Assembly: GCF_028752835.1 (NCBI RefSeq) | Contig: NZ_CP087952.1 | Span: 539,041 to 603,040, forward strand | Reading direction: 5' to 3' | DNA: 64,000 bases | Source of the DNA: Desulfosarcina sp. BuS5 | GTDB lineage: Bacteria; Desulfobacterota; Desulfobacteria; Desulfobacterales; BuS5 | Part shown: positions 1 through 64,000 of the stretch, one piece after another | Position numbering within the stretch: the first letter of the stretch is position 1 | Layout: each line of letters begins with the position of its first letter | Position numbers and translations under genes: made by a program | The notes under the pieces: generated by a model | Told to the model about the DNA's origin: nothing | The model's database searches: none | What the model saw: the letters and a program-made list of their open reading frames with translations, nothing else

Positions 1-55
1 AGTTCAGGGAATTACCTGATATTTATAAATTGAATTTTAACCAGCGGAGTATCTC

Positions 56-2494
56 ATGATTATCACCTGTAAAGAATGCAATACCAGTTTCAATCTTGAT
101 GCAAATCTTATTAAGGAGGGTGGCTCTAAAGTAAGATGTTCTATATGTAAAGATATTTTTCTGGCATATCCTTCTGCGTCTGCCAGGATGCCGGATACGG
201 ATGAAAATTATTCTTCTGATTCTGAAACCGATAAAAATCATTCAGCAGATGACGAATCAAACGAGAATCTGCAATCATCTTACCATGAAGAACGATTCAA
301 TGAGACTGATGAAGGCACAGCAGTTTCCGACACGGGAATCGAGTCTGATCTCCAGAATGAAGATTTTCCAATGACTATTGAATCTTCAACGGCTGATGTT
401 GCGGCTGGCTCTGAAATATTTGGGGAAGGGGAGACCGGCATTGCAACGGAACCCGAAGAAAAAGCCGAAGAGCTCTCTCTTGATCTCGACTTTAATATGG
501 AAGAGCCTGATGAAATTCCTGGAGATATTGAGCTGGAACTTGACCTGGATATCGAAGATACTTTGACGGATGAACCGGATAAAGATGAAATAGATATGCC
601 GGATGCTTTTGCAGAAGATGCCAAGGAGGAGGCAGAGATTGAATCAAACCTTGCCCTTGAATCTGAAGAGATGCCTGAAGAAATGAAAGAACCGGATGAA
701 CCGGTTTTAAATCTCGAGCTTGAATCTGGTGAAACGGCCCAGGGTAAAACTGCGAAGGAGCAGGACAAACTATCTTTAGACATGGATCTTGGCCTGGATG
801 AAGAAAACAGGGAAGAGCCTGATGAAATTCCTGGAGATATTGAGCTGGAACTTGACCTGGATATCGAAGATACTTTGACGGATGAACCGGATAAAGATGA
901 AATAGATATGCCGGATGCTTTTGCAGAAGATGCCAAGGAGGAGGCAGGGATTGAATCAAACCTTGCCCTTGAATCTGAAGAGATGCCTGAAGAAATGAAA
1001 GAACCGGATGAACCGGTTTTAAATCTCGAGCTTGAATCTGATGTAACGGCCCCGGGTAAAACAGAAGAAGTTTCGGATAATATTGAGCTTGACTTGGAGT
1101 TTCATGAAGAACAAGATGGTTATGATAGTAGCAAAGAAGAGATAGCAGATCACGATGAAATTGATTTGTCGGATATAGAAAATATGCTTGATCTGGAAAG
1201 TGGAATGGATCTTGACGAAGGGGACGATGAGGAGATAGAAGATATTGATCTGAAATTGGACATGAATGTTGAAGAAGAAAATTCTTCTGAAACCTGTACT
1301 GATGCAGATGAGGTTGATTCCCTCGATTTAGAAGATTTGGAGCAGATGCTTGGCGGTGCTGAGGAATCGGATGCAGCAGATGAAGGTGAAGAGGTCGAAA
1401 TAGATCTCGGGATGGATTCCGATGTAGAAGATATAGCGGAAAATGGGGAGTCTATTGATGCCACCCTGTCTCTGAATCTGGAAGAGATCGAAAACATGCT
1501 TGATATGGATGATACGCCGAACCAGGACATGGAATCAGAAGAAGCAACCGGAGAAATAGATCTTGAACTATATGAATATGATGATGAAAAACAGAATGTT
1601 GAAGATCGAAAATCTGAAGAAAAATTTGATGTGACTATGGAAGTCGACGAGCCGGATGCTGGGACGGCCCTTGATGAAACACCATCAGGCGGTGGCGATA
1701 AGATGTCCGAAACCATAAAACTGGAATTTGATCTCGATGAAAGCGACAAAGCGGATTTATATAAAAAATATGCTCATGATGAAGAAGATTCTGCCGAACA
1801 TGATAAAGCTGAAGCCGTTACAGCAGATACCAAATCCACGTCGGATCAGGCTGTTGAAGCTGAAGCAGCCGCTGGAACAGATGCTGCCCGGAAAAAAAGA
1901 GTCAACAAACCTGCTCTTGTATTATTGATTTTGGTTTTATTTTCAGGGGGTACTTATGGCGCTTATACCCTGATGGAGAGCAGGGGAATAAAAATACCTT
2001 ATGCAAGCGATTTTTTCAAATCCGGAATTAATTCAACAGTAAAAAAAGTCGCTGATCTGCCTTATATAAGAGACATGTTTAAGGATGAAAAAAAAGATAC
2101 TACCGGCGCACTGAAAATTACCCCTATTGAAAACACAATTACCGGTAAATATTTTAGTAACACCAAGGCTGGAGAGATTTTTGTAATAAAAGGCAAGGTC
2201 AGAAATGATTACGATCATCCACGAAGTTTTATCAGGGTAAAAGCAAACCTGTTCTCAAAAGGCGGGGTTCTTTCTAAAACCGGGATAGTCTACTGCGGGA
2301 ATATGCTCTCTGATATTGATATTGAAAATCTTGATTTAAATACCATCGGGAAACGGCTGATGAACCGTAATGGCGACCGCAAATCGAATGTTAATTTAAA
2401 GCAAGGCGCAACGATTCCTTTTATGGTAGTTTTTTCCGACTTGCCTGAGAACATGAATATGTTTAATGTTGAAGCCGAAGGATCTGTTCCATAA
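56..2494 (+). CDS. MJ0042 zinc-finger / DUF3426 membrane protein with long acidic region
   Basis: 812 residues. The N-terminus carries an MJ0042-type zinc ribbon with two CxxC pairs (CKEC near residue 5, CSIC near residue 30). Residues about 50-610 are very rich in Asp and Glu and low in complexity. One membrane helix follows (about 622-642, ALVLLILVLFSGGTYGAY), then a C-terminal DUF3426-like domain of about 150 residues (GKYFSNTKAGEIFVIKGKV onward). The layout predicts a cytoplasmic zinc ribbon and acidic stretch with an extracytoplasmic C-terminal domain. Members of this family are common in Deltaproteobacteria and have no assigned function. The start is supported by GGAG nine bases upstream (gcggagtatctc). 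The acidic region holds a near-perfect 230 bp internal duplication, listed separately. Nothing in the sequence tells its partner. Confidence 0.8.
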   Translation: MIITCKECNTSFNLDANLIKEGGSKVRCSICKDIFLAYPSASARMPDTDENYSSDSETDKNHSADDESNENLQSSYHEERFNETDEGTAVSDTGIESDLQNEDFPMTIESSTADVAAGSEIFGEGETGIATEPEEKAEELSLDLDFNMEEPDEIPGDIELELDLDIEDTLTDEPDKDEIDMPDAFAEDAKEEAEIESNLALESEEMPEEMKEPDEPVLNLELESGETAQGKTAKEQDKLSLDMDLGLDEENREEPDEIPGDIELELDLDIEDTLTDEPDKDEIDMPDAFAEDAKEEAGIESNLALESEEMPEEMKEPDEPVLNLELESDVTAPGKTEEVSDNIELDLEFHEEQDGYDSSKEEIADHDEIDLSDIENMLDLESGMDLDEGDDEEIEDIDLKLDMNVEEENSSETCTDADEVDSLDLEDLEQMLGGAEESDAADEGEEVEIDLGMDSDVEDIAENGESIDATLSLNLEEIENMLDMDDTPNQDMESEEATGEIDLELYEYDDEKQNVEDRKSEEKFDVTMEVDEPDAGTALDETPSGGGDKMSETIKLEFDLDESDKADLYKKYAHDEEDSAEHDKAEAVTADTKSTSDQAVEAEAAAGTDAARKKRVNKPALVLLILVLFSGGTYGAYTLMESRGIKIPYASDFFKSGINSTVKKVADLPYIRDMFKDEKKDTTGALKITPIENTITGKYFSNTKAGEIFVIKGKVRNDYDHPRSFIRVKANLFSKGGVLSKTGIVYCGNMLSDIDIENLDLNTIGKRLMNRNGDRKSNVNLKQGATIPFMVVFSDLPENMNMFNVEAEGSVP
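499..1040 (+). repeat. 230 bp near-identical intragenic duplication
   Basis: Bases 499-728 and 811-1040 match over 230 bp with a single difference seen (gagatt versus gggatt late in the unit). The offset is 312 bp, which is 104 codons, so frame is kept. Each copy encodes an acidic block containing EEPDEIPGDIELELDLD and DEPVLNLELES. The near-identity at synonymous positions suggests a recent duplication or ongoing homogenisation. Confidence 0.95.
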
Positions 2495-2525
2495 ACGTTA
2501 ATGTTTACTGAAATAAATTTTTAAC

Positions 2526-2554
2526 TTGACGAAAAGCACTTAAACTGCTAGGTA
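2526..2554 (+). promoter_or_regulatory. sigma70-type promoter for tRNA-Met
   Basis: TTGACG at 2526-2531, a 17-base spacer, and TAGGTA at 2549-2554. The -10 ends 27 bases before the tRNA. The -35 and spacing are close to consensus and the -10 is weaker. Confidence 0.55.
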
Positions 2555-2581
2555 GCGTCATAAATTTTAAAATATTCTAAA

Positions 2582-2655
2582 GGCGATGTAGCTCAGATGG
2601 TCAGAGCATGCGGCTCATATCCGCAGTGTCCGGGGTTCAATTCCCTGCATCGCCA
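2582..2655 (+). tRNA. tRNA with CAT anticodon (tRNA-Met type)
   Basis: The cloverleaf can be drawn by eye. Acceptor stem GGCGATG pairs with CATCGCC, the D arm is GCTCAGATGGTCAGAGC, and the anticodon stem-loop TGCGG-CTCATAT-CCGCA has CAT in the loop. The T arm contains GGTTCAATTCC and the discriminator base is A. CCA is not encoded. CAT could be elongator Met or a lysidine-modified Ile2; the first acceptor pair (G-C) argues against an initiator tRNA. A terminator-like hairpin follows. Confidence 0.93.
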
Positions 2656-2674
2656 CTTTTTTTAAATATATTTG

Positions 2675-2711
2675 AGCCCTTCTGATCTAAAAAGAGGGGC
2701 TTTTTTTTTAA
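2675..2711 (+). terminator. intrinsic terminator after tRNA-Met
   Basis: Stem AGCCCTTCT (2675-2683) pairs with AGAGGGGCT (2693-2701) with one wobble pair, and a run of T follows. It sits 20 bases after the tRNA and just before the DUF1992 gene. Confidence 0.75.
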
Positions 2712-2727
2712 TATTAGTGAAAATATA

Positions 2728-3102
2728 ATGATAACCGGTTTTGAAAAGATAGTTGAAGAGCGTATACGGAAAGCCCAAAAAAAAGGGCTGTTTAAAAACC
2801 TTCCCGGCTCCGGAAAGCCTATTTCAGAATCGAAAAAGGAACCTTCCATTCCCAATGATCTCCATCTAGCCTACAAAATATTAAAAAACGCTGACTGCCT
2901 ACCACCGGAAATAGAATTAAAAAAGAAGATTCAACAAACCGAAGACCTGCTGGCCGGTATTGAAGATGCGGCTGAAAAATACCGTACTTTAAAAAAATTG
3001 AATTATCTTATAATGAAACTCAATGTAACATTTAACAGATCTGTTACAACTGAAGTGCCGCAGCAGTATGCAACCGGTATTATGGAACGGTTTGGAGACT
3101 GA
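2728..3102 (+). CDS. DUF1992 (DnaJ-homologue subfamily C member 28-like) protein
   Basis: 124 residues. The N-terminal half matches the DUF1992 pattern: ERIRKAQKKGLFKNLPGSGK is the family's characteristic stretch, followed by a P-I/L motif (KPISESKKEPSIPNDLHLAY). The rest is helical and charged. The family is found in many bacteria as a small conserved-domain protein; the name comes from a eukaryotic DnaJ-like relative, but no J-domain is present here. Its role is not established. It starts 17 bases after a terminator and 31 bases before a membrane-protein gene on the same strand. No strong ribosome-binding site precedes the ATG. Confidence 0.8.
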   Translation: MITGFEKIVEERIRKAQKKGLFKNLPGSGKPISESKKEPSIPNDLHLAYKILKNADCLPPEIELKKKIQQTEDLLAGIEDAAEKYRTLKKLNYLIMKLNVTFNRSVTTEVPQQYATGIMERFGD

Positions 3103-3133
3103 CTGTCGTGTTTTCTATGCAAGGTAAAATATA

Positions 3134-3613
3134 ATGATGTCTAAAAAAAAATATAAAGAAACAAACATTTTTAAAAGCGTTTTAATGGCATATTTTATTC
3201 TAATTCTTCATGTTTTTCTGATAGCCATTTTAGGCTTTTTGGTGATTTTTTTCGCCGGTATCGTTAACTACATGATGTGGATTTTTCTTGGCGCTTCAGC
3301 CATTATTCTATCTTCAGGCTATTATTTTTACAAGCGAATGAAAGAACAGGGAAAAACTTTTAGCGAGATGGTCAACTCCCCTCTTTTTAGCGGCAGAGCT
3401 ATAGAGATAAGTCTTCTCGGAGGATTTGCATCACTAAAGCTGGGTAAACCTTATGATATACCGAGGATAGGCAACAGCTATGATCAAGTCGATCGACTGG
3501 AAGACCACTCTGACATTTTTATAAACGAACTTTGCGATCTTGCGCAACTATTGGAAAACAACCTGATTACGCTGGAAGAGTATAATATTGCAAAACAACG
3601 ATTTTTTAAATAG
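3134..3613 (+). CDS. small two-helix membrane protein with SHOCT-like C-terminus
   Basis: 159 residues. Two hydrophobic helices lie at about 18-43 and 46-67, followed by a basic stretch (FYKRMKEQGKT) that should be cytoplasmic. The last 25 residues (DLAQLLENNLITLEEYNIAKQRFF) resemble a SHOCT motif, a short helical module seen at the ends of many bacterial membrane proteins and thought to mediate oligomerisation. The function is unknown. Two ATG codons are adjacent at the start and either is possible. Confidence 0.65.
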   Translation: MMSKKKYKETNIFKSVLMAYFILILHVFLIAILGFLVIFFAGIVNYMMWIFLGASAIILSSGYYFYKRMKEQGKTFSEMVNSPLFSGRAIEISLLGGFASLKLGKPYDIPRIGNSYDQVDRLEDHSDIFINELCDLAQLLENNLITLEEYNIAKQRFFK

Positions 3614-3697
3614 CGCCTGTCCATAGAATGCCTTTTTTATGTTCCGCTATAGATTTTCACATAAATAATCAATCCGTTTTATACCCATCATTTTTTT

Positions 3698-4663
3698 ATG
3701 AAAAAGCTTAATATCGCTCTGCTCTCCGGAGGAGTATCTTCAGAACGTGAAATATCAATTAAAAGCGGTGACCAGGTCTATGCGGCTTTTAACAGGGAAA
3801 AATACAGAGTCACAAAATATGACCCTAAAACCGATCTTAACCGGCTCGTAGCGGATGCGCCGGGAATAGACGCGGCTTTTATAGCGATGCACGGCTCTAT
3901 GGGTGAAGACGGGACTATTCAGGGGTTGCTGGATCTTCTCGATATTCCTTATCAGTGCTCAGGCGTCCTTGGAAGCGCTATGGCCATGAATAAGCTTGTT
4001 GCAAAACAACGTTATGAAAGTTCCGGCATACCTGTGCCGCCCTATATTGTCATTGACAGCAGCGTTGCAATCGATCCTGATGACTGTGCAGCACGGCTGG
4101 GGTTGCCTATTATAGTTAAACCTGTTGCCGGCGGTTCAAGTTTAGGAATGAGCAAGGTTCATAAAAAGAACTCCCTGCAAAACGCAGTTGACAGTGCCCT
4201 TGAGCATGATGACATGGTTCTGCTGGAATCTAATATCGAGGGAATTGAGCTGACAGTCGGCATTATCGGCAGCACAACTCTTGATGCGCTGCCTGTTATA
4301 GAAATAATTCCTGACAAGCAGTTTGATTTTTTTGATCATACGGCAAAATATTTAAAAGGTGCTACCCGTGAGATATGTCCTGCACGAATAGATGCTGCTT
4401 TGGCTGAAAAGGCTCAATCATATGCAAAAGCAGCACACAATGCGCTTTTTTGCAGCGGATATAGCAGAACAGATATGATCTTGCGGGAAAAAGATATTTA
4501 TCTTCTTGAGACCAACACTATCCCCGGTATGACTTCCACAAGCCTTTTTCCGCTTGCTGCTGGAAAAGCGGGATTATCTTTTGACAAATTACTCGATCTG
4601 CTCATTGAACTGGGTATAGAGGATCATAAAAAAAAGCAACGAAGAGATAAGGAGATTATATGA
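3698..4663 (+). CDS. ddl: D-alanine--D-alanine ligase
   Basis: 321 residues, normal for the family. It makes the D-Ala-D-Ala dipeptide for peptidoglycan in the cytoplasm using ATP. The N-terminal domain opens with LLSGGVSSEREISIKSG, the typical Ddl start. The ATP-grasp core shows HGSMGEDGTIQGLLDLL, a KPVAGGSSLGMSKV loop, and LLETNTIPGMTSTSLFP near the C-terminus with the metal and substrate residues. It overlaps purD-purE by four bases (ATGA), which implies one transcript and translational coupling. No clear ribosome-binding site is seen before the ATG. Confidence 0.95.
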   Translation: MKKLNIALLSGGVSSEREISIKSGDQVYAAFNREKYRVTKYDPKTDLNRLVADAPGIDAAFIAMHGSMGEDGTIQGLLDLLDIPYQCSGVLGSAMAMNKLVAKQRYESSGIPVPPYIVIDSSVAIDPDDCAARLGLPIIVKPVAGGSSLGMSKVHKKNSLQNAVDSALEHDDMVLLESNIEGIELTVGIIGSTTLDALPVIEIIPDKQFDFFDHTAKYLKGATREICPARIDAALAEKAQSYAKAAHNALFCSGYSRTDMILREKDIYLLETNTIPGMTSTSLFPLAAGKAGLSFDKLLDLLIELGIEDHKKKQRRDKEII

Positions 4664-6429
4664 AAATTCTTGTAATAGGCAGCGGAGGTAGAGAACATGC
4701 GCTTGTATGGAAAATAGCACAAAGCCCGAAAGTAAAAAAAATATTCTGTGCTCCCGGTAATGCCGGAATTGCTGATATGGCTGCTCTTGTCCCTATTGGA
4801 GCCGAAGATATAAATAAAATCGCTGCATTTGCAAAAAAAGAAAAAATTGATTTAACTATAGTAGGCCCTGAAGCTCCATTGTCTTCAGGAATTGTAGATC
4901 GTTTTGAAGCAGAGGGGTTAAAAATTTTCGGCCCCACCAAAATGGCAGCAAGACTGGAATCGAGCAAATCTTTTGCAAAGTCGTTGATGGAGAAATATAA
5001 AATACCCACAGCAGCAGGCCAAACTTTTACCAGTTTTCAAAAAGCTGAGGCATACATACAAAAAGCAGGGGCGCCCTTAGTAGTCAAGGCGGATGGTTTA
5101 GCTGCCGGCAAGGGGGTTATCTTATGCGGCACAATCAATGAGGCTGTTAAGGCTTTAAACCTGATAATGAAGGAACACGCCTTTGGCGCCGCAGGCAAAA
5201 AGGTTGTAATAGAAGAGTATCTTACGGGTGAAGAGGCATCCTTTATTGCTTTTTCAGACGGTAAAAATCTGCTTGCTTTGCCATCATCCCAAGATCATAA
5301 AACAGTCTTTGATAATGACAAAGGTCCCAATACAGGCGGCATGGGCGCTTACTCTCCTGCCCCGATTATAGACAGATATCTCCACCGAAAAATTATGGAC
5401 GAGATCATGAAGCCCATTGTCCGTGCAATGGCTTTAGATGGTAATCCATACAAAGGCTTTTTATATGCCGGTCTAATGATCGACAGGGATCAGATTAAAG
5501 TTCTGGAGTTTAATGTGCGTCTAGGTGATCCTGAAGCACAGCCACTGTTAATGCGCATAAAATCCGATATTGTGCCGATCATGGAGGCTGTTATAGACGG
5601 CAGGCTCGACACATGCAGTATGGAGATCGATCCCAGAACTTCAGTTTGCGTAATTATGGCGTCAGGCGGGTATCCGGGTTCCTATAAAAAAGGTTTAAAT
5701 ATCACCGGGATCGATAAAGCCCAACGTATGAGAGACCTCTTTGTTTTCCATTCCGGAACGGAAATTAAAGAAAAAAAAGTTATTGCAACAGGTGGGCGCG
5801 TGCTCGGAGTCACAGCTTTAGGCGACACTGTAAAAAAAGCTATCTCCAAATCCTATATGGGTGTTTCAAAGATAAAATGGAATAAAGTGCACTATCGCAA
5901 GGATATAGGGCAAAAGGCCTTAAAGATGCTCCTCAAAACTCCGGTCGCCGGCATAGTAATGGGGAGTGATTCGGATCTGGGGGTTATGGAGGAGGCTGTC
6001 GCTGTTTTAAAGAAATTCGGCATACCATTTGAAATAACCGTTGCTTCAGCCCACAGGAGTCCGGCCAGGGCCTCGGATTATGCCTCATCCGCAAGCAGCC
6101 GGGGAATAAAGGTTATTATTGCAGGGGCAGGCCACGCAGCGCATCTTGCCGGAATTATGGCTGCAAACACCAGTCTTCCCATTATCGGCGTTCCCATAGA
6201 TTCTTCCTGTCTTCAGGGCTTTGATGCTCTTCTTTCTACAGCCCAGATGCCTCCTGATGTTCCAGTTGCAACTATGGCCATAGGGAAACCGGGCGCGCGC
6301 AATGCCGGCATTTTTGCAGCACAGATACTTGCGGTTTCAGAGCCGGAGATAGCTGACCGGCTGGATAAATTTAAAAAGGAGATGTCTGCTCAAGTAGATA
6401 AAAAAGCAAAAAATCTTGAATTTTATTAA
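4660..6429 (+). CDS. purD-purE: PurD-PurE fusion: GAR synthetase / N5-CAIR mutase
   Basis: 589 residues holding two purine-synthesis enzymes. Residues 1 to about 425 are phosphoribosylamine-glycine ligase: MKILVIGSGGREHALVWKI start, then ATP-grasp motifs KADGLAAGKGV, GPNTGGMGAYSP and EFNVRLGDPEAQPLL. Residues about 428-589 are PurE: MGSDSDLGVMEEA, ASAHRSPARA, GAGHAAHLAGI and LLSTAQMPPDVPVATMAIG, matching class I enzymes. The two steps (PRA to GAR, N5-CAIR to CAIR) are not adjacent in the pathway, so the fusion probably serves co-expression or complex formation rather than channelling. No purK is in the window. It overlaps ddl by four bases. Confidence 0.95.
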   Translation: MKILVIGSGGREHALVWKIAQSPKVKKIFCAPGNAGIADMAALVPIGAEDINKIAAFAKKEKIDLTIVGPEAPLSSGIVDRFEAEGLKIFGPTKMAARLESSKSFAKSLMEKYKIPTAAGQTFTSFQKAEAYIQKAGAPLVVKADGLAAGKGVILCGTINEAVKALNLIMKEHAFGAAGKKVVIEEYLTGEEASFIAFSDGKNLLALPSSQDHKTVFDNDKGPNTGGMGAYSPAPIIDRYLHRKIMDEIMKPIVRAMALDGNPYKGFLYAGLMIDRDQIKVLEFNVRLGDPEAQPLLMRIKSDIVPIMEAVIDGRLDTCSMEIDPRTSVCVIMASGGYPGSYKKGLNITGIDKAQRMRDLFVFHSGTEIKEKKVIATGGRVLGVTALGDTVKKAISKSYMGVSKIKWNKVHYRKDIGQKALKMLLKTPVAGIVMGSDSDLGVMEEAVAVLKKFGIPFEITVASAHRSPARASDYASSASSRGIKVIIAGAGHAAHLAGIMAANTSLPIIGVPIDSSCLQGFDALLSTAQMPPDVPVATMAIGKPGARNAGIFAAQILAVSEPEIADRLDKFKKEMSAQVDKKAKNLEFY

Positions 6430-6480
6430 TAAAAACAAAAATCTTAAATCCGACGCCGGTATCGAACAAAAGGGGAGCTT

Positions 6481-7143
6481 TTGAAACCGGCTTATAATAT
6501 AAAAAAAATCAACCAGTACGCTCCTGATCCAAAGTTAATCTCCGAAGCTGTTAATATAATCAGGAAAGGGGGCATTATAGCATTTCCCACAAAAGGTCTT
6601 TATGGGATTGGTGCGGATGCTTTTAACTTTAAAGCAGTTAAACGGATCTTTGATATAAAGCGGCGTCCATTAAATAAACCTGTTCTTGTGCTGATCAACG
6701 ATTTGAAGGATTTAGACAAGCTTGTGGATCACGTTCCAAAGACTGCAAAATTAATAATAGATGCATTTTGGCCGGGTAATATAACAATTGTATTTAAGGC
6801 TAAAGAAGTGCTGCCGGAAAATCTTACCGCAGGTTCCGGCAAAATAGGCGTCCGTTTACCGGTACACAAGGTTTCGCGCGCACTTGTCGGTGGAATAAAT
6901 GGACCGATAACCGGCACAAGCGCCAATATTTCAGGAAAAACGGGTTGTTCAAATATTGAAGATATGGATATATCAATAATAAACAAGGTGGATCTGATAC
7001 TTGATGCAGGACATCTAAAAGGCGGTCCAGGTTCAAGCGTGATTGATGTTACCCTGGATCCGCCTCAAATTTTGCGGGAGGGTGAAATCTCGGGGAAAAA
7101 AATTTTAAATATTATTGACAACGGAGTAAGGCTATTTTATTGA
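6481..7143 (+). CDS. Sua5/YciO/YrdC-family L-threonylcarbamoyladenylate synthase
   Basis: 220 residues. The family makes threonylcarbamoyl-AMP from Thr, bicarbonate and ATP for the t6A37 modification of ANN-decoding tRNAs. Diagnostic stretches are GGIIAFPTKGLYGIGADA (normally PTET or PTDT in YrdC; PTKG here is a variant), IKRRPLNKPV, FWPGNITIVF, IGVRLPVH and GTSANISG. The start is TTG at 6481 with AGGGGAG six bases upstream (aggggagctt), which decides it. The Sua5 extension domain is missing, so this is the short YrdC/YciO form. The PTKG variation makes YciO-type function possible. Confidence 0.85.
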   Translation: MKPAYNIKKINQYAPDPKLISEAVNIIRKGGIIAFPTKGLYGIGADAFNFKAVKRIFDIKRRPLNKPVLVLINDLKDLDKLVDHVPKTAKLIIDAFWPGNITIVFKAKEVLPENLTAGSGKIGVRLPVHKVSRALVGGINGPITGTSANISGKTGCSNIEDMDISIINKVDLILDAGHLKGGPGSSVIDVTLDPPQILREGEISGKKILNIIDNGVRLFY

Positions 7144-7167
7144 TAGCAGTTTATGTAATTGTATATT
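7140..7167 (+). promoter_or_regulatory. possible promoter for tRNA-Leu
   Basis: TTGATA (7140-7145), a 16-base spacer and TATATT (7162-7167) lie just before the tRNA and overlap the stop codon of the upstream gene. This is only pattern matching in AT-rich DNA. Confidence 0.35.
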
Positions 7168-7177
7168 AAAAAATAAT

Positions 7178-7264
7178 GCCGGAGTGGTGAAACTGGTAGA
7201 CGCAGAGGACTCAAAATCCTCCGGGGGCAACTCCGTGTCGGTTCGATTCCGACCTCCGGTACCA
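7178..7264 (+). tRNA. tRNA-Leu (CAA anticodon)
   Basis: Class II tRNA with a long variable arm. Acceptor GCCGGAG pairs with CTCCGGT. The anticodon stem-loop GAGGA-CTCAAAA-TCCTC carries CAA. The variable arm CGGGGGCAACTCCGTG forms its own hairpin and the T arm contains GGTTCGATTCC. CCA is encoded (7262-7264), unlike in the tRNA-Met upstream. Confidence 0.95.
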
Positions 7265-7273
7265 AATAACAAG

Positions 7274-7310
7274 AAAGGGATATAATCATTTTGATTATAC
7301 CCCTTTTTTA
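7274..7310. terminator. bidirectional terminator between tRNA-Leu and the adenosyltransferase gene
   Basis: Left arm AAAGGG-A-TATAATCA (7274-7288) pairs with TGATTATA-C-CCCTTT (7292-7306) around a TTT loop, with one mismatch. A T run follows on the plus strand and an A run precedes, so it can serve both the tRNA and the convergent gene ending at 7341. Confidence 0.75.
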
Positions 7311-7340
7311 TGAATTTTTTCCCGGTAAACCAACTCCTTT

Positions 7341-7934
7341 TCACTTTTTCCATGGAACATCTTCAGTGCCGACTATATGGTTACAGTATCGTGCAACTAT
7401 AAATAGATAATCAGACAGCCGATTAATGTAAACAAGCACATTTTGAACATGTTCCGGAACCGTTGCGTTTCTGTCGGCAGTATCAGATTCCTGGAAAAGC
7501 CCTATCATTCGCCTTTCCGCTCTTCGGCATACAGTTCTGGCGATATGCGCCCATGCGGACGACATGTGCCCTCCGGGAAGAATAAAAGTCTTGAGCGGCG
7601 GCAGTTCGGCATCCATACGATCCATAGCCTCTTCAAGGGCTTTGCTTTTCTCTTCACCAATTTTTGTTAGAGATCCAAAGGAAGATGACCCCGGAGTAGT
7701 TGCAAGTATAGCTCCCACACCAAGCAAATCCGACTGGATCTGATAAAGTTCTTCAATAATTTTTTGTCCCGAATCAGGTCCTGAATCAGGTATTGATGCA
7801 GCCAATGCTCCCAGATAAGAGCTAAGCTCGTCAATATCGCCATAGGCATCCACGCGTTCATGGCTTTTTGCCACACGCTCACCGCTGAAAAGACTTGTCT
7901 TCCCCTTATCTCCACCGCCTGTATATACTTTCAT
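7341..7934 (-). CDS. PduO-type ATP:cob(I)alamin adenosyltransferase
   Basis: About 197 residues. It transfers the 5'-deoxyadenosyl group from ATP to cob(I)alamin to make coenzyme B12. The start MKVYTGGGDKGKTSLFSGERV carries the PduO glycine-rich ATP-binding stretch, followed by KSHERVDAYGDIDELSSYLG and later FILPGGHMSSAWAHIARTVCRRAER, the conserved ATP-contact helix. The reading frame extends 17 codons further upstream, but the ATG at 7934 has AGGGG seven bases before it and gives the family's usual N-terminus. It stands alone and converges on tRNA-Leu. B12-dependent enzymes and corrinoid proteins are common in sulfate reducers. Confidence 0.93.
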   Translation of the reverse strand: MKVYTGGGDKGKTSLFSGERVAKSHERVDAYGDIDELSSYLGALAASIPDSGPDSGQKIIEELYQIQSDLLGVGAILATTPGSSSFGSLTKIGEEKSKALEEAMDRMDAELPPLKTFILPGGHMSSAWAHIARTVCRRAERRMIGLFQESDTADRNATVPEHVQNVLVYINRLSDYLFIVARYCNHIVGTEDVPWKK

Positions 7935-8160
7935 ATTTTTGCCCCTGTTTTTTATTGAAAAATTAATTTTTAGTTTAAAAGTCAAATTTTGCTATATTTT
8001 TCAACCGTTAACTGTGAACCGATAACCGTGAACGGTGACGATATTTCTTTATAAATTTTATCCTGTTCCATATCTTTACCTCTTTATTTCATTGCCAGTT
8101 ATTCAAATTTATGCTTTTTTTAGGCTACCACCTTAAGCCGTGATACCTTGTAATCTCATA

Positions 8161-8278
8161 TATAGATTGTCACATAAATAATTTCACTGCGTTATCGGTC
8201 GTCGGAGTATTACAATGCGCTTTCCTCCTTATGGCCTTGTGCTAAATTTAAAAATTGGTAATTATCTGACAATCTATA
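8161..8278. mobile_element. MITE-like element, copy 1 (118 bp)
   Basis: Perfect 12 bp terminal inverted repeats TATAGATTGTCA (8161-8172) and TGACAATCTATA (8267-8278). The left 50 bases, including AATTTCACTGCGTTAT and GGTCGTCGGAGTA, recur in inverted orientation at 40217-40266. A 22-base match to the left end also appears at 3650-3671. It has no coding capacity, so it would need a transposase in trans. It lies in an AT-rich gap (7935-8530) that holds nothing else I can identify. Confidence 0.7.
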
Positions 8279-8283
8279 GTAAA

Positions 8284-8298
8284 ATGGGCATTGCCCAT
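8284..8298. repeat. short palindrome ATGGGCATTGCCCAT
   Basis: A perfect 15-base palindrome just after the MITE-like element. A similar one (GGTGGGCAGGGCCCACC, 12589-12605) lies in the nfeD-rhodanese gap, and in both places a CCGCTTTAAG stretch follows within about 35 bases. This suggests a shared interspersed repeat. Confidence 0.5.
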
Positions 8299-8537
8299 CC
8301 TGCGAATTGTTCCGCTTTAAGTTGGCAACCCTTTCTTACTGTTACCAGATATAAATGCAATTCACATATAATTCAACAATAATTCAGGACAGTTCAATTT
8401 TTTTGCCCGATCATAGCACCGTTTCCAGTGCGATTCACGGCTGGGTTTGCAGTCTTAAAGATCTGTCCCTGCCGGATATTCCCTCCAATTGTAGAATCTA
8501 TACACCCTATTTTCCAAAATTCACTGCAAATTCATCC

Positions 8538-8583
8538 AGATCAGCTTCGGTCAGCACGCCGCTTGAGAGTTCGTCTGCAAATC
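8538..8583 (-). repeat. 46 bp interspersed sequence, copy 1
   Basis: Matches 12648-12693 at 41 of 46 positions by eye. Read on the minus strand it can encode RFADELSSGVLTEADLDEF and then NFGK before a stop, so it may be the tail of a lost gene rather than a non-coding repeat. The protein family is not recognised. Confidence 0.55.
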
Positions 8584-8625
8584 GAATAGGCAGCAAAGCG
8601 GGACATTATAATTTTATGCCATTTG

Positions 8626-8898
8626 TTAAAGAAGTTGTAGCTGATTATCCTTTGCTATCTTCTCCCCGCGCAATGACGATCTGCTTGCTGCTGATTGGCA
8701 AATATTTAACCTTTCGGCTATTTGCACTGTGGTCATGCCAAGCTCCCGATTTGCCCAATAACTCACCAAACTACGTGTTTTTACCGATATAGGTTGTTTA
8801 CCTGACCTCAATACGTCCTCCGCCTTCATTCCCAAAGTCTCGCCTGCACACTTTACAACCATATCAAAATCATATCCTTTTGCCTCAAGAATGGGCAC
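8626..8898 (-). pseudogene. C-terminal remnant of an IS200-like/RAYT transposase
   Basis: 90 residues remain. They match the helix-turn-helix tail found after the Y1 transposase domain in REP-associated and IS200-like TnpA proteins: SLVSYWANRELGMTTVQIAE, then RLNICQSAASRSSLRGEKIA. The HUH catalytic domain is absent. The 5' part is cut off exactly where the inverted-repeat element at 8895-9040 begins, which suggests the insertion or a deletion removed it. The plus-strand reading frame over the same bases (8355-8792) is taken as a shadow. Confidence 0.65.
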
Positions 8899-9040
8899 TG
8901 GTTCAGTTGAATAGGTGATTCAATTATATCAATAGGTTACAGCGGCTTATGGCAAACTAACATAATTGATGTAACGACTTGTTTTAACAGGCATAACGCG
9001 CAACTCCGTGTCTTTTTTACCTATTCAACTGAACCAGTGC
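8895..9040. mobile_element. 146 bp non-coding element with perfect 22 bp terminal inverted repeats
   Basis: Left end 8895-8916 begins GCACTGGTTCAG and right end 9019-9040 ends CTGAACCAGTGC. The two 22-mers are exact reverse complements. The 102 bp interior has no reading frame of note. The flanks show no obvious target duplication. The layout is that of a MITE or a single hairpin-end element; a source transposase is not in the window. The stretch from 9041 to the toxin-antitoxin promoter shows nothing else. Confidence 0.7.
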
Positions 9041-9167
9041 GCCCAGACCAATGAGAACCGTAAATGTTAACATTTCACCAGCGCCCACCAGGTTCCCCCA
9101 ATAACCATCATTTCAAAACTGTAAATATAAAAGGCGTCCCCAACCTCCCCCCTTTAAAAAAAACGTC

Positions 9168-9196
9168 TTGACGTAAAAACGTCATACCGCTATAAT
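9168..9196 (+). promoter_or_regulatory. promoter with embedded palindrome for the RelBE-like operon
   Basis: TTGACG (9168-9173), an exact 17-base spacer and a perfect TATAAT (9191-9196). The palindrome GACGT-AAAA-ACGTC starts in the -35, a good place for autorepression by a ribbon-helix-helix antitoxin. An AT-rich leader and GGAGGTGA ribosome-binding site precede the ATG at 9223. Confidence 0.8.
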
Positions 9197-9222
9197 GTCC
9201 CAAAATATATGGAGGTGACATT

Positions 9223-9456
9223 ATGGCAACACAAACTAAACGCTCCACCATCTACTTCGACCCCGAGTTGTATAAAGCGTTACGCCTTAAAGCCGTTGAA
9301 ACATCTCGATCAGTATCTGCGATTGTAAATGAAGCCGTCAAAGAAGCCATTGCCGAAGATGCTGAGGATATTTTATTCTTTAATGAAAGAGCTGATGAGC
9401 CTTTGATCAGCTATGATGAAATGGTCAAGAGGCTCAAAAAAGATGGCCGGATATAG
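9223..9456 (+). CDS. ribbon-helix-helix antitoxin (RelB-like/CopG fold)
   Basis: 77 residues. The N-terminal 45 residues (KRSTIYFDPELYKALRLKA, then ETSRSVSAIVNEAVKEAI) form the beta-strand and two helices of a ribbon-helix-helix DNA-binding dimer. The acidic C-terminal tail (ADEPLISYDEMVKRLKKDGR) is the typical toxin-wrapping segment. GGAGG seven bases upstream supports the start. It overlaps the RelE-like toxin gene by 14 bases, the usual tight antitoxin-toxin order. It should repress its own promoter at the palindrome in 9170-9183. Confidence 0.88.
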   Translation: MATQTKRSTIYFDPELYKALRLKAVETSRSVSAIVNEAVKEAIAEDAEDILFFNERADEPLISYDEMVKRLKKDGRI

Positions 9457-9700
9457 GGTGTTTTTCAGGAAATCCGTGGAGAAAGATTTTTCTATCATTC
9501 CGGAAAAGGATGTGAAGAGAATCCTCAATCGTATTAAAGCCCTTGAAAAAAATCCCCGACCTCCAGGCAGCGAAAAATTGACTGGACAAGAAAGGTATCG
9601 TCTGCGGCAGGGACGATACCGAATTGTCTATTCAATTCAGGATGATGAACTTACTGTGTGGGTTGTGAAAGTTGGTCATCGAAAAGATATTTATCGCTGA
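9443..9700 (+). CDS. RelE/ParE-family toxin
   Basis: 85 residues from the ATG at 9443, which lies inside the end of the antitoxin gene. MAGYRVFFRKSVEKDFSIIP is the usual RelE start; the core GSEKLTGQERYRLRQGRYRIVYSI and C-terminal VVKVGHRKDIYR fit RelE mRNA interferases (R, R, and C-terminal HRKDIYR). It is expected to cleave mRNA at the ribosome when freed from its antitoxin. A ten-residue longer frame exists, but the internal ATG gives the family's normal N-terminus. Confidence 0.9.
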   Translation: MAGYRVFFRKSVEKDFSIIPEKDVKRILNRIKALEKNPRPPGSEKLTGQERYRLRQGRYRIVYSIQDDELTVWVVKVGHRKDIYR

Positions 9701-9852
9701 AGCGAACAATCGCATACACTCTGACACCCAAAGCCGAGCCGCTTTTTTCATTTGTGTATCACTTTATAAAAAGTAGTATTTACCAAGTCCTCATTAGCTT
9801 TGGGTGCAGGTGATGTGAGACGTTCGTCCCTTTAAGAAATGAGGCTTAAGAA

Positions 9853-10134
9853 ATGGTACAATTCGAATGGGACCCTGCCAAAGCAACAATGAACTTGAGG
9901 AAGCACAGCATTGCTTTTCGAGAGGCTGCTACTGTCTTGAGGGACCCTATTTTTGATCCTGATCATTCTGATGAGGAAGATCGGCTCATAACCTTTGGAT
10001 TCTCGACTGCAGGTAGGCTTCTGATGATAGCCCATACTGAGCGTAGAGAGAGAATCAGCATCATAAGTGCACGACGACTTACCCGTGCAGAGCGAGAGGC
10101 ATATGAAGAAGAAATCCAAAGACGACAAAGGTGA
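9853..10134 (+). CDS. brnT: BrnT-family toxin
   Basis: 93 residues. It opens with FEWDPAKATMNLRKHSIAF, the BrnT signature (F-WD--K---N--KH-I-F), and carries RLITFGFSTAGRLLMIAHTER and ISIISARRLTRAEREAYEE, the conserved second half with the SAR motif. BrnT has a RelE-like fold and inhibits translation by cutting RNA. It overlaps the likely antitoxin by 32 bases. This is a second toxin-antitoxin unit within 400 bases of the first. In BrnTA the toxin gene comes first, as here. Confidence 0.9.
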   Translation: MVQFEWDPAKATMNLRKHSIAFREAATVLRDPIFDPDHSDEEDRLITFGFSTAGRLLMIAHTERRERISIISARRLTRAEREAYEEEIQRRQR

Positions 10135-10369
10135 CGATCTTCGTCCTGAATACGATCTCCATGAATTGCTCAAGGATGGTGTACAAGGCAAATACGCAGA
10201 CCGTTTCCAAGAAGGTACCAATTTGGTTCTATTGGACAGTGATGTAATGGAGACTTTTCCAAATGATAAGGCTGTAAACGAGGCCCTTCGTTTGGTAATT
10301 AAGTTGACAAAGCTGACAATGTCCGAAAAGAAGAGCGCACCACACAAAGGGGCATACTCTCCGACGTAA
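10103..10369 (+). CDS. brnA: BrnA-like antitoxin
   Basis: 88 residues from the ATG at 10103. The N-terminus is basic and charged (MKKKSKDDKGDDLRPEYDL). The C-terminal half has LLDSDVMETFPNDKAVNEAL followed by RLVIKLTK, the ribbon-helix-helix pattern of BrnA-type antitoxins. Its position directly after and overlapping brnT is the main evidence. The frame also extends 12 codons upstream inside brnT, which is less likely to be used. Confidence 0.8.
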   Translation: MKKKSKDDKGDDLRPEYDLHELLKDGVQGKYADRFQEGTNLVLLDSDVMETFPNDKAVNEALRLVIKLTKLTMSEKKSAPHKGAYSPT

Positions 10370-10416
10370 AAAAGGGCGAACCGGGTGCTTGAGAGGGACT
10401 GGGGGGAATTCGGAAT

Positions 10417-11178
10417 TCACGAATTCATACCAGACTTCTTGTCTATTAAATCAAAAAAAGGCTTAAACATATCTATTGGAAAAGGGAAGATGATGGTGGT
10501 ATTCTTCTCGGCCGACATTTCGCGCATGGTTTGAAGGTAGCGAAGCTGCAATGCCGTGGGATAATCCTGAATGATCTGTGCTGCTTTCGTCAGCCTGTCG
10601 GCTGCCTGGAATTCGCCCTCTGCATTGATCACCTTGGCACGCAGTTCCCGTTCCGCTTCCGCCTGCTTGGCCATTGAACGCTGCATTTCCTGGGGTAGGT
10701 CGATGTGTTTGATTTCTACGGTGGCCACCTTGATTCCCCAGGGATCGGTGTGGGTGTCGAGGATTTCCTGGAGCTCTGAATTGATTTTATCCCTCTTTGC
10801 CAGCAGTTCATCCAGTTCCGCCTGACCGCAGACGCTTCTTAAGGTCGTTTGGGCCAGCTGGGACATGGCATAGCTGTAATTCTCCACTTCAACGACGGCT
10901 TTGATCGGTTCAATGACACGGAAATAGATAACAGCGTTTACCTTTACGGAGACATTGTCTCTGGTAATAACATCCTGCGGATCCACATCCATGGCAACCA
11001 GGCGCATGCTCACCCTTACCATCCAGTCCACAACCGGGATCAGGATGATGAGGCCGGGACCTTTGGCCTTGATGACTCGACCCAGCCTGAATATCACACC
11101 CCGTTCATATTCGTTTAAAATTTTTATGGCCGCCCAAAGAAAAAGGATGATGGGAATCACTAAGATAAGATAGTACAT
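10417..11178 (-). CDS. slipin (SPFH/Band 7 membrane protein)
   Basis: 253 residues. One N-terminal membrane helix ([20 protein letters not shown]) is followed by the SPFH core: [39 protein letters not shown] and the coiled segment [20 protein letters not shown]. Slipins form multimeric membrane scaffolds. The gene is the last of a three-gene minus-strand operon with two NfeD proteins, the classic slipin-NfeD pairing in which the NfeD protease is thought to act on the slipin. The start has GGAGGAAGC directly upstream of the ATG. Confidence 0.92.
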
Positions 11179-11239
11179 GCTTCCTCCAATAAACTGTTGT
11201 TTGACAGCGCTAAAACGTTTTAAAAAAGGGCGGAAATCA

Positions 11240-11527
11240 TCATTCCGCCGGTTTGACTTTTATAACAAGGTTTTCCACATTCATCACCTGTACTTTGGTT
11301 CCCACATGAATAGGAACATCGGAAACGGCATTCCAGAGCTCTCCATGTACAAATACCTTACCTTCCGGAGAGATCTTTTTTTTCACCACCCCTGTCTCGC
11401 CCACCAGTCCCTCTGCACCGGTTTTAGACTTTGATCGCTGGGATTTAAACACCAGGCCGGCAACAAAAACAAAAAATCCTGAAATGAGCATGATGGTCGG
11501 TAATAAAACCTGCCGGGACATACTCAT
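11240..11527 (-). CDS. short NfeD-like OB-fold membrane protein
   Basis: 95 residues. One helix ([21 protein letters not shown]) is followed by an NfeD C-terminal OB-fold: [20 protein letters not shown], then [15 protein letters not shown] and [16 protein letters not shown]. It corresponds to the C-terminal third of long NfeD proteins and sits between the long NfeD gene and the slipin gene with short spacers, so it is the partner scaffold domain encoded separately. Splitting NfeD in this way is common. Confidence 0.9.
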
Positions 11528-11536
11528 ACCCGAACT

Positions 11537-12517
11537 TCACTTTTTATACAGTATTAAAGATCCCAGAACGAGTGTGATGATTCCGGCGATGCTCAGCATG
11601 CCGTAACTTGTGATCTTTATTTCCAGAATGAAAAAGACAAGAGACAGGATGATCAAAAGAATACCGGCATAGTTCACCGGCAGAGTCTGAAAGGCGAAGA
11701 AGGCCAATATCAGCGAAGTTGATCCAACAACACCCGGAAATACTGCACCTGGATTGGCCAGTTCAAAATATAAACCCGCCAGGCCGATCATCATCAGAAT
11801 ATAGGCAATATTGGGATTACTGATAGCCTTTAAGATCTTGGTTCGGATGCTTTCCTTGATTTTTATGATGTTGACATGATCAAGGTGAAGCGTTCCCTTG
11901 TCTTTAACACTGCGGCCATTGATTTGCTTTATCAGATCGTCGAGATCTTCTGCCACGATGTCAATGATACCCGCCTTTAGTGCTTCAGACTCGGTTGCAG
12001 AAATGCTGTCCCGAATTGCCTTTTCCACCCAATCGACATTTTTTCCTCTTTTTTCCGCAATAGTTTTCCCATGGGCAACCATGTCGTTGATTATTTTTTC
12101 AGTGATTTTTTTATCTGCCGGCCGGCTACCGATACTTACCGGATGGGCGGCCCCGATAGTTGTCCCGGGGGCCATGGCGGCAATGTCGGCAGACATGGTG
12201 ATCATAACCCCGGCTGAGGCGGCTCTGTCGCCACTTGGTGCCACATAGACGATCACCGGAACCTTGCACCCCAATATGGAAATTACAATTTTTCGCATCG
12301 ATTCGGCAAGGCCTCCGGGTGTATCCAGTTGAATGATAATTCCGGCGGCATTGTTTTGTGATGCCTGTTTCAATGCATTAACAAGGAAATCCGATATCCC
12401 CGGGGTAATAGCGTCTGAAACAACGATAAGGTACATTTCATCCTGTTCGGCCGGGCAGTCACCAGAACTCAATGCAAGAAAGACAGATATGAATAATAAA
12501 AATGGCAAATATTTCAT
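11537..12517 (-). CDS. NfeD-family membrane serine protease (ClpP-like)
   Basis: About 326 residues from the ATG at 12517. The N-terminus MKYLPFLLFISVFLALSSG is a signal peptide. The ClpP-class protease domain follows, with IIQLDTPGGLAESMRKIV, then YVAPSGDRAASAGVMITMSA (catalytic Ser in the SAG stretch) and AAHPVSIGS. Four membrane helices fill the C-terminal third. The frame runs 32 codons further upstream into a palindromic repeat, but that extension would hide the signal peptide. It leads the operon with short NfeD and slipin; family members cleave slipin-type proteins at the membrane. Confidence 0.9.
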   Translation of the reverse strand: MKYLPFLLFISVFLALSSGDCPAEQDEMYLIVVSDAITPGISDFLVNALKQASQNNAAGIIIQLDTPGGLAESMRKIVISILGCKVPVIVYVAPSGDRAASAGVMITMSADIAAMAPGTTIGAAHPVSIGSRPADKKITEKIINDMVAHGKTIAEKRGKNVDWVEKAIRDSISATESEALKAGIIDIVAEDLDDLIKQINGRSVKDKGTLHLDHVNIIKIKESIRTKILKAISNPNIAYILMMIGLAGLYFELANPGAVFPGVVGSTSLILAFFAFQTLPVNYAGILLIILSLVFFILEIKITSYGMLSIAGIITLVLGSLILYKK

Positions 12518-12647
12518 AAAAATTATTAAATCATAAAACCTCTGCCTCTGGCAGAGGCCCCAAAGAGATTTGACCGTTTTGGTAGAATGGTGGGCAGGGC
12601 CCACCCTATGCATTCTCCCGCTTTAAGCTGGTAGCCAATTTCTTTGC

Positions 12648-12693
12648 AGATCAGCTTCAGTCAGCACGCTGCTTGAGAGCCCATCTGCAAATC
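12648..12693 (-). repeat. 46 bp interspersed sequence, copy 2
   Basis: Second copy of the sequence at 8538-8583 (about 41 of 46 identical), again on the minus strand and again downstream of a CCGCTTTAAG stretch and a GGGC palindrome. The gap 12518-12864 also holds a small hairpin (CCTCTGCC-TCT-GGCAGAGG, 12539-12557) and a palindrome at 12589-12605. Confidence 0.55.
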
Positions 12694-12742
12694 TGGACCA
12701 GGTCCGATTATCTATTAAATATCCAGATTTAAAGAGTAAAAC

Positions 12743-12771
12743 TTGACTGTCTCCCGTATCTTGTATATTTT
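12743..12771 (+). promoter_or_regulatory. likely promoter of the rhodanese gene
   Basis: TTGACT (12743-12748), 17-base spacer, TATTTT (12766-12771). It points at the rhodanese gene at 12865, which has AGGAGG eight bases before its ATG. Confidence 0.5.
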
Positions 12772-12864
12772 ATTCATATTTGTAGTGTTTTATGCGCAGG
12801 ATGAAAAATTTTCGAAAAAGTTTGCTGGCGTTAAAATTTTAAAGAGTTTTCAGGAGGTAGCAGC

Positions 12865-13449
12865 ATGAAAAAAGTATTCGTTTTAGGACTTATTATAGTA
12901 TTTGCCGTGTGTGCATCTGGTTTTGCTATTGCTGACAATGCAAATACGCTTAAAGCAAATGAGAAAAAAGCCTGGGAAAATGCGTGTACGGTTTTCCCGG
13001 CAGAACATCGGCTAAATGTTCAACAATTCAAAGAACTTTACGATAGGGTCATGGCCGGGCAGGAAGATGCCTATCTGGTTGATCTTAGAACCCACCCTGA
13101 ATTTTATGCCGCTCACATCCCCGGCACGGAACATATCCATGCAGGTCATATGTACACTTTTCCCAAAAAAATCAAAAATAAAGACGCCAAAATTGTCCTG
13201 TGGTGCAGAACACACAAACGCGGGGCTTACGTTGGGGAAAGGCTGGCTCAATATGGTTACACCAATCTGTGGTGGTATAAAGATGGCATCGTGGGATGGA
13301 TCAAAGCAGGGTATCCTCTTTGTAATCAGTTTATGGGGCTATTCAAAGTGACTGAATATCATAAATATTTTAGCGGGAAATACAAAGAAGGGCCTAAAAA
13401 AGGTCAAGAGAAAGATCCATACCGCATTCGTGAATTTCATCCCTACTGA
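12865..13449 (+). CDS. periplasmic rhodanese-domain protein
   Basis: 194 residues with signal peptide MKKVFVLGLIIVFAVCASGFA. The rhodanese domain spans about 50-155: AYLVDLRTHPEFYAAHIPG, the active-site loop VLWCRTHKRGAYVGERLA with the catalytic Cys in WCRTHKRG, and GYTNLWWYKDGIVGWIKAGY. Periplasmic single-domain rhodaneses move sulfane sulfur or bind sulfide or cyanide. AGGAGG precedes the start. It stands alone, 163 bases before the nitrogenase-like locus on the same strand. The gap between them (13450-13612) shows no clear terminator, so co-transcription is possible but not shown. Confidence 0.88.
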   Translation: MKKVFVLGLIIVFAVCASGFAIADNANTLKANEKKAWENACTVFPAEHRLNVQQFKELYDRVMAGQEDAYLVDLRTHPEFYAAHIPGTEHIHAGHMYTFPKKIKNKDAKIVLWCRTHKRGAYVGERLAQYGYTNLWWYKDGIVGWIKAGYPLCNQFMGLFKVTEYHKYFSGKYKEGPKKGQEKDPYRIREFHPY

Positions 13450-13612
13450 TACCATGGGAATCAGTACTCCACCACACTGAATCGGAAAACCGGCACGTTA
13501 AAAGGCCTCCGATCAAATTGGGGATATATTCAGACATCATAGAAATTGGACGGTAAGGGGTTGATCAAATTTTTACATATAAAAATTTATATATTCAGAA
13601 ATATTATGTGCT

Positions 13613-15829
13613 ATGCGAATTGCAATTTACGGTAAGGGCGGTATAGGAAAATCTACAATAACAGCCAATCTTGCAGCGGCGCTGGCTGAGAGAGGAAAAC
13701 GTGTGTTGCAGATCGGCTGCGACCCTAAACACGATTCAACCCGGCTGCTGCTGAACGGCAAGAGGGTTATGACTGCGCTCGATTACCTGCGGGATGTGCC
13801 CCCCGTGATGCAGCGTCTGTCCGAAGTTCTTCACACGGGATATAAAGGTGTTGTATGCGCTGAGGCCGGCGGCCCCGAGCCCGGGGTCGGTTGCGCAGGC
13901 CGGGGAATATTAAGCACCTTTGCTTTTTTTGAAAGGCTGGGGCTTAAAACAGAAGATTTTGATGTTATCCTGTACGATGTTCTCGGAGATGTGGTTTGCG
14001 GCGGTTTTGCCGTTCCCCTTAGAAAAGGATTTGCAGAGATAGTCTATATAGTTACTTCTGAAGAATTCATGTCGATTTATGCTGCAAACAATATTTTACG
14101 CGGAGTTCAAAATTTTGATGAATCACCGTACAGAATTGCGGGACTTATTTTAAACAGCAGGGGCGAAGCAGAGGATCAAAAAAAAGTATACAGATTTTCC
14201 AAAGCTGCCCGGCTCCCTGTAAAATATACTATTCAGCGCAGCAGTCTTTTTCGTAAAGCGGAAGAACTTGACAAAACCGTTGTTGAGGCTTTTCCTGAAT
14301 CCTCGGAAACTAAATTATTTCAAACAATGGCCAGAGGGTTTTTTGATGATAACAAGCTCTTCCCTGCTCTTCCGCTTGAAGAGGAGGCTCTGGAACGTAT
14401 TGTTTTGAAAGGAGAGCAGCCCGATAAGGATAAAAAGATTGTTCATCATGTCTCTGGAATAAAAAGCAAGGAAAAAGAGAAGCCGGGTGCTCCATCTGCT
14501 TCAGATCAGGAAAACAGATTACCTGCATCCACATTTCTCTCTAAAAGTATGCTCTGCCGTGAACCGCTGCACGGATGCGCATTTACAGGCGCCATCTGCA
14601 CCACCACACAGATAAACGGCAGCATCTCAGTGGCCCATGGCCCCCGCAGTTGTTCGCAGATAGCCTGCCAGACTATTCTGGCGGGTGGTTTGAGAGCATT
14701 ATATCAAAAGAATGTTATTATCCCTGAACAGTTGTTCCCCTCCATGCTAAGTTCCGATATGAATGAAAACGTAGTAATATATGGAGGGATGGACGATCTG
14801 ACGGAAAAACTCCGGCAGGCCGTTGCAGCCAAACCCCAGGCGGTATTTGTGCTTACGACTTGTCCTGCCGGTGTTATCGGCGATGATGCTGAGTCTGCCA
14901 TCCGGATTATATCGGCCGAACATCCTGAAATACCGGTAATTCCTGTTACTACGGACGGAAATATCCGGGGGGACTATATGCAGGGGGTGCTTAATGCCTG
15001 CATGGAAGGGGCTGGTTCGTTCATCGATCCCTGCTGCAAGCCGGAATATGATCTTGTTAATATTATCGCTGAAAAAAATATAGCCAACAATGCGGAAACA
15101 AACTTTGCCGTGATTTCAAACCTGCTTAATGAACTCGGGATAAGTGTAAACTGCAGGTTCGTGCGCCGGACATCTATTGAAGCATTACGGGGTTTTTTAA
15201 AAGGCCGGTTAAATCTGCCTGCCTTTAATGATCATTTCGGCCGGGTGCTGATTAATTTTCTACAAGAGCGCTTTCAGATCTCCTTTGCACAAAATGCTTT
15301 TCCGGTGGGTTTTTATGAGAGTGAACGCTGGCTGAATGAAATAGCGGTTTTTTTCGAAAAGGAGACTGAAGCCGAAAGAGTTATCGGTCTTTTCAGGAAA
15401 GAGTACCGGGAAAGGATGGAACCTTTCAGAAAAGCCCTGGAGGGAAAGCGTATTATGATAATTACCTACATTCATGATACGGACTGGATCCTGGAGACTG
15501 CTTTTGATATGGGAATGGAGGTTGTAAAAGTCTGTATACTTAATTACTCTCAGGATAACCTTTTTCGTACGCGCTATCCGGGCAGGTTTGAGGTCGAGAC
15601 AAATTATCCTCCTCAAAAAAGGGATGATGACCTGCGTCGTCTGAAGCCTAATCTGCTGCTCTGTAATTATACTCCCCAGGATCTGCCGTTGGCGCTGCAT
15701 GCCGACACTATACCGTTATGCCCGGATGTGGGGTTCTACGGAGGCCTGGCCTTTGCCGGGCGATGGGCTGCCTTGCTGAAGTCACCTGTTAAAGAGGGCT
15801 GGAAATATGAATCTGAAAAATTTGCCTGA
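13613..15829 (+). CDS. nitrogenase-like reductase: NifH-type donor fused to NifD-type catalytic subunit
   Basis: 738 residues. Residues 1 to about 265 are a full NifH/BchL-like ATPase: P-loop GKGGIGKS (7-14), switch DPKHDST, and both [4Fe-4S] cysteines (Cys94 in GVGCAGRG, Cys129 in DVVCGGFA). A basic linker (about 266-300) joins a NifD-like domain (about 305-738) with three cysteines at cluster positions: Cys322 (LHGCAF), Cys347 (HGPRSC) and Cys417 (TTCPAGVIGDD). The FeMo-cofactor Cys and His of NifD are not evident; the C-terminal loop reads GFYGGLAFAGRW. The gene overlaps the NifK-like gene by 23 bases. In known relatives (NifHDK, BchLNB, BchXYZ, CfbCD) the donor is a separate protein, so a fusion is unusual. 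The redox substrate cannot be inferred. No ribosome-binding site is clear. Confidence 0.88.
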   Translation: MRIAIYGKGGIGKSTITANLAAALAERGKRVLQIGCDPKHDSTRLLLNGKRVMTALDYLRDVPPVMQRLSEVLHTGYKGVVCAEAGGPEPGVGCAGRGILSTFAFFERLGLKTEDFDVILYDVLGDVVCGGFAVPLRKGFAEIVYIVTSEEFMSIYAANNILRGVQNFDESPYRIAGLILNSRGEAEDQKKVYRFSKAARLPVKYTIQRSSLFRKAEELDKTVVEAFPESSETKLFQTMARGFFDDNKLFPALPLEEEALERIVLKGEQPDKDKKIVHHVSGIKSKEKEKPGAPSASDQENRLPASTFLSKSMLCREPLHGCAFTGAICTTTQINGSISVAHGPRSCSQIACQTILAGGLRALYQKNVIIPEQLFPSMLSSDMNENVVIYGGMDDLTEKLRQAVAAKPQAVFVLTTCPAGVIGDDAESAIRIISAEHPEIPVIPVTTDGNIRGDYMQGVLNACMEGAGSFIDPCCKPEYDLVNIIAEKNIANNAETNFAVISNLLNELGISVNCRFVRRTSIEALRGFLKGRLNLPAFNDHFGRVLINFLQERFQISFAQNAFPVGFYESERWLNEIAVFFEKETEAERVIGLFRKEYRERMEPFRKALEGKRIMIITYIHDTDWILETAFDMGMEVVKVCILNYSQDNLFRTRYPGRFEVETNYPPQKRDDDLRRLKPNLLLCNYTPQDLPLALHADTIPLCPDVGFYGGLAFAGRWAALLKSPVKEGWKYESEKFA

Positions 15830-17090
15830 AATTATACCTGACGGCTTTACAGGCGCAATTATGGCCATTGAGGGGATTAAGGATGCGGCTGTTCTTCTTA
15901 ACGGCCCCACCGGCTGTAAGTTTTATCACGGCGCAGTGGCAGACTGTCAGTTGCCGAGAGTCGATTCTTTAGATCCGCTTTATTATTCCGAAGAATTCTA
16001 TTTTGGACAGCCCAGGGTGCCGGCGACATATCTTGATGATCATGATTATGTGTTCGGCGCGACTGACAAACTGGAAAAGATTCTGCCGGTTGTGGCTCAA
16101 AAAGGTCATTCTTTGGTTGCAGTGGTAAATTCTCCCGGGGCTGCGCTGATAGGAGACGACCTTGAACGTTTTATTGCCCGGGCAGGACTGCCGGTTCCCT
16201 GTATTGCCATTGAAAGCGCCGGGTTTTCAGATAGTTTTGCAACCGGTTTTCAGAGGGCGGTGATTCAGGCTCTTGAATTGCTCAATCCGCAACCTGCCGG
16301 CGTTGAGCAAAAAAGCGTTAATCTGGTTGGTTTGTCGATTTTTCATCGGCACTGGCAGGGAAATCTTGATGAACTATGCTATCTTTTAAAATTATGCGGA
16401 ATCAAGGTTGTTACAGCATTATGCGCCGGAAGCAGAGTTGAGGAACTGCAAAACCTCGGCTCGGCGGAATACAATCTGGTGGTTCACGGTGAATTTGCAG
16501 ATCAGATTACAAGATTTTTAAAAGAGCGTTTCGGACAGGAGTCTATCATCCCTGAAAATGGAGCCCCCCTCGGTTTTGATGCAACCGAAGCATGGATCAG
16601 AAAAGTTTGCCGCGTGACAGGTGCGGATTCTTCTCCGGCTTTGAGAGTGATCGCTGCAGCCCGTAAACAGAGCTGTGAAATATTAAGTCGTTTTAATTCC
16701 TTGACAGGCCTGCCCAAAGGCGCGACATTTGCTGTTAACACAGATCCTTCGATGGCGCTTCCTCTTACAAAGTGGCTCTATTCCTGGCTGGGAATGGTTC
16801 CGGTTTCAGTAGCTACAGGTGATTCGGATAATGATTACGCGGCCGGGCTGCAAAAATTTCTTTTAGATATAGACTGCATGGAGGCCTGGAATATGGATGC
16901 TGCCAAAGCGGCGCCGGATGTGGCGTTCGGCAGTGAATTTTTTATTTCCCGTTTGAGGTTACGCGGACTGCCGGTAATCGGAATCGACATCTCGCTTCCC
17001 GGAAACGGTTATATAGACTTTATTCAAAAAAGTCTGCTGGGAGCCCGGGGCGCCTTGTACCTTCTGGAAAAAATTATCAATGAACTATAG
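15807..17090 (+). CDS. NifK-like subunit of a nitrogenase-like reductase
   Basis: 427 residues, shorter than NifK (over 500) and closer to BchB/BchZ/CfbD size. The N-terminus PDGFTGAIMAIEGIKDAAV and LLNGPTGCKFYH aligns with the NifK cluster region: Cys37 sits at the NifK Cys95 position, Asp12 at the Cys70 position (25 residues earlier), and the Cys153 position (before ALIGDDLE) is Ser-Pro. Later blocks include NLVGLSIFHRHWQGNLDEL, a shared NifD/K fold element. It should pair with the NifD half of the upstream fusion, with which it overlaps. No NifB, NifE or NifN gene is in the window, which fits a cluster that needs no special cofactor. Transport or folding signals are absent, so the complex is cytoplasmic. 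Confidence 0.85.
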   Translation: MNLKNLPEIIPDGFTGAIMAIEGIKDAAVLLNGPTGCKFYHGAVADCQLPRVDSLDPLYYSEEFYFGQPRVPATYLDDHDYVFGATDKLEKILPVVAQKGHSLVAVVNSPGAALIGDDLERFIARAGLPVPCIAIESAGFSDSFATGFQRAVIQALELLNPQPAGVEQKSVNLVGLSIFHRHWQGNLDELCYLLKLCGIKVVTALCAGSRVEELQNLGSAEYNLVVHGEFADQITRFLKERFGQESIIPENGAPLGFDATEAWIRKVCRVTGADSSPALRVIAAARKQSCEILSRFNSLTGLPKGATFAVNTDPSMALPLTKWLYSWLGMVPVSVATGDSDNDYAAGLQKFLLDIDCMEAWNMDAAKAAPDVAFGSEFFISRLRLRGLPVIGIDISLPGNGYIDFIQKSLLGARGALYLLEKIINEL

Positions 17091-17098
17091 CGAATTCA

Positions 17099-17836
17099 GG
17101 GGACACCATACCTATTTCTTCGGTTTTCGCCCCGGTTTTTTAAGTTTTAGCTTCACACCCAACGATTTTTCCAATTTTTCAATAAATTGGATATTCGGCC
17201 GGTTGGCCGACCGGTTCTCTCATGTTTTTGCAATCGACTCCGCATTTTTGCTGCAATACTTTCCGACAAAAATTGAGCCCAATTCTTATTTACCAATTGA
17301 ATTAAGGATTGTGTTTTCGCAAAGCTTATCTTCGCCACCATTAGTATGAGCGAAAGCACTGCTCCATGTCCAATGCGTTGGATCTTTTACAAGCTTTGCC
17401 CTGACTGGATTCATTTCAATATAATGGGCAGATGCCAACAAATGAACTTCATCCAAAACATAAGAAGCAAATCTCCCTTGCCACAAATGTCCCTTCCAGC
17501 CTTCACGAAAATTGATCATTCGCGAATACCGCCTATGAGCCTCTCCAATTGCAAGCATTAACGATTCTTTGGTTTCAGGGACAGCAATTAAATGGACGTT
17601 ATTAGGCATCAGCTATAGCATCAGGCAGTAGGACCATATTTCTACTCCACGGGCATCGCACCATTCCTTCATCAAATAGATATAGGCAATATAGTCCTTA
17701 TCAGAAAAAAGGTTTGTAGCCGTCTGTTCCCTCTTTGAGTGATATGATGTGGCATCCCCGGTGCCACTATTCTTGCCACAGCCTTTCAGAGGATAATTGC
17801 AATTTATAGCCAACAATAAATAGGTATGGTGTCCCC
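17099..17836. mobile_element. transposase island bounded by 19 bp inverted repeats
   Basis: GGGGACACCATACCTATTT at 17099-17117 is the exact reverse complement of 17818-17836, and similarity (AATTC) extends a few bases further out on both sides. The repeats enclose only a decayed REP-associated transposase gene on the minus strand. REP-associated transposases are often flanked by the very palindromes they recognise; the motif ACACCATACCT may therefore be this family's recognition site. Confidence 0.75.
17112..17779 (-). pseudogene. REP-associated tyrosine transposase (Y1/HUH), several lesions
   Basis: Reading from a GTG at 17779 gives ARIVAPGMPHHITQRGNRR, the standard RAYT start with the HUH-family region. 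At a run of six T (where seven would keep frame) the reading frame shifts. It continues through LFSDKDYIAYIYLMKEWCDA to WSYCLM, where a 12-base duplication adds an in-frame TAG (17613-17615). The frame then resumes as MPNNVHLIAVPETKESLML and GHLWQGRFASYVLDE. Two more shifts (about 17290-17340 and 17190) are needed to reach HERTGRP and the lysine-rich end KKPGRKPKK. The gene is thus certainly inactive. It lies directly between the inverted repeats. Confidence 0.9.
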
Positions 17837-17857
17837 CGAATTTCCCGTTAATCCTTA

Positions 17858-19846
17858 TCAACCCAGAAACACTGTAAGAATATCTTTCCGCGCATCGACA
17901 TTCTGGATTGTGACTTTAACAAGGGCCTCCGGCTTTAAGTTTTCCATCCCGGATCGTGACAAATTACATTCCAGCATATACTCCGGAATCAGTATTTGAT
18001 AATGATCCCTGCGTTTATATAATATAATGGCATCTTCTTTTTGACCGATTCTGTTTTCAAGATATTTCAGCAGCCAGTACCGCACGCGATTCCGTTGAAC
18101 CATGATCGCACTATGCATTGGTTCGGCAAGCATGTTAATCGTTGTATCCATCTCTTCTTGGGAATATGGTTCCTCCAGACCGAGAACGGCACGTATCTGC
18201 CGCTGTGTTGCAAGATCAAAATATTTCCTGATCGGTGATGTGGCTGTTACATAAGAGCTCAATCCAAGTCCGGAATGATGCCCCGGTTTACTGTCCAGAA
18301 CAAAACGATTCAGCAGCCTGCGTTGCATACAGTTTTGGAAAAGCGTACCATCATCCCACTGGTAAAGACGTTCTTTCGGCCCTGGCTGGGATCTGAAAAT
18401 TGCCGGCATTGAGTTTTTAGACAAGAATCCGGACATAATCCAGTTAGCCATTATCATTATTTCAGCAACCAGCATCCTGGCCGGGCTTTCCCGGTTAATT
18501 CGGCATACATTAATTTCACCGGTCTCATCTATCCAGACGTTGATGTTAGGTAGAGAAATCTGAACGGCTCCGTTCTTTATTCTGAACTGACGAAATTTTT
18601 TTGCGATCTCATAAAGAATGGTTATATCCCTGTTTTCATTTATCATCAGGTTTGCGTTATAATATGTGAGCTGATGTTCGACCCTGATAATACTATGGAT
18701 AATTTCATAATCTATAATTTCATAAAACCTGCTTAAATTGACCATAATGCTTATAGCCGGACGTATTCCCCCCTCCTTTAGGCTGCAAAGATTTTCGGCC
18801 AGACATGCCGGCAGCATGGGGATTATCTGATCCGGCATATAAATGGAGCTTCCCCGTGCAAGGGCTTCCTGATCAACCGCGTCGCCTTTTTTTATGAAAT
18901 ACCCGATATCTATAATATGAATGCCCAGACGATAATGGTCATCAAGCTTCTCTATGCTCAAGGCATCATCAAAGTCCATGGTAGCCCTGCCGTCGATGGT
19001 TATAACCGGAAGGTCGGTAAGGTCTTTGCGCCCGTTATTATAAGATAATGGAAGGGAAAGATTAGAGGAATGCGCTGCAACTTTGTTTGAAAAAGTTACC
19101 GAAACACCTGATTTGTAAAGATCGATATTTTCGTTTTCATTGAGTGCGCCGGCTTTTACAAGAAGCCTGAAGCTTTCAGCTAAATTAATGTTTGCTTTTT
19201 TAAAAATATCTTTACATAGAGAATAGTCTTTGCTCTCCTTTTCAAAAATAACAACCGATTTAATTATATCAATAATTTCCCGGGCGTCATCATTCATTTC
19301 TTCCGGGTGATAATTATTTTTTTCCGAACCGGATACCCGTTTTACCCATTCACTCCCTTTTTCTATGATAAGCCTTCTTCGTTCTTCCTCTTTGAGGTGC
19401 TCAAGATTTCGCTCTACCTGCTCCTCAGAGTGCGGGAAAAACCGATCATGATCAAATTTAAAATAGAGCCTGTTATAAAAAAATGCCCTGACAACCGATG
19501 ATTCATGGTCACCATCAGTGGTTCCTGAAAAACAGAAAGCCGTCATTGTTTCAACATCTATCCATTCCTGCTCTGTGTTAAGTATTTCCCATACCTCTTT
19601 TATGTCTATATCATGCGCCAGTTTTTTCCTATATGCTGATATTTCACGCAGAGCGTTGATCAGATTATCCCTTCCTGAAGAGAGATTAAGACTTTTTTTA
19701 GATTTATGCAGCAAGCGGTTTGTGGAAAGATTAACTTCACGGTTGGTCTCTGTCAGTAGCCTGAGCCGGTTGCCCTTTACCTCCATGACAACCGCGCAGA
19801 GTATCTTCTGTCGGTCTATATATTCTACAATATCATTTGGTTCCAT
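17858..19846 (-). CDS. RNB-domain exoribonuclease (RNase II/R family)
   Basis: 662 residues. The RNB catalytic domain begins with VITIDGRATMDFDDALSIE, which carries the conserved Asp residues that bind the catalytic metal (D-x-x-x-x-x-D-x-DD pattern). Later hallmarks are ARGSSIYMPDQIIPMLPACL, AEIMIMANWIMSGFL and the SYVTATSPIRKYFDLATQRQ motif. The N-terminal 260 residues lack obvious cold-shock repeats and resemble the deltaproteobacterial and plastid-like RNB proteins. A C-terminal OB/S1-like tail ends in VKVTIQNVDARKDILTVFLG. It degrades RNA 3' to 5'. The gene is alone; its 3' end abuts the decayed transposase island. Confidence 0.9.
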   Translation of the reverse strand: MEPNDIVEYIDRQKILCAVVMEVKGNRLRLLTETNREVNLSTNRLLHKSKKSLNLSSGRDNLINALREISAYRKKLAHDIDIKEVWEILNTEQEWIDVETMTAFCFSGTTDGDHESSVVRAFFYNRLYFKFDHDRFFPHSEEQVERNLEHLKEEERRRLIIEKGSEWVKRVSGSEKNNYHPEEMNDDAREIIDIIKSVVIFEKESKDYSLCKDIFKKANINLAESFRLLVKAGALNENENIDLYKSGVSVTFSNKVAAHSSNLSLPLSYNNGRKDLTDLPVITIDGRATMDFDDALSIEKLDDHYRLGIHIIDIGYFIKKGDAVDQEALARGSSIYMPDQIIPMLPACLAENLCSLKEGGIRPAISIMVNLSRFYEIIDYEIIHSIIRVEHQLTYYNANLMINENRDITILYEIAKKFRQFRIKNGAVQISLPNINVWIDETGEINVCRINRESPARMLVAEIMIMANWIMSGFLSKNSMPAIFRSQPGPKERLYQWDDGTLFQNCMQRRLLNRFVLDSKPGHHSGLGLSSYVTATSPIRKYFDLATQRQIRAVLGLEEPYSQEEMDTTINMLAEPMHSAIMVQRNRVRYWLLKYLENRIGQKEDAIILYKRRDHYQILIPEYMLECNLSRSGMENLKPEALVKVTIQNVDARKDILTVFLG

Positions 19847-20152
19847 AATTAATTATATAACAATCAGCATGGTGAAAGTCAAACTGCTCCTTTTTATTCA
19901 GCGGGAAGCAGATTTACGCATAGACCGCGCCATCCAGCGTTGTATATGGTTAGATTTTACTATAGAATTAATTAGATATAGGTGCTAAACGATTTTAATG
20001 TTATAAATATTGTTTTAAACAGAAAGCTTGATAAAAAAACATTTTGCCTGTATTTTAAAATAACGAGAGCGTCGAAAGCTATCTGTTTTTGATCCCGTTC
20101 CCACGCACACGATCCTGGTAACGAGGAAAAAATTATCGGAGAACAAGAAACG
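19847..20152. other. divergent intergenic region
   Basis: 306 bases between the RNB gene (minus) and the histidine kinase (plus). It is AT-rich and should hold both promoters, but no -35/-10 pair stands out. No RNA hairpin or repeat was recognised. Confidence 0.5.
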
Positions 20153-22846
20153 ATGTCAAATATAGAAAAAAAACTGGGCTTGTTAAAAGGATTAAATTTT
20201 AGGGATATCTTTGATAATATGTTCCAGTATATGGCCATCGTGAGTACTGACGGAACAATTATAGCGGCAAACAAGGCGAGTGTTGGCGCAAGCGGCACCG
20301 ATGAGTCTGAATTCGTAGGCAAGATCTTATGGAGATCGCCCTGGTTTAATTATTCATCCGATTCGAGAAAGCTGATTAAGGAGACTGTAAAGCAAGCTTC
20401 GAACGGTAATACGGTCCGTTTCGAAACCATGATTCAGCTAAGGGATAATAATATGCAGTCTATTGACTATTCTCTCAATCCCATTACAAACGCAAAGGGC
20501 AAGGTTATCCTCCTGATTGCCGAAGGACGCGATATTACGCCCCTGAAGCGGGTTGAGAATGAATTGAAAAAGGCCAGGGATGCTGCTGAAAGCGCCACCA
20601 AAACCAAGAGCGAATTTCTTGCTAATATGAGTCATGAAATCCGAACACCGATGAACGGCGTAATAACAGCCGCTGATCTTGCTTTGCATGAGGATGTATC
20701 TCCCAAACTCAAACATTTTCTTGATATCATACATGATTCAGCCTACTCCCTGCTTGGAATTATTAACGATATTCTTGACGTTTCAAAAATAGAAGCAGGC
20801 AAATTTCAGCTTGAAGCGTATCCCTTCAAATTAGATGATATCCTCTCCAGGGTAATGGACATGTTTGTCAACCAGGCTGCTGAAAAAAGAATTGAGCTAC
20901 TGCTCGATATTGGTCTTAAAACGCCGAATGCCCTGATAGGTGATTTCATACGTCTGGAGCAGATAATCATAAATCTCATCGGCAATGCCATTAAGTTTAC
21001 GGGGAAAGACGGCAATGTCACAACCGGGGTAACTCTTTTAGAAGAAAAAGCCGAAAGAGTAATTTTGAAATTTTTTATCAAAGATACTGGTGCGGGTATC
21101 GCACCGGAATATATCGACAAACTTTTTGAGTCTTTTTCCCAGGAGGATGGAACAACAACAAGAAAGTACGGGGGCACCGGGTTGGGATTAAGCATATGTA
21201 AAATGCTGGTTGAAATGATGGGCGGCAAAATATGGGTCGAAAGCCAACAGGGTAAGGGGAGTATTTTTCACTTTACGGTATCTTTAGAGAAACAATCGCA
21301 AGAATCCAAGCTTGAACTGGTTTTACCTCCGGCGGTTCAGGGGCTGAATGTCCTGGTTGTAGATGATACCGTCGATAGTGCTATTATCATGCAAAATATG
21401 TTGGAATCTTTCGGCTTCTTGGTAGAGACGGTCTCCTCAGCCGTTGGAGCGTTGAAAATGCTTGCGAAGTTTCCGTCCGGAAAATGTCCGTTCAATTTGC
21501 TGCTGATGGATCTGTTGATGCCTGAACTCGACGGGATCGAAGCAATAAAAATAATCAAAACAGATTTTGAATTGACGATTCCTACAATTCTTATGGCTCC
21601 TGTTGGCCATGAAGAAAAAATAATGTACGCCGAAAAAATCGGGATCAGCGGGTTTCTTACGAAACCGATCAATCAGTCCGATCTTTTCAATGAGATTATG
21701 TATGCTTTGGGCGCCGCAAGTTTAAAACAAAAAAGGCGGAAGAAGTTATTGGTTACAAGGACATCTATTTATAAGAAACGTCTTAAGGGCAAAAGGGTTC
21801 TATTGGTTGAGGATAATTCCACAAATCAGGAAATAGCCAGGGCGGTGCTGGAAGGAGCAGGAATTATCGTTGAGATTGCCGACAACGGAAAAATAGCATT
21901 GGATCTTATTAAGAGATCAAAATTCGATGCAGTCCTGATGGACATACAGATGCCGGTAATGGATGGCTATGAAACGACTCGAAATATCCGTAAAGATCCT
22001 GCATATACCGATCTTTCGATCATTGCGATGACTGCGCATGCCATGAAAGGAGATGAGGAACAATGCTTAAAAGCAGGCATGACCGATTATGTTTCCAAGC
22101 CGATCGACCAGGAAAAACTTTTTCGGGTTTTGTGTGGAGTGATGAAGAAAGAGGGCGCGGCCAAAAGGGAAGTGGAGGATATCGCAGAACCGGAGCCGCC
22201 GGCCACAACAGATGAGATAAAGGATAGTAATTTTGATGAAATTTTTCCTACAGAGCTTCCCGGGATAAATTTAAAAAAGATATTGAACGGGATGCAATTA
22301 GACCCAAAGACCTTCAAACGTATTTTAATCGATTTTTTTCATAATAATCAGAATATAATCAACAAATTTAATGATGCCTTTATTGCAAAGAACCAGGAAG
22401 AATTAAAGCTCCTGGCGCACACTTTAAAGGGGAGTTCCGCAAGTATCGGAGCCGAAGATTTGTCTGAAAGGGCAGGGGAACTTGAAAATTTCGTCAAACA
22501 AAAGAGAATAGACGACTCTGTTCAAACTTTGATTAACCGGGTCAGGACAACCCTGGGCCGGGTACTGGATTCTCTGCAATTATTGCTTGATAATGCGGAC
22601 TCGAAAACAATAATAGATATAAAAGATTCTGATCCGGTTAAACTTAAAGCGGCTGCCCATGATCTTGCCGAAGCTCTGGACATGGCAGATCCTGATAAAA
22701 TTGAAACATCTCTTGAAAAAATTAAGGAATTCCTTGGTGGTTCTGTTCTTGATCAACTTGTTAAGCATATAACCGGTTATGATTACGAGGAAGCAAAAGA
22801 GATACTCGAAAAAATATTCAAAAACGGAGATAAAGGTGCCTTCTGA
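20153..22846 (+). CDS. hybrid sensor histidine kinase (PAS-HisKA-HATPase-REC-REC-HPt)
   Basis: 897 residues with no membrane helix, so probably a cytoplasmic sensor. Domains in order: PAS (about 15-135, MAIVSTDGTIIAANKAS), HisKA with phospho-acceptor His in FLANMSHEIRTPMNG (about 160), HATPase (about 260-380; DTGAGIAPEYIDKLFESF, GGTGLGLSICKMLVEMMGG), a first receiver with VLVVDDTVDS and LLLMDLLMPELDG, a second receiver with VLLVEDNSTNQ and VLMDIQMPVMDGYE, and HPt with HTLKGSSASIGAEDLSERA. The final 90 residues form an extra helical tail. It overlaps the HD-GYP regulator gene by 11 bases, implying a paired relay. GGAG nine bases or so upstream supports the start. Confidence 0.93.
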   Translation: MSNIEKKLGLLKGLNFRDIFDNMFQYMAIVSTDGTIIAANKASVGASGTDESEFVGKILWRSPWFNYSSDSRKLIKETVKQASNGNTVRFETMIQLRDNNMQSIDYSLNPITNAKGKVILLIAEGRDITPLKRVENELKKARDAAESATKTKSEFLANMSHEIRTPMNGVITAADLALHEDVSPKLKHFLDIIHDSAYSLLGIINDILDVSKIEAGKFQLEAYPFKLDDILSRVMDMFVNQAAEKRIELLLDIGLKTPNALIGDFIRLEQIIINLIGNAIKFTGKDGNVTTGVTLLEEKAERVILKFFIKDTGAGIAPEYIDKLFESFSQEDGTTTRKYGGTGLGLSICKMLVEMMGGKIWVESQQGKGSIFHFTVSLEKQSQESKLELVLPPAVQGLNVLVVDDTVDSAIIMQNMLESFGFLVETVSSAVGALKMLAKFPSGKCPFNLLLMDLLMPELDGIEAIKIIKTDFELTIPTILMAPVGHEEKIMYAEKIGISGFLTKPINQSDLFNEIMYALGAASLKQKRRKKLLVTRTSIYKKRLKGKRVLLVEDNSTNQEIARAVLEGAGIIVEIADNGKIALDLIKRSKFDAVLMDIQMPVMDGYETTRNIRKDPAYTDLSIIAMTAHAMKGDEEQCLKAGMTDYVSKPIDQEKLFRVLCGVMKKEGAAKREVEDIAEPEPPATTDEIKDSNFDEIFPTELPGINLKKILNGMQLDPKTFKRILIDFFHNNQNIINKFNDAFIAKNQEELKLLAHTLKGSSASIGAEDLSERAGELENFVKQKRIDDSVQTLINRVRTTLGRVLDSLQLLLDNADSKTIIDIKDSDPVKLKAAAHDLAEALDMADPDKIETSLEKIKEFLGGSVLDQLVKHITGYDYEEAKEILEKIFKNGDKGAF

Positions 22847-23858
22847 TAAATCATTAGTATTAGTTGTAGATGACAATACGACAAATATAGACTTGCTGGT
22901 CAACACATTAAAGGCCGACTACAGGCTCGGGGTAAGCAAAAACGGACAACAAGCGCTTGAGTATACGGATAAATACCTGCCTGATCTTATCCTTCTGGAT
23001 GTAATGATGCCGGAGATGAGTGGATATGAGGTTTGTTCCAGGCTTAAAGCAGTTCCCAAAACAGCAAATATACCGGTTATTTTTATAACAGCGCTTAATG
23101 AAATAGAAGATAAAACCCGGGGCTTTGTAGTCGGGGGCGTTGATTACATCACCAAACCATTCCATATTGCTGAGGTAAAAGCACGGGTTAATGCCCATTT
23201 ATCTCTTAAAATGATGCGAGAGGAACTAAACTCTCAGAATATTATCCTGGAACAGAAGGTTGCAGAAAAAACAGAAGAGCTGTATCAAATGCTGCAGGCA
23301 ACGATTAAAACCATGGCGCTTACAGTTGAAATCAGAGATCCTTATACTGCCGGTCACCAGCATCGGGTCGCTTTGCTGGCATGCGCCATTGCCAAAAAAA
23401 CAGGTTTTTCGGATGATCAGATAAGAACTATCGATATTGCAGGGAATCTTCATGATATAGGTAAGATCCGTATACCGACATCAATAATAAACAGGCCTGG
23501 TGAGCTTTTGGAGATAGAACATAAAATGCTCAGAATACATCCCAGGGTAGGTTATAATATCCTTAAAAATATTCCTTCGCCTTTGCCCTTTGCCGAAGTT
23601 GTGCTGCAGCATCATGAAAGGCTCGATGGTTCAGGGTATCCCCAGGGACTTAGCGGTGATGAGATCCTGCCGGAAGCAAAGGTATTGACGGTGGCGGATG
23701 TGACGGAGGCATCAAGCTCTTTCAGGCCATACCGACCCGCAAGAGGCATGGATGTTGCGCTGGAGGAAATTTTGAAATATAAAAATGTGTGGTATGATGC
23801 TGATGCTGTTGACGCCTGCCGGGAACTTTTTATTAAGGAAAAATTTAATTATACATAG
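22836..23858 (+). CDS. response regulator with HD-GYP domain (c-di-GMP phosphodiesterase type)
   Basis: 340 residues from a GTG at 22836; GGAG lies six bases upstream inside the kinase gene. A longer frame to 22779 would overlap more of the kinase and is less likely. The receiver (1-120) has VLVVDDNTTNIDLL, phospho-Asp in LILLDVMMPEMSGYE and Lys in ITKPF. The HD-GYP domain follows a coiled linker: AGHQHRVALLACAI, HDIGKIRIP and LQHHERLDGSGYPQGL. This family hydrolyses cyclic di-GMP. In the last third VADVTEASSSFRPYRPARG differs from the usual DAFDAMTSDRPYR but keeps RPYR. The pair with the upstream kinase suggests a sensor-to-c-di-GMP circuit. Confidence 0.9.
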   Translation: MPSDKSLVLVVDDNTTNIDLLVNTLKADYRLGVSKNGQQALEYTDKYLPDLILLDVMMPEMSGYEVCSRLKAVPKTANIPVIFITALNEIEDKTRGFVVGGVDYITKPFHIAEVKARVNAHLSLKMMREELNSQNIILEQKVAEKTEELYQMLQATIKTMALTVEIRDPYTAGHQHRVALLACAIAKKTGFSDDQIRTIDIAGNLHDIGKIRIPTSIINRPGELLEIEHKMLRIHPRVGYNILKNIPSPLPFAEVVLQHHERLDGSGYPQGLSGDEILPEAKVLTVADVTEASSSFRPYRPARGMDVALEEILKYKNVWYDADAVDACRELFIKEKFNYT

Positions 23859-24002
23859 GCCGGGAGGTTGGGAGGAAGGAAAACCATACTTTAGCCTTTA
23901 ACCTAAATATTTGAGTGTTTACCAAAAAAGATTTACAAAAATCCTTTGGTAGGATAAAAAATGAAATAAAAAAATAGTATTTTTACTCTTGAAGGAGCTT
24001 TT

Positions 24003-25577
24003 ATGGGGAAAAAAAGTTTAACAAAATCTACTACAAAAAAAAAGACCAAGAAAACATCTGCTAAAAATACTACCACAAAAAAAGTGGTAACCAAGGCAGC
24101 GGCTAAAAAAACAGCAGTCAAAAAGGGCGCAAAAAAAACAAAGAAAAAGATTACTTTAAAAGATTTGATATTTAAAAAATTTGATACATGGAAGCCTGAA
24201 GAATTTTTTAAAGTTGAAATAGATAAAGACGCATTGAAGGCTTATGTCGCGCCTCCTTTTATTGCTGGATCACCTGATGATACGGAGCGTATAAAAGAGA
24301 TACTTTTCAGGAAATTCGATCCTGAAACCATGCGCAAACAGATAAAAGAATTAAAAGCAGCCGCGGAAAAAGCCGCTGCCGAGAAAGCGGCTAAAGAGAA
24401 AGCTGAGGCTGAAAAAAAGGCTGCCGAAGAGAAAGCAGCCATGGAAAAGGTCGAAGCCGAAAGGAAAGCAGCTGAGGAAAAGGCGGCTAAAGAGAAAGCC
24501 GAAGCAGAAAGGAAGGCTGCTGAAGAAAAAGCGGCTGCTGAGAAGGCTGAGGCTGAAAAGAAAGCGGCCGCGGAAAAAGCCGCTGCCGAGAAAGCAGCTA
24601 AAGAGAAAGCTGAGGCTGAAAAAAAGGCTGCCGAAGAGAAAGCAGCCATGGAAAAGGTCGAAGCCGAAAGGAAAGCAGCTGAGGAAAAGGCGGCTAAAGA
24701 GAAAGCCGAAGCAGAAAGGAAGGCTGCTGAAGAAAAAGCGGCTGCTGAGAAGGCTGAGGCTGAAAAGAAAGCGGCCGCGGAAAAAGCCGCTGCCGAGAAA
24801 GCAGCAAAAGAGAAAGCTGAGGCTGAAAGGAAGGCTGAAGCTGAAAAACAAGCTGCGCTGGAAAGAGCAGCCGCTGAGAAGGCGGCGGCTGAGAAAGCTG
24901 CTGCAAAAAAAGCGGTGGAAATGAAAAGAAATATCATAGCAGCCGGCGCAGGGCTCGCAATTATTCTTCTGATGTTGATTGGCGCAAGTTTTTCCAATAT
25001 GAGTAATTTTTATTTAAAACCTGCTGAAGGTGGAATTGAAATATGGCGGGGATCTTTTGCTCCCATGGGACAGAAAAAATATTTTGCCCTGCAAGGTGTT
25101 GAACTCCAGGAACCTGCCAGGAAGGTTTACAGCAAAGAAGATGTATATCCCCTGATCTTCAATTTTTATATTGAACAGGCGGACAGTCTGCTGGAAGTGC
25201 AGCCTTTTCCGGATTTTGACGGGATTAAGCATAATCTTGACAATGCGCTGAATTACGGAGTAACGGCTGAACTCCGCGAAACAGCTCAAAACCGTTTAAA
25301 CATGATCGATTTTATGATTCTGGTTTACAAGGCGGATATTGCAGCCGAAAAAGAAAGCCTTTCATCCCTCAACTCTGCAATGAGTTATTATAAGGAAGCA
25401 GCCGGGTTCAACCTATCAGAAGATCAGGCTGAACAGCTTAGGCTGAAAATGGAATCTGTGTCGCAAAAAATGTCTTTGATTGAGCAGCAGGCGGCTATTG
25501 CGGAGGACAAGGAAGCAATAGCAGGTGCTGAAGAAGAGGGTGCGGGTGAAGAGGAAGAGGGAGGAAGCAGTATCTGA
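24003..25577 (+). CDS. Lys/Ala-rich coiled-coil membrane protein with histone-H1-like N-terminus
   Basis: 524 residues. Residues 1-48 are a Lys/Thr/Ala tail like histone H1 or bacterial Hc1. A short domain follows (TLKDLIFKKFDTWKPEEFFK), then a long coiled coil of KAEAEKKAAEEKAA units (about 120-300), a membrane helix (about 308-330, NIIAAGAGLAIILLMLIGASF), and a C-terminal extracytoplasmic part of helical repeats with an acidic tail. The coiled part resembles TolA. The order basic tail, coil, membrane, exterior domain suggests a link between the nucleoid or cytoplasm and the envelope, which is inference. GGAG precedes the ATG. Family unknown. Confidence 0.75.
   Translation: MGKKSLTKSTTKKKTKKTSAKNTTTKKVVTKAAAKKTAVKKGAKKTKKKITLKDLIFKKFDTWKPEEFFKVEIDKDALKAYVAPPFIAGSPDDTERIKEILFRKFDPETMRKQIKELKAAAEKAAAEKAAKEKAEAEKKAAEEKAAMEKVEAERKAAEEKAAKEKAEAERKAAEEKAAAEKAEAEKKAAAEKAAAEKAAKEKAEAEKKAAEEKAAMEKVEAERKAAEEKAAKEKAEAERKAAEEKAAAEKAEAEKKAAAEKAAAEKAAKEKAEAERKAEAEKQAALERAAAEKAAAEKAAAKKAVEMKRNIIAAGAGLAIILLMLIGASFSNMSNFYLKPAEGGIEIWRGSFAPMGQKKYFALQGVELQEPARKVYSKEDVYPLIFNFYIEQADSLLEVQPFPDFDGIKHNLDNALNYGVTAELRETAQNRLNMIDFMILVYKADIAAEKESLSSLNSAMSYYKEAAGFNLSEDQAEQLRLKMESVSQKMSLIEQQAAIAEDKEAIAGAEEEGAGEEEEGGSSI
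24361..24830 (+). repeat. 207 bp tandem repeat in the coiled-coil gene
   Basis: Units start at 24361, 24568 and 24775 (each at CCGCGGAAAAAGCC). The first two are full length and near-identical; the third is partial. The 207 bp period equals 69 codons, so unit gain or loss would keep frame and change coil length. Confidence 0.93.
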
Positions 25578-25616
25578 ACATCTATAGGAGGCAACGGAGA
25601 GGGTAGGGGCTGTTTT

Positions 25617-26588
25617 TCAGAATAGATGACACCATACCTGGTGTCTTTCAGAGCCTGATTTCCGAGGTTTTTTTTCTCTGCAAATACTCATAACTTCAGG
25701 ACAGCGTGTATGAAATCTGCAGCCCGGGGGAGGCGCGGCCGGTGAAGGCGTCTCCCCCTTTAATATGATTTTTTTTACATGCTCTCTTTTTTTATCGGGA
25801 TCCGGTACCGGCACAGCGCTGATCAAAGCCTTGGTGTAGGGATGCATCGGCCGGTTAATTATATCATCAGTGATACCACATTCCATCAACTTGCCAAGAT
25901 ACATAACCGCCACCCTGTCCGCAATATTGCTCACCACACTTAAATCATGCGATATGAAAAGATAAGACAGCTCATATTCCTCCTGCAGATCAATAAAAAG
26001 GTTTATTATCTGTGCCTGCACTGATACATCAAGGGCGCTTATCGGCTCGTCACAGACTATGAACGAGGGCTTCAGAGATACTGCTCTTGCAATGTTTATT
26101 CTCTGCCGCTGCCCCCCGGAAAATTCGTGGGGATAGCGATGTATTGCGTCCCCATCCAGTCCCACTTCATTCATAAGCCTGATTGCATGCTCTTTGATTG
26201 AACCGGTTACCATTTTAAATTCGATCAGACCTTCGGTGACAATATCGAGGATGTTCATCCTGGGGTTCAGAGACGAGAGCGGGTCCTGAAAAATAATCTG
26301 CATATTTTTACGCAAATTTCTATATTCATTTTTCTTCAACGCAAGGATATTTTTTCCCTGAAAAACAATCTCTCCCTTGTGCGCTTTTTCCAGGCCGACC
26401 AGTGTTCTTCCCAGTGTTGTTTTTCCGCAGCCTGATTCCCCCACCAGCCCCAAAGTCTCACCTTTGTTTATATGGAAGGAAACATCGTCAACAGCCCTTA
26501 CATATCCAACTGTTTTTGCGATAATTCCTCTCTTGATCGGAAACCATGTTTTAAGATTTGAAACTGTGAGTATTGGTTTTGGGGTCAT
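25617..26588 (-). CDS. oligopeptide ABC transporter ATP-binding protein (DppF/OppF type)
   Basis: About 323 residues from the ATG at 26588 (MTPKPILTVSNLKTWFPIKR); the frame extends 15 codons upstream into a palindromic repeat, which is not favoured. Walker A GESGCGKTTLG, Q-loop FQDPLSSLNPRM, signature FSGGQRQRINIARA, Walker B FIVCDEPISALDVS. The C-terminal oligo-HPY region keeps its cysteines (CRFHTRCPEVMSIC). It powers peptide import with the DppD-type ATPase upstream. A 140-base gap with two REP-like palindromes separates the two ATPase genes. Confidence 0.92.
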   Translation of the reverse strand: MTPKPILTVSNLKTWFPIKRGIIAKTVGYVRAVDDVSFHINKGETLGLVGESGCGKTTLGRTLVGLEKAHKGEIVFQGKNILALKKNEYRNLRKNMQIIFQDPLSSLNPRMNILDIVTEGLIEFKMVTGSIKEHAIRLMNEVGLDGDAIHRYPHEFSGGQRQRINIARAVSLKPSFIVCDEPISALDVSVQAQIINLFIDLQEEYELSYLFISHDLSVVSNIADRVAVMYLGKLMECGITDDIINRPMHPYTKALISAVPVPDPDKKREHVKKIILKGETPSPAAPPPGCRFHTRCPEVMSICREKKPRKSGSERHQVWCHLF

Positions 26589-26622
26589 AATATTTATCTG
26601 AAAATCTATATTTCGCTTGTTC

Positions 26623-26705
26623 GTAGGGCACAAGATTCTGTGCCACTACAACAACCTCCCACCATGCATTGCCTTGCGGTGGTAGGGGCACAAAATTTTG
26701 TGCCC
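26623..26705. repeat. two REP-like palindromes between the ABC ATPase genes
   Basis: GTAGGGCACAAGATTCTGTG at 26623-26642 continues into CCACTA, and GGTAGGGGCACAAAATTTTG at 26681-26700 continues into TGCCC. Both share the GTAGGGGCAC end with the palindromes at 49262, 49847 and 51128 but have a different centre. Confidence 0.75.
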
Positions 26706-26728
26706 TCGTGCTCTCTACATTATATTTA

Positions 26729-27691
26729 TCATAATAGAAAACATGCGGCTTTTCTGTTATTACCGATATCCTTAAGAGCCGGTTTTTCCTCTCTGCATCT
26801 TTTAAAGGCGAATTCACATCTATCGGCAAAATGACATCCTTTGGGGTAATTATATGGGGATGGCACATAACCCCCAACAGCCTTTAACCTTTTTTCAGAG
26901 CAGCCCAGTTTCGGGATGGAATTCAACAGTCCTTTTGTGTATGGATGAGCAGGCGATGAAAAGATATCATTCCGTAGACCCTCTTCAACTATTTCCGAAG
27001 CATACATTACAACTACCCTGTCGCACATTTCCCAGATTACACCCATATCATGGGTAATGATCAGTATAGAAACATTTTTGCTTTTCATTGCGCGAATAAG
27101 TTCAAATATTTGCATCTGGATTGTTACATCAAGGGCTGTTGTCGGTTCATCCGCTATGAGAAGATTCGGCTCAGTCATCAGCGCCATTGATATCATTACC
27201 CTCTGCTGCATCCCCCCCGAAAGCTGATGGGGCAAGGCAAACATTCTCTCTTTGGCATCAGAAATGCCGACCTTCCCCAGCCATTGTTCCGACAATTTCC
27301 AGGCCTCTTTTTTGCTGATTTTCCGATGCATCCTTATGGTCTCCACCATTTGATGGCCAATGCGATGCAAGGGCGACAAAGCGGCTGAGGGTTCCTGGAA
27401 TATCATGCTTATTTCCCGGCCGCGGATCCTCCTCATCTCTTTTATGCCAAGTTGAAGGAGATCTTTATCATTAAACAAAATTTTTCCATTTGCAATCCTT
27501 CCGGGAGGCGAAGGGATAAGTCGGGTTATGCTTAGCGCCGTAACGGTTTTTCCGCAGCCTGACTCACCAACCAGCCCGACAATTTCGCCTCTGCCTATAT
27601 TTAAAGAGACCTGGTCAACAGCATTGAAAACACCTTCGTCTGTTTCAAATGTTACGGTAAGATCATTTATGTTCAGTATTTTTTCAACCAT
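26729..27691 (-). CDS. oligopeptide ABC transporter ATP-binding protein (DppD/OppD type)
   Basis: 320 residues. Walker A GESGCGKTVTALS, Q-loop IFQEPSAALSPLHRIG, signature LSGGMQQRVMISMALM, Walker B LLIADEPTTALDVT, and a C-terminal oligo-HPY tail with CHFADRCEFAFKRC. It starts three bases after the permease stop (27695), so it is translated with it. In the E. coli Yej system the two ATPase halves are fused into YejF; here they are separate genes. Confidence 0.93.
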   Translation of the reverse strand: MVEKILNINDLTVTFETDEGVFNAVDQVSLNIGRGEIVGLVGESGCGKTVTALSITRLIPSPPGRIANGKILFNDKDLLQLGIKEMRRIRGREISMIFQEPSAALSPLHRIGHQMVETIRMHRKISKKEAWKLSEQWLGKVGISDAKERMFALPHQLSGGMQQRVMISMALMTEPNLLIADEPTTALDVTIQMQIFELIRAMKSKNVSILIITHDMGVIWEMCDRVVVMYASEIVEEGLRNDIFSSPAHPYTKGLLNSIPKLGCSEKRLKAVGGYVPSPYNYPKGCHFADRCEFAFKRCREEKPALKDIGNNRKAACFLL

Positions 27692-27694
27692 CTT

Positions 27695-29308
27695 TTATTC
27701 CAGCTTTGTATAGCGTTTGGGATCGAATGCATTTCTTATCCCTTCACCAACAAAGACGCCGCACAGCATAACAATGAATAAAGCCAGGGAAGGGTAAAGA
27801 ATAAGCCACCATGCCCACCTGTATTGCTGTGCCTGAAACAGAAGTTCACCCCAGCTTGGGGTTGGAGGCGGCAGCCCAAAACCGAGGTAATCCAGCGCGG
27901 CCAGGGAGCCTATGGCCCCTACCAGCGAAAAGGGAAAAAATGTTATAACCGGCGCCATTGCATTCGGAAGGATATGTTTGAATATTATCCTGCCTGAAGG
28001 TACACCCAAACATTTTGCGGCTTCAACAAAAGGCTGCTGCCGTAACCGCAGGAATTCAGCCCTGATATAATACGAAATCCCGATCCAGTTAAACAGTCCA
28101 TAGCAGACCAGCAAAAGAGAAAAACTCCGGCCGTAAACAGACCCCATAAGAATCATAATATAAAGAAACGGCAATGCGCTCCATATCTCAATCAGCCTCT
28201 GGCAGCCAATATCAACAAAGCCGCCATAATACCCCTGTATCGCGCCGGTAAGGATGCCCAAAGCCATTGAGCAGGCAACAAGCATAAGGCCAAAAGTCAT
28301 TGAAGTTCTGAGCCCGTAAAGAATTCTTGCAAGAACATCACGTCCGGCTCCGTCGATTCCCAAAAGATGCTGGGGCACAGGGTGGAAAGGGAATCTCACA
28401 TCGTTTTTTATAAAATTTGCAACATAATGCTTACCGTTTATAAGCAATTTATAAGAATCGACAGGCTTTGAAAATCGTTTTTCCACAAAATATAACAGGC
28501 TTTCTTTCTCTGTATTTAAAATTTCATCCCATATCCCTGATGCCCGATTCAAACTTTCAATCTTAATCAGATCAGATCCATGATTTTTTTTAAAAATAAG
28601 TTTGTATGTTGCGCCGGGTTCTTCTTTTTCCCGGAACGTCAACCTGACGGTTTTAGGAGATTTTTTTCTTGTGGAAAAATTTGAAAGAGATATCTCAATT
28701 TTTTTGCCGGATTTATTATAAGCTTTAAATATAACGCGTGGTGATTTAATATTGTCAAAACGTTTTATCACTGCGCTGTATAGTTCCGCAGGAAGGTCGA
28801 AATAATCAGTCAGAACGAGTCCCTTAGCCTTATTTTTCTCCTTACCGATAAAGGGATGAAAAGAGGTTGATCCGGCAATTGAATAATCTTTTCTTATATT
28901 AACGCTGCCTATCAATGGCAGGGGCTCAATCTCCAGGCATACATTGTTCTCGATTTCGATTGAAGCGGGTTCTATACTTTCAAAGGGACCAAAAGGAATC
29001 GGCGGAAATACCATAAAATTATCCGAATTATCTGTAAAAATTCTGCTATTATTGATTTTTTTATAATCCGGTCTGGTTTGATTGCCGTTTTGTTTGAAAA
29101 TATCCTCAGAGTAAAATTTGGATACGGGAAAAAACGAATTTCCGTTAAATCTGATATATATTGGAACATTATTGCACAGCAATTCCGAGCAAAGGCTTAC
29201 CAAATACAAAATAACAAGAATCCATAAAGCGATATAAGCGAGCCTGACTTCCCTGAAGCGCTGCAGCCTCTTCAACGTTAATGGATTCTTGAAAATTTTT
29301 TCCAGCAT
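27695..29308 (-). CDS. YejE-like peptide ABC permease with large extracytoplasmic insert
   Basis: 537 residues versus about 340 for YejE. The N-terminus matches YejE: first membrane helix IALWILVILYLVSLCSELL, then PIYIRFNGNSFFPVSKFYSE. A block of about 200 residues (about 100-305) is inserted before the HPVPQHLLGIDGAGRDVLAR motif and the five-helix BPD_transp domain with EAAKCLGVPSGRIIFKHILP (the EAA loop that contacts the ATPase). The insert contains beta-rich segments such as PRVIFKAYNKSGKKIEISLS and lies outside the cell membrane by topology. No substrate-binding protein is next to this operon. The insert might act in substrate capture; that is inference. Confidence 0.88.
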   Translation of the reverse strand: MLEKIFKNPLTLKRLQRFREVRLAYIALWILVILYLVSLCSELLCNNVPIYIRFNGNSFFPVSKFYSEDIFKQNGNQTRPDYKKINNSRIFTDNSDNFMVFPPIPFGPFESIEPASIEIENNVCLEIEPLPLIGSVNIRKDYSIAGSTSFHPFIGKEKNKAKGLVLTDYFDLPAELYSAVIKRFDNIKSPRVIFKAYNKSGKKIEISLSNFSTRKKSPKTVRLTFREKEEPGATYKLIFKKNHGSDLIKIESLNRASGIWDEILNTEKESLLYFVEKRFSKPVDSYKLLINGKHYVANFIKNDVRFPFHPVPQHLLGIDGAGRDVLARILYGLRTSMTFGLMLVACSMALGILTGAIQGYYGGFVDIGCQRLIEIWSALPFLYIMILMGSVYGRSFSLLLVCYGLFNWIGISYYIRAEFLRLRQQPFVEAAKCLGVPSGRIIFKHILPNAMAPVITFFPFSLVGAIGSLAALDYLGFGLPPPTPSWGELLFQAQQYRWAWWLILYPSLALFIVMLCGVFVGEGIRNAFDPKRYTKLE

Positions 29309-29355
29309 ATTATGTTTTCTAAAACTATACCTCGAAAATCTAAAGAGAGTGCCGC

Positions 29356-30399
29356 TTATTGTTTTTGAAAATTAATTCTCGGATCAATAATAACATATGC
29401 AAAATCAGATATGATATTGCCAAGCAGTCCCAAAATAGATGTTAATGCTAAAATGCCCATAAATACAGGATAATCACGGCCTACAATCGATTCAAGGCTC
29501 AGTCTTCCCATTCCGGGAATCTCAAAAACCTGTTCAATAATAACCGATCCTGCAAACATTATGGAAAGAATGGAACCGAATCCTGTGGCTATAGGGATCA
29601 GGGAATTACGCAGGGCATGGCCCCATACCGCCCTGCTGTAACTACCGCCCTTTGCAAGAACGGTGCGGATATAATCCTTGCCGATTTGATCGAGCAGTGA
29701 ATTTTTCATAAGCAGCGTAAGAACGGCAAAGTTGCCGATCATATAGCATAGCACCGGAAGAAACATGTGCATGCAAATATCTTTCGCTTTTTCATAAAAC
29801 GAAAGATCCGTGAAATATTCCGAATGGAATCCTGTAACAGGAAAAAAATCCCATAAACCTTCCACAGTGCCGCAAAAAAACATCTTTAAAACCATTCCGA
29901 ATGCAAACGCAGGAACAGCATACCCGGCAAAAACGATAATGCTGGAAGCCAGATCGAACATCTTGTTATGTTTCAGGGCTTTCAAAATCCCCAGTGGAAT
30001 ACATACAAGGTAGGAAAGGATAAAACCTGTAACGCCGAATACAAGGGATACCTTAAAGCGTTCTTTGATAAGCTGCCAGGCAGTCTTGTTGGGGAATTTA
30101 TACGATTCCATCTTCATCCCAAGCCTTTCAGTCACAAGCCATTTCCAGTAACGCTTTGCAAAAGGCTGATCAAAGCCGAAATGTTTTTCTATAGCCTTGC
30201 GCTGTTTTTTGGAAATGGATCCGGTTTCTCCGGAACCTCCCGCGGATTCCGCGCTTCCGATCCCTTTAATTCTCATAACAGCCTGTTCCACAGGGCCGCC
30301 GGGAATAAATTGTGTCAACCCGAAGCATAAAAACGTGATGCCTATAAAAGTGGGAATCACTAAAAAAAATCTTTTTATAAAATAATCGAATTTTTCCAT
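29356..30399 (-). CDS. YejB-like peptide ABC permease
   Basis: 347 residues. First membrane helix FFLVIPTFIGITFLCFGLTQF, then the periplasmic segment GPVEQAVMRIKGIGS and EKHFGFDQPFAKRYWKWL, both YejB-like, followed by the BPD_transp domain with RTVLAKGGSYSRAVWGHALR (EAA loop) and GSVIIEQVFEIPGMGRLSLE. It heads the four-gene minus-strand operon (B, E, D, F order). It imports short peptides together with the other three products. Confidence 0.92.
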   Translation of the reverse strand: MEKFDYFIKRFFLVIPTFIGITFLCFGLTQFIPGGPVEQAVMRIKGIGSAESAGGSGETGSISKKQRKAIEKHFGFDQPFAKRYWKWLVTERLGMKMESYKFPNKTAWQLIKERFKVSLVFGVTGFILSYLVCIPLGILKALKHNKMFDLASSIIVFAGYAVPAFAFGMVLKMFFCGTVEGLWDFFPVTGFHSEYFTDLSFYEKAKDICMHMFLPVLCYMIGNFAVLTLLMKNSLLDQIGKDYIRTVLAKGGSYSRAVWGHALRNSLIPIATGFGSILSIMFAGSVIIEQVFEIPGMGRLSLESIVGRDYPVFMGILALTSILGLLGNIISDFAYVIIDPRINFQKQ

Positions 30400-30411
30400 G
30401 TCATTAATCCG

Positions 30412-30440
30412 TTGACAGGTTGTATGCTTAAAAATAATTT
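30412..30440 (+). promoter_or_regulatory. possible promoter toward the phosphofructokinase gene
   Basis: TTGACA (30412-30417), 17-base spacer, TAATTT (30435-30440). It would leave a leader of about 215 bases before the gene at 30661. No riboswitch fold was recognised in that leader. Confidence 0.4.
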
Positions 30441-30660
30441 AATACATCACTCATGCCATATATGCAAGTTACCTCCACTACCTCGCGGTAATCTCCTTGC
30501 CTTCGGCTAAGTTTTCACGTAACATAGGAATACTTGCAGGGGATTTTAACCCCATAAGCTCACGCTCATGCCGGGCGTATACAAATCATTTTATAGGACA
30601 GGCAGGATCGGCGCATTTTTGTCATGTTTATATTTTGCCATATAAAAGGCGGGCTTAAAA

Positions 30661-31830
30661 ATGGAAAAAAATGGTAATCGAAAACCCCGAATAGCCATCC
30701 TCACAGGTGGAGGTGATGTACCCGGACTTAATGCGTGCATCAAGACGGTGGTCTACAGGGCACATAATGAGGGGATCAATGTAATCGGTATCAAACGAGG
30801 ATGGGCCGGTATTTTGGAATATAATCCTGATGACCCCGACACACATTCCAAGTGTATGCAAAATTTAAAAATATCGGATGTCAGGGCCATAGACCGTTCA
30901 GGGGGGACATTTCTGCATACTTCGCGAACAAACCCCATGGCTGTCAAAGAAAAAAATCTCCCTTATTTTTTAAGGGAAGAGTTTAAAAAAGGGACCAGGG
31001 ACTTCACACCACAAATCTTGAAAAACCTGGAGCACATGGAGATTGACGCCATCATTCCAATAGGGGGGGATGACACCCTCAGTTTTGCAGAAAGGCTGTA
31101 CAATGAAGGGTTCCCGGTAATCGCCATCCCCAAGACAATGGATAATGATGTTGTTGGCACAGACTACTGCATAGGCTTTTCAACGGCTATTACCAGGAGT
31201 GTCACACTCATAAATGCACTCAGGACTCCCACCGGTTCCCATGAAAGGATTGCCGTGGTTGAGATGTTCGGCAGGTATTCCGGTGAGACATCCTTGATAG
31301 CGGCGTACCTGTCAGGTGTGGATCGCGCCATTATTTCCGAGGTTCCCTTTGATCCCAAGAGACTGGCAGAATTAATCATGCATGATAAAAGGACCAACCC
31401 CGGGAATTATGCCATGCTCACTATTTCCGAAGGGGCAAAGATGATAGGAGAAGAGGTGTTTCTCTCAGGAGAAGCGGACGCCTATGGCCATAAAAGATTG
31501 GGAGGGATCGGCGAGGAGACCGGGGCCTTACTCAAAGAACTCACGGGAGCGGATATACTAAATCAAAGACTCTCCTATCTTATGAGAAGTGGCGCTCCTG
31601 ATTCCCTGGACTTGATGGTGGCCGTTAATTTTGCCAATATGGCCATAGATCTCTTCATCGATGGTGTCTTCGGTCGTCTAGTGGCACTCAATCATGGCAT
31701 ATATACGAATATTCCCCTAAGCATCATTTCTACAGGTCAAAAAAGGGCCGATATAAGGGAATTCTATGAAATCGATGAATACAGGCCAAAGGTGCGGCAT
31801 GTTGCCGGTAAGCCGATGTTTTTGTATTAG
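30661..31830 (+). CDS. 6-phosphofructokinase, probably pyrophosphate-dependent
   Basis: 389 residues. It phosphorylates fructose 6-phosphate. Motifs: [18 protein letters not shown] (donor loop), [27 protein letters not shown] (catalytic Asp region), [17 protein letters not shown]. Two donor-site positions argue for pyrophosphate: GGDD has Asp where ATP enzymes have Gly (GGDGS), and PKTMDND has Lys where ATP enzymes have Gly (PGTIDND). Some ATP-using clade members keep part of this pattern, so the call needs an assay. It is convergent with mnmA, ending three bases from its stop. Confidence 0.9.
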
Positions 31831-31832
31831 TT

Positions 31833-32873
31833 TTACCTAAATTTTTCTATCCATCCGCTGCCAAGGACTTCGCTCCCCTTGTAAAAGACGGCCCCCTGCC
31901 CCGGAGTTACAGCTGATTGCGGTTTTGCAAATCTGATGAGTGCGGTCTCATTGTCGATGGGATAGAGTTTGGATGGTTCAGGATCTTGACGTCCCCGGAT
32001 GCGTGTGCTGACTGAAATCTTATTGTCCGGTGGATGTATAATCCAGTTTATTTTTACTGTTTTTAAACCAGGAGATAAGAGTTCTTCCTTAAAACCGACA
32101 ATCAGACGATTCTGGCCCGGATCAATCCCCACCACATAATATGGCTCGGATGCCGGGCAGTTAATGCCGCGTCTCTGACCTATTGTAAAAAAATGGAGGC
32201 CGTTATGTTCTCCTATGGTGTTGCCGGAGACATCCTCTATAAGTCCGGGCGTGGGTTCATAACAGCTCTGAGCTGTCAGGAATTGTCCGTAAGTCTTTCC
32301 CTTAATGAAACATATATCCTGGCTTTCATTTTGTGTAATCGCTTTTAAGCCTTGTTTTTTTGCTATATTTTTTACTTCTGATTTTGTAAACTTACCAAGG
32401 GGAAACATAGCGGCCGAGAGCTGTTCCTGGGTCAGACGAGCAAGAAAGTAGGATTGATCCTTGATTTTATCTACGCCTTTTAGAAGATGGAATCTTCCTT
32501 GGGTATCTTCAGTTATTCTTGCGTAATGGCCTGTGGCAAGCATAGATGCCCCCATTTTGCGTGCACAGGATAGTATTAAACCAAATTTTATCAACCGATT
32601 GCAAACCATGCAAGGATTAGGGGTTTTGCCTGACAGGTATGTTTTTGTAAAATAATCAACAACTTTTGATTTGAATTCTGCGGCGCAGTCTATGATTTTA
32701 ATGGGAATGTCAAGTTGTTTTGCAATCCTGTTGATATTAATTGTTGTCTGGTTGGTCCCGTACCCTATTGTAAAATGCAGACCGATTAAATCATGCCCCT
32801 CGTTTTTCAACAGATATGCGGCCACCAGGGAATCGACTCCACCGCTTAAGGAAACAGCCGTTAATTTTTTCAT
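31833..32873 (-). CDS. mnmA: tRNA-specific 2-thiouridylase MnmA
   Basis: 346 residues. It thiolates U34 of tRNA-Lys, -Glu and -Gln. The PP-loop is SLSGGVDSLVAAYLL. The catalytic pair is Cys in TPNPCMVCNRLIKFG and Cys in SQDICFIKG, and the C-terminal domain has HNGLHFFTIGQRRGI. Length and motifs are complete. It is followed on the same strand by nothing, and its start lies six bases after the stop of the ABC-2 permease gene, so it could be co-transcribed with the exporter. Confidence 0.95.
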   Translation of the reverse strand: MKKLTAVSLSGGVDSLVAAYLLKNEGHDLIGLHFTIGYGTNQTTININRIAKQLDIPIKIIDCAAEFKSKVVDYFTKTYLSGKTPNPCMVCNRLIKFGLILSCARKMGASMLATGHYARITEDTQGRFHLLKGVDKIKDQSYFLARLTQEQLSAAMFPLGKFTKSEVKNIAKKQGLKAITQNESQDICFIKGKTYGQFLTAQSCYEPTPGLIEDVSGNTIGEHNGLHFFTIGQRRGINCPASEPYYVVGIDPGQNRLIVGFKEELLSPGLKTVKINWIIHPPDNKISVSTRIRGRQDPEPSKLYPIDNETALIRFAKPQSAVTPGQGAVFYKGSEVLGSGWIEKFR

Positions 32874-32878
32874 TTTCC

Positions 32879-33616
32879 CTAGTCTCTGGCCCGGTTAACA
32901 CACATAAATGAGGCGATAATAAACAGGACGCCTGTTAAAAAAAGAATAATATAGGATGAATAATCAGGGATGTTCCCAAAGGACGCCGTACGGATTGCTT
33001 TTGATGCGTGTGTCAGAGGCAGCAGGAAAAGAATTTTTTGTGCCCATAAAGGAAGCCTATCTACAGGGAAGAGGGTCCCCCCTAGAAAGGCCATGGGAGT
33101 AATAACAAAACTGGAAAACATTGCCTGATCCGCATGTGATTTTACCAGCATGGCCATGCCTACGGCCAGAGAAGCGAAAATAAAACTATTTAGAATGATT
33201 GCGAGCCAGAAAAGGAGGTTGCATGAAAGTGACACTCCGAAAAAGTATCCCAATATGAGAATAATAATAATGGACATGAATGCTCTTGTCATTCCGGCAA
33301 GAATTTCCCCGCAGACATAAGAAATATTGCTTATCGGGGCGGCCTGGAACTCTTCAAATATATGCCAGTAAAAACGGGCGATATTTATCTCGCTGGCAAT
33401 GGCAAAAGCCTGCGTCATACTGCTCATGGCAACCAGGCCGGGAAGAAGAAATTCCAGATAAGTGTGCCCGTCCACTCTAACATTATTACCCATTGCATAT
33501 CCGAAAGCTATTAGATAGAGGAGAGGTGATACGGACATGGTGGCAATCATTTTGGGAAGCCGCCGTTTCATTATCATAATTTCTCTGTAGTAGATTGCCA
33601 TACAACCTTGAATCAT
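32879..33616 (-). CDS. ABC-2 type exporter permease (NodJ-like)
   Basis: 245 residues with about six membrane helices (SVSPLLYLIAFGYAM, AFMSIIIILILGYFFGV, IIILFLTGVLFIIASFM among them). The stretch FVITPMAFLGGTLFPVDRLP is the ABC-2 family signature region. It overlaps the upstream ATPase gene by four bases. The substrate is not predictable; drug, polysaccharide or lipo-oligosaccharide exporters share this plan. Confidence 0.88.
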   Translation of the reverse strand: MIQGCMAIYYREIMIMKRRLPKMIATMSVSPLLYLIAFGYAMGNNVRVDGHTYLEFLLPGLVAMSSMTQAFAIASEINIARFYWHIFEEFQAAPISNISYVCGEILAGMTRAFMSIIIILILGYFFGVSLSCNLLFWLAIILNSFIFASLAVGMAMLVKSHADQAMFSSFVITPMAFLGGTLFPVDRLPLWAQKILFLLPLTHASKAIRTASFGNIPDYSSYIILFLTGVLFIIASFMCVNRARD

Positions 33617-34449
33617 TTGACCTTCTTTCCAGTTAATGCGAGGAAGACATCCTCAAGATGCACACGCCGTAAGGTGAAACTTTTTTCCTGTTCAACTATA
33701 AAGCTTTTTGCCTCTTGCCTAGTTTTGAAATATGTTGTTTCCATGTTGCTCTCTTCAAGCCTGTCTATCGCCCAGACTCCCATTTTCGCCATAAAATTTT
33801 CCGGAGTATCCAGGGCTACTATCTCCCCTTCATTTAAAAATGCGACCCTCTGCGCCAGAAACTCAGCCTCTTCAATATAATGTGTGGTCAGAAAGATTGT
33901 GGTCCCATCTTGCTGGATCCTCTTGATTATGGCCCATATACGTCTGCGGATATTGGCATCCAGTCCCACAGTAGGTTCATCAAGGAATAGTATTTGAGGA
34001 GAATGAGTAAGAGCCCTTGCTATCATTACTCTTCTTTTCATGCCTCCGGAAAGATGCTTGATCAGAGTCTTTTTTCTATCAAGAATATCCATATAATCAA
34101 GGAGCTCATCTATTTTTATTCTCCTTTTTTTAACAGGCATTCTGTAGAGTCGGCAGTGAATATCGAGATTTTCGAAAACAGTGAGCTCCTGATCAAGGTT
34201 TATAGCTTGAGGAACCAGTCCGCACTCTTTTTTTGCGGCAATCGGATTCTTCTCCACGTTAAATCGATTGAGAAAAGCCTTGCCTGACGAAAGCCTTGTA
34301 AGTCCTGTCATAATTCTGATGGCAGTGGTTTTTCCTGCGCCGTTAGGCCCCAGGCAGGCGAAAAGCTCCCCTGAGTTTACGTGAAGATTGACATCCTTTA
34401 GGGCATGAACGGATTTGTAATGTTTGTTCAAATTTTCCAGTATTATCAT
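33613..34449 (-). CDS. ABC exporter ATP-binding protein (NodI/CcmA-like)
   Basis: 278 residues. Walker A GPNGAGKTTAIR, signature HLSGGMKRRVMIARAL, Walker B ILFLDEPTVGLDANIR, H-loop FLTTHYIEEAE. The last 60 residues are variable. It drives the ABC-2 permease encoded immediately downstream (ATGA overlap). Confidence 0.93.
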   Translation of the reverse strand: MIILENLNKHYKSVHALKDVNLHVNSGELFACLGPNGAGKTTAIRIMTGLTRLSSGKAFLNRFNVEKNPIAAKKECGLVPQAINLDQELTVFENLDIHCRLYRMPVKKRRIKIDELLDYMDILDRKKTLIKHLSGGMKRRVMIARALTHSPQILFLDEPTVGLDANIRRRIWAIIKRIQQDGTTIFLTTHYIEEAEFLAQRVAFLNEGEIVALDTPENFMAKMGVWAIDRLEESNMETTYFKTRQEAKSFIVEQEKSFTLRRVHLEDVFLALTGKKVK

Positions 34450-34489
34450 TTTAAACTTTTGGCATGAACCCTTATGGTTATTTACAAAA

Positions 34490-34672
34490 CTACTGTCTTC
34501 CGGTGATCAGTTTATCAACCACTTCGGGTTCTGCCAGGGTGGATGTATCCCCAAGCTGGTCAATTTGTCCTTCAGCGATTTTTCTAAGAATCCTTCGCAT
34601 GATCTTCCCGCTCCTGGTTTTGGGAAGGGCATCAGTAAAATGCAGTTTATCCGGGGAGGCAATGGTACCTAT
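34490..34672 (-). pseudogene. acs: 3' fragment of an acetyl-CoA synthetase gene
   Basis: On the minus strand the sequence reads [20 protein letters not shown], then [20 protein letters not shown], then [13 protein letters not shown] and a stop at 34490. This is the extreme C-terminus of AMP-forming acetyl-CoA synthetase, including the [11 protein letters not shown] motif with the catalytic, acetylatable Lys. The other roughly 590 residues are absent; the sequence upstream is an unrelated reading frame ending at 34675. A deletion or recombination left only this tail. Confidence 0.88.
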
Positions 34673-34674
34673 TA

Positions 34675-35094
34675 TTAACTTAAAGCATATATTTCAGGAA
34701 TATATCGTCCAATAGCTTTTATTTCATTGGGTGATGCAAAACGCCACTTTATATCATAAAAAAGATCAAAACCGGGGCTTGGTCTGGGTTTAAAGGTAGC
34801 CGTATATACTGTTGCAGGATCATCTTCAAAGTTTTCAAACCACAGGATATTTGAAACTTTAAGGTTAAAATCCCTGCATATTCTTTTACCGATACTCTCC
34901 GCGCAATTTGTTTTAAAGCACTCATTAGAAAGGCTTGTTGCAACTACGGCTGTCGGTTTTATATGCCTTACTCCAGGAAGGCTCAAGGTGAAATCAATTA
35001 TTCTTACTCGCCATGCTGGAGCATATCTGCCAGATATGATTGTTTTCCTTCTTTTTTTTCTTTGAAGTCGATATGTCCCGTCATAAAATATCAC
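34675..35094 (-). CDS. hypothetical protein
   Basis: 139 residues, not recognised. It has a basic N-terminus ([19 protein letters not shown]) and a central [16 protein letters not shown] with three cysteines. No signal peptide or membrane helix. Its stop abuts the acetyl-CoA synthetase fragment, so the C-terminus could itself be altered by that rearrangement. Regulation is not visible; the 213 bases upstream (35095-35307) hold no clear feature. Confidence 0.5.
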
Positions 35095-35307
35095 AGTTAA
35101 TATCTCCTGAAATTATAGTGCTTTTAACATGACCTGATATCATTTTGGAGTATCAATTAAGCAATCGTGTCATTCAGGAAAGTCTCAATATGATTATATT
35201 TTACCACAACCATAGGCGCTGCAAAAGAGGCAAACGCCTATGGAGAGATTGACCGTAAAAAAACAATGGTATTGACCCGATTTAGAATCGAACCTGTTCC
35301 CCCTGTT

Positions 35308-35679
35308 TTACTTTTTTACAAATTCACCGTTTCTGAATTCACCAATCAGTTTTTTCCCATCCGGCGAAGTCATGACTCCCTGCCCGTGGATTTTGCTGTT
35401 TTTAAACTTACCAACATACTTGATACCGTTAGGCCGAACCAGTGTCCCACGTCCGTTCAACTTATTGTCTTGAAATTCACCCACATATTTTGCGCCATCC
35501 CGGGATGTTAAAGCCCCGTGGCCATACATCTTGCCGGATTTAAATTGCCCGACATATTTACTGCCGTCAGGATAAATATATGTTCCCTTACCATTGCTGC
35601 AGTCACCCTTTATGCATCCGGCAAATGTAAAATAAGGGAAAAAAAAGATAACAACCAATAATGTTAATAATACTCTCAT
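35308..35679 (-). CDS. secreted MORN-repeat protein
   Basis: 123 residues with signal peptide (MRVLLTLLVVIFFFPYFTFA) and about four MORN repeats of the form GKGTYIYPDGSKYVGQFKSG, GHGALTSRDGAKYVGEFQDN, GRGTLVRPNGIKYVGKFKNS, GQGVMTSPDGKKLIGEFRNG. MORN repeats form a beta-meander that binds lipids or proteins; the export signal places it in the envelope. An AGGTTGAC box precedes the ATG. Exact role unknown. Confidence 0.88.
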   Translation of the reverse strand: MRVLLTLLVVIFFFPYFTFAGCIKGDCSNGKGTYIYPDGSKYVGQFKSGKMYGHGALTSRDGAKYVGEFQDNKLNGRGTLVRPNGIKYVGKFKNSKIHGQGVMTSPDGKKLIGEFRNGEFVKK

Positions 35680-35779
35680 TTTGTCAACCTCCGTAACCGG
35701 GCTATCCGGCCTAAAGATAATAGGATAGATAATAGAATTTTTAATTTTAAATTAAAAATAGTCTGTGGTTATTTCAAAA

Positions 35780-36415
35780 TCAAGTTGGTATTATTACTAT
35801 GTTGACCCTTCTGTTCATTGCATTGCTTGATGAAACCGGCTGAGACTCGCCAAAACCTATGGTCTGTACTCTTCTTGCGCTAACCCCCCTCTGGACAAGC
35901 GCGTTTTTAACAGACACGGCCCTTTTTTCAGACAATATTTGGTTGTATTGTTCCGAACCCTTGGAATCGGTATGCCCTTCGACTCTTATAGAGGTTTGTG
36001 GATATCTGATCAGTACATCGGCGACTCTTCCAAGTTCAGCGTTAGCGCCTGGTTTAAGAGTGAATGAGTCAAAATCAAAGAGAACTTCTGATCTGAAAGT
36101 GGCAACAAGCACATCTTGCGTTCTAGTGATGCTGGCTGCTTCCGTAGTGGCTATGGCTGATCTGAGTTCCCCTTCCTGCCTGTCCATATACGCACCTATC
36201 TGATGCCCGGCAGCTCCGCCTACGATAGTTCCAATTCCCGCTCCGATCAATGTTGCTTCAGTATCTTTACCGATAGCCTGCCCCAGGAGAGCGCCACTGA
36301 TACCACCTATCAAGGCTCCTGCTCCCAAACCCTTCTTACTGCGCGATGTTCCTGCGCATGAAAGCAGGAATCCAAGCAACGATATGACCAGAGTTAACGA
36401 AATTAGTCTTTTCAT
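35780..36415 (-). CDS. OmpA-family lipoprotein with glycine-zipper domain
   Basis: 211 residues. Lipoprotein signal with lipobox LLSC (MKRLISLTLVISLLGFLLSC). A glycine-zipper segment (GLGAGALIGGISGALLGQAI, GAGIGTIVGGAAGHQIG) comes next, and the C-terminal OmpA peptidoglycan-binding domain has DFDSFTLKPGANAEL, IRVEGHTDSKGSEQYNQILS and VQTIGFGESQPV. It resembles YiaD/Lpp-anchoring proteins that tie the outer membrane to peptidoglycan. Confidence 0.9.
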   Translation of the reverse strand: MKRLISLTLVISLLGFLLSCAGTSRSKKGLGAGALIGGISGALLGQAIGKDTEATLIGAGIGTIVGGAAGHQIGAYMDRQEGELRSAIATTEAASITRTQDVLVATFRSEVLFDFDSFTLKPGANAELGRVADVLIRYPQTSIRVEGHTDSKGSEQYNQILSEKRAVSVKNALVQRGVSARRVQTIGFGESQPVSSSNAMNRRVNIVIIPT

Positions 36416-36477
36416 TTCCCCTCCTATTTTGTGAACTTTTTGTTTTAAGCCGTCGTTCGTTTTTTATAAAAAAAAAA

Positions 36478-37635
36478 CTAATTAAAATTGAAATATTGTT
36501 GTTTTTCCTTACTTTTGTTATATTTTATCGTTTCATCTTTTTTATTTTCATGGCCGAAAACCTTCTCTTCCTGAAATTCATGGGAAGCCCCTGATGCATA
36601 GGAAACCTCAAACCTGCCAATTTCTGTGCTTTTAATTCCGGTCAGTCGGTTCAACAATAACTTCCTTTCCTGGGATGTTACAACGGGAAATCCATAATTA
36701 TCATTTGTATGTTTCAATGGTCCTTTTGCCTTTATCCTCTCCTCGGCAAAAGCTAAATGACGCTGTAAACGGTCCTCAATGCAATTATTGGAAAAATCGA
36801 CTATATTTTTTTTTATGGACTCTATTGTATTACATAAATTTAAATCAAACTCAAATCCGATACTGTTCCTGCAGGATGCCATGGCCGCAGCCATTGTGGT
36901 GCCGGTTCCCATAAAGGGATCGAGGACTATATCATTCTTTACTGAATACATGTTAATTAATCTGTGGGCCAACTCAAATGGAAAGGCAGCGCTCCTTGAT
37001 CTGGTCTTTTTGTCATGCAGTTTCTGGGTTGTTCCTTTTATATCCATCCAGACGTCGGAAAACCATACATTTCGTTCCTCCCAAAAGAGAGCGCTATTAT
37101 GCCGGTTCCTCTTCTCTTCGGCACTTGTAAACGATCTCTTGCCATTCTTTCTGGCTATTAAAATATATTCATGTTCTAAAGTAACATAAGCTCCTGCAGG
37201 AAGCATGCCGGAACCCATAAATTTATTGGGAGCATTAGTCTGTTTTCTCCATAGAATATCCGGCAAGATACTGAAGCCTGATTGCTGCAGATATTGTAAA
37301 ATTCTTGAATGATTCGGGTAAAGACAAAAATTGCCGCCTATGGTTCTGGTTGCATCCCCGATATTAATACATGCAAATCCCCCATTTTTTAAGACACGGT
37401 ATATTTCATTCCATACCTTGTCAAGCTCCTTATGCATAAGCTCAAATGAGAGCGTCCCTTCGCCATCTGACAAAGCGTTAGCTATGTTTTTATTCTGACT
37501 TGAAAAGATTTCATCCCACATTTGTATCATGGGATAAGGCGGCGATGTTACAATTAAAGCAACACTTTCATCAGTAATCTGTTCCATATTTGCCGCATTT
37601 TCATATATTATGTTATGTTCTGTTTTTATTGACAT
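36478..37635 (-). CDS. orphan site-specific DNA methyltransferase (probably N4-cytosine, beta class)
   Basis: 385 residues. Catalytic motif IV is TSPPYPMIQMWDE near residue 30; SPPY fits N4-cytosine methyltransferases better than the DPPY of N6-adenine enzymes. The AdoMet motif I (DIVLDPFMGTGTTMAAAMAS) lies near residue 245, so the order IV before I defines the beta class. The middle part FACINIGDATRTIGGNF and WRKQTNAPNKFMGSGMLP is the core; the C-terminal 110 residues are less conserved. No endonuclease is next to it, so it is an orphan or regulatory methylase. The target sequence is not readable. Confidence 0.85.
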   Translation of the reverse strand: MSIKTEHNIIYENAANMEQITDESVALIVTSPPYPMIQMWDEIFSSQNKNIANALSDGEGTLSFELMHKELDKVWNEIYRVLKNGGFACINIGDATRTIGGNFCLYPNHSRILQYLQQSGFSILPDILWRKQTNAPNKFMGSGMLPAGAYVTLEHEYILIARKNGKRSFTSAEEKRNRHNSALFWEERNVWFSDVWMDIKGTTQKLHDKKTRSRSAAFPFELAHRLINMYSVKNDIVLDPFMGTGTTMAAAMASCRNSIGFEFDLNLCNTIESIKKNIVDFSNNCIEDRLQRHLAFAEERIKAKGPLKHTNDNYGFPVVTSQERKLLLNRLTGIKSTEIGRFEVSYASGASHEFQEEKVFGHENKKDETIKYNKSKEKQQYFNFN

Positions 37636-37664
37636 ACTATTTATATCCCATAGTCTTCGTTTAA

Positions 37665-38822
37665 TTAGGATTTAAGCCGCCTGTTCTCTATAATACCTGT
37701 AATCAGAGGCATTAAAAGCATCAGCAGGCCAAGCATAACCACACCGGTCCATTCAAAAAAAAGATATGCATATCCGTTCAGGGTTATGCCGACACTTCCT
37801 CCAATATAATAAAAAAGCACATAAAGAGAATTGGCTCTTCCTCTGCTTGAGTCGATCTTGCAGTTTAACAAACCTGCGGCGGCGGCATGAATGGAAAAAA
37901 AACCAGCGCAAGCGCCTATAAGACTGATCACAATCACCGTTATTGATTCAATAAGTGTAATACTTATGGATAAGCCAAAAATTATCGTGCCTATCATCAT
38001 GGTGTTGCCGTTGCCGATTCTGTTGCTCAGTTTACCGGCAAGGGGACTTATGATAATCCCGGTAATATAAGTGATATAAATAAGCGCGATAAACTCTGTT
38101 GACATTTCAAAGGAAGGCCCTGCCAGATAGAACGGCATATAATTAAAGATGGATGAAAAAACAAAATATGATCCAAAAACAACAAAGTATATCCTCAATA
38201 GATCCAACCTGCAAATCAGGCTGATAAAACCTTCACCGAAATTTTCTTTAACAACACTTTTTTTCTCCCGGGGAAGCAGGGCGGCAACGGCAATGGTGGA
38301 AAAAAAAAGAAAAACAGATGCGCTGATAAAGGCAGATCGCCAGCATTGCTGCGGATATATCCATCCGCCCAGGAGACGTCCGAACATACCGCCCGTTACG
38401 GTGGCTGAAACATACAGCCCCATAACAACGTTGAGCCTTTCAGCAGGCATGTTCCGGGCAAGATACACGGCTAAACAGGTGGTCAATGACGGAAGGAAGA
38501 GCCCCTGGATAAACCTGGTGACTATCATAATTGTCAAGCTGGAGGTTACCGCACAAAACAGACCGCATATAGTTACGATTGTACCGCCCAGCAGAATAAT
38601 CGGCTTGATGGGATAACTGTCCGCGATCCTGCCGAATGGAAGATTTGAAAGAGCAATGCCAAGAATTACAAGTGATACAGTCAGGGAAGCAAAGGCTTCG
38701 TTAACGTTAAATTCCTCTTGGATAACAGGCAGAACCGGTTGAGGGATATATACAGTAGTAAATGCCGCCGCAACCAGGCAAAAAGCAAGGAACTGCACGC
38801 ATAAAAAATTATCTATTTTCAT
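37665..38822 (-). CDS. MFS transporter (drug/arabinose efflux type)
   Basis: 385 residues with 12 predicted helices. The loop between helices 2 and 3 (LPFGRIADSYPIKPIILLGG) is the MFS A-motif, and motif C-like GRLLGGWIYPQQCWRSAFI appears after helix 5. Related to YnfM/AraJ-type efflux permeases. It probably exports small molecules using the proton gradient; substrate unknown. It starts 46 bases from the gap that holds the aldo/keto reductase end and has no ribosome-binding site that stands out. Confidence 0.88.
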   Translation of the reverse strand: MKIDNFLCVQFLAFCLVAAAFTTVYIPQPVLPVIQEEFNVNEAFASLTVSLVILGIALSNLPFGRIADSYPIKPIILLGGTIVTICGLFCAVTSSLTIMIVTRFIQGLFLPSLTTCLAVYLARNMPAERLNVVMGLYVSATVTGGMFGRLLGGWIYPQQCWRSAFISASVFLFFSTIAVAALLPREKKSVVKENFGEGFISLICRLDLLRIYFVVFGSYFVFSSIFNYMPFYLAGPSFEMSTEFIALIYITYITGIIISPLAGKLSNRIGNGNTMMIGTIIFGLSISITLIESITVIVISLIGACAGFFSIHAAAAGLLNCKIDSSRGRANSLYVLFYYIGGSVGITLNGYAYLFFEWTGVVMLGLLMLLMPLITGIIENRRLKS

Positions 38823-38970
38823 TCAGCAACTGGGCTCCTTGTACTTATTGTTGACGCGGCAGGCATGAGTGGCTGGGAAAAGGCGGTTGCATCAAGATAA
38901 AACTTTCTGCAACCTTCCCTTGAATTTGGTATTTCCTATTGAAAGTATGGCAAGCAAGGGGTTGATCCTG

Positions 38971-39846
38971 TCAGGTCGAAGGGAAAGCATGATCCAGCTC
39001 CGCCATATCATTGTCGCTCAGGATGATATTCATGGCGGCGGCACTGTCCACGGCACTTTTCATCCTGCTAGCTCCGGGAATCGCAATAAGATTGGAAGAT
39101 TTGCGCAACAACCAGGCCAGCGCAATCTGAAATGGTGTGACATCATAACGCTGCCCAACCCGGCATAATGCCGGATGTTGCTTCGATCTCACTTTTCCGG
39201 TTCCGCCTCCTACTGGGCTATAGGCGATAAAAGCAATCCCGTTTTGTTCGCAATGGGAAATAACTCCCTGCTGCCAAGCCTCACGATCAAAAGGATTACA
39301 ACGGTTCTGAACACTGACTATTGGTACTATGGAACTTGCCAGCCTGATATCTGTCACGCTGACATTTGAAAGCCCGATATGCTGAATTTTGCCTTTTTCG
39401 CGAAGTTTGGCCAAGGCGCCTACACTTTCGGCGAGTGGAACTTCTGGATCTGGTGCATGAAGATAGTAGAGTGCTATGGTTTCAAGCTCCAGGGCTTTTA
39501 AACTTGCCTCGCAGGCCGTCTCCAGGTGATCCGGTCCGGCATTAACAATCCAGGCGCCGCCCGGACGCTCAAGGCCGCCTTTGGTAGCTACGACGATTGA
39601 TGTAGAATCCCCCTTCCACTCACCCAGGGCCTTGGCAATCAAACGCTCGTTATGACCAACGTCGGTATGATCAATGCAATAAACGTCTGCAGTGTCCAGG
39701 AAATCCATTCCGGCATCCAGCGCCGCGCACAAAACACTGACGCCATAGCCATCAGGAAAACGTCCCTTTAGAGAAAGAGGCATACACCCCAGGCCAATGG
39801 GACGTACAAGCAGACCAGATACTCCAATGCTTCTTTTTTCGATCAT
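38971..39846 (-). CDS. aldo/keto reductase
   Basis: 291 residues. An NAD(P)H-dependent (alpha/beta)8 barrel. The catalytic tetrad can be placed: Asp in FLDTADVYC (with Tyr), Lys in VVATKGGLERPG, and His in ALYYLHAPDPEVP. The phosphate-binding end is IPGASRMKSAVDSAAA. The stretch KGRFPDGYGVSVLCAALDAG is typical of the oxidoreductase sub-branch related to YajO/pyridoxal reductases. Substrate unknown. Confidence 0.92.
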   Translation of the reverse strand: MIEKRSIGVSGLLVRPIGLGCMPLSLKGRFPDGYGVSVLCAALDAGMDFLDTADVYCIDHTDVGHNERLIAKALGEWKGDSTSIVVATKGGLERPGGAWIVNAGPDHLETACEASLKALELETIALYYLHAPDPEVPLAESVGALAKLREKGKIQHIGLSNVSVTDIRLASSIVPIVSVQNRCNPFDREAWQQGVISHCEQNGIAFIAYSPVGGGTGKVRSKQHPALCRVGQRYDVTPFQIALAWLLRKSSNLIAIPGASRMKSAVDSAAAMNIILSDNDMAELDHAFPST

Positions 39847-40094
39847 TTTCCCCTCTTTAAAGCAATATGTATAGAAAGTGAATAAATATATAAAATTTAT
39901 ATTGCTGCAATACTTAGTTGAATCCTATCGTATCAAGTAGTTAAACTACTATTTATGCCATACTTTCGCGTTGTTTAAAAGAGATTTTTCATTAAACAAA
40001 ATATAAGCATTGGAAGGGAAAAAGAGCGCCATAAAAGAAGGGCTGTTAAAGAATGCGGAAAAATTGAAAGGAATTCGGTGCGGAGTTTGTTGTG

Positions 40095-40134
40095 ATTATG
40101 TAACCGTTCACTGTTAACGGTTACATAATTTTTT
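40095..40134 (+). terminator. strong hairpin followed by T run, no gene upstream on this strand
   Basis: ATTATGTAACCGTT (40095-40108) pairs perfectly with AACGGTTACATAAT (40116-40129) around CACTGTT, and a T run follows on the plus strand. Neither neighbour is on the plus strand (aldo/keto reductase and OmpA are both minus), so it may be a leftover or a repeat; a related CCGTTAACTGTGAACCG stretch occurs near 8004. The rest of the gap 39847-40094 shows nothing I can name. Confidence 0.55.
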
Positions 40135-40157
40135 ATTAGTTTTCCTGCACCTGGTAG

Positions 40158-40266
40158 AGTGTCAGATAATTCATTTCACAAGGATAGAGGTGGTAGTGGT
40201 TCAAAATCTTGAACCACTACTCCGACGACCTATAACGCAGTGAAATTATTTATGTGATGGTCTATA
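40158..40266. mobile_element. MITE-like element, copy 2
   Basis: Inverted relative to copy 1 at 8161-8278: one end TGTCAGATAATT, the other TTATTTATGTGATGGTCTATA, with TACTCCGACGACC and ATAACGCAGTGAAATT shared. The centre holds a perfect hairpin GTAGTGGTTCAA-AATC-TTGAACCACTAC (40192-40219) that is different from copy 1's interior. It sits 10 bases from the end of the OmpA gene. Confidence 0.65.
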
Positions 40267-40275
40267 TATTTATTT

Positions 40276-41520
40276 TTAATGTATCAGTGCGAATGTGACC
40301 CGTCGGTTCTTGCGACGGCCTTCTTTTGTATCATTGGATGTTATGGGGTTTGATGAACCGTATCCTTTTGTCTCAAGCCGGTTTGAATTGATCCCCTGTT
40401 TTACCAAATATGCCTTGACCGCCATAGCGCGTTTTTCTGAAAGCGTTTGGTTGTAGACCTCATCGCCTTCGCTGTCCGTATGCCCCTGGATCTCAACTTT
40501 CATCTCCGGATTTTTTTCCAGTATGTTGACAGATTCCTTCAGCAAAGGACAGGCAGCGGGTTTAAGCTCCGATTTATCGAAATCAAAAAATATTTCTCCT
40601 CCGAAGGCCCAGCATCCAGTCTCATCGACGGTGGCTCCTTTGGGCGTATTCGGGCATTGATCAAGATAATCATAAATACCATCGCCGTCACTGTCCAGGG
40701 GGCAGCCTGCAGCATCAACAGTCGCTTCTTTGGGGGTATTCGGACATTTGTCAAGATCATCATAAACCCCATCACCGTCACTGTCCAATGGACAACCTGA
40801 ATCATCGACAGCAACACCCTGGGGTGTGTTCGGGCATTGATCCATATGATCATAAACCCCATCACCGTCGCTGTCCAATGGACAACCTGAATCATCGACA
40901 GCAACACCCTGGGGTGTGTTCGGGCATTGATCCATATGATCATAAACACCATCACCATCGCTGTCTTTATATTCAGCTGCCAGGGCTTTTTTTTCACCAC
41001 CTAATAGAAAGGTGAGGCCGAAGGTATAGGCCAGATTATTATATGTATCATTAAATGAGATAATGTGGCGCACATCTGCGCGTAATGCTGTAAAGTCATT
41101 GACAAAATATTTAATACCGCCACCGTAGTTAACCAAAAAATCGGTATCATTACTCTCCCGGGAGGGGTCGAGTGTTATGCCGCCGATACCTGTGGCTATG
41201 TAAGGAACAAGTTTTTTGTCAGGCGTGAAATGATAAAGAGTATCGATCCGGTAAATATATGCATCCACATCACCGGCGTCTTTTTCGGAATCAGTATCTA
41301 TGTAATTGAACATTCCCTCCAGACCCCAGTTTTGATCTATATTATAACCCAGTCCCAGACCGTATGCAGCCTTTTCCTCTATGTCCTGATTATCCTCAAA
41401 AATGTACCCTCCGAGCATGGGTGAGACGGTAAAGGCGCCTGCCTTGTTCTCGGCGTTTGCAGTGTTTGCAAGACCAATTAATAGAATTAATAAACCTGCT
41501 AAAAAAAAATTTGTTTTCAT
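40276..41520 (-). CDS. OmpA-family outer-membrane protein with thrombospondin type-3 repeats
   Basis: 414 residues. Signal peptide (MKTNFFLAGLLILLIGLANT). An eight-strand barrel domain (about 28-180) ends in AYTFGLTFLLGGEKK. Four calcium-binding thrombospondin-3 repeats follow, of the form DSDGDGVYDHMDQCPNTP; the first two are identical at protein level and almost identical in DNA, indicating recent unit duplication. The C-terminal OmpA domain (IFFDFDKSELKPAACPLL, VEIQGHTDSEGDEVYNQTLS, RLETKGYGSSNPITSNDT) binds peptidoglycan. Related proteins are the main porin-like OmpA/OprF proteins of Deltaproteobacteria. AGGAGG precedes the ATG. Confidence 0.93.
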   Translation of the reverse strand: MKTNFFLAGLLILLIGLANTANAENKAGAFTVSPMLGGYIFEDNQDIEEKAAYGLGLGYNIDQNWGLEGMFNYIDTDSEKDAGDVDAYIYRIDTLYHFTPDKKLVPYIATGIGGITLDPSRESNDTDFLVNYGGGIKYFVNDFTALRADVRHIISFNDTYNNLAYTFGLTFLLGGEKKALAAEYKDSDGDGVYDHMDQCPNTPQGVAVDDSGCPLDSDGDGVYDHMDQCPNTPQGVAVDDSGCPLDSDGDGVYDDLDKCPNTPKEATVDAAGCPLDSDGDGIYDYLDQCPNTPKGATVDETGCWAFGGEIFFDFDKSELKPAACPLLKESVNILEKNPEMKVEIQGHTDSEGDEVYNQTLSEKRAMAVKAYLVKQGINSNRLETKGYGSSNPITSNDTKEGRRKNRRVTFALIH

Positions 41521-41952
41521 GGAACCTCCTTTTTTTGTTACATTAAACGATCATTTATGAATGAAATTGCATGGCCGGCCTGTTTGGAAAATATTACGCA
41601 ATATTTTTTTCATACGTATTATTACTATTAATACGATGTCAAGCTTTATTTCCGGATAAAATGTGCGCATGGCGCAGCGCGTATAACGGAAAGGTTAACA
41701 TCAAGTCTGCTTTAATTTTATATCGATAACCTCTATGTATCATTAAAGGTTCATCATTTTTATATAAATCCAGCTTAAAATGAAGCTTAGAGCTGCAAAA
41801 GATGATCTTAAAAGCAAACATTAATATTAATTTCTTTGCTTTTTTATTTTAATCGGTTAGCTTTAAAAATGTTTTAGTCGTGCCTTTTATAATAGATATA
41901 GATAAAATTAATATCATTTGTTCAGATTGATTCTGTTTCAAAGGAGAGAGTT
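41521..41952. other. divergent intergenic region
   Basis: 432 AT-rich bases between the OmpA gene (minus) and the nitroreductase gene (plus). A 60-codon minus-strand frame (41639-41821) has no ribosome-binding site or recognisable motif and is not called. Promoters for both genes should lie here, but none is clear. Confidence 0.5.
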
Positions 41953-42627
41953 GTGGAGATTATAGAAGCTATAAAACAAAGAAAGAGCATAAGAAAATTT
42001 AAACCCGATCCTGTTCCTAAAGAGGTAATAAGAGAGATACTTGAAATTGCCGGGAGGGCTCCGTCAGCGCTGAATACCCAGCCATGGGAGTTTACCGTTA
42101 TTTCGGGTGATGTCATGGAAAATATCAAAAAAGGACATATCCGAAAAATAAAATCAGGCATACCTCCAAACCCGGAACTTAAGCTGATGGAGTGGCCGCG
42201 GGATGGTATATATCGTAACCGGCAGGTGAATCTGGCAATTCAGCTTTTTAAGCTGATGGGTATAGATAGAAAGAATAAAAAGCAGAGGACGGAATGGATG
42301 GAAAGGGGATTCCGCTATTTTGATGCGCCGGCCGCCATACTTCTTTCTTTGGACAGATCCCTTTCGGAAGCTGCCCCGGTTCTTGATATGGGCGCTGTCA
42401 TGCAAAGCATCTGTCTTGCCGCCTTGCATTTCAACCTGGGTACTTGCATAGAGAACCAGGGTGTCATGTATCCTGATGTGGTGAGAAAATGGGCCGATAT
42501 TCCCAAATCGCGGTTTCTTGTAGTTTCTATTGCCATAGGTTTTCCTGATTGGAATTTTCCGGCAAACAGTGTGGAGAGTGAGAGGGAGTCTATAGATAGC
42601 ATAGCTAATTGGTGCGGTTTTGCCTGA
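41953..42627 (+). CDS. nitroreductase-family flavoprotein
   Basis: 224 residues, starting at GTG with GGAGAG seven bases upstream. FMN-binding residues are in IKQRKSIRKFKPDPVPKEVI and GRAPSALNTQPWEF; the dimer/FMN segment DMGAVMQSICLAALHFNLGT, CIENQGVM and the C-terminal SIAIGFPDWNFPANS complete the fold. It reduces nitro groups or quinones with NAD(P)H. The insert around 70-100 (HIRKIKSGIPPNPELKLMEW) is typical of the anaerobe subgroup. It stands alone. Confidence 0.92.
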   Translation: MEIIEAIKQRKSIRKFKPDPVPKEVIREILEIAGRAPSALNTQPWEFTVISGDVMENIKKGHIRKIKSGIPPNPELKLMEWPRDGIYRNRQVNLAIQLFKLMGIDRKNKKQRTEWMERGFRYFDAPAAILLSLDRSLSEAAPVLDMGAVMQSICLAALHFNLGTCIENQGVMYPDVVRKWADIPKSRFLVVSIAIGFPDWNFPANSVESERESIDSIANWCGFA

Positions 42628-42843
42628 TTTTTCTGGTATGTTTCTTGCTTCTTATTGTTGGTATTATTTTTCTAAAATAATGAGCCGGTTTCAAAATGTT
42701 CAATTTTGTTCGAGGTCAAGAAAGTCAAAAAAATTAACCACAGGAATACATTAAGTATTTCGAGTATTAAATTTTTTGCCTTACGCAGAGATCGGGCAAA
42801 AGGGGGCGTTTTGAAATTGGCTCTAATGAAAATGGATTCCTGA

Positions 42844-43708
42844 CTGAATAACTCAGATGGCAATGACAAAATAAACGGGATTTTTGATCTGAATAATCTG
42901 GCAAAGGATCATATCCTTAACAAGTTGCTCAGAACCGTGGTCAAGGAGGTCAAGCTTTATGCGGAAAATCAGATCAAGCATATAAAAAAACAGGCCAAAA
43001 TCGGTCTGGCACTTTCCATGGAAAAAGATCTTAACAAATTACTTGAGATGATTGTTGATGCAGCAAGGGCAATGTCCAATGCAGATGCCGGTACATTGTA
43101 CATTTTGAGCAAGGATAAAAAAAGGCTCAGTTTTCAGATATTGCAGAACGAAACCCTGAAGAGAAGAATGAAGGGCATTGAAAATTTTGAAAAGGCCATG
43201 CCTGATGTTCCACTTTATAAGGTAGAAAGACCGAACTATTCCAATGTCTCTTCATATGTGGCGATTACAGGAAAAACAATTAATATCCAGGATGTATACA
43301 AGGCAAACGGATTCGATTTTACAGGTCCCAGGGATTATGATGCGGCAACGGGTTACATATCAAAGTCGATGCTGATTCCCAAGGAATCTTGAAAATGTGC
43401 CTGAATATGCAGGCGCGCATCATGAAAAGCCGGATGGTTCCGGTTATCCAAGAGGGCTTACTTCCGCACAATTACCGGTACAGTCCAAAATTATGGCTAT
43501 TGCAGATATTTTTGAAGCCCTCACTGCGGGAGACAGGCCTTACAAGAAATCTATGAAACTTTCCGAGGCGATTAAAATTATGGATATAATGAAAAAAAAG
43601 CGCCATATAGATCCGGATATCTACGATCTTTTTATTAAGAGCCGCGTTTATTATGAATATGCAATTAAAGAGATGAAAAAAGAACAAGTTGATATGGAGG
43701 TAGAATAA
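42844..43708 (+). pseudogene. GAF/HD-GYP gene with internal deletion and frameshift
   Basis: Two pieces of one gene. The first (open from 42844, after a TGA at 42841; TTG at 42925 is the only listed start) holds an N-terminal helix and the GAF domain: KQAKIGLALSMEKDLNKLLE, MSNADAGTLYILSKDKKRL and INIQDVYKANGFDF, ending at KSMLIPKES and a stop at 43392. The second (from 43397, another frame) starts at PEYAGAHHEKPDGSGYPRGL and runs through the end of an HD-GYP domain (IMAIADIFEALTAGDRPYKK). The end of GAF and the HD half are missing. The second piece ends one base before the SPFH gene. c-di-GMP hydrolysis cannot be expected. Confidence 0.85.
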
Positions 43709-43709
43709 T

Positions 43710-44852
43710 ATGAGCGCTAACAATCTTGTTTTCCTAGAAAATCTTGAGTGGTTTGATGAAACCGGCAATGAGTTGGTTCATCGCCTTCCGGCAACAGGCT
43801 CCGGAGATATAAAGTACGGAGCGCAGTTGACCATAAGGGAGAGTCAGGCCGGTGTATTCTTTTACAAAGGCAAAGCAGTAGAGGCCTTCGGGCCGGGAAG
43901 ACATACCCTGCAAACAGGCAATATACCGATTCTTACAAAAATTGCGGCCCTGCCATGGGGGTTGAGTTCACCTTTAAGGGCCGAGGTCTATTTTGTTAAT
44001 CTGAAAATATTCACAAATCTAAAATGGGGCACCAGGGATCCGGTGGCATTCAAGGATTCCAGCCTGGGGCTGATAAGATTAAGAGCTTTTGGGGTATTTG
44101 ACGTGCAGATAATCCAGCCAGTCCTTTTTATCAACAGCCTGGTCGGTACCCAGGGAATGTTTACAACCGTTGAAATTGAAGAATATCTTAACAGGGTTAT
44201 TGTTTCCAGGTTTAATGATTATATGGGCGAAACCATAGATTCAATTTTTAACCTGCCGGCCAGATACGATGAACTTTCCAAAGGGCTTGCCGAGCGTCTT
44301 CAAAAGGATTTCAGCCGTTTCGGGCTTGGATTAACTCAACTCTATATTACTTCAGTCACTCCACCCCCTGAGGTTCAAAAGGCTATTGATGATAAGAGCC
44401 GCATGGGTGTTTTTCAGGACATGAACAAACTAATGCAGATGAAGGCGGCCATGGCCATGGAAAAAGCCTCGGAAGCGGATACCGGCGCAGGCATGGGCAC
44501 CGGACTGGGGCTTATGATGCCTGCCATGTTTGCCCAGTATTTTACGGCCGGCATGAATCCTGCTTACATGGATCCTGCTCAAGAAAAATCAACCGGCCGG
44601 CTTGAGTCCTTATGTTCAGAGTGCCATAACAAGATCCCTGTGAATGCTAAATTCTGTCCATTATGCGGACATCAACAGGTCATATTTAAAAAATGTGAAA
44701 ACTGTGGAAAAAATTTAACTCCAGGCGCCAAATTCTGTTCAAGATGCGGGCATCCTGCAGATGAAAAACCAAAAGCTGTAATCTGCACAAAGTGCGGCAA
44801 AGAAAATCTGCCGGGCGCCACTTTTTGCGATGAGTGTGGAGAAGAATATTAA
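43710..44852 (+). CDS. SPFH-domain protein with three C-terminal zinc ribbons (YdjI-like)
   Basis: 380 residues. No signal peptide. The SPFH-like core (about 30-250) has GAQLTIRESQAGVFFYKGKA, EAFGPGRHTLQTGNIPIL and LRAFGVFDVQIIQPVLFI, the pattern of virion-core-like SPFH proteins such as B. subtilis YdjI. After a Gly/Met-rich linker (about 260-295) come three zinc ribbons, each with two CxxC pairs: CSECHNKIPVNAKFCPLCGH, CENCGKNLTPGAKFCSRCGH and CTKCGKENLPGATFCDECGE. GGAGG precedes the ATG. It overlaps the downstream zinc-ribbon gene by 23 bases. In Bacillus the ydjGHI operon couples a zinc-ribbon protein to an SPFH protein in envelope stress; a similar job here is inference. Confidence 0.85.
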   Translation: MSANNLVFLENLEWFDETGNELVHRLPATGSGDIKYGAQLTIRESQAGVFFYKGKAVEAFGPGRHTLQTGNIPILTKIAALPWGLSSPLRAEVYFVNLKIFTNLKWGTRDPVAFKDSSLGLIRLRAFGVFDVQIIQPVLFINSLVGTQGMFTTVEIEEYLNRVIVSRFNDYMGETIDSIFNLPARYDELSKGLAERLQKDFSRFGLGLTQLYITSVTPPPEVQKAIDDKSRMGVFQDMNKLMQMKAAMAMEKASEADTGAGMGTGLGLMMPAMFAQYFTAGMNPAYMDPAQEKSTGRLESLCSECHNKIPVNAKFCPLCGHQQVIFKKCENCGKNLTPGAKFCSRCGHPADEKPKAVICTKCGKENLPGATFCDECGEEY

Positions 44853-46071
44853 TATACTGATTGAATATCAATGCCCCCAATGCGGGGCTCCTGCCACGCT
44901 TAATGAAACGGACCGCCTGATCCGTTGTGAGTACTGCCGTGTCAAGTCATATCTTATGCAAAAGGATTATTTCCGTTTCATGCTGCCTAACAAGGCTCCC
45001 GGGGACAAGGAACTTATATTTTTCCCATACTGGCGTTTTAAAGGATTTTTTTTTGCGGCTTCTACAAATGGCATTACCCACCGGTTGTTAGACATCAGCT
45101 ATCAGGCAGTTAAATCAACTTTTTTTCCAGTTTCCGCCGGATTGAGAACTCAAACCCTGAAGATGCGGTTTGTTGCACCGGATACAAAGGGTAATTTTTT
45201 GAAGCCTCAGCTGTCCATCAATGAAGTGATGGAAATAATAGACAAACGTTCGCCTAATAACATAACAGGCAATTGCTTTCATACAGCCCATATTGGTGAA
45301 TCCCTGAGTTTGATCTATGCTCCTTTTTATTTAGACAAGCGTTTATACGACGCTGTTTTAAATAAACCCATTTCAAACCAGGTGCCCGATAATTTTGATA
45401 TTGAAACGTTACCAGGAGGATCTCCGGCATGGAGCATGCGATTTGTTCCAACGCTTTGCCCGCACTGTGGCTGGGATATGGAAGGGGATCGTGGTTCGCT
45501 GGTGCTTACATGCAGAAATTGCAATTCCATCTGGCAGCCCGGCCGAAAAGAGCTGAAACCGCTTAAATTTGTACATATCCCCGGACAAGGTGATAATATA
45601 ACCTACTTTCCGTTTTACAGGGTCAAGGCTGAAATCAGCGGCCTTGATCTTTCCTCTTATGCAGATCTCGCAAGAATTGCCAACATACCCAAAGTTATAC
45701 AAAAAGACTGGGAGGAGAAGGAATTTTTTTTCTGGACGCTCGGCTTTAAGGTCAGACCAAAAATTTTCCTGCGCATTCAGCGTGATTTGACTCTATTGCA
45801 GCCCCAGGACAATTTGCAAAACAGCCTGCCGGATTCAAACATATATCCGGTAACCCTGCCGGTTAAGGAAGCCATTGAGGGCCTTAAAATAATTTTGGGC
45901 AGTTTTATCAAACCAAGAAGCAAAATATCCGAACTAAGTAAAATAAAAATAAAACCCAAAAGTTTTCTGCTGGTTTATATCCCATTTGATAAACAGCACC
46001 ACGAATATATGCAGCGTAAATACAAAATTTGCATCAACAAAAACATGCTTTCCCACGCAGGCAATTTATGA
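44830..46071 (+). CDS. zinc-ribbon protein partnered with the SPFH gene (YdjG-like layout)
   Basis: 413 residues. The N-terminus has a zinc ribbon (CPQCGAPATLNETDRLIRCEYC). Two similar modules of about 160 residues follow, each built around an aromatic core FFPYWRFKGFFFAA or YFPFYRVKAEISGL, with a second ribbon between them (CPHCGWDMEGDRGSLVLTCRNC). No signal peptide and no membrane helix. Its start lies within the last codons of the SPFH gene, which indicates coupled synthesis. The family is not one I can name; the gene order zinc ribbon plus SPFH recalls YdjG-YdjI, but the TPM-domain YdjH is absent. Confidence 0.7.
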   Translation: MSVEKNINILIEYQCPQCGAPATLNETDRLIRCEYCRVKSYLMQKDYFRFMLPNKAPGDKELIFFPYWRFKGFFFAASTNGITHRLLDISYQAVKSTFFPVSAGLRTQTLKMRFVAPDTKGNFLKPQLSINEVMEIIDKRSPNNITGNCFHTAHIGESLSLIYAPFYLDKRLYDAVLNKPISNQVPDNFDIETLPGGSPAWSMRFVPTLCPHCGWDMEGDRGSLVLTCRNCNSIWQPGRKELKPLKFVHIPGQGDNITYFPFYRVKAEISGLDLSSYADLARIANIPKVIQKDWEEKEFFFWTLGFKVRPKIFLRIQRDLTLLQPQDNLQNSLPDSNIYPVTLPVKEAIEGLKIILGSFIKPRSKISELSKIKIKPKSFLLVYIPFDKQHHEYMQRKYKICINKNMLSHAGNL

Positions 46072-46109
46072 ATCATGGCTTTTCATATCTTCCATAATCG
46101 TCCATTATT

Positions 46110-46139
46110 TTATTCTTATTCTTATTCTTATTCTTATTC
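46110..46139. repeat. hexanucleotide microsatellite (TTATTC)5
   Basis: Five exact TTATTC units. The stop codon of the small minus-strand gene at 46134-46304 lies in the last unit, and each added unit would leave its frame intact because the stop comes first. Length variation could affect transcription or termination between the convergent genes. Confidence 0.9.
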
Positions 46140-46304
46140 TTTGGTACTCGAAGCCTCGCTTGCATCTTTTACAGTCTCTGCGATAGTTTGATACATTTCT
46201 TTGAAGGCAGAATGGAAATTTGAAGGAGAAAGCCTTCCTAATTCAATAAATTTTACTACTATTTCCTTTGTGGTTTTTAGTATCAGCTCATCAATGGAAC
46301 TCAT
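46134..46304 (-). CDS. small protein of unknown function
   Basis: 56 residues, too short for most gene callers: MSSIDELILKTTKEIVVKFI then ELGRLSPSNFHSAFKEMYQT then IAETVKDASEASSTKE. It is helical, with a hydrophobic pattern and a SPSNF-x5-F-x2-Y block like those in small deltaproteobacterial proteins annotated in databases as TraB-like or MucR N-termini; I treat that as weak. No ribosome-binding site is strong. Its stop lies in a hexanucleotide repeat. Confidence 0.5.
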   Translation of the reverse strand: MSSIDELILKTTKEIVVKFIELGRLSPSNFHSAFKEMYQTIAETVKDASEASSTKE

Positions 46305-46366
46305 TTAAAACTCCGTATTTGTGCTATTGGAAAGATGTGTACAGATGCGCAGGTCTGCACCTACGA

Positions 46367-46720
46367 TTAAGGTACGATAATGCGTGAATCATTTTTTGTT
46401 TTTTCCTCTGCCTGCATTTTTCGCATCTGCTGCATCAACTCCTCCATTGCCTTTTGCATACTCTCAGGAAAAACGGCTATAGCTTCTTGTAAATTATTTG
46501 CAGACAAAATGGTCTGAACAGGCAAGGGGCCTTCTGGGGACATTAACTGGGTAGCGCCGATAAAGATAGAAATCCTGCTTTCATCTTTAGTTCCATCCGG
46601 ATAAACCGGCACAAGTTTTCTTATTGAGGCAACCTTCATGTCTGTGTATCCTTCTTCTCTGTAAAGATTTTTTTCGTCAACTTTAAGATTGATTTGTTGG
46701 TTTTCTTTTTTTTCAGTCAT
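46367..46720 (-). CDS. conserved-looking hypothetical cytoplasmic protein
   Basis: About 117 residues from the ATG at 46720, with AAGGAA ten bases upstream; a TTG three codons earlier is not favoured. No signal or membrane segment. Features: TDMKVASIRKLVPVYPDGTK, then DESRISIFIGATQLMSPEGP, then a helical end AMEELMQQMRKMQAEEK. The mid part looks beta-rich with a defined fold, so it is probably a real gene. Function unknown. Confidence 0.65.
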   Translation of the reverse strand: MTEKKENQQINLKVDEKNLYREEGYTDMKVASIRKLVPVYPDGTKDESRISIFIGATQLMSPEGPLPVQTILSANNLQEAIAVFPESMQKAMEELMQQMRKMQAEEKTKNDSRIIVP

Positions 46721-46813
46721 TAGTCTCAAGTTCCTTAATTAATAATGTTAATAATGAATGTGTATCGTTGTTTTATACGTTTTATACATTGAAAAGTTAC
46801 AAAGTGCACTTTT

Positions 46814-47266
46814 TTAAACCTTTTTTATAAATTGGTTATCTTTAAATTTATATATAAACGGATATATCCTGCAAGCCATGCAGAATCTGAAAATTGCCTC
46901 AAGAGCAGCAAAAAACACAAAAATTGAACCAATAATCAAGCTTATTTTCTGAAAATTAAATAAATAAAATATAGCTGTCATACAACAAAATATAAATCCG
47001 ATTTTCGCAGCAAAAATTTTAGGGCCGGCATTAACCATTAAAGATTTTATTTTGAAAATACGAAGAATCGTTTTGCTGATGGCACTATAAAAGCTATATG
47101 ACGGATTAAGAAAGCCACGTATAAAAAAATCAATAGCTAAAACCAAAATAATCCATTTATAAGGTGTTAAGAAAAAAAATATAATAGAAAAAACAGCTAA
47201 AGCTGCATTTATTTGCACAGCTCTTTCATTTACTTGTTTGAACGATATGGGACACATTTTTTGCAT
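46814..47266 (-). CDS. DUF4395 membrane protein
   Basis: About 150 residues from the ATG at 47266, which has AAAGGA nine bases upstream and places CPISFKQVNERAVQINA at the N-terminus, as in the family. Four membrane helices (AALAVFSIIFFFLTPYKWII, LVLAIDFFIRGFL, IGFIFCCMTAIFYLFNF, ISLIIGSIFVFFAALEAIF). The Cys pair at CMACRIYPFIYK near the end is conserved-looking. DUF4395 proteins are often near thioredoxin-like or sulfur genes; here the neighbours give no such clue. Function unknown. Confidence 0.8.
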   Translation of the reverse strand: MQKMCPISFKQVNERAVQINAALAVFSIIFFFLTPYKWIILVLAIDFFIRGFLNPSYSFYSAISKTILRIFKIKSLMVNAGPKIFAAKIGFIFCCMTAIFYLFNFQKISLIIGSIFVFFAALEAIFRFCMACRIYPFIYKFKDNQFIKKV

Positions 47267-47345
47267 AATAAAGATTCCTTTCATTGATAACACTTAGGGC
47301 TCGCACAAAAATAACTCAGAACAAATGCCAACAGGGCAAAAAAGG

Positions 47346-49964
47346 TTATTTTCCACGCGTAATCTCTTCCGCTATTAATTCAGCTTGTTTTAAAACTGTT
47401 TCTGTTGCCAGTTTCTGCATATCCGGTGGATAGCCATACTGCCGTAATGTTCTTTTTACAATGATTTTTAATTTTGCCTTAACGCTTTCCTTAATTGTCC
47501 AGTCGATGGAAGCATTGGCCTTTACTTTTTCAAACAACACAACAGCCAGTTCTCTTAATTTGTCTTTTTCCATTAACTCACGAGCACTGTCGTTATTGGC
47601 AATGGCCGTATAAAAAGCATATTCAAAATCAGACAGCCCCATTTCCTGAGGCTCTTTGTCCATTTTCTGAATTTCTTTGCTCAATTCAATTAATTCTTCA
47701 ATGACTTCTGCTGCTGTTAAAATCTTTTTGTGATATTTCTTAATGGAATTTTCCAGCATTTCCATGAGGGATTTGCTTTGTATCAGGTTCTTTTTGGTTC
47801 TGGTTTTTATTTCGTCATTCAGCAGTTTTTTCAAAACTTCCAGAGCAATGTTCTTATGCTCCATGTTTTTGACTTCCAAAAGGAATTCTTCTGAAAGTAT
47901 TGAAATATCAGGTTTGTTGATTCCGGCGGCATCGAAAATATCTACAACCCTCTCGGTTACCAATGCTTTGTCAATAACCTGTCTAATCGCTGTTTCAACC
48001 TCTTCGTCTGTTTTACCAAAACCGGTGCTGTCAAATTTGGCCAAACGGGATTTTACCGCCTGAAAAAACGAGACCTCATCTTTAACATCCATGGCCTGTT
48101 CGTGGGGGATGGCAATGGAAAAAGCCCGGGACAGGGCGGTTACTTCATTTATGTATCGTTTTTTTCCATTTTTCAGGCCCAGAATATGTTCCTCCGCAGC
48201 GAGTATCAGAGAAAGCTTTCCCCCTGTGTCGGCTTCGAAGTATTCTTCATAGGCAAATCCGTGAAATATCTGGGAAACCACTTCCAGTTTCTCCAGCATC
48301 ATTTGAACCGCTTTTTCCTGTGCGATTGCAGGGTCGCCTTTACCCCCGCTATCCGAATAAAACGACAATGCTTTTTTGAGGTCTGATGCAATACCAAGGT
48401 AATCCACCACAAGCCCGCCGGGTTTATCCTTATAGACACGATTCACCCGCGCAATGGCCTGCATCAGATTATGGCTTTCAATGGGTGTTCCGGTAAATCC
48501 AAGATACGTGGCATTGGGCAGCGCATCCCGCAGATACTTGGCAAAACCGTACACAATTTTTTTACCGACAACATTGCCGTTTTCATCTTTGGCATCGATG
48601 GTCTTGGCTTTAAAACCATACTGGGTCCGGTGGGCTTCATCGGCAATGACAATGATATTTCTTCTTGCAGATAAGGTTTCATAAACATTGCCCTCATCTG
48701 GTTGGAATTTCTGGATGGTGGTAAAGACCACGCCGCCCGATGCGACTTTGAGCAGTTCCTTCAAGTGGTCTCTGTTTTCCGCCTGCACAGGTTCCTGTCT
48801 GAGTAATTGCTTTGAGGCGGCAAAGGTATCAAACAATTGGTCATCCAGATCGTTTCTGTCGGTAATGACCAGAACCGTGGGGTTGTCCATTACCAAAACA
48901 ATCTTTCCCGTATAAAAAAACATGGAAAGCGATTTGCCGCTTCCCTGGGTGTGCCATACCACACCGCCTTTTCGATTTCCTGAAGGCTGTTTTTTTACAC
49001 CCGGCAGGCCATAACTTGCAGGGGATTCCTCAATCTTCTGCACAGGCAAATATTCAGCGGCTCTTAACGTAGATTCAACAGCCCTGTTTACAGCATAATA
49101 TTGATGATAGGCAGCCAGTTTCTTCTCTGTCTGGATAGTGATGATCCCAGTTTTTCTGTCCTCTTTTTTTGATTTCTCAAAGACAATGAAATGACGTATC
49201 AGATCCAGCAGGGTTTTTTTATTCAGCATGCCCTTGATAAGGGTTTCCAATTGGCCGATGGGTAGGGGCACGTTGCAACGTGCCCCTACTTCCTTGCCGT
49301 CCGAAGTTTTCCAGGCCATAAAACGGGTTAATCCCGCGGAGATGGAACCGGCTTTTGCTTCCAGACCATCGGAAATAATCATAAAACCGTTATAGGTAAA
49401 CAGGCCGGGGATTGCCTGTTTATATGTTTGCAGTTGTTTGAATGCCGATCTTATTGTTGCGTTTTCATCAGCCGGATTTTTTAGTTCGATAACCACCAAA
49501 GGCAGACCATTCACAAAAAGAATTACATCCGGGCGTTTGTTGATATTGTTTTCAATGACGGTAAATTGGTTGGCAACCAGAAAATCGTTATTTTCCGGAT
49601 TCATAAAATCAATAAGCCATACAAGATCACCCCGGTTATAGCCGTTCTTCTGATAGCCGACCTTTATTCCCTCTGTAAGCATCCGGTGAAATGCTTCATT
49701 GTTGGCAATGAGTTCCGGTGAGTTTAGCCTTTGTATCTGCTTGATAGCGTCTTCGCGGATATCTGCCGGAATAGACGGGTTAATCCTGCCGACGGCTGAT
49801 TGCAGTCGCTCCATGAGCAGCACATTCTTGTAGGGGCACGATGCTTGTAGGGGCACGATGTATCGTGCCCCTACCACGTCTGGGGCATAGATATACCCGT
49901 AGCCCTGCTTTTCAAGGAATTCGATGGCAAATTGTTCTATTTCGGATTCGGTGATTTTAGTCAT
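47346..49964 (-). CDS. hsdR: type I restriction enzyme HsdR with in-frame motor deletion
   Basis: About 872 residues; intact relatives have about 1000-1050. The nuclease domain is present (NKRPDVILFVNGLPLVVIEL with the VIELK core), as are Walker A (GGVVWHTQGSGKSLSMFFYT) and DEAHRTQYG. At about residue 495 (48474-48479) LGFTGTPIE is followed directly by SHNLMQAIARVNRVYKDKPG, so about 170 residues carrying helicase motifs IV-V and most of the second RecA lobe are gone in frame. The C-terminal HsdM-binding part remains. Two REP-like palindromes lie within the frame. Translocation and therefore cleavage should be lost; the protein may persist as a non-restricting subunit. It is the last gene of the minus-strand locus. 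Confidence 0.88.
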   Translation of the reverse strand: MTKITESEIEQFAIEFLEKQGYGYIYAPDVVGARYIVPLQASCPYKNVLLMERLQSAVGRINPSIPADIREDAIKQIQRLNSPELIANNEAFHRMLTEGIKVGYQKNGYNRGDLVWLIDFMNPENNDFLVANQFTVIENNINKRPDVILFVNGLPLVVIELKNPADENATIRSAFKQLQTYKQAIPGLFTYNGFMIISDGLEAKAGSISAGLTRFMAWKTSDGKEVGARCNVPLPIGQLETLIKGMLNKKTLLDLIRHFIVFEKSKKEDRKTGIITIQTEKKLAAYHQYYAVNRAVESTLRAAEYLPVQKIEESPASYGLPGVKKQPSGNRKGGVVWHTQGSGKSLSMFFYTGKIVLVMDNPTVLVITDRNDLDDQLFDTFAASKQLLRQEPVQAENRDHLKELLKVASGGVVFTTIQKFQPDEGNVYETLSARRNIIVIADEAHRTQYGFKAKTIDAKDENGNVVGKKIVYGFAKYLRDALPNATYLGFTGTPIESHNLMQAIARVNRVYKDKPGGLVVDYLGIASDLKKALSFYSDSGGKGDPAIAQEKAVQMMLEKLEVVSQIFHGFAYEEYFEADTGGKLSLILAAEEHILGLKNGKKRYINEVTALSRAFSIAIPHEQAMDVKDEVSFFQAVKSRLAKFDSTGFGKTDEEVETAIRQVIDKALVTERVVDIFDAAGINKPDISILSEEFLLEVKNMEHKNIALEVLKKLLNDEIKTRTKKNLIQSKSLMEMLENSIKKYHKKILTAAEVIEELIELSKEIQKMDKEPQEMGLSDFEYAFYTAIANNDSARELMEKDKLRELAVVLFEKVKANASIDWTIKESVKAKLKIIVKRTLRQYGYPPDMQKLATETVLKQAELIAEEITRGK
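49262..49289. repeat. REP-like palindrome inside hsdR, copy A
   Basis: 28-base perfect palindrome starting GTAGGGGCACGTTG. It is translated on the minus strand as VGARCNVPL between SDGKE and PIGQLETLIKG and keeps the frame. Intact HsdR proteins, as I recall them, have no such peptide here. Confidence 0.85.
49830..49874. repeat. REP-like palindrome inside hsdR, copies B (half) and C (full)
   Basis: A half unit GTAGGGGCACGATGC (49830-49844) precedes a full 28-base palindrome (49847-49874, GTAGGGGCACGATG and its complement). The 45 bases equal 15 codons and are read as VVGARYIVPLQASCPY between YIYAPD and KNVLLMERL, so the frame survives. Confidence 0.85.
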
Positions 49965-50032
49965 GCTCATTCCCATCAATTTGAACTACCGAGAATTCCT
50001 CGGCAGTTGCCGCTTCGTCGAGTTCTTTCTCT

Positions 50033-51040
50033 TTATAGATAGTCTTCCCCCTTGATACGCTGTATCTCTTTGTCAAAGTCGGAGATGAAGTCTCTATCCT
50101 GTGTTACACGATATTCTTCGTATTCCTGCCCGGCTTTTAGTTTTGCTTCCAATGCGCTGACTTTGCCCTTATCCTGTAGTATCGGGTAGCTGGATAGTTC
50201 CAGAAAACTATGGAGAAATTGAATCCAGTCCTGCATTTTCATCAAAATCTGCCGTTGTGCCCGATTTTCCGCCAGATCAAGATAGGCGGAGATGATTTGA
50301 TTCAGTTTCTTGATGTGGGCTTTGTTCAGGTAATTTTTTGCGATGGAGACATCGGATTTCAAAATCTTGCCGTCAGGCGCCTGTTTCCAGTTGGTCAACC
50401 CCATGTAGAGTTTTGTTGCATCTGCCGAATCGTAAACAATTTCGGCTGCTGTTTTTCCGGTGATCGCCCAGTGGAGTTTGTTCTGAACAGTTGCGAAAAA
50501 ATCCTTTGTTACCGGCGCGTTTTTGTCATAATCGGCGGCAAGCGCGTAGATGTCGGTGATCTTTTGGTAAAATCGTCTCTCACTTGCACGGATTTCCCGG
50601 ATACGTTCAAGGAGTTCTTCGAAATAATCCCTGCCGAAAACCTGTTTGCCCTGTTTGAGCCGTTCATCATCCAGAACAAAGCCTTTGATGATGAATTCTT
50701 TCAGGGTTCTGGTAGCCCATATGCGGAACTGCGTGGCCTGGTATGAGTTGACGCGATAGCCAACTGAGATGATGGCATCGAGGTTGTAAAATTTGATGTG
50801 TTTATCCGAATGACTAAAGTGCATTTTTTGCACATTGCTTTTTTCTTCTAATTCACCGCTGGTAAAAATATTTTTCAGATGCTTGGTGATGACGCTCCTT
50901 TCTTTACCAAAAAGCTCGCCGATAGCCTTTTGTGTCAGCCAAACCGTTTCGTCTTTTAGAAAGACTTCAACATTCACCTTCCCATCGTTTCCGGTGTAGA
51001 GAAGGAAATTTGACTGCTTATCAGGGAGATTGTTTTTCAT
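50033..51040 (-). CDS. RhuM-family protein
   Basis: 335 residues. It matches the RhuM family throughout: EVFLKDETVWLTQKAIGELF, GKERSVITKHLKNIFTSGEL, DAIISVGYRVNSYQATQFRI, WATRTLKEFIIKGFVLDDERLK. The N-terminal half carries a helix-turn-helix-like DNA-binding segment. RhuM-like genes are frequently found between hsdS and hsdR of type I systems, as here. Its role there is unknown; the Salmonella namesake was reported as a virulence factor, but that need not apply. Confidence 0.9.
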   Translation of the reverse strand: MKNNLPDKQSNFLLYTGNDGKVNVEVFLKDETVWLTQKAIGELFGKERSVITKHLKNIFTSGELEEKSNVQKMHFSHSDKHIKFYNLDAIISVGYRVNSYQATQFRIWATRTLKEFIIKGFVLDDERLKQGKQVFGRDYFEELLERIREIRASERRFYQKITDIYALAADYDKNAPVTKDFFATVQNKLHWAITGKTAAEIVYDSADATKLYMGLTNWKQAPDGKILKSDVSIAKNYLNKAHIKKLNQIISAYLDLAENRAQRQILMKMQDWIQFLHSFLELSSYPILQDKGKVSALEAKLKAGQEYEEYRVTQDRDFISDFDKEIQRIKGEDYL

Positions 51041-51127
51041 TGTATTTTCCTTGTTGGTGTTTCGCCGCCTGCCTGTGTGTTGTGCGCAGACATGTCCGGG
51101 GATAATAGAAGAGGCGTAAATGTATTG

Positions 51128-51154
51128 GTAGGGGCACGATGCATCGTGCCCCTA
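51128..51154. repeat. REP-like palindrome between rhuM and hsdS
   Basis: GTAGGGGCACGATGCATCGT, continuing GCCCCTA. Almost the same unit as copy C in hsdR (one central base step differs). It is intergenic. Confidence 0.88.
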
Positions 51155-51175
51155 AGGGTTTGGTTGATTTTTCAA

Positions 51176-52284
51176 TCAAAATTTTACCCGGACTTCACCA
51201 CTCATCAACTTTGGCAACAGCGTATCCCGCAATTTTTCGAGGGTGCGGAGTTGTTTTGTATTTTCCCTCAATTTATCAATAAATGTTGAAGTAAACTGAT
51301 TGAACTTTTGCAATTTCCCTAAAGGTGCAATTTTAATTTCTGTAGATAACGCAATATCTCGATTTAAGCCGGGAACTGCTGAGTCTGAATTCATTTCTTC
51401 AAAATTGAGTGTCTTTAGTAAGAAGTATTCATACAACAAACCAGCGGATTCAGCTTTTGATTTAATATAATAGGTTGTGTCAATTGGAAAAAAGTTATCC
51501 CACAGGTAAATAACTTTGCCAAGCGTACCTTTTCTACCAATAACAATCCCAGGGCCTTCAACCAAAAAGTCTGAATGATAACCGACAACGCCGCTTGATC
51601 CAATTACCGGATAACCTGCACCGGTTCTTATTTCTTTTTTTAACCTTTTTCCGTAAACAAGCTCAATAACATCACCTAAACATCCTTCATCCCACCCATC
51701 CTGCGCCTCCTCCACAAACCACTGCCTGAAAAGCGTTTCCGCCATGGCTTCGAGGGTCTGGTTCTGGCGCGGTGGAGCAGGTCTATTTTGTCGTCGAGAC
51801 TGGAAAGGACTGAGGCTATGGCGCGCTGTTCGGGGAGTGGGGGGAGAATTACAGGAACTTTTTTCAATACTGTTGCTTTAATGCCAAAAACAGTGGTTCC
51901 TGATGCCCTTGATTGTAACTCATATTGACCATTGCTACTTTGAAAGTGATATTTAAGGAAAGGATTATAAACAAATTTTTTATCACCCCTAAGTGTAATT
52001 ACCCTTTGTGCCAAAGCAACATTCTTATCCTTAATCAATGCAATTTCACCAAGCGGTGCCTCAGTTGTCAATACAATATCGTCTATTTCAGGTAGACCTC
52101 TTGTCATCCAAGAATCATAGTCTTCAACAGCTATAAATTCGTTAGGTTCTAAAATTCGACCATCTTTGACGATTTTTGCAGTAATTAAAGGAATTCCGCA
52201 CTTTGTTTTCTTTGGTGTTTTCCCTCTGTAATCAATGAATTTATCGATTACATCCTCAAGAATGTATTCCCTCCACTCAATCAT
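51176..52284 (-). pseudogene. hsdS: type I specificity subunit HsdS, frameshifted
   Basis: Two half-genes. The first (52284 down to about 51768) is target-recognition domain 1 plus the spacer helix to PLPEQRAIASVLSSLDDKID LLHR. The second (about 51766 to 51176) resumes at QNQTLEAMAETLFRQWFVEE and holds recognition domain 2 (LGDVIELVYGKRLKKE) and the closing helix RTLEKLRDTLLPKLMSGEV. At 51766-51772 the sequence GGCGCGG has one GC dinucleotide more than the frame allows. Removing it gives one continuous HsdS of the usual size (about 370 residues). As it stands the enzyme's recognition subunit is cut in two; half-subunits can sometimes work as dimers. Confidence 0.9.
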
Positions 52285-53221
52285 TGACCTTCATCTCCTT
52301 TAATCTCGTAAGCATCTCAACCGCTCCGATATCCATCTTCGAGAACGCAAACCATTTCTTTCCCAAGTCTTTCAGGGAAGCGCCGAAATGGTAGACTGTG
52401 GTATTGTCAATGATTATAAACCGGTCATGAGAGTTCTTGAACTTTTTTATTTCTATGGCCGGATACTGCTTGTTGAACTTTTTTACATCCAATGCCAGTT
52501 GTTTTGATATTGTTTTTGTGAGAATCGTAACTTTTACACCTTTATTTCTTTTTGTGAGATGGGTCAAAACGGTATCATCAATGAAATTATCAACAATTAA
52601 TATTATATTCCGTGCTGTTCTGATAAGGTCGGAAACAAATTGATAGGCATCAAAAATCTGTCCATCAAAAAAGATGCCTTGCTTCGGCGTGATTTCTTTT
52701 GATTCTAGGGAGTTAAATATCCGGTCAAATTTTTCATCTGTTTCAGCTTTGTGCTCAAGCTGTTTTTGTTCCACTGAATCAAGCCTGTGAAAAATCTGAG
52801 CATTTGTCGTAATAAATTTACGCATTGCGACAAAAGCACTTATTATCTGAATACTTACTTTGATGGCTGTTTCACTTCTTAAAATAGCTGAAAGCATGGC
52901 AACGCCCTGTTCGGTGAATGCATACGGCAGATATTTCCGATGTTTTCCTCTGGCACTCTTTAAGGTCACATTTTGTGACCTTAAAGAATCTTTTTTTGAA
53001 AACCCAATCTGCGACTTCAAATGACTTAATTCATCATTATTGATTTGAAACATAAATTCTTCAGGAAATCGCTCGCTGTTCCGCTTAACTGCCTGATTAA
53101 AAACTTTAGTTTCAACCCCATAAAGCAATGCCAAGTCTTCATCCAGCATTACTTGAAGATCGCGGATGGTATAAATCCTGTTCTGAATTTCTTCATTTTT
53201 AATTAATTCACTTCCGCTCAT
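52277..53221 (-). CDS. ORF6N-domain DNA-binding protein
   Basis: 314 residues. The N-terminal ORF6N domain (about 15-105) has IYTIRDLQVMLDEDLALLYG, VETKVFNQAVKRNSERFPEE, FMFQINNDELSHLKSQIGFS and AFTEQGVAMLSAILRSETA. The C-terminal part (about 190-314) has ILIVDNFIDDTVLTHLTK, GVKVTILTKT and HDRFIIIDNTTVYHFGASL, which recalls the phospholipase-D-like/DUF1887 strands with an HxxF/IID motif. Such genes often sit in type I restriction loci. It starts inside the last codons of a leftover hsdM tail. Precise function unknown. Confidence 0.88.
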   Translation of the reverse strand: MSGSELIKNEEIQNRIYTIRDLQVMLDEDLALLYGVETKVFNQAVKRNSERFPEEFMFQINNDELSHLKSQIGFSKKDSLRSQNVTLKSARGKHRKYLPYAFTEQGVAMLSAILRSETAIKVSIQIISAFVAMRKFITTNAQIFHRLDSVEQKQLEHKAETDEKFDRIFNSLESKEITPKQGIFFDGQIFDAYQFVSDLIRTARNIILIVDNFIDDTVLTHLTKRNKGVKVTILTKTISKQLALDVKKFNKQYPAIEIKKFKNSHDRFIIIDNTTVYHFGASLKDLGKKWFAFSKMDIGAVEMLTRLKEMKVND

Positions 53222-53316
53222 GCCATCTTCACCTTCTTCAAATTCTCAGCAATCAAAGCATTCAGCCTCGCTTTTTCCTTCAACTGCCCCTCAAACCCCA
53301 CTTTATAATTATCAAT
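53218..53316 (-). pseudogene. second hsdM 3'-end remnant
   Basis: The minus strand reads DNYKVGFEGQLKEKARLNAL, then IAENLKKVKMA and a stop at 53218. This corresponds to the very end of HsdM (compare [20 protein letters not shown] at the end of the intact gene). It lies 700 bases beyond the intact hsdM end, so the locus once held another hsdM or recombined with one. Confidence 0.65.
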
Positions 53317-53326
53317 TTCCAGTTAT

Positions 53327-54030
53327 TCATTGCCCCTCCAGCCTTTTCATCCCAGAATCAACTGTCAATATCCTCATCTGCTGAATAGCAATTTGATTCA
53401 GCCGTTCAAGTCTGATTTCCTGGGATAATCCTTCATTGATAAACAGGGCGTTCAGGTTCTCCAGGTTCGCAAGGCAGACCAGTTGTGAGACGTTTGCATA
53501 ATCCCGGATATTTCCCTTTTTACCTGGGTTCGCCTCCCGCCATAAGGCGGCGGTTATACCGAACAGGGCCATATTCAAAATATCGGCTTCCGTAGCGTAA
53601 ATGTGGTTGATCTGGGATTTGCTCAGTTCCGGGGGAACAAGGTTTTCCCTGATGGCATTGGTATGAATCCGGTAATTGATTTTGGTCAGGTTCCGGCGGA
53701 TATCCCAGCCAAGCTGCTTTTTTTCCTGATCTTTAAGGCGTTGAAATTCTTTAATGAGGTATATTTTAAATTCAGCACTGATCCACATACCGAATTCAAA
53801 GGCAATATCCTTATGCGCATATGTTCCGCCGTATCTGCCGGCTTTGGCTTTCAAGCCAATGGCATGGGTTTTGGCAACCCACTCTTTAACACTTATTTTG
53901 TAACTGTTTAATCCTGCCTGATTTTTAATTAGGTCGAATTCGCCATAATTAAAATTCGGATTGTGAATCTTTTCCCAAATACTAAGGTATTCCACTGTAT
54001 TTCTGTTCCTTTGACTTCAATTTTAGCCAT
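53327..54030 (-). pseudogene. KilA-N-domain gene with 5' internal deletion
   Basis: The original start ATG (54030, [12 protein letters not shown]) overlaps the stop of hsdM. After about 11 codons the sequence jumps, out of frame by two bases, to a remaining long frame at 53995 (GTG, EYLSIWEKIHNPNFNYGEFD) that covers the rest of the KilA-N domain (WVAKTHAIGLKAKAGRYGGT, AHKDIAFEFGMWISAEFKIY) and the C-terminal helical region. About 40-50 residues that usually contain YISLTDIA are missing. A shortened protein from the GTG could still be made (222 residues). Confidence 0.75.
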
Positions 54031-55576
54031 TTTTTACCTCAATTTTTCCAAGATTTTCCAGGATAAGTTTGTTCAGCCTCGCTTCCTCTGTCAATTGCAC
54101 CTCAAACTCCGCTTTCAGCTTGCTGAACCGCTCATTAAAATCAAAATCATCATCTTCAATGGCCATGCCCACATACCGTCCCGGTGTTAAGACATAATCC
54201 AGCTCTTTAACCCTTTCAATGGAGGCGGAATTACAAAACCCTTTGACATCTTCATAATTTCCGTCAGGATTTCGCCAGTTATGATAGGTTCCTGCGATCT
54301 CGGCAATATCCTCTGCGGAAAATTCCCGTGTTCTGCGGTTGATCAAATGCCCCATGTTGCGGGCGTCAATAAAGAGGATTTCATCGATGCGGTTGCGGAA
54401 CTTGCCGTTGGCTTTATTGCGGCTCAAGAACCACAAAGAGGCGGGTATCTGAGTATTTAAAAACAGCTTGGCAGGCAGATTGACAATACAATCCACCAGG
54501 CGGGCTTCAATCAGTTCTTTGCGGATGTCTCCTTCACCGGAGGTCTTGGAGGTCAAAGCGCCTTTTGCCAGAACAAAACCGGCCTGTCCGCTGGGACTTA
54601 AGTGATACAGGAAGTGTTGTATCCAGGCATAGTTTGCGTTTCCTGTCGGCGGAGCGCCGTATTTCCATCTGCCGTCTTTGCGAAAAAGATCACCGCTCCA
54701 GTCACTGTCATTAAAGGGTGGATTGGCAATCACATAATCGGCTTTTAAATCCTTGTGGTTGTCATTCAAGAAAGAGCCTTCATTATTCCATTTCACCTGG
54801 GAACTGTCGATGCCGCGAATCGCCAGATTCATCTTTGCCAGCCGCCAGGTGGTCTGGTTGCTCTCCTGTCCGTAAATGGAAATATCATTCACCCTGCCCT
54901 GATGGTCGGCCACAAACTTTTCCGACTGCACAAACATGCCACCCGAACCGCAACAGGGGTCAAGCACTCTACCTTTGTATGGCTCCAGCATTTCCACCAG
55001 CAATTCAACAACGCTTCGCGGGGTATAGAACTGACCACCCTTTTTGCCTTCTGCCAGAGCGAATTCACCAAGGAAATATTCAAACACATGCCCCAGCACA
55101 TCGGCGCTTCGAGTTGTTGCATCGCCCAGGGCAATATTTCCCACAAGGTCAATCAGACCGCCAAGATTGGTGGGGTCGAGGTTGCCTCTGGCATAGACTT
55201 TCGGCAATACATCCCGAAGCGAAGGATTGTCCTTTTCAATGGCATCCATAGCACTATCAACCACTTTACCGATTTCCGGCAATCTGGCTTTGGATTGCAG
55301 ATAAGACCAGCGGGCAATTTCCGGCACAAAAAAGACATTCTCCGCCTTGTATTCGTCCTTGTCTTCCGGATCTGCGCCGGCATATTCGCCTTCGCCTTTT
55401 TTCAGCTTGTCAAATAACTCTTCAAAAGCATCAGAAATATATTTCAGAAATATCAATCCCAAAATAATGTGCTTGTATTCCGCGGCATCAATATTTTTCC
55501 TGAGTTTATCGGCTGTTTCCCAGAGCTGTTTCTCAATCGGTTCTTTGGTGTTGTTCTTCTTTTTGGCTTTTGCCAT
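54023..55576 (-). CDS. hsdM: type I DNA methyltransferase subunit HsdM
   Basis: 517 residues and apparently intact. The N-terminal helical domain ([20 protein letters not shown]) is followed by the N6-adenine methyltransferase core: [18 protein letters not shown], motif [16 protein letters not shown], motif [17 protein letters not shown] (NPPF). The C-terminal helix [20 protein letters not shown] binds HsdS. It is the first gene of the locus and the only core component without damage, but it needs a working HsdS to choose a target. A Tex gene lies upstream on the same strand. Confidence 0.95.
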
Positions 55577-55668
55577 GTAATTTTCCAGTTTTTAATCCGA
55601 CCAAAAACCGCGACGGCTTTGCCCAATCGAAGCGCACACAAGCAAGCTGAATATATACGCCTGCTTGT

Positions 55669-57918
55669 TTAGCTTTTAAAAAACTCGGCAAAAGGATTGT
55701 TAAATGGTTTCTTTTCATTTTTCTGTTTTTTTGGTTTTGCCGGAAATAATTTTTCAGGGTTGTCTTTTTGGGGCGCTCTTTTTTTGCCAGGGAATGTTTT
55801 CAGCGACAATGAGATCCTTTTTCTCTCACGATCTACTTCCAGGACGGATACGTTTACTTTCTGTTGCACCTTGACTATATCTGATGGATTTTTTACAAAT
55901 CCATCAGCGAGCTCGCTTATATGAACAAGGCCGTCCTGATGAACGCCCACATCCACAAAAGCGCCGAATGCCGTAACATTGGTCACTATTCCGGGAATCT
56001 TCATGCCGGCTTCAAGATCCTCTATTTTTGCTATTCCCTCCTCAAATGTAAAAGCTTCGAACTCTTCCCTGGGATCACGTCCCGGTTTGGCAAGTTCATC
56101 CATTATGTCGTTCAGGGTCGGCAGCCCAACATCATCACTAACATATTTTAAGAGATCGATTTTTTTTCTGAGCTCCGGTTTGGCCATCAGATCTTTTACG
56201 CTGCATCCAATATCTTTGGCCATTTTTTCAACCACATGATAAGATTCAGGATGCACGGCGCTTGTATCCAGCGGATTTTCCCCATTATAGACCCTTAGGA
56301 ATCCGGCTGACTGTTCAAAAGCCTTTGGTCCCAGTCTGGAAACTTTTTTTAAATCTTTTTTTGATTCAAAGGGACCGTTTTCATCCCTGTATGCCACTAT
56401 ATTTTTTGCAAGCCCTGGCCCGAGACCGGAAATATATGAAAGAAGCTTAACTCCGGCTCTGTTTGTATCTGCCCCGACTTTGTTAACACAGCTTATTACA
56501 ACATCATCCAGGGATCCTTTTAAATCTGATTGGTCAACATCATGTTGATATTGACCGACACCGATCGATTTTGGGTCAATTTTGACAAGTTCGGCCAGGG
56601 GATCCATCAGTCGACGGCCGATTGAAACAGCTCCGCGCACTGTAAGGTCAAGATCCGGAAATTCTTCCCGTGCAACCTCCGAGGCGGAATAAATGGAAGC
56701 TCCGCTTTCATTTACCATTATAATCCGAATATTTTCAGGAAGTCCTATTTTTTTAAGAAAAGCCTCGGTCTCCCTTCCTGCGGTACCGTTCCCTATAGCT
56801 ATAGCGCCTATGCTAAAGCGCTTGCACAGCTTTTTGACTTGATCCGCTGCTTCAGAATCTTTTTTTTGGTTCATATTCGGGAATATGGTATCATGGCATA
56901 ACAGTTTGCCCTGATTGTCAAGGCAGACTATCTTGCATCCGGTTCTGAACCCGGGGTCTATCCCCATGACCCGCTTGGAGGCCAAAGGTGGGGCGAGCAG
57001 CAATTCCTTAAGATTATCAGTAAAAATGTTTATAGCCTCGGCATCTGCTTTTTCTTTTGATGCCACCCTGATTTCCGTTTCCATTGATCTGGATAGCAGC
57101 CTTTTATAACAATCATTAATTGCCAGCTTGACCTGTTCGGAGTCGTCACCGCTCCCTTGTATAAAAAGCTCTTCAAGGATGTTTAATGCATCTTCCTGCT
57201 TTGGAGCAATTGTCAGGTTAAGGATATCCTCTTTTTCGCCTCTCCGCATGGCAAGCAGTCTGTGTGACGGAACCGTCGAAACAGGCTCTTCCCATTCAAA
57301 ATAATCCCTGTATTTTTTTCCTTCCGATTCTTTACCGGATGCTACCGAAGATTGAACAATTCCTTTGGATGCAAACAGGCTGCGAAGAAGAGAGCGGGCA
57401 TCCTGATTTTCACTGACAATCTCGGCTATGATATTCCTCGCGCCGGTCAGCGCAGCTTCCACATCATCGACACCTTTTTCAGGATCAACGAATTTTTGAG
57501 CCTCCTGGAACGGATTTGTCCCTGTTTGGGCGAATATAATTCCGGCCAGCGGTTCCAGTCCCTTCTCTCTGGCAATGGAAGCCTTGGTGCGGCGTTTGGG
57601 TTTATAGGGTAAATATATATCTTCAAGGGTGCTTATATCTTCAGCCGCCATGACTTCTTGTTCAAGTTCATCAGTTAAATGTCCATGCTGCTCCAGGGAT
57701 TTAAGAACAGACTCCCTGCGCGCGTCCAATTCTTTCAGTTTGCCAAGCCTGTCACGGATTGCAGTTATTTCTATTTCATCAAGGGAGTCGGTAGCTTCCT
57801 TTCTATAGCGCGCAATAAAAGGTATGGTTGCGTCCTGTTCAAGCAGCTTTATAACGGCTTCGACCTGTTTGTCCTTTAATTCAAGTTCAGATGCAATTTT
57901 TGATATATATTTATTCAT
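55669..57918 (-). CDS. tex: Tex transcription accessory protein (S1 RNA-binding)
   Basis: 749 residues, close to the usual length. Tex-like N-terminal helices, the YqgF/RuvC-like domain (RVMGIDPGFRTGCKIVCLD, NGTAGRETEAFLKKI), two helix-hairpin-helix blocks (LLSYISGLGPGLAKNIVAYR and VSRLGPKAFEQSAGFLRV) and a C-terminal S1 domain (GMKIPGIVTNVTAFGAFVDV, GVHQDGLVHISELA). The product binds nucleic acids and RNA polymerase. It overlaps the U32 gene by four bases, so the two are one transcript. Confidence 0.96.
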   Translation of the reverse strand: MNKYISKIASELELKDKQVEAVIKLLEQDATIPFIARYRKEATDSLDEIEITAIRDRLGKLKELDARRESVLKSLEQHGHLTDELEQEVMAAEDISTLEDIYLPYKPKRRTKASIAREKGLEPLAGIIFAQTGTNPFQEAQKFVDPEKGVDDVEAALTGARNIIAEIVSENQDARSLLRSLFASKGIVQSSVASGKESEGKKYRDYFEWEEPVSTVPSHRLLAMRRGEKEDILNLTIAPKQEDALNILEELFIQGSGDDSEQVKLAINDCYKRLLSRSMETEIRVASKEKADAEAINIFTDNLKELLLAPPLASKRVMGIDPGFRTGCKIVCLDNQGKLLCHDTIFPNMNQKKDSEAADQVKKLCKRFSIGAIAIGNGTAGRETEAFLKKIGLPENIRIIMVNESGASIYSASEVAREEFPDLDLTVRGAVSIGRRLMDPLAELVKIDPKSIGVGQYQHDVDQSDLKGSLDDVVISCVNKVGADTNRAGVKLLSYISGLGPGLAKNIVAYRDENGPFESKKDLKKVSRLGPKAFEQSAGFLRVYNGENPLDTSAVHPESYHVVEKMAKDIGCSVKDLMAKPELRKKIDLLKYVSDDVGLPTLNDIMDELAKPGRDPREEFEAFTFEEGIAKIEDLEAGMKIPGIVTNVTAFGAFVDVGVHQDGLVHISELADGFVKNPSDIVKVQQKVNVSVLEVDRERKRISLSLKTFPGKKRAPQKDNPEKLFPAKPKKQKNEKKPFNNPFAEFFKS

Positions 57919-59138
57919 ACGGATTCTTTTCTTCTAATAAGATTGTTTTTAGAATATTGCCCATTAAGCAGAATCTTTACAATGCTGCCGGGCTGAGCAA
58001 ATTCTTGGATTTTTCCGTCCTTGTCAATAATATCCTCGATTTGATCGCTGATTGCCGGCCCTTTTTTACAAAGTATGCTTATTTTATCACCTTTGAATAT
58101 TTTATTCCGCACTTCAATAGACACGTAATTATCCAAGCCGCCGTTTATTACCTTGGCAATAAAACTATGTTCCGGTTTTTGAGGACGCTCGTAATTGGGG
58201 AGGATCTGGTCAGGGTCATTAAAATAAAACCCTGTGCAATATCCCCTGTTATTGATATGGCTGAGTTCTTTAATCCATTCATCATCCATTTTATAATTAT
58301 CAGGATTGTCATAATAACGATCTATTGCCTCTCTATAAACTTTTACAGTTGAAGCAAGATAATTGATCCCTTTCATCCTGCCTTCAATTTTTAAAGATGT
58401 AATCCCGGCCTTAATCATTTCAGGTATATGTTCGATCATGCAAAGATCGCTTGAATTAAAAATATAAGTGCCGCGATCATCTTCGGCAACAGGCATATAT
58501 TTGCCTGGCCTAAGCTCTTCCACAACAGAGTATTTCCATCTGCAGGGGTGGGAACAGAGCCCGCGGTTGCTGTCTCTGAGAGCCATAAAACTGCTCAGCA
58601 TGCATCGCCCCGAGTATGATATGCACATGGCGCCGTGGACAAATGCTTCAATTTCCGATGCGCTTTGCAAAGCTATTTCATTGATCTCTTCCAGGGAAAG
58701 TTCCCTTGCCGCATTTATTCTTTTAATTCCAAGCTGTTCCCAGAAAAGAACCGATTTATAGTTTGTCGTGTTTGCCTGGGTACTGAGGTGCACCGGTATT
58801 TCGGGAACCAAATTACGAGCTTCCATAAAGATGCCGGGATCGGCAATAATAAGAGCATCCGGTCCGATTGCGCCAAGTTTTTTAAGATGTCCGGCAATTG
58901 CGTTTTGTTCGGAATTTCTGGAATAAATGTTGCATGCAATATAGACTTTTACTCCATTAGCATGTGCAAGCTTAACAGCTCGATCCAGCTCATCATGGGA
59001 AAAGTTACCGGAAAAATTTCTAAGGCTGAAATCCTTTCCTGCAAGATAGACCGCACTTGCTCCATATGCAATTGCAATTTCCAGTTTTTCAAAATTTCCT
59101 GCCGGAGCAAGAAGTTCTATTTTGTTTTGTGTATGCAT
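57915..59138 (-). CDS. U32-family peptidase-like protein (TrhP/RlhA type)
   Basis: 407 residues. N-terminus IELLAPAGNFEKLEIAIAYG and GASAVYLAGKDFSLRNFSGN mark the U32 barrel. The family motif is EIEAFVHGAMCISYSGRCML, with nearby cysteines (GLCSHPCRWKYSV) that in TrhP and RlhA are linked to an iron-sulfur cluster or prephenate use. Members hydroxylate tRNA U34 (TrhP) or rRNA C2501 (RlhA); which applies is not decided by eye. It is followed by tex with an ATGA overlap. Confidence 0.9.
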   Translation of the reverse strand: MHTQNKIELLAPAGNFEKLEIAIAYGASAVYLAGKDFSLRNFSGNFSHDELDRAVKLAHANGVKVYIACNIYSRNSEQNAIAGHLKKLGAIGPDALIIADPGIFMEARNLVPEIPVHLSTQANTTNYKSVLFWEQLGIKRINAARELSLEEINEIALQSASEIEAFVHGAMCISYSGRCMLSSFMALRDSNRGLCSHPCRWKYSVVEELRPGKYMPVAEDDRGTYIFNSSDLCMIEHIPEMIKAGITSLKIEGRMKGINYLASTVKVYREAIDRYYDNPDNYKMDDEWIKELSHINNRGYCTGFYFNDPDQILPNYERPQKPEHSFIAKVINGGLDNYVSIEVRNKIFKGDKISILCKKGPAISDQIEDIIDKDGKIQEFAQPGSIVKILLNGQYSKNNLIRRKESV

Positions 59139-59247
59139 AATAGATATTTTATTATATTACCTTGTTTTGCGATAGGCCCGCAATCACTCAGCCCTCCAAA
59201 CATAATCAAGCTTGAAAAAAACTAAGGATATGATTATAGTGTAAAGT

Positions 59248-61059
59248 ATGGAAGAAAAAAATAAAAAAAAAGAAAAAAATAAAATCCTGAATGAAGGGAT
59301 TCCCGATCCCAAACAGGTTGAGAAAGAAATAGGTGATTTTCTGGCAAAAAAGTTTGGCGGCACAGTAAAGGTAGTATCGCCTGTAGTCCTGCCCAGGGAA
59401 GTGCAGGCGGAAAAGTCTAAAAAAAAACCTAAAAAGATTATAGATTTTGACTTAACACCTGAAGAGCTTATTTTTTATCTTGATCAGTATATAGTAAAAC
59501 AGGATGATGCCAAAGCGGTTCTGGCTACAAAAATATGCACTCATTTTAACAGGATAAAGCGTTTGGGTGAAGCGACTGTTGAGATGGATGACATGGTCGG
59601 GAGCATAAAGAACAATGTTCTTATGATAGGGCCCACAGGTGTCGGCAAGACTTACATGATCAAGCTTATTGCAAAAAAAATAGGCGTTCCTTTTGCAAAG
59701 GGAGATGCAACCAAATTCAGTGAAACAGGATATGTCGGAGGTGATGTAGAAGATCTTGTCAGGGATCTTGTAAGGGACGCTGATAATGATATCGGTATAG
59801 CACAGTATGGTATAGTATATATCGATGAGATTGATAAAATAGCCTCGAGCCGTAACCTTGTAGGGGCTGATATTTCCCGTACAGGCGTTCAGCGCGCCCT
59901 TCTCAAGCCGATGGAAGAGACGGATGTGGATTTGAAGGTTCAGCATGATCCGATTTCCATGATCCAGGAAATTGAAAGGTATCGTAAAACCGGTAAACGG
60001 GAAAAAAGGACAGTTAACACAAAAAACATACTCTTTATCATGAGCGGCGCTTTTTCTGAAATCCCGGAAATTATAACAAGGCGCATGACCAAACAGAATA
60101 TCGGTTTTGGCGCGCAGCTTAAAAACGCTGAAAAAGATACTGAAAAATTGAAGCATGTTAAGTCCGAAGACCTGATAGAATTCGGATTTGAATCGGAATT
60201 TATCGGCAGACTTCCGGTGATAGCTGTTTTTGAAAGATTATCTGGAAATGATCTTTATGAAATCCTGAAAAATCCAAGTAACCCGATTATACTTGGTAAA
60301 AGACTCGATTTTTCAGCTTATGGCATAGATATAAAATTTGATGATGATTTTCTTAGAGTTTTGGCACGTCGAGCTTTTGAAGAAAACACCGGGGCAAGAG
60401 GCCTGGTAAGCGCAATGGAAAGGGCATTGCTGTTGTTTGAAAAAAGACTCCCATCGACCGATATTAAAATATTTTCGGCTACAACTTCAGTTATTGATTC
60501 TCCTGGGGCCTATATGGAAAAGATTTTATCTCCTATAGAAAGCGATCAGGCGAGTGATCAGGAGAGGGTCTATAAACAACTGGTGGTTAATGAGAAAGAG
60601 TTTATAAAAAAATACCTGGTATCAAGAAAAAAAACATTCTCCAACAAGTATAATGTCGCCCTTACGGCTCCGCAGATTGATATTGCCGCTGAATATTATT
60701 CGAGAAATATAATGGATATCGGCATTGTTTTAAAAAAAATAAAGTCATATTATGATGAAGTCAAAAAGATAGAACTATACTTTTTTAACATGCATGATAT
60801 CAATATTATTTTTGAAGATGATGCCGTTGATTATATAATTGAACAAAGGGTAGTCTATTCAGTTAAACTGGAAGATTTTTGCAAGGAGTTGACTCAAAAT
60901 TTTGAGCATGGCTTAAAATTGATCAGGGAAAAAACCGGAAGAAACAGATTTTTTATTACAAAAGATGCCTTGGTCGTCCCGGATGACTATATCAGCAATC
61001 TAATTAAAAAAGAATTAAAAAAAGAATTAAGCGGGCGCACTTTGCCGGCGATTGATTAA
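59248..61059 (+). CDS. ClpX-like AAA+ unfoldase lacking the zinc domain, with C-terminal extension
   Basis: 603 residues, against about 420 for ClpX. No zinc-binding domain: the N-terminal 70 residues are charged, lysine-rich and free of cysteine. The AAA+ core matches ClpX: Walker A MIGPTGVGKTYMIKLIAKKI, Walker B GIVYIDEIDKIASSR, pore loop in SETGYVGGDVEDLVRDL, arginine-rich VRDLVRDADND, and the ClpP-docking IGF loop in KQNIGFGAQLK. Residues about 400-603 form an extension without known match (YSRNIMDIGIVLKKIKSYYD). The IGF loop suggests it can feed ClpP; substrate choice would differ from ClpX. It is followed 32 bases later by ahbC. Confidence 0.88.
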   Translation: MEEKNKKKEKNKILNEGIPDPKQVEKEIGDFLAKKFGGTVKVVSPVVLPREVQAEKSKKKPKKIIDFDLTPEELIFYLDQYIVKQDDAKAVLATKICTHFNRIKRLGEATVEMDDMVGSIKNNVLMIGPTGVGKTYMIKLIAKKIGVPFAKGDATKFSETGYVGGDVEDLVRDLVRDADNDIGIAQYGIVYIDEIDKIASSRNLVGADISRTGVQRALLKPMEETDVDLKVQHDPISMIQEIERYRKTGKREKRTVNTKNILFIMSGAFSEIPEIITRRMTKQNIGFGAQLKNAEKDTEKLKHVKSEDLIEFGFESEFIGRLPVIAVFERLSGNDLYEILKNPSNPIILGKRLDFSAYGIDIKFDDDFLRVLARRAFEENTGARGLVSAMERALLLFEKRLPSTDIKIFSATTSVIDSPGAYMEKILSPIESDQASDQERVYKQLVVNEKEFIKKYLVSRKKTFSNKYNVALTAPQIDIAAEYYSRNIMDIGIVLKKIKSYYDEVKKIELYFFNMHDINIIFEDDAVDYIIEQRVVYSVKLEDFCKELTQNFEHGLKLIREKTGRNRFFITKDALVVPDDYISNLIKKELKKELSGRTLPAID

Positions 61060-61090
61060 AGGGCTTCCCAGCCTTTGCGAGAATACAATT

Positions 61091-62269
61091 ATGATTGGAA
61101 TTTCAAAGCTTTACTGTGGAACAGTGGAACCTTCTGATGCGCTTCGCTATGGGCGTCATTCTTCTAAACTCCCTTCTCACCTGTTACAGTTTTCACATGA
61201 TAAAAAGCCGGTGGTGGTATGGAACATCACCAGGAAGTGTAATTTAAAGTGTGTCCACTGTTATGCCCACGCCAAAGACAAGGATTTTGAAAACGAACTT
61301 TCCACCCGGGAAGGATTTGCAATAATTGATGACCTTGCCGAATTCGGTGTCCCAGTTATTCTGTTTTCAGGCGGAGAACCTTTGACCCGCAAGGATCTGC
61401 CTGAACTTGCAGCATATGCCATTAAAAAAGGAATGCGCGCTGTAATTTCGACTAACGGCACATTGATAACAAAAAAGACCGCTCAAACATTAAAGGAAAT
61501 AGGTTTATCATATGTCGGCATAAGCATCGACGGAATGGAAGAGATAAACGATCGCTTCCGGGGCGTAAAGGGAGCCTTTAATTCAGCTATTAAAGGGATT
61601 GAAAATTGTAAGGCGGCCGGTATCAAAGTAGGCCTGCGTTTTACTATTAATAAATTTAATGCGGGTGAAATTCCGCAAATCTTTGATCTTTTGGAAGAGA
61701 TGGATATACCCAGGGTTTGTTTCTATCATCTTGTTTATGCCGGGAGGGGGTCTGAACTTGTTAAAGAGGATTCAACTCATACAGAGACAAGAGAGATTGT
61801 CGATTTAATCATAAAACGCACCAAAGAACTGCATGATAAAGGAAAACCCAAAGAAGTTTTAACTGTTGATAATCATGCTGACGGCCCTTATTTGTATATG
61901 AAATTACTTAAAGAGGATCCGGATAGAGCAAAGGGAGTGCTTGAACTCCTCAAGATGAATGAGGGCAACAGCTCCGGCCGGGGCATAGGATGTATAAGCT
62001 GGGACGGCGAGGTTTATCCGGATCAGTTCTGGCGTCATTACAGCTTCGGTAATGTCGGAAACAGGCCTTTTTCCAAAATATGGACCGATCTTTCAGAGCC
62101 CCTTATGAAGAGACTGAAAGATAAAAAAAAATATGTCACCGGAAGATGTGCAACCTGCAAATGGCTTGATATCTGTGCCGGTAATTTCAGAGTCCGGGCA
62201 GAGGCTGTTACGGGAGATTTATGGGCGCCTGATCCGGCATGTTATCTGACAGATGATGAAATAAAATAA
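61091..62269 (+). CDS. ahbC: AhbC, 12,18-didecarboxysiroheme deacetylase (radical SAM)
   Basis: 392 residues from the ATG at 61091; a longer frame to 61052 overlaps the ClpX-like gene, but the downstream ATG gives the family's conserved MIGISKLYCGTVEPSDALRY. The radical-SAM cluster motif is CNLKCVHC, followed by SGGEPLTRKDLPELAAYAIK. A C-terminal cysteine cluster (GRCATCKWLDICAGNFRVRA) binds the auxiliary [4Fe-4S]. The enzyme removes acetate side chains to give iron-coproporphyrin III in the siroheme-to-heme pathway. It is followed by hemB and ahbD on the same strand. Confidence 0.93.
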   Translation: MIGISKLYCGTVEPSDALRYGRHSSKLPSHLLQFSHDKKPVVVWNITRKCNLKCVHCYAHAKDKDFENELSTREGFAIIDDLAEFGVPVILFSGGEPLTRKDLPELAAYAIKKGMRAVISTNGTLITKKTAQTLKEIGLSYVGISIDGMEEINDRFRGVKGAFNSAIKGIENCKAAGIKVGLRFTINKFNAGEIPQIFDLLEEMDIPRVCFYHLVYAGRGSELVKEDSTHTETREIVDLIIKRTKELHDKGKPKEVLTVDNHADGPYLYMKLLKEDPDRAKGVLELLKMNEGNSSGRGIGCISWDGEVYPDQFWRHYSFGNVGNRPFSKIWTDLSEPLMKRLKDKKKYVTGRCATCKWLDICAGNFRVRAEAVTGDLWAPDPACYLTDDEIK

Positions 62270-62403
62270 TTAGCCACCCGCTCGCTATGCTCGCTCGACC
62301 CACACAAACAGACACGGACAAAACACTATATTTGCAGGTGGACTAATCCGCATGTCTGTGTGCGTCTGTGGCTAATAAATGTATTTTTAATGTGAGGATA
62401 AAT

Positions 62404-63384
62404 ATGCTTTTCCCTGAATACAGACCCCGACGCTTGAGGCAAAATAACGGATTCCGCAGGATGATACGTGAAACACTCCTTTCGGTTAATGATCTGATTA
62501 TGCCCCTTTTTGCTATTTCCGGCAAAAATGTCAAAAATTCCATACCGTCCATGCCAGGGCAGTACCAGCTATCCATAGAAAACCTTGTCAAAACGGCAGA
62601 ATATGCATATAGCCTTGGAATACCGGCTGTGATGATATTCGGCATACCTGATCAAAAAGATTCCCTTGGAACGGAAGCTTATGCAGATGATGGTATTGTT
62701 CAAAAAGCAGTCAAAACACTCAAAAACAGCATTCCCGGGCTTGTCGTGATAACAGATGTATGCTTGTGCCAGTATACGGATCACGGGCATTGCGGCATAG
62801 TAAAAGGCGATATTGTTGATAATGATTCCACAATTGACTTGCTTGCCGCAACCGTTTTGTCCCATGTACAGGCCGGCGCGGATATGGTAGCGCCATCGGA
62901 TATGATGGACGGTCGTATTGCTGAAATAAGAGAGCGGCTGGATGAGAACGAATTCAGCAATATACCCATAATGTCATATTCCGCCAAATATTGTTCCGCT
63001 TATTACGGGCCGTTTCGGGAGGCAGCAGATTCAGCGCCGAAATTCGGTGATAGAAGAACCTATCAAATGGACCCGTGCAATGGCCTTGAGGCACTTCGTG
63101 AGGTAGAACTGGATATTAGCGAAGGCGCAGACATCATAATGATAAAACCGGCTCTTCCTTATCTTGATATTATCCGCCGTACAAGAGACTCCATTGATCT
63201 TCCAGTGGCGGCATATAATGTAAGCGGCGAGTATGCCATGATAAAAGCGGCCGATCAAAAAGGCTGGATTGACGGCCCAAAAGTAATGATGGAAACTTTA
63301 ATTTCAATTAAACGCGCAGGAGCTGATATGATATTAACATATTTTGCCATCGAGGCTGCGGAAGCATTAAAAAATGCAGCATAA
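62404..63384 (+). CDS. hemB: HemB, porphobilinogen synthase
   Basis: 326 residues from the ATG at 62404, which has GAGGA eight bases upstream; a GTG at 62368 lies in the ahbC-hemB gap and is not favoured. It joins two 5-aminolevulinate molecules. Motifs: FPEYRPRRLRQNNGFRRMIR, metal-site stretch LVVITDVCLCQYTDHGHCGI (cysteine-rich, hence zinc-type), Schiff-base Lys in IIMIKPALPYLDIIR and SYSAKYCSAYYGPF. The gap before it (62270-62403) holds an imperfect inverted pair (TTAGCCAC ... GTGGCTAA). It overlaps ahbD by 11 bases. Confidence 0.95.
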   Translation: MLFPEYRPRRLRQNNGFRRMIRETLLSVNDLIMPLFAISGKNVKNSIPSMPGQYQLSIENLVKTAEYAYSLGIPAVMIFGIPDQKDSLGTEAYADDGIVQKAVKTLKNSIPGLVVITDVCLCQYTDHGHCGIVKGDIVDNDSTIDLLAATVLSHVQAGADMVAPSDMMDGRIAEIRERLDENEFSNIPIMSYSAKYCSAYYGPFREAADSAPKFGDRRTYQMDPCNGLEALREVELDISEGADIIMIKPALPYLDIIRRTRDSIDLPVAAYNVSGEYAMIKAADQKGWIDGPKVMMETLISIKRAGADMILTYFAIEAAEALKNAA

Positions 63385-64000
63385 GCATAAAACCGGTCAT
63401 CCCGAAAATCAAAGCGGCGCAAATCTTCGTCTTGTTGCGTGGGAGATTACACGTAATTGCAACCTTTCATGCATACACTGCCGCGCATCCGCCACCCAGG
63501 GCCCTTATAGCGGCGAACTTGATACTGAAACAGCGCTTCGTCTTATAGATCAGATAGCCGATGTGGGCAGCCCGATAGTAATACTTACAGGCGGCGAACC
63601 ATTGTTAAGGTCTGACATTTTTGAAATAGCATCGTATGGTACCAAAAAAGGACTCCGTATGGTGATGGCCCCCAACGGTACCTTGATAACCGGGGCTTTT
63701 GCAAAAAAAATGATCGAATCGGGCATTAAAAGAATCAGCATCAGCCTGGATGGAGCCGATAAAAAGAGCCATGACAGTTTCAGGGGAGTCGAAGGAGCTT
63801 TTGCAGGTGCTCTTAACGGTATAAAATTTGCCAAAGAGGTTGGCCTGGAATTTCAGATAAATACAACTATAACACAGAAAAATCTTGCTCAAATTCCTGC
63901 TATCCAGGATCTGGCAGTGGAATTAGGCGCGGTGGCTCATCATATCTTTCTCCTGGTTCCAACCGGGCGCGGTAAATATATTGCCGACCAGGAGATATCA
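63374..64000 (+). CDS. ahbD: AhbD, heme synthase (radical SAM), cut by the window end
   Basis: 209 codons are present from the ATG at 63374, which lies inside the last codons of hemB; the frame is open to the window edge. Opening LRLVAWEITRNCNLSCIHCR carries CNLSCIHC, and SPIVILTGGEPLLRSDIFEI is the SAM-binding block. It is related to AhbC but is the second radical-SAM enzyme of the pathway, which decarboxylates the two propionates of iron-coproporphyrin III to give heme b. The gene order ahbC-hemB-ahbD supports the call. Confidence 0.85.
   Translation, partial: MQHKHKTGHPENQSGANLRLVAWEITRNCNLSCIHCRASATQGPYSGELDTETALRLIDQIADVGSPIVILTGGEPLLRSDIFEIASYGTKKGLRMVMAPNGTLITGAFAKKMIESGIKRISISLDGADKKSHDSFRGVEGAFAGALNGIKFAKEVGLEFQINTTITQKNLAQIPAIQDLAVELGAVAHHIFLLVPTGRGKYIADQEIS

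Follow-up and report, generated by a model that had tools for sequence, protein, structure and literature searches.

A NifH-NifD fusion and its NifK-like partner in Desulfosarcina sp. BuS5 as a conserved candidate nitrogenase-like reductase with no assigned substrate

The 64,000 nt stretch of Desulfosarcina sp. BuS5 DNA analysed here (the window; positions 539,041 to 603,040 of NZ_CP087952.1) contains two overlapping genes, for an H-D fusion and a K-type partner, that are conserved as a pair and lie outside the Nif, Vnf, Bch and cofactor-type nitrogenase-like (NFL) sequences tested. This upholds the preliminary description of the locus as a two-gene nitrogenase-like reductase to which no substrate has been assigned. 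The D-K body probably holds one [4Fe-4S] cluster, the ligands being in place and conserved and the cluster type predicted from the sequence. We tentatively regard the pair as an ATP-driven reductase resembling DPOR and COR, which has a single [4Fe-4S] relay, lacks a large cofactor and would most likely act on an imported metal chelate or the product of one. The features, with positions in the window, are as follows.

13613-15829, + strand: H-D fusion gene, ATG start, 738 aa
13613-14407, + strand: NifH-type ATPase / [4Fe-4S] donor domain, residues 1-265 (Pfam PF00142)
14408-14572, + strand: linker of the fusion, about 54 residues, low predicted confidence over most of its length
14573-15829, + strand: NifD/E-type domain (Pfam PF00148, E 4e-64)
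15807-17090, + strand: NifK/N-type partner gene, ATG start, 427 aa (Pfam PF00148, E 3e-50)

The open reading frame list and Pfam bear out both genes, the H and D domains and the 23 bases common to the fusion and K genes, as originally described. Fer4_NifH (PF00142) covers fusion residues 1-265 (E 5e-86) and Oxidored_nitro (PF00148) covers residues 322-722 (E 4e-64) and spans the K protein (E 3e-50). The NifH-type domain had been called complete, and it is intact; its P-loop (GKGGIGKS), Cys94 and Cys129 are invariant in all 12 aligned fusions. The locus therefore has what marks NFL systems at large, namely a NifH-type ATPase with [4Fe-4S] cysteines and a PF00148 body. The linker, reported as basic, is mildly so in the window protein (11 K/R, 8 D/E), but this is not a shared trait (3 K/R against 8 D/E in genome G690); by alignment it is 46-72 residues long across the 12 fusions and variable in sequence. 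AlphaFold models, for which the input was six sequences for HD and five for K, were poor (pTM 0.48 for each), and the H part matched Fe proteins (TMt 0.89 for 6nzj_A). Fold searches with the predicted models returned the same family and nothing beyond it. A rhodanese-like gene precedes the pair.

Searching the GTDB species genomes with K turned up five relatives, including Desulfocicer vacuolatum DSM 3385. At E ≤1e-20, K was present in 11 of 389 genomes of the order, and a class-level search (389 genomes) recovered the identical set of 11. The whole-length fusion was matched in 4 of 395 genomes of a phylum sample, with G077 and G390 lying outside the order. In total there are 13 carrier genomes, BuS5 and the five loci of the GTDB scan included, and 12 of them, again counting BuS5, have a complete fusion. 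These searches for the full fusion covered the phylum to which BuS5 belongs; the archaeal and Firmicutes fusions already in print are outside that set. In the remaining carrier, G620, a contig end cuts the D part and K has in-frame stops, and this genome was excluded from every alignment and tree. Two partial K sequences were also excluded, that of G716 from the K alignment and K tree and that of G707 from the K tree. The D domains of the other carriers are 42-83 % identical to that of the window, and 181 residues of the fusion (12 rows) and 91 of K (11 rows) are invariant, counting columns with no more than two gapped rows. Viral contigs scanned with the D alignment gave no relative. No fusion was found among the plasmid matches listed (60 of 265, 20 of 20 and 40 of 102 records), which were Nif, Bch, Vnf and other NFL relatives.

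A search for further H-D fusions with a comparison of their neighbours had been proposed from the outset; it returned the 12 complete fusions, with the two-gene order kept. An assembly error or frameshift joining two genes is ruled out, because the same fusion occurs in 12 genomes, Desulfocicer vacuolatum DSM 3385 among them, and its D part and the K partner each form a clade of their own. In careful trees, D (12 rows) and K (10 rows) are each a single clade (100/100) on a long stem, separate from the rows for Nif, Vnf, Bch and both cofactor-type and hydrogenase-linked NFL, and the nearest relative is without support. Two long-branched D rows, HYDb_G353 and G332, were left out of the careful D tree. 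The H domains cluster together weakly (84, quick tree). A sister relationship of K to the K type linked to hydrogenase and transporter genes, which the quick tree gave with a support of 94, was unsupported in the careful tree and was dropped. The tree proposed in the preliminary description was thus obtained in part: it separates D and K from the Nif, Vnf, Bch and cofactor-type NFL rows, while Cfb, Mar and Isr sequences are absent from it, Cfb having been compared by curated models and Mar by alignment to solved proteins. Among the best 25 of 32 NCBIfam models matching the fusion, none exceeded its cut-off, and none of the 16 matching K did so. The best for the fusion were CfbC (309.6 bits, cut-off 402) and NifH (303.1 bits, cut-off 394.35). 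The CfbD model gave 30.7 bits (cut-off 268.4), and the BchL, BchX, BchB, BchN and BchZ models scored far beneath their cut-offs.

The predicted cluster rests on four cysteines. D has three at P-cluster positions (Cys322, Cys347 and Cys417, invariant in 12 rows) and K has one (Cys37, invariant in 11 rows). An invariant aspartate (Asp12) occupies the beta-70 position of K, and there is no cysteine at the beta-153 position. This count of three in D and one in K, in the same columns of the alignment, is that of the BchY/BchZ rows, and it differs from the six P-cluster cysteines (three in D, three in K) of nitrogenase. The column of the FeMo-co ligand Cys275 holds Phe, Tyr, Ser or Val in all 12 D rows. 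A cysteine is found there in seven D rows of the cofactor type (two each from Treponema and G241, one each from Chlorohelix, G262 and G146). The solved MarD has a cysteine aligned one residue past alpha-275 (Asn539 in the window protein), where no fusion has one, and the solved MarK has one aligned with K Pro110, where the fused clade has none. Further D cysteines are Cys514 (12 of 12 rows) and Cys703 (11 of 12).

The absence of nif assembly, cfb and chlorophyll genes, first noted for the window, holds across the assembly (4.18 Mb, 97 % complete) as judged by three models (NifH, Oxidored_nitro and NifB). A profile search of the whole assembly gave no match to the NifB model. The only strong NifH is the fused H, five other matches scoring 20.7-38.5 bits. 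As the fusion and K are also the only Oxidored_nitro genes, no relative of NifEN, CfbD or BchN/B was found elsewhere in the genome. G438 likewise has no match to the NifB model, and in G712, G716 and G707 the model matches only weakly (20.5-25.1 bits, cut-off 343.65); G438, G716 and G707 are 71-86 % complete and G712 98 %. In these four and in BuS5, no NifH other than the fused H reaches E ≤1e-30. As none of the five carriers has a strong NifB or a second strong NifH, the fused system can probably do without both a free donor protein and the machinery that makes large cofactors. NifB is above the cut-off in 7 of the 12 carriers searched.

Set against known systems, neither the pair nor its genome has the FeMo-co Cys275, six P-cluster cysteines, NifB and NifEN of nitrogenases (NifHDK, VnfDK). 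The resemblance is to COR (BchXYZ) and DPOR (BchLNB), with three D cluster cysteines as in BchY and BchN, one K ligand position as in BchZ, and no FeMo-co ligand. However, the donor is separate in COR and DPOR, and the fused D and K fall outside the Bch rows in trees. COR holds one [4Fe-4S] cluster. DPOR also holds one, according to Dos Santos 2012 (PMC3464626). CfbC is the top NCBIfam match of the H domain, but the CfbC and CfbD models are under their cut-offs and the fused system has a K gene, whereas Cfb is described in PMC11423573 as having no K homologue.

The preliminary description had put the locus forward as a candidate undescribed reductase; as an arrangement it is not new, the fusion being already in print (PMC3464626; for archaea, PMC11237513). 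In Dos Santos 2012 (PMC3464626), an H-D fusion with the same gene order is given in one sentence as data not shown, with Deltaproteobacteria among the carriers; FeMo-co ligands are described as missing from the wider set, and NFL genes are also noted as lying downstream of an ABC-type ATPase gene. As that sentence gives no accession, ligand pattern, neighbours or function, its fusions are likely, but not proven, to belong to the same clade as ours. A 2024 survey (PMC11237513) records archaeal cases, from Methanomassiliicoccales, Methanosarcinales and Methanomicrobiales, in which NifH is likewise joined to NifD/E. For the nifHDK-like genes of a Paenibacillus, PMC4246453 reports no role in N2 fixation. 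No function for the fused clade was found in the open-access literature, subscription papers being mostly outside the search. Added here to what is in print are the 3+1 cysteine pattern, the replacement of the FeMo-co cysteine, and a genome that lacks a NifB match, a second strong NifH and any further NifD/K relative.

From these data we infer a mechanism in its cluster type, electron path, half-occupancy and substrate class. Two H domains would pair and receive electrons from ferredoxin or flavodoxin, and the H pair would hydrolyse ATP and dock on the D-K body. Electrons would then pass singly to one [4Fe-4S] cluster held by D Cys322, Cys347 and Cys417 and K Cys37, and the cluster would reduce a substrate bound directly in a D-K pocket that lacks a FeMo-co-like cofactor. 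The linker would hold the donor at its acceptor and set H:D at 1:1. Since that ratio is fixed, a D2K2 body would own one H pair and either one half would be served at a time or pairs would form between bodies. A free Fe protein can serve both halves of nitrogenase. The earlier suggestion of a cycle altered by covalent attachment of the donor is unsupported: with 46-72 residues of variable linker, H could both dock and leave, so that the known cycle need not change; what is fixed is the 1:1 ratio. Our best guess at the substrate, itself held with some doubt, is an imported chelate (tetrapyrrole, corrinoid or siderophore), because a TonB receptor gene lies near the pair in 4 of 13 genomes, two of which also have a binding protein and FecCD nearby. 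In its most specific form, a NifB-independent tethered machine would reduce imported heme, corrinoid or ferric siderophore and free or remodel the metal, with one H pair per D2K2 and one half at work at a time; as a whole this is rather unlikely to be right in every part.

The four genomes with a TonB receptor gene no more than 2 kb from the pair are G712 (246 bases), G561 (about 1.65 kb), G390 (65 bases) and G707. In G707 the receptor end is at a contig edge, and a fragment between it and the pair is 62 % identical over 37 residues to the end of the G390 binding protein. For a distance of up to 3 kb, chosen after the loci had been seen, 0.31 genomes are expected from per-genome receptor counts (P 1.8e-4 for four, 0.003 for three), where G390 and G707 are sisters and the G707 receptor end is absent from its counted plugs. 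In G390, TonB, a 65-base gap, HD, K, a 7-base gap, the binding protein and FecCD follow in one direction, an order that, with such gaps, reads as one operon. In G561, TonB, binding protein and FecCD are all within 6 kb downstream. FecCD within 6 kb is seen in two genomes against 0.26 expected (P 0.03) and within 3 kb in one (P 0.15), a weak signal. No nearby TonB gene was seen in 9 of the 13 genomes, BuS5 included, and a link to uptake is thus not a general feature; the view is limited by contig ends in G620, G716, G707 and G077. The neighbouring receptors differ, their best NCBIfam models being for heme, B12 or siderophore with none over cut-off, and BtuC, the top model of the neighbouring permeases, is also the best for 10 of 10 control FecCD proteins. 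Neither result therefore names a ligand, and a corrinoid ligand read from BtuC was rejected.

Other neighbours vary. A cobalamin adenosyltransferase gene lies 230 bases away and divergent in G438. In G077, CobT, FecCD and a BtuF-like protein are encoded 5-11 kb upstream, and a radical-SAM gene directly beside the fusion is the only such gene identified, relatives' neighbours having been judged by eye; a Pfam scan found none among the six neighbouring ORFs in the window. Two sister loci, L039 and L041, both have a branched-chain-type ABC transporter downstream (by eye). On a Treponema plasmid, an iron-type ABC transporter flanks an unfused H-D-K operon whose K is of the single-Cys type, and unfused H-D-K operons elsewhere lie among genes resembling hydrogenase maturation genes (by eye). 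No recurring internal-pathway gene or client protein was seen beside the pair, most neighbours being judged by eye from their first residues.

Uptake as a reading is weakened by the loci without TonB, which are the majority, and its independence from NifB by the seven of 12 carriers in which NifB exceeds the cut-off. The same DPOR/COR-like reductase could instead act on an internal substrate, for example in corrin, heme d1 or other ring reduction, with TonB and FecCD belonging to shared iron-regulated islands. The nine loci without TonB neighbours would fit this, as would the cobalamin adenosyltransferase of G438, the CobT, FecCD and BtuF-like protein of G077 and the position of the BuS5 pair after a rhodanese-like gene. 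Nevertheless, TonB genes are near four loci, above expectation, the G390 order reads as one operon and no pathway gene was seen to recur beside the pair (mostly by eye), and we consider an internal substrate somewhat unlikely.

A reductive activator, which would return the metal in a corrinoid, heme or nickel protein to its reduced state, has a precedent in the ATP-driven activation complex of methyl-coenzyme M reductase (PMC12176620), and the adenosyltransferase beside the G438 pair and the unfused operons among apparent hydrogenase maturation genes (by eye) are consistent with it. It is nonetheless improbable, as no recurring client protein was seen adjoining the pair (by eye) and a complete D-K body points to a substrate that the enzyme itself binds. 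Cleavage of C-S bonds or sulfonates with large clusters, as in methylthio-alkane (Mar) or isethionate (Isr) reductase, is the first alternative to be raised, MarK being the solved protein closest to K (E 1e-23); MarD is second for D, after NifE. Mar contains a P-cluster and [Fe8S9C] (PMC12552129), and the cofactor cysteine of MarD and the third P-cluster cysteine of MarK (at K Pro110) have no counterpart in the fused clade. Isr, Mar and Nfa are BHDK sets with a radical-SAM B gene (PMC11423573); a radical-SAM gene was identified directly beside a fusion only in G077. The NifB match, the one radical-SAM type searched by model, is absent or weak in five carriers, and in trees D and K group apart from the cofactor-type NFL rows. 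With the ligands different and a strong NifB absent from five carriers, such a function is very unlikely.

Unexpected reductions by nitrogenase-like enzymes keep emerging (F430, methionine salvage, isethionate). The fused clade, which has no assigned reduction, is now tied to a named strain, a predicted cluster and a testable substrate class. A natural H-D tether at a fixed 1:1 ratio also offers a way to test directly if departure of the Fe protein between electrons is obligatory and if both halves of the body need to be served, two old questions about nitrogenase.

The rhodanese-like gene that precedes the fusion of NifH- and NifD/E-type domains, and the apparent transposase fragments that follow its NifK/N-type partner gene, lie in the window as follows.

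12865-13449, same strand as the fusion gene and 163 bases upstream of it: rhodanese-like gene
17286-17861, just 3' of the partner gene: apparent broken REP-associated (Y1-type) transposase fragments, recognized by eye only

The rhodanese-like product has an apparent signal peptide (judged by eye), and no such gene was seen at the locus of G438, the closest relative, which carries the same fusion.

Other arrangements were found at the compared loci (positions within each locus).

L049 6619-13168, L051 8932-12174, L059 3962-7184, and L101-L103: separate NifH-D-K-like operons
L045 6638-14294, on plasmid pTS1 of Treponema saccharophilum: H-D-K set of unfused genes
L056 8598-10352, genome G198: single 584 aa reading frame with two NifH domains
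L055 3318-5181 and L057 6072-8218, genomes G332 and G133: tandem pair of adjacent NifH-like genes

The separate operons adjoin apparent [FeFe]-hydrogenase maturation genes (HydE, HydF and AspA) and apparent HypD/HypF, all neighbour names being assigned by eye rather than by search; genome G353 has two copies of this hydrogenase-gene-linked operon. The genes flanking the pTS1 set are annotated as an iron-type ABC transporter, and the double-NifH frame adjoins D, K and an apparent sulfonate-type ABC transporter.
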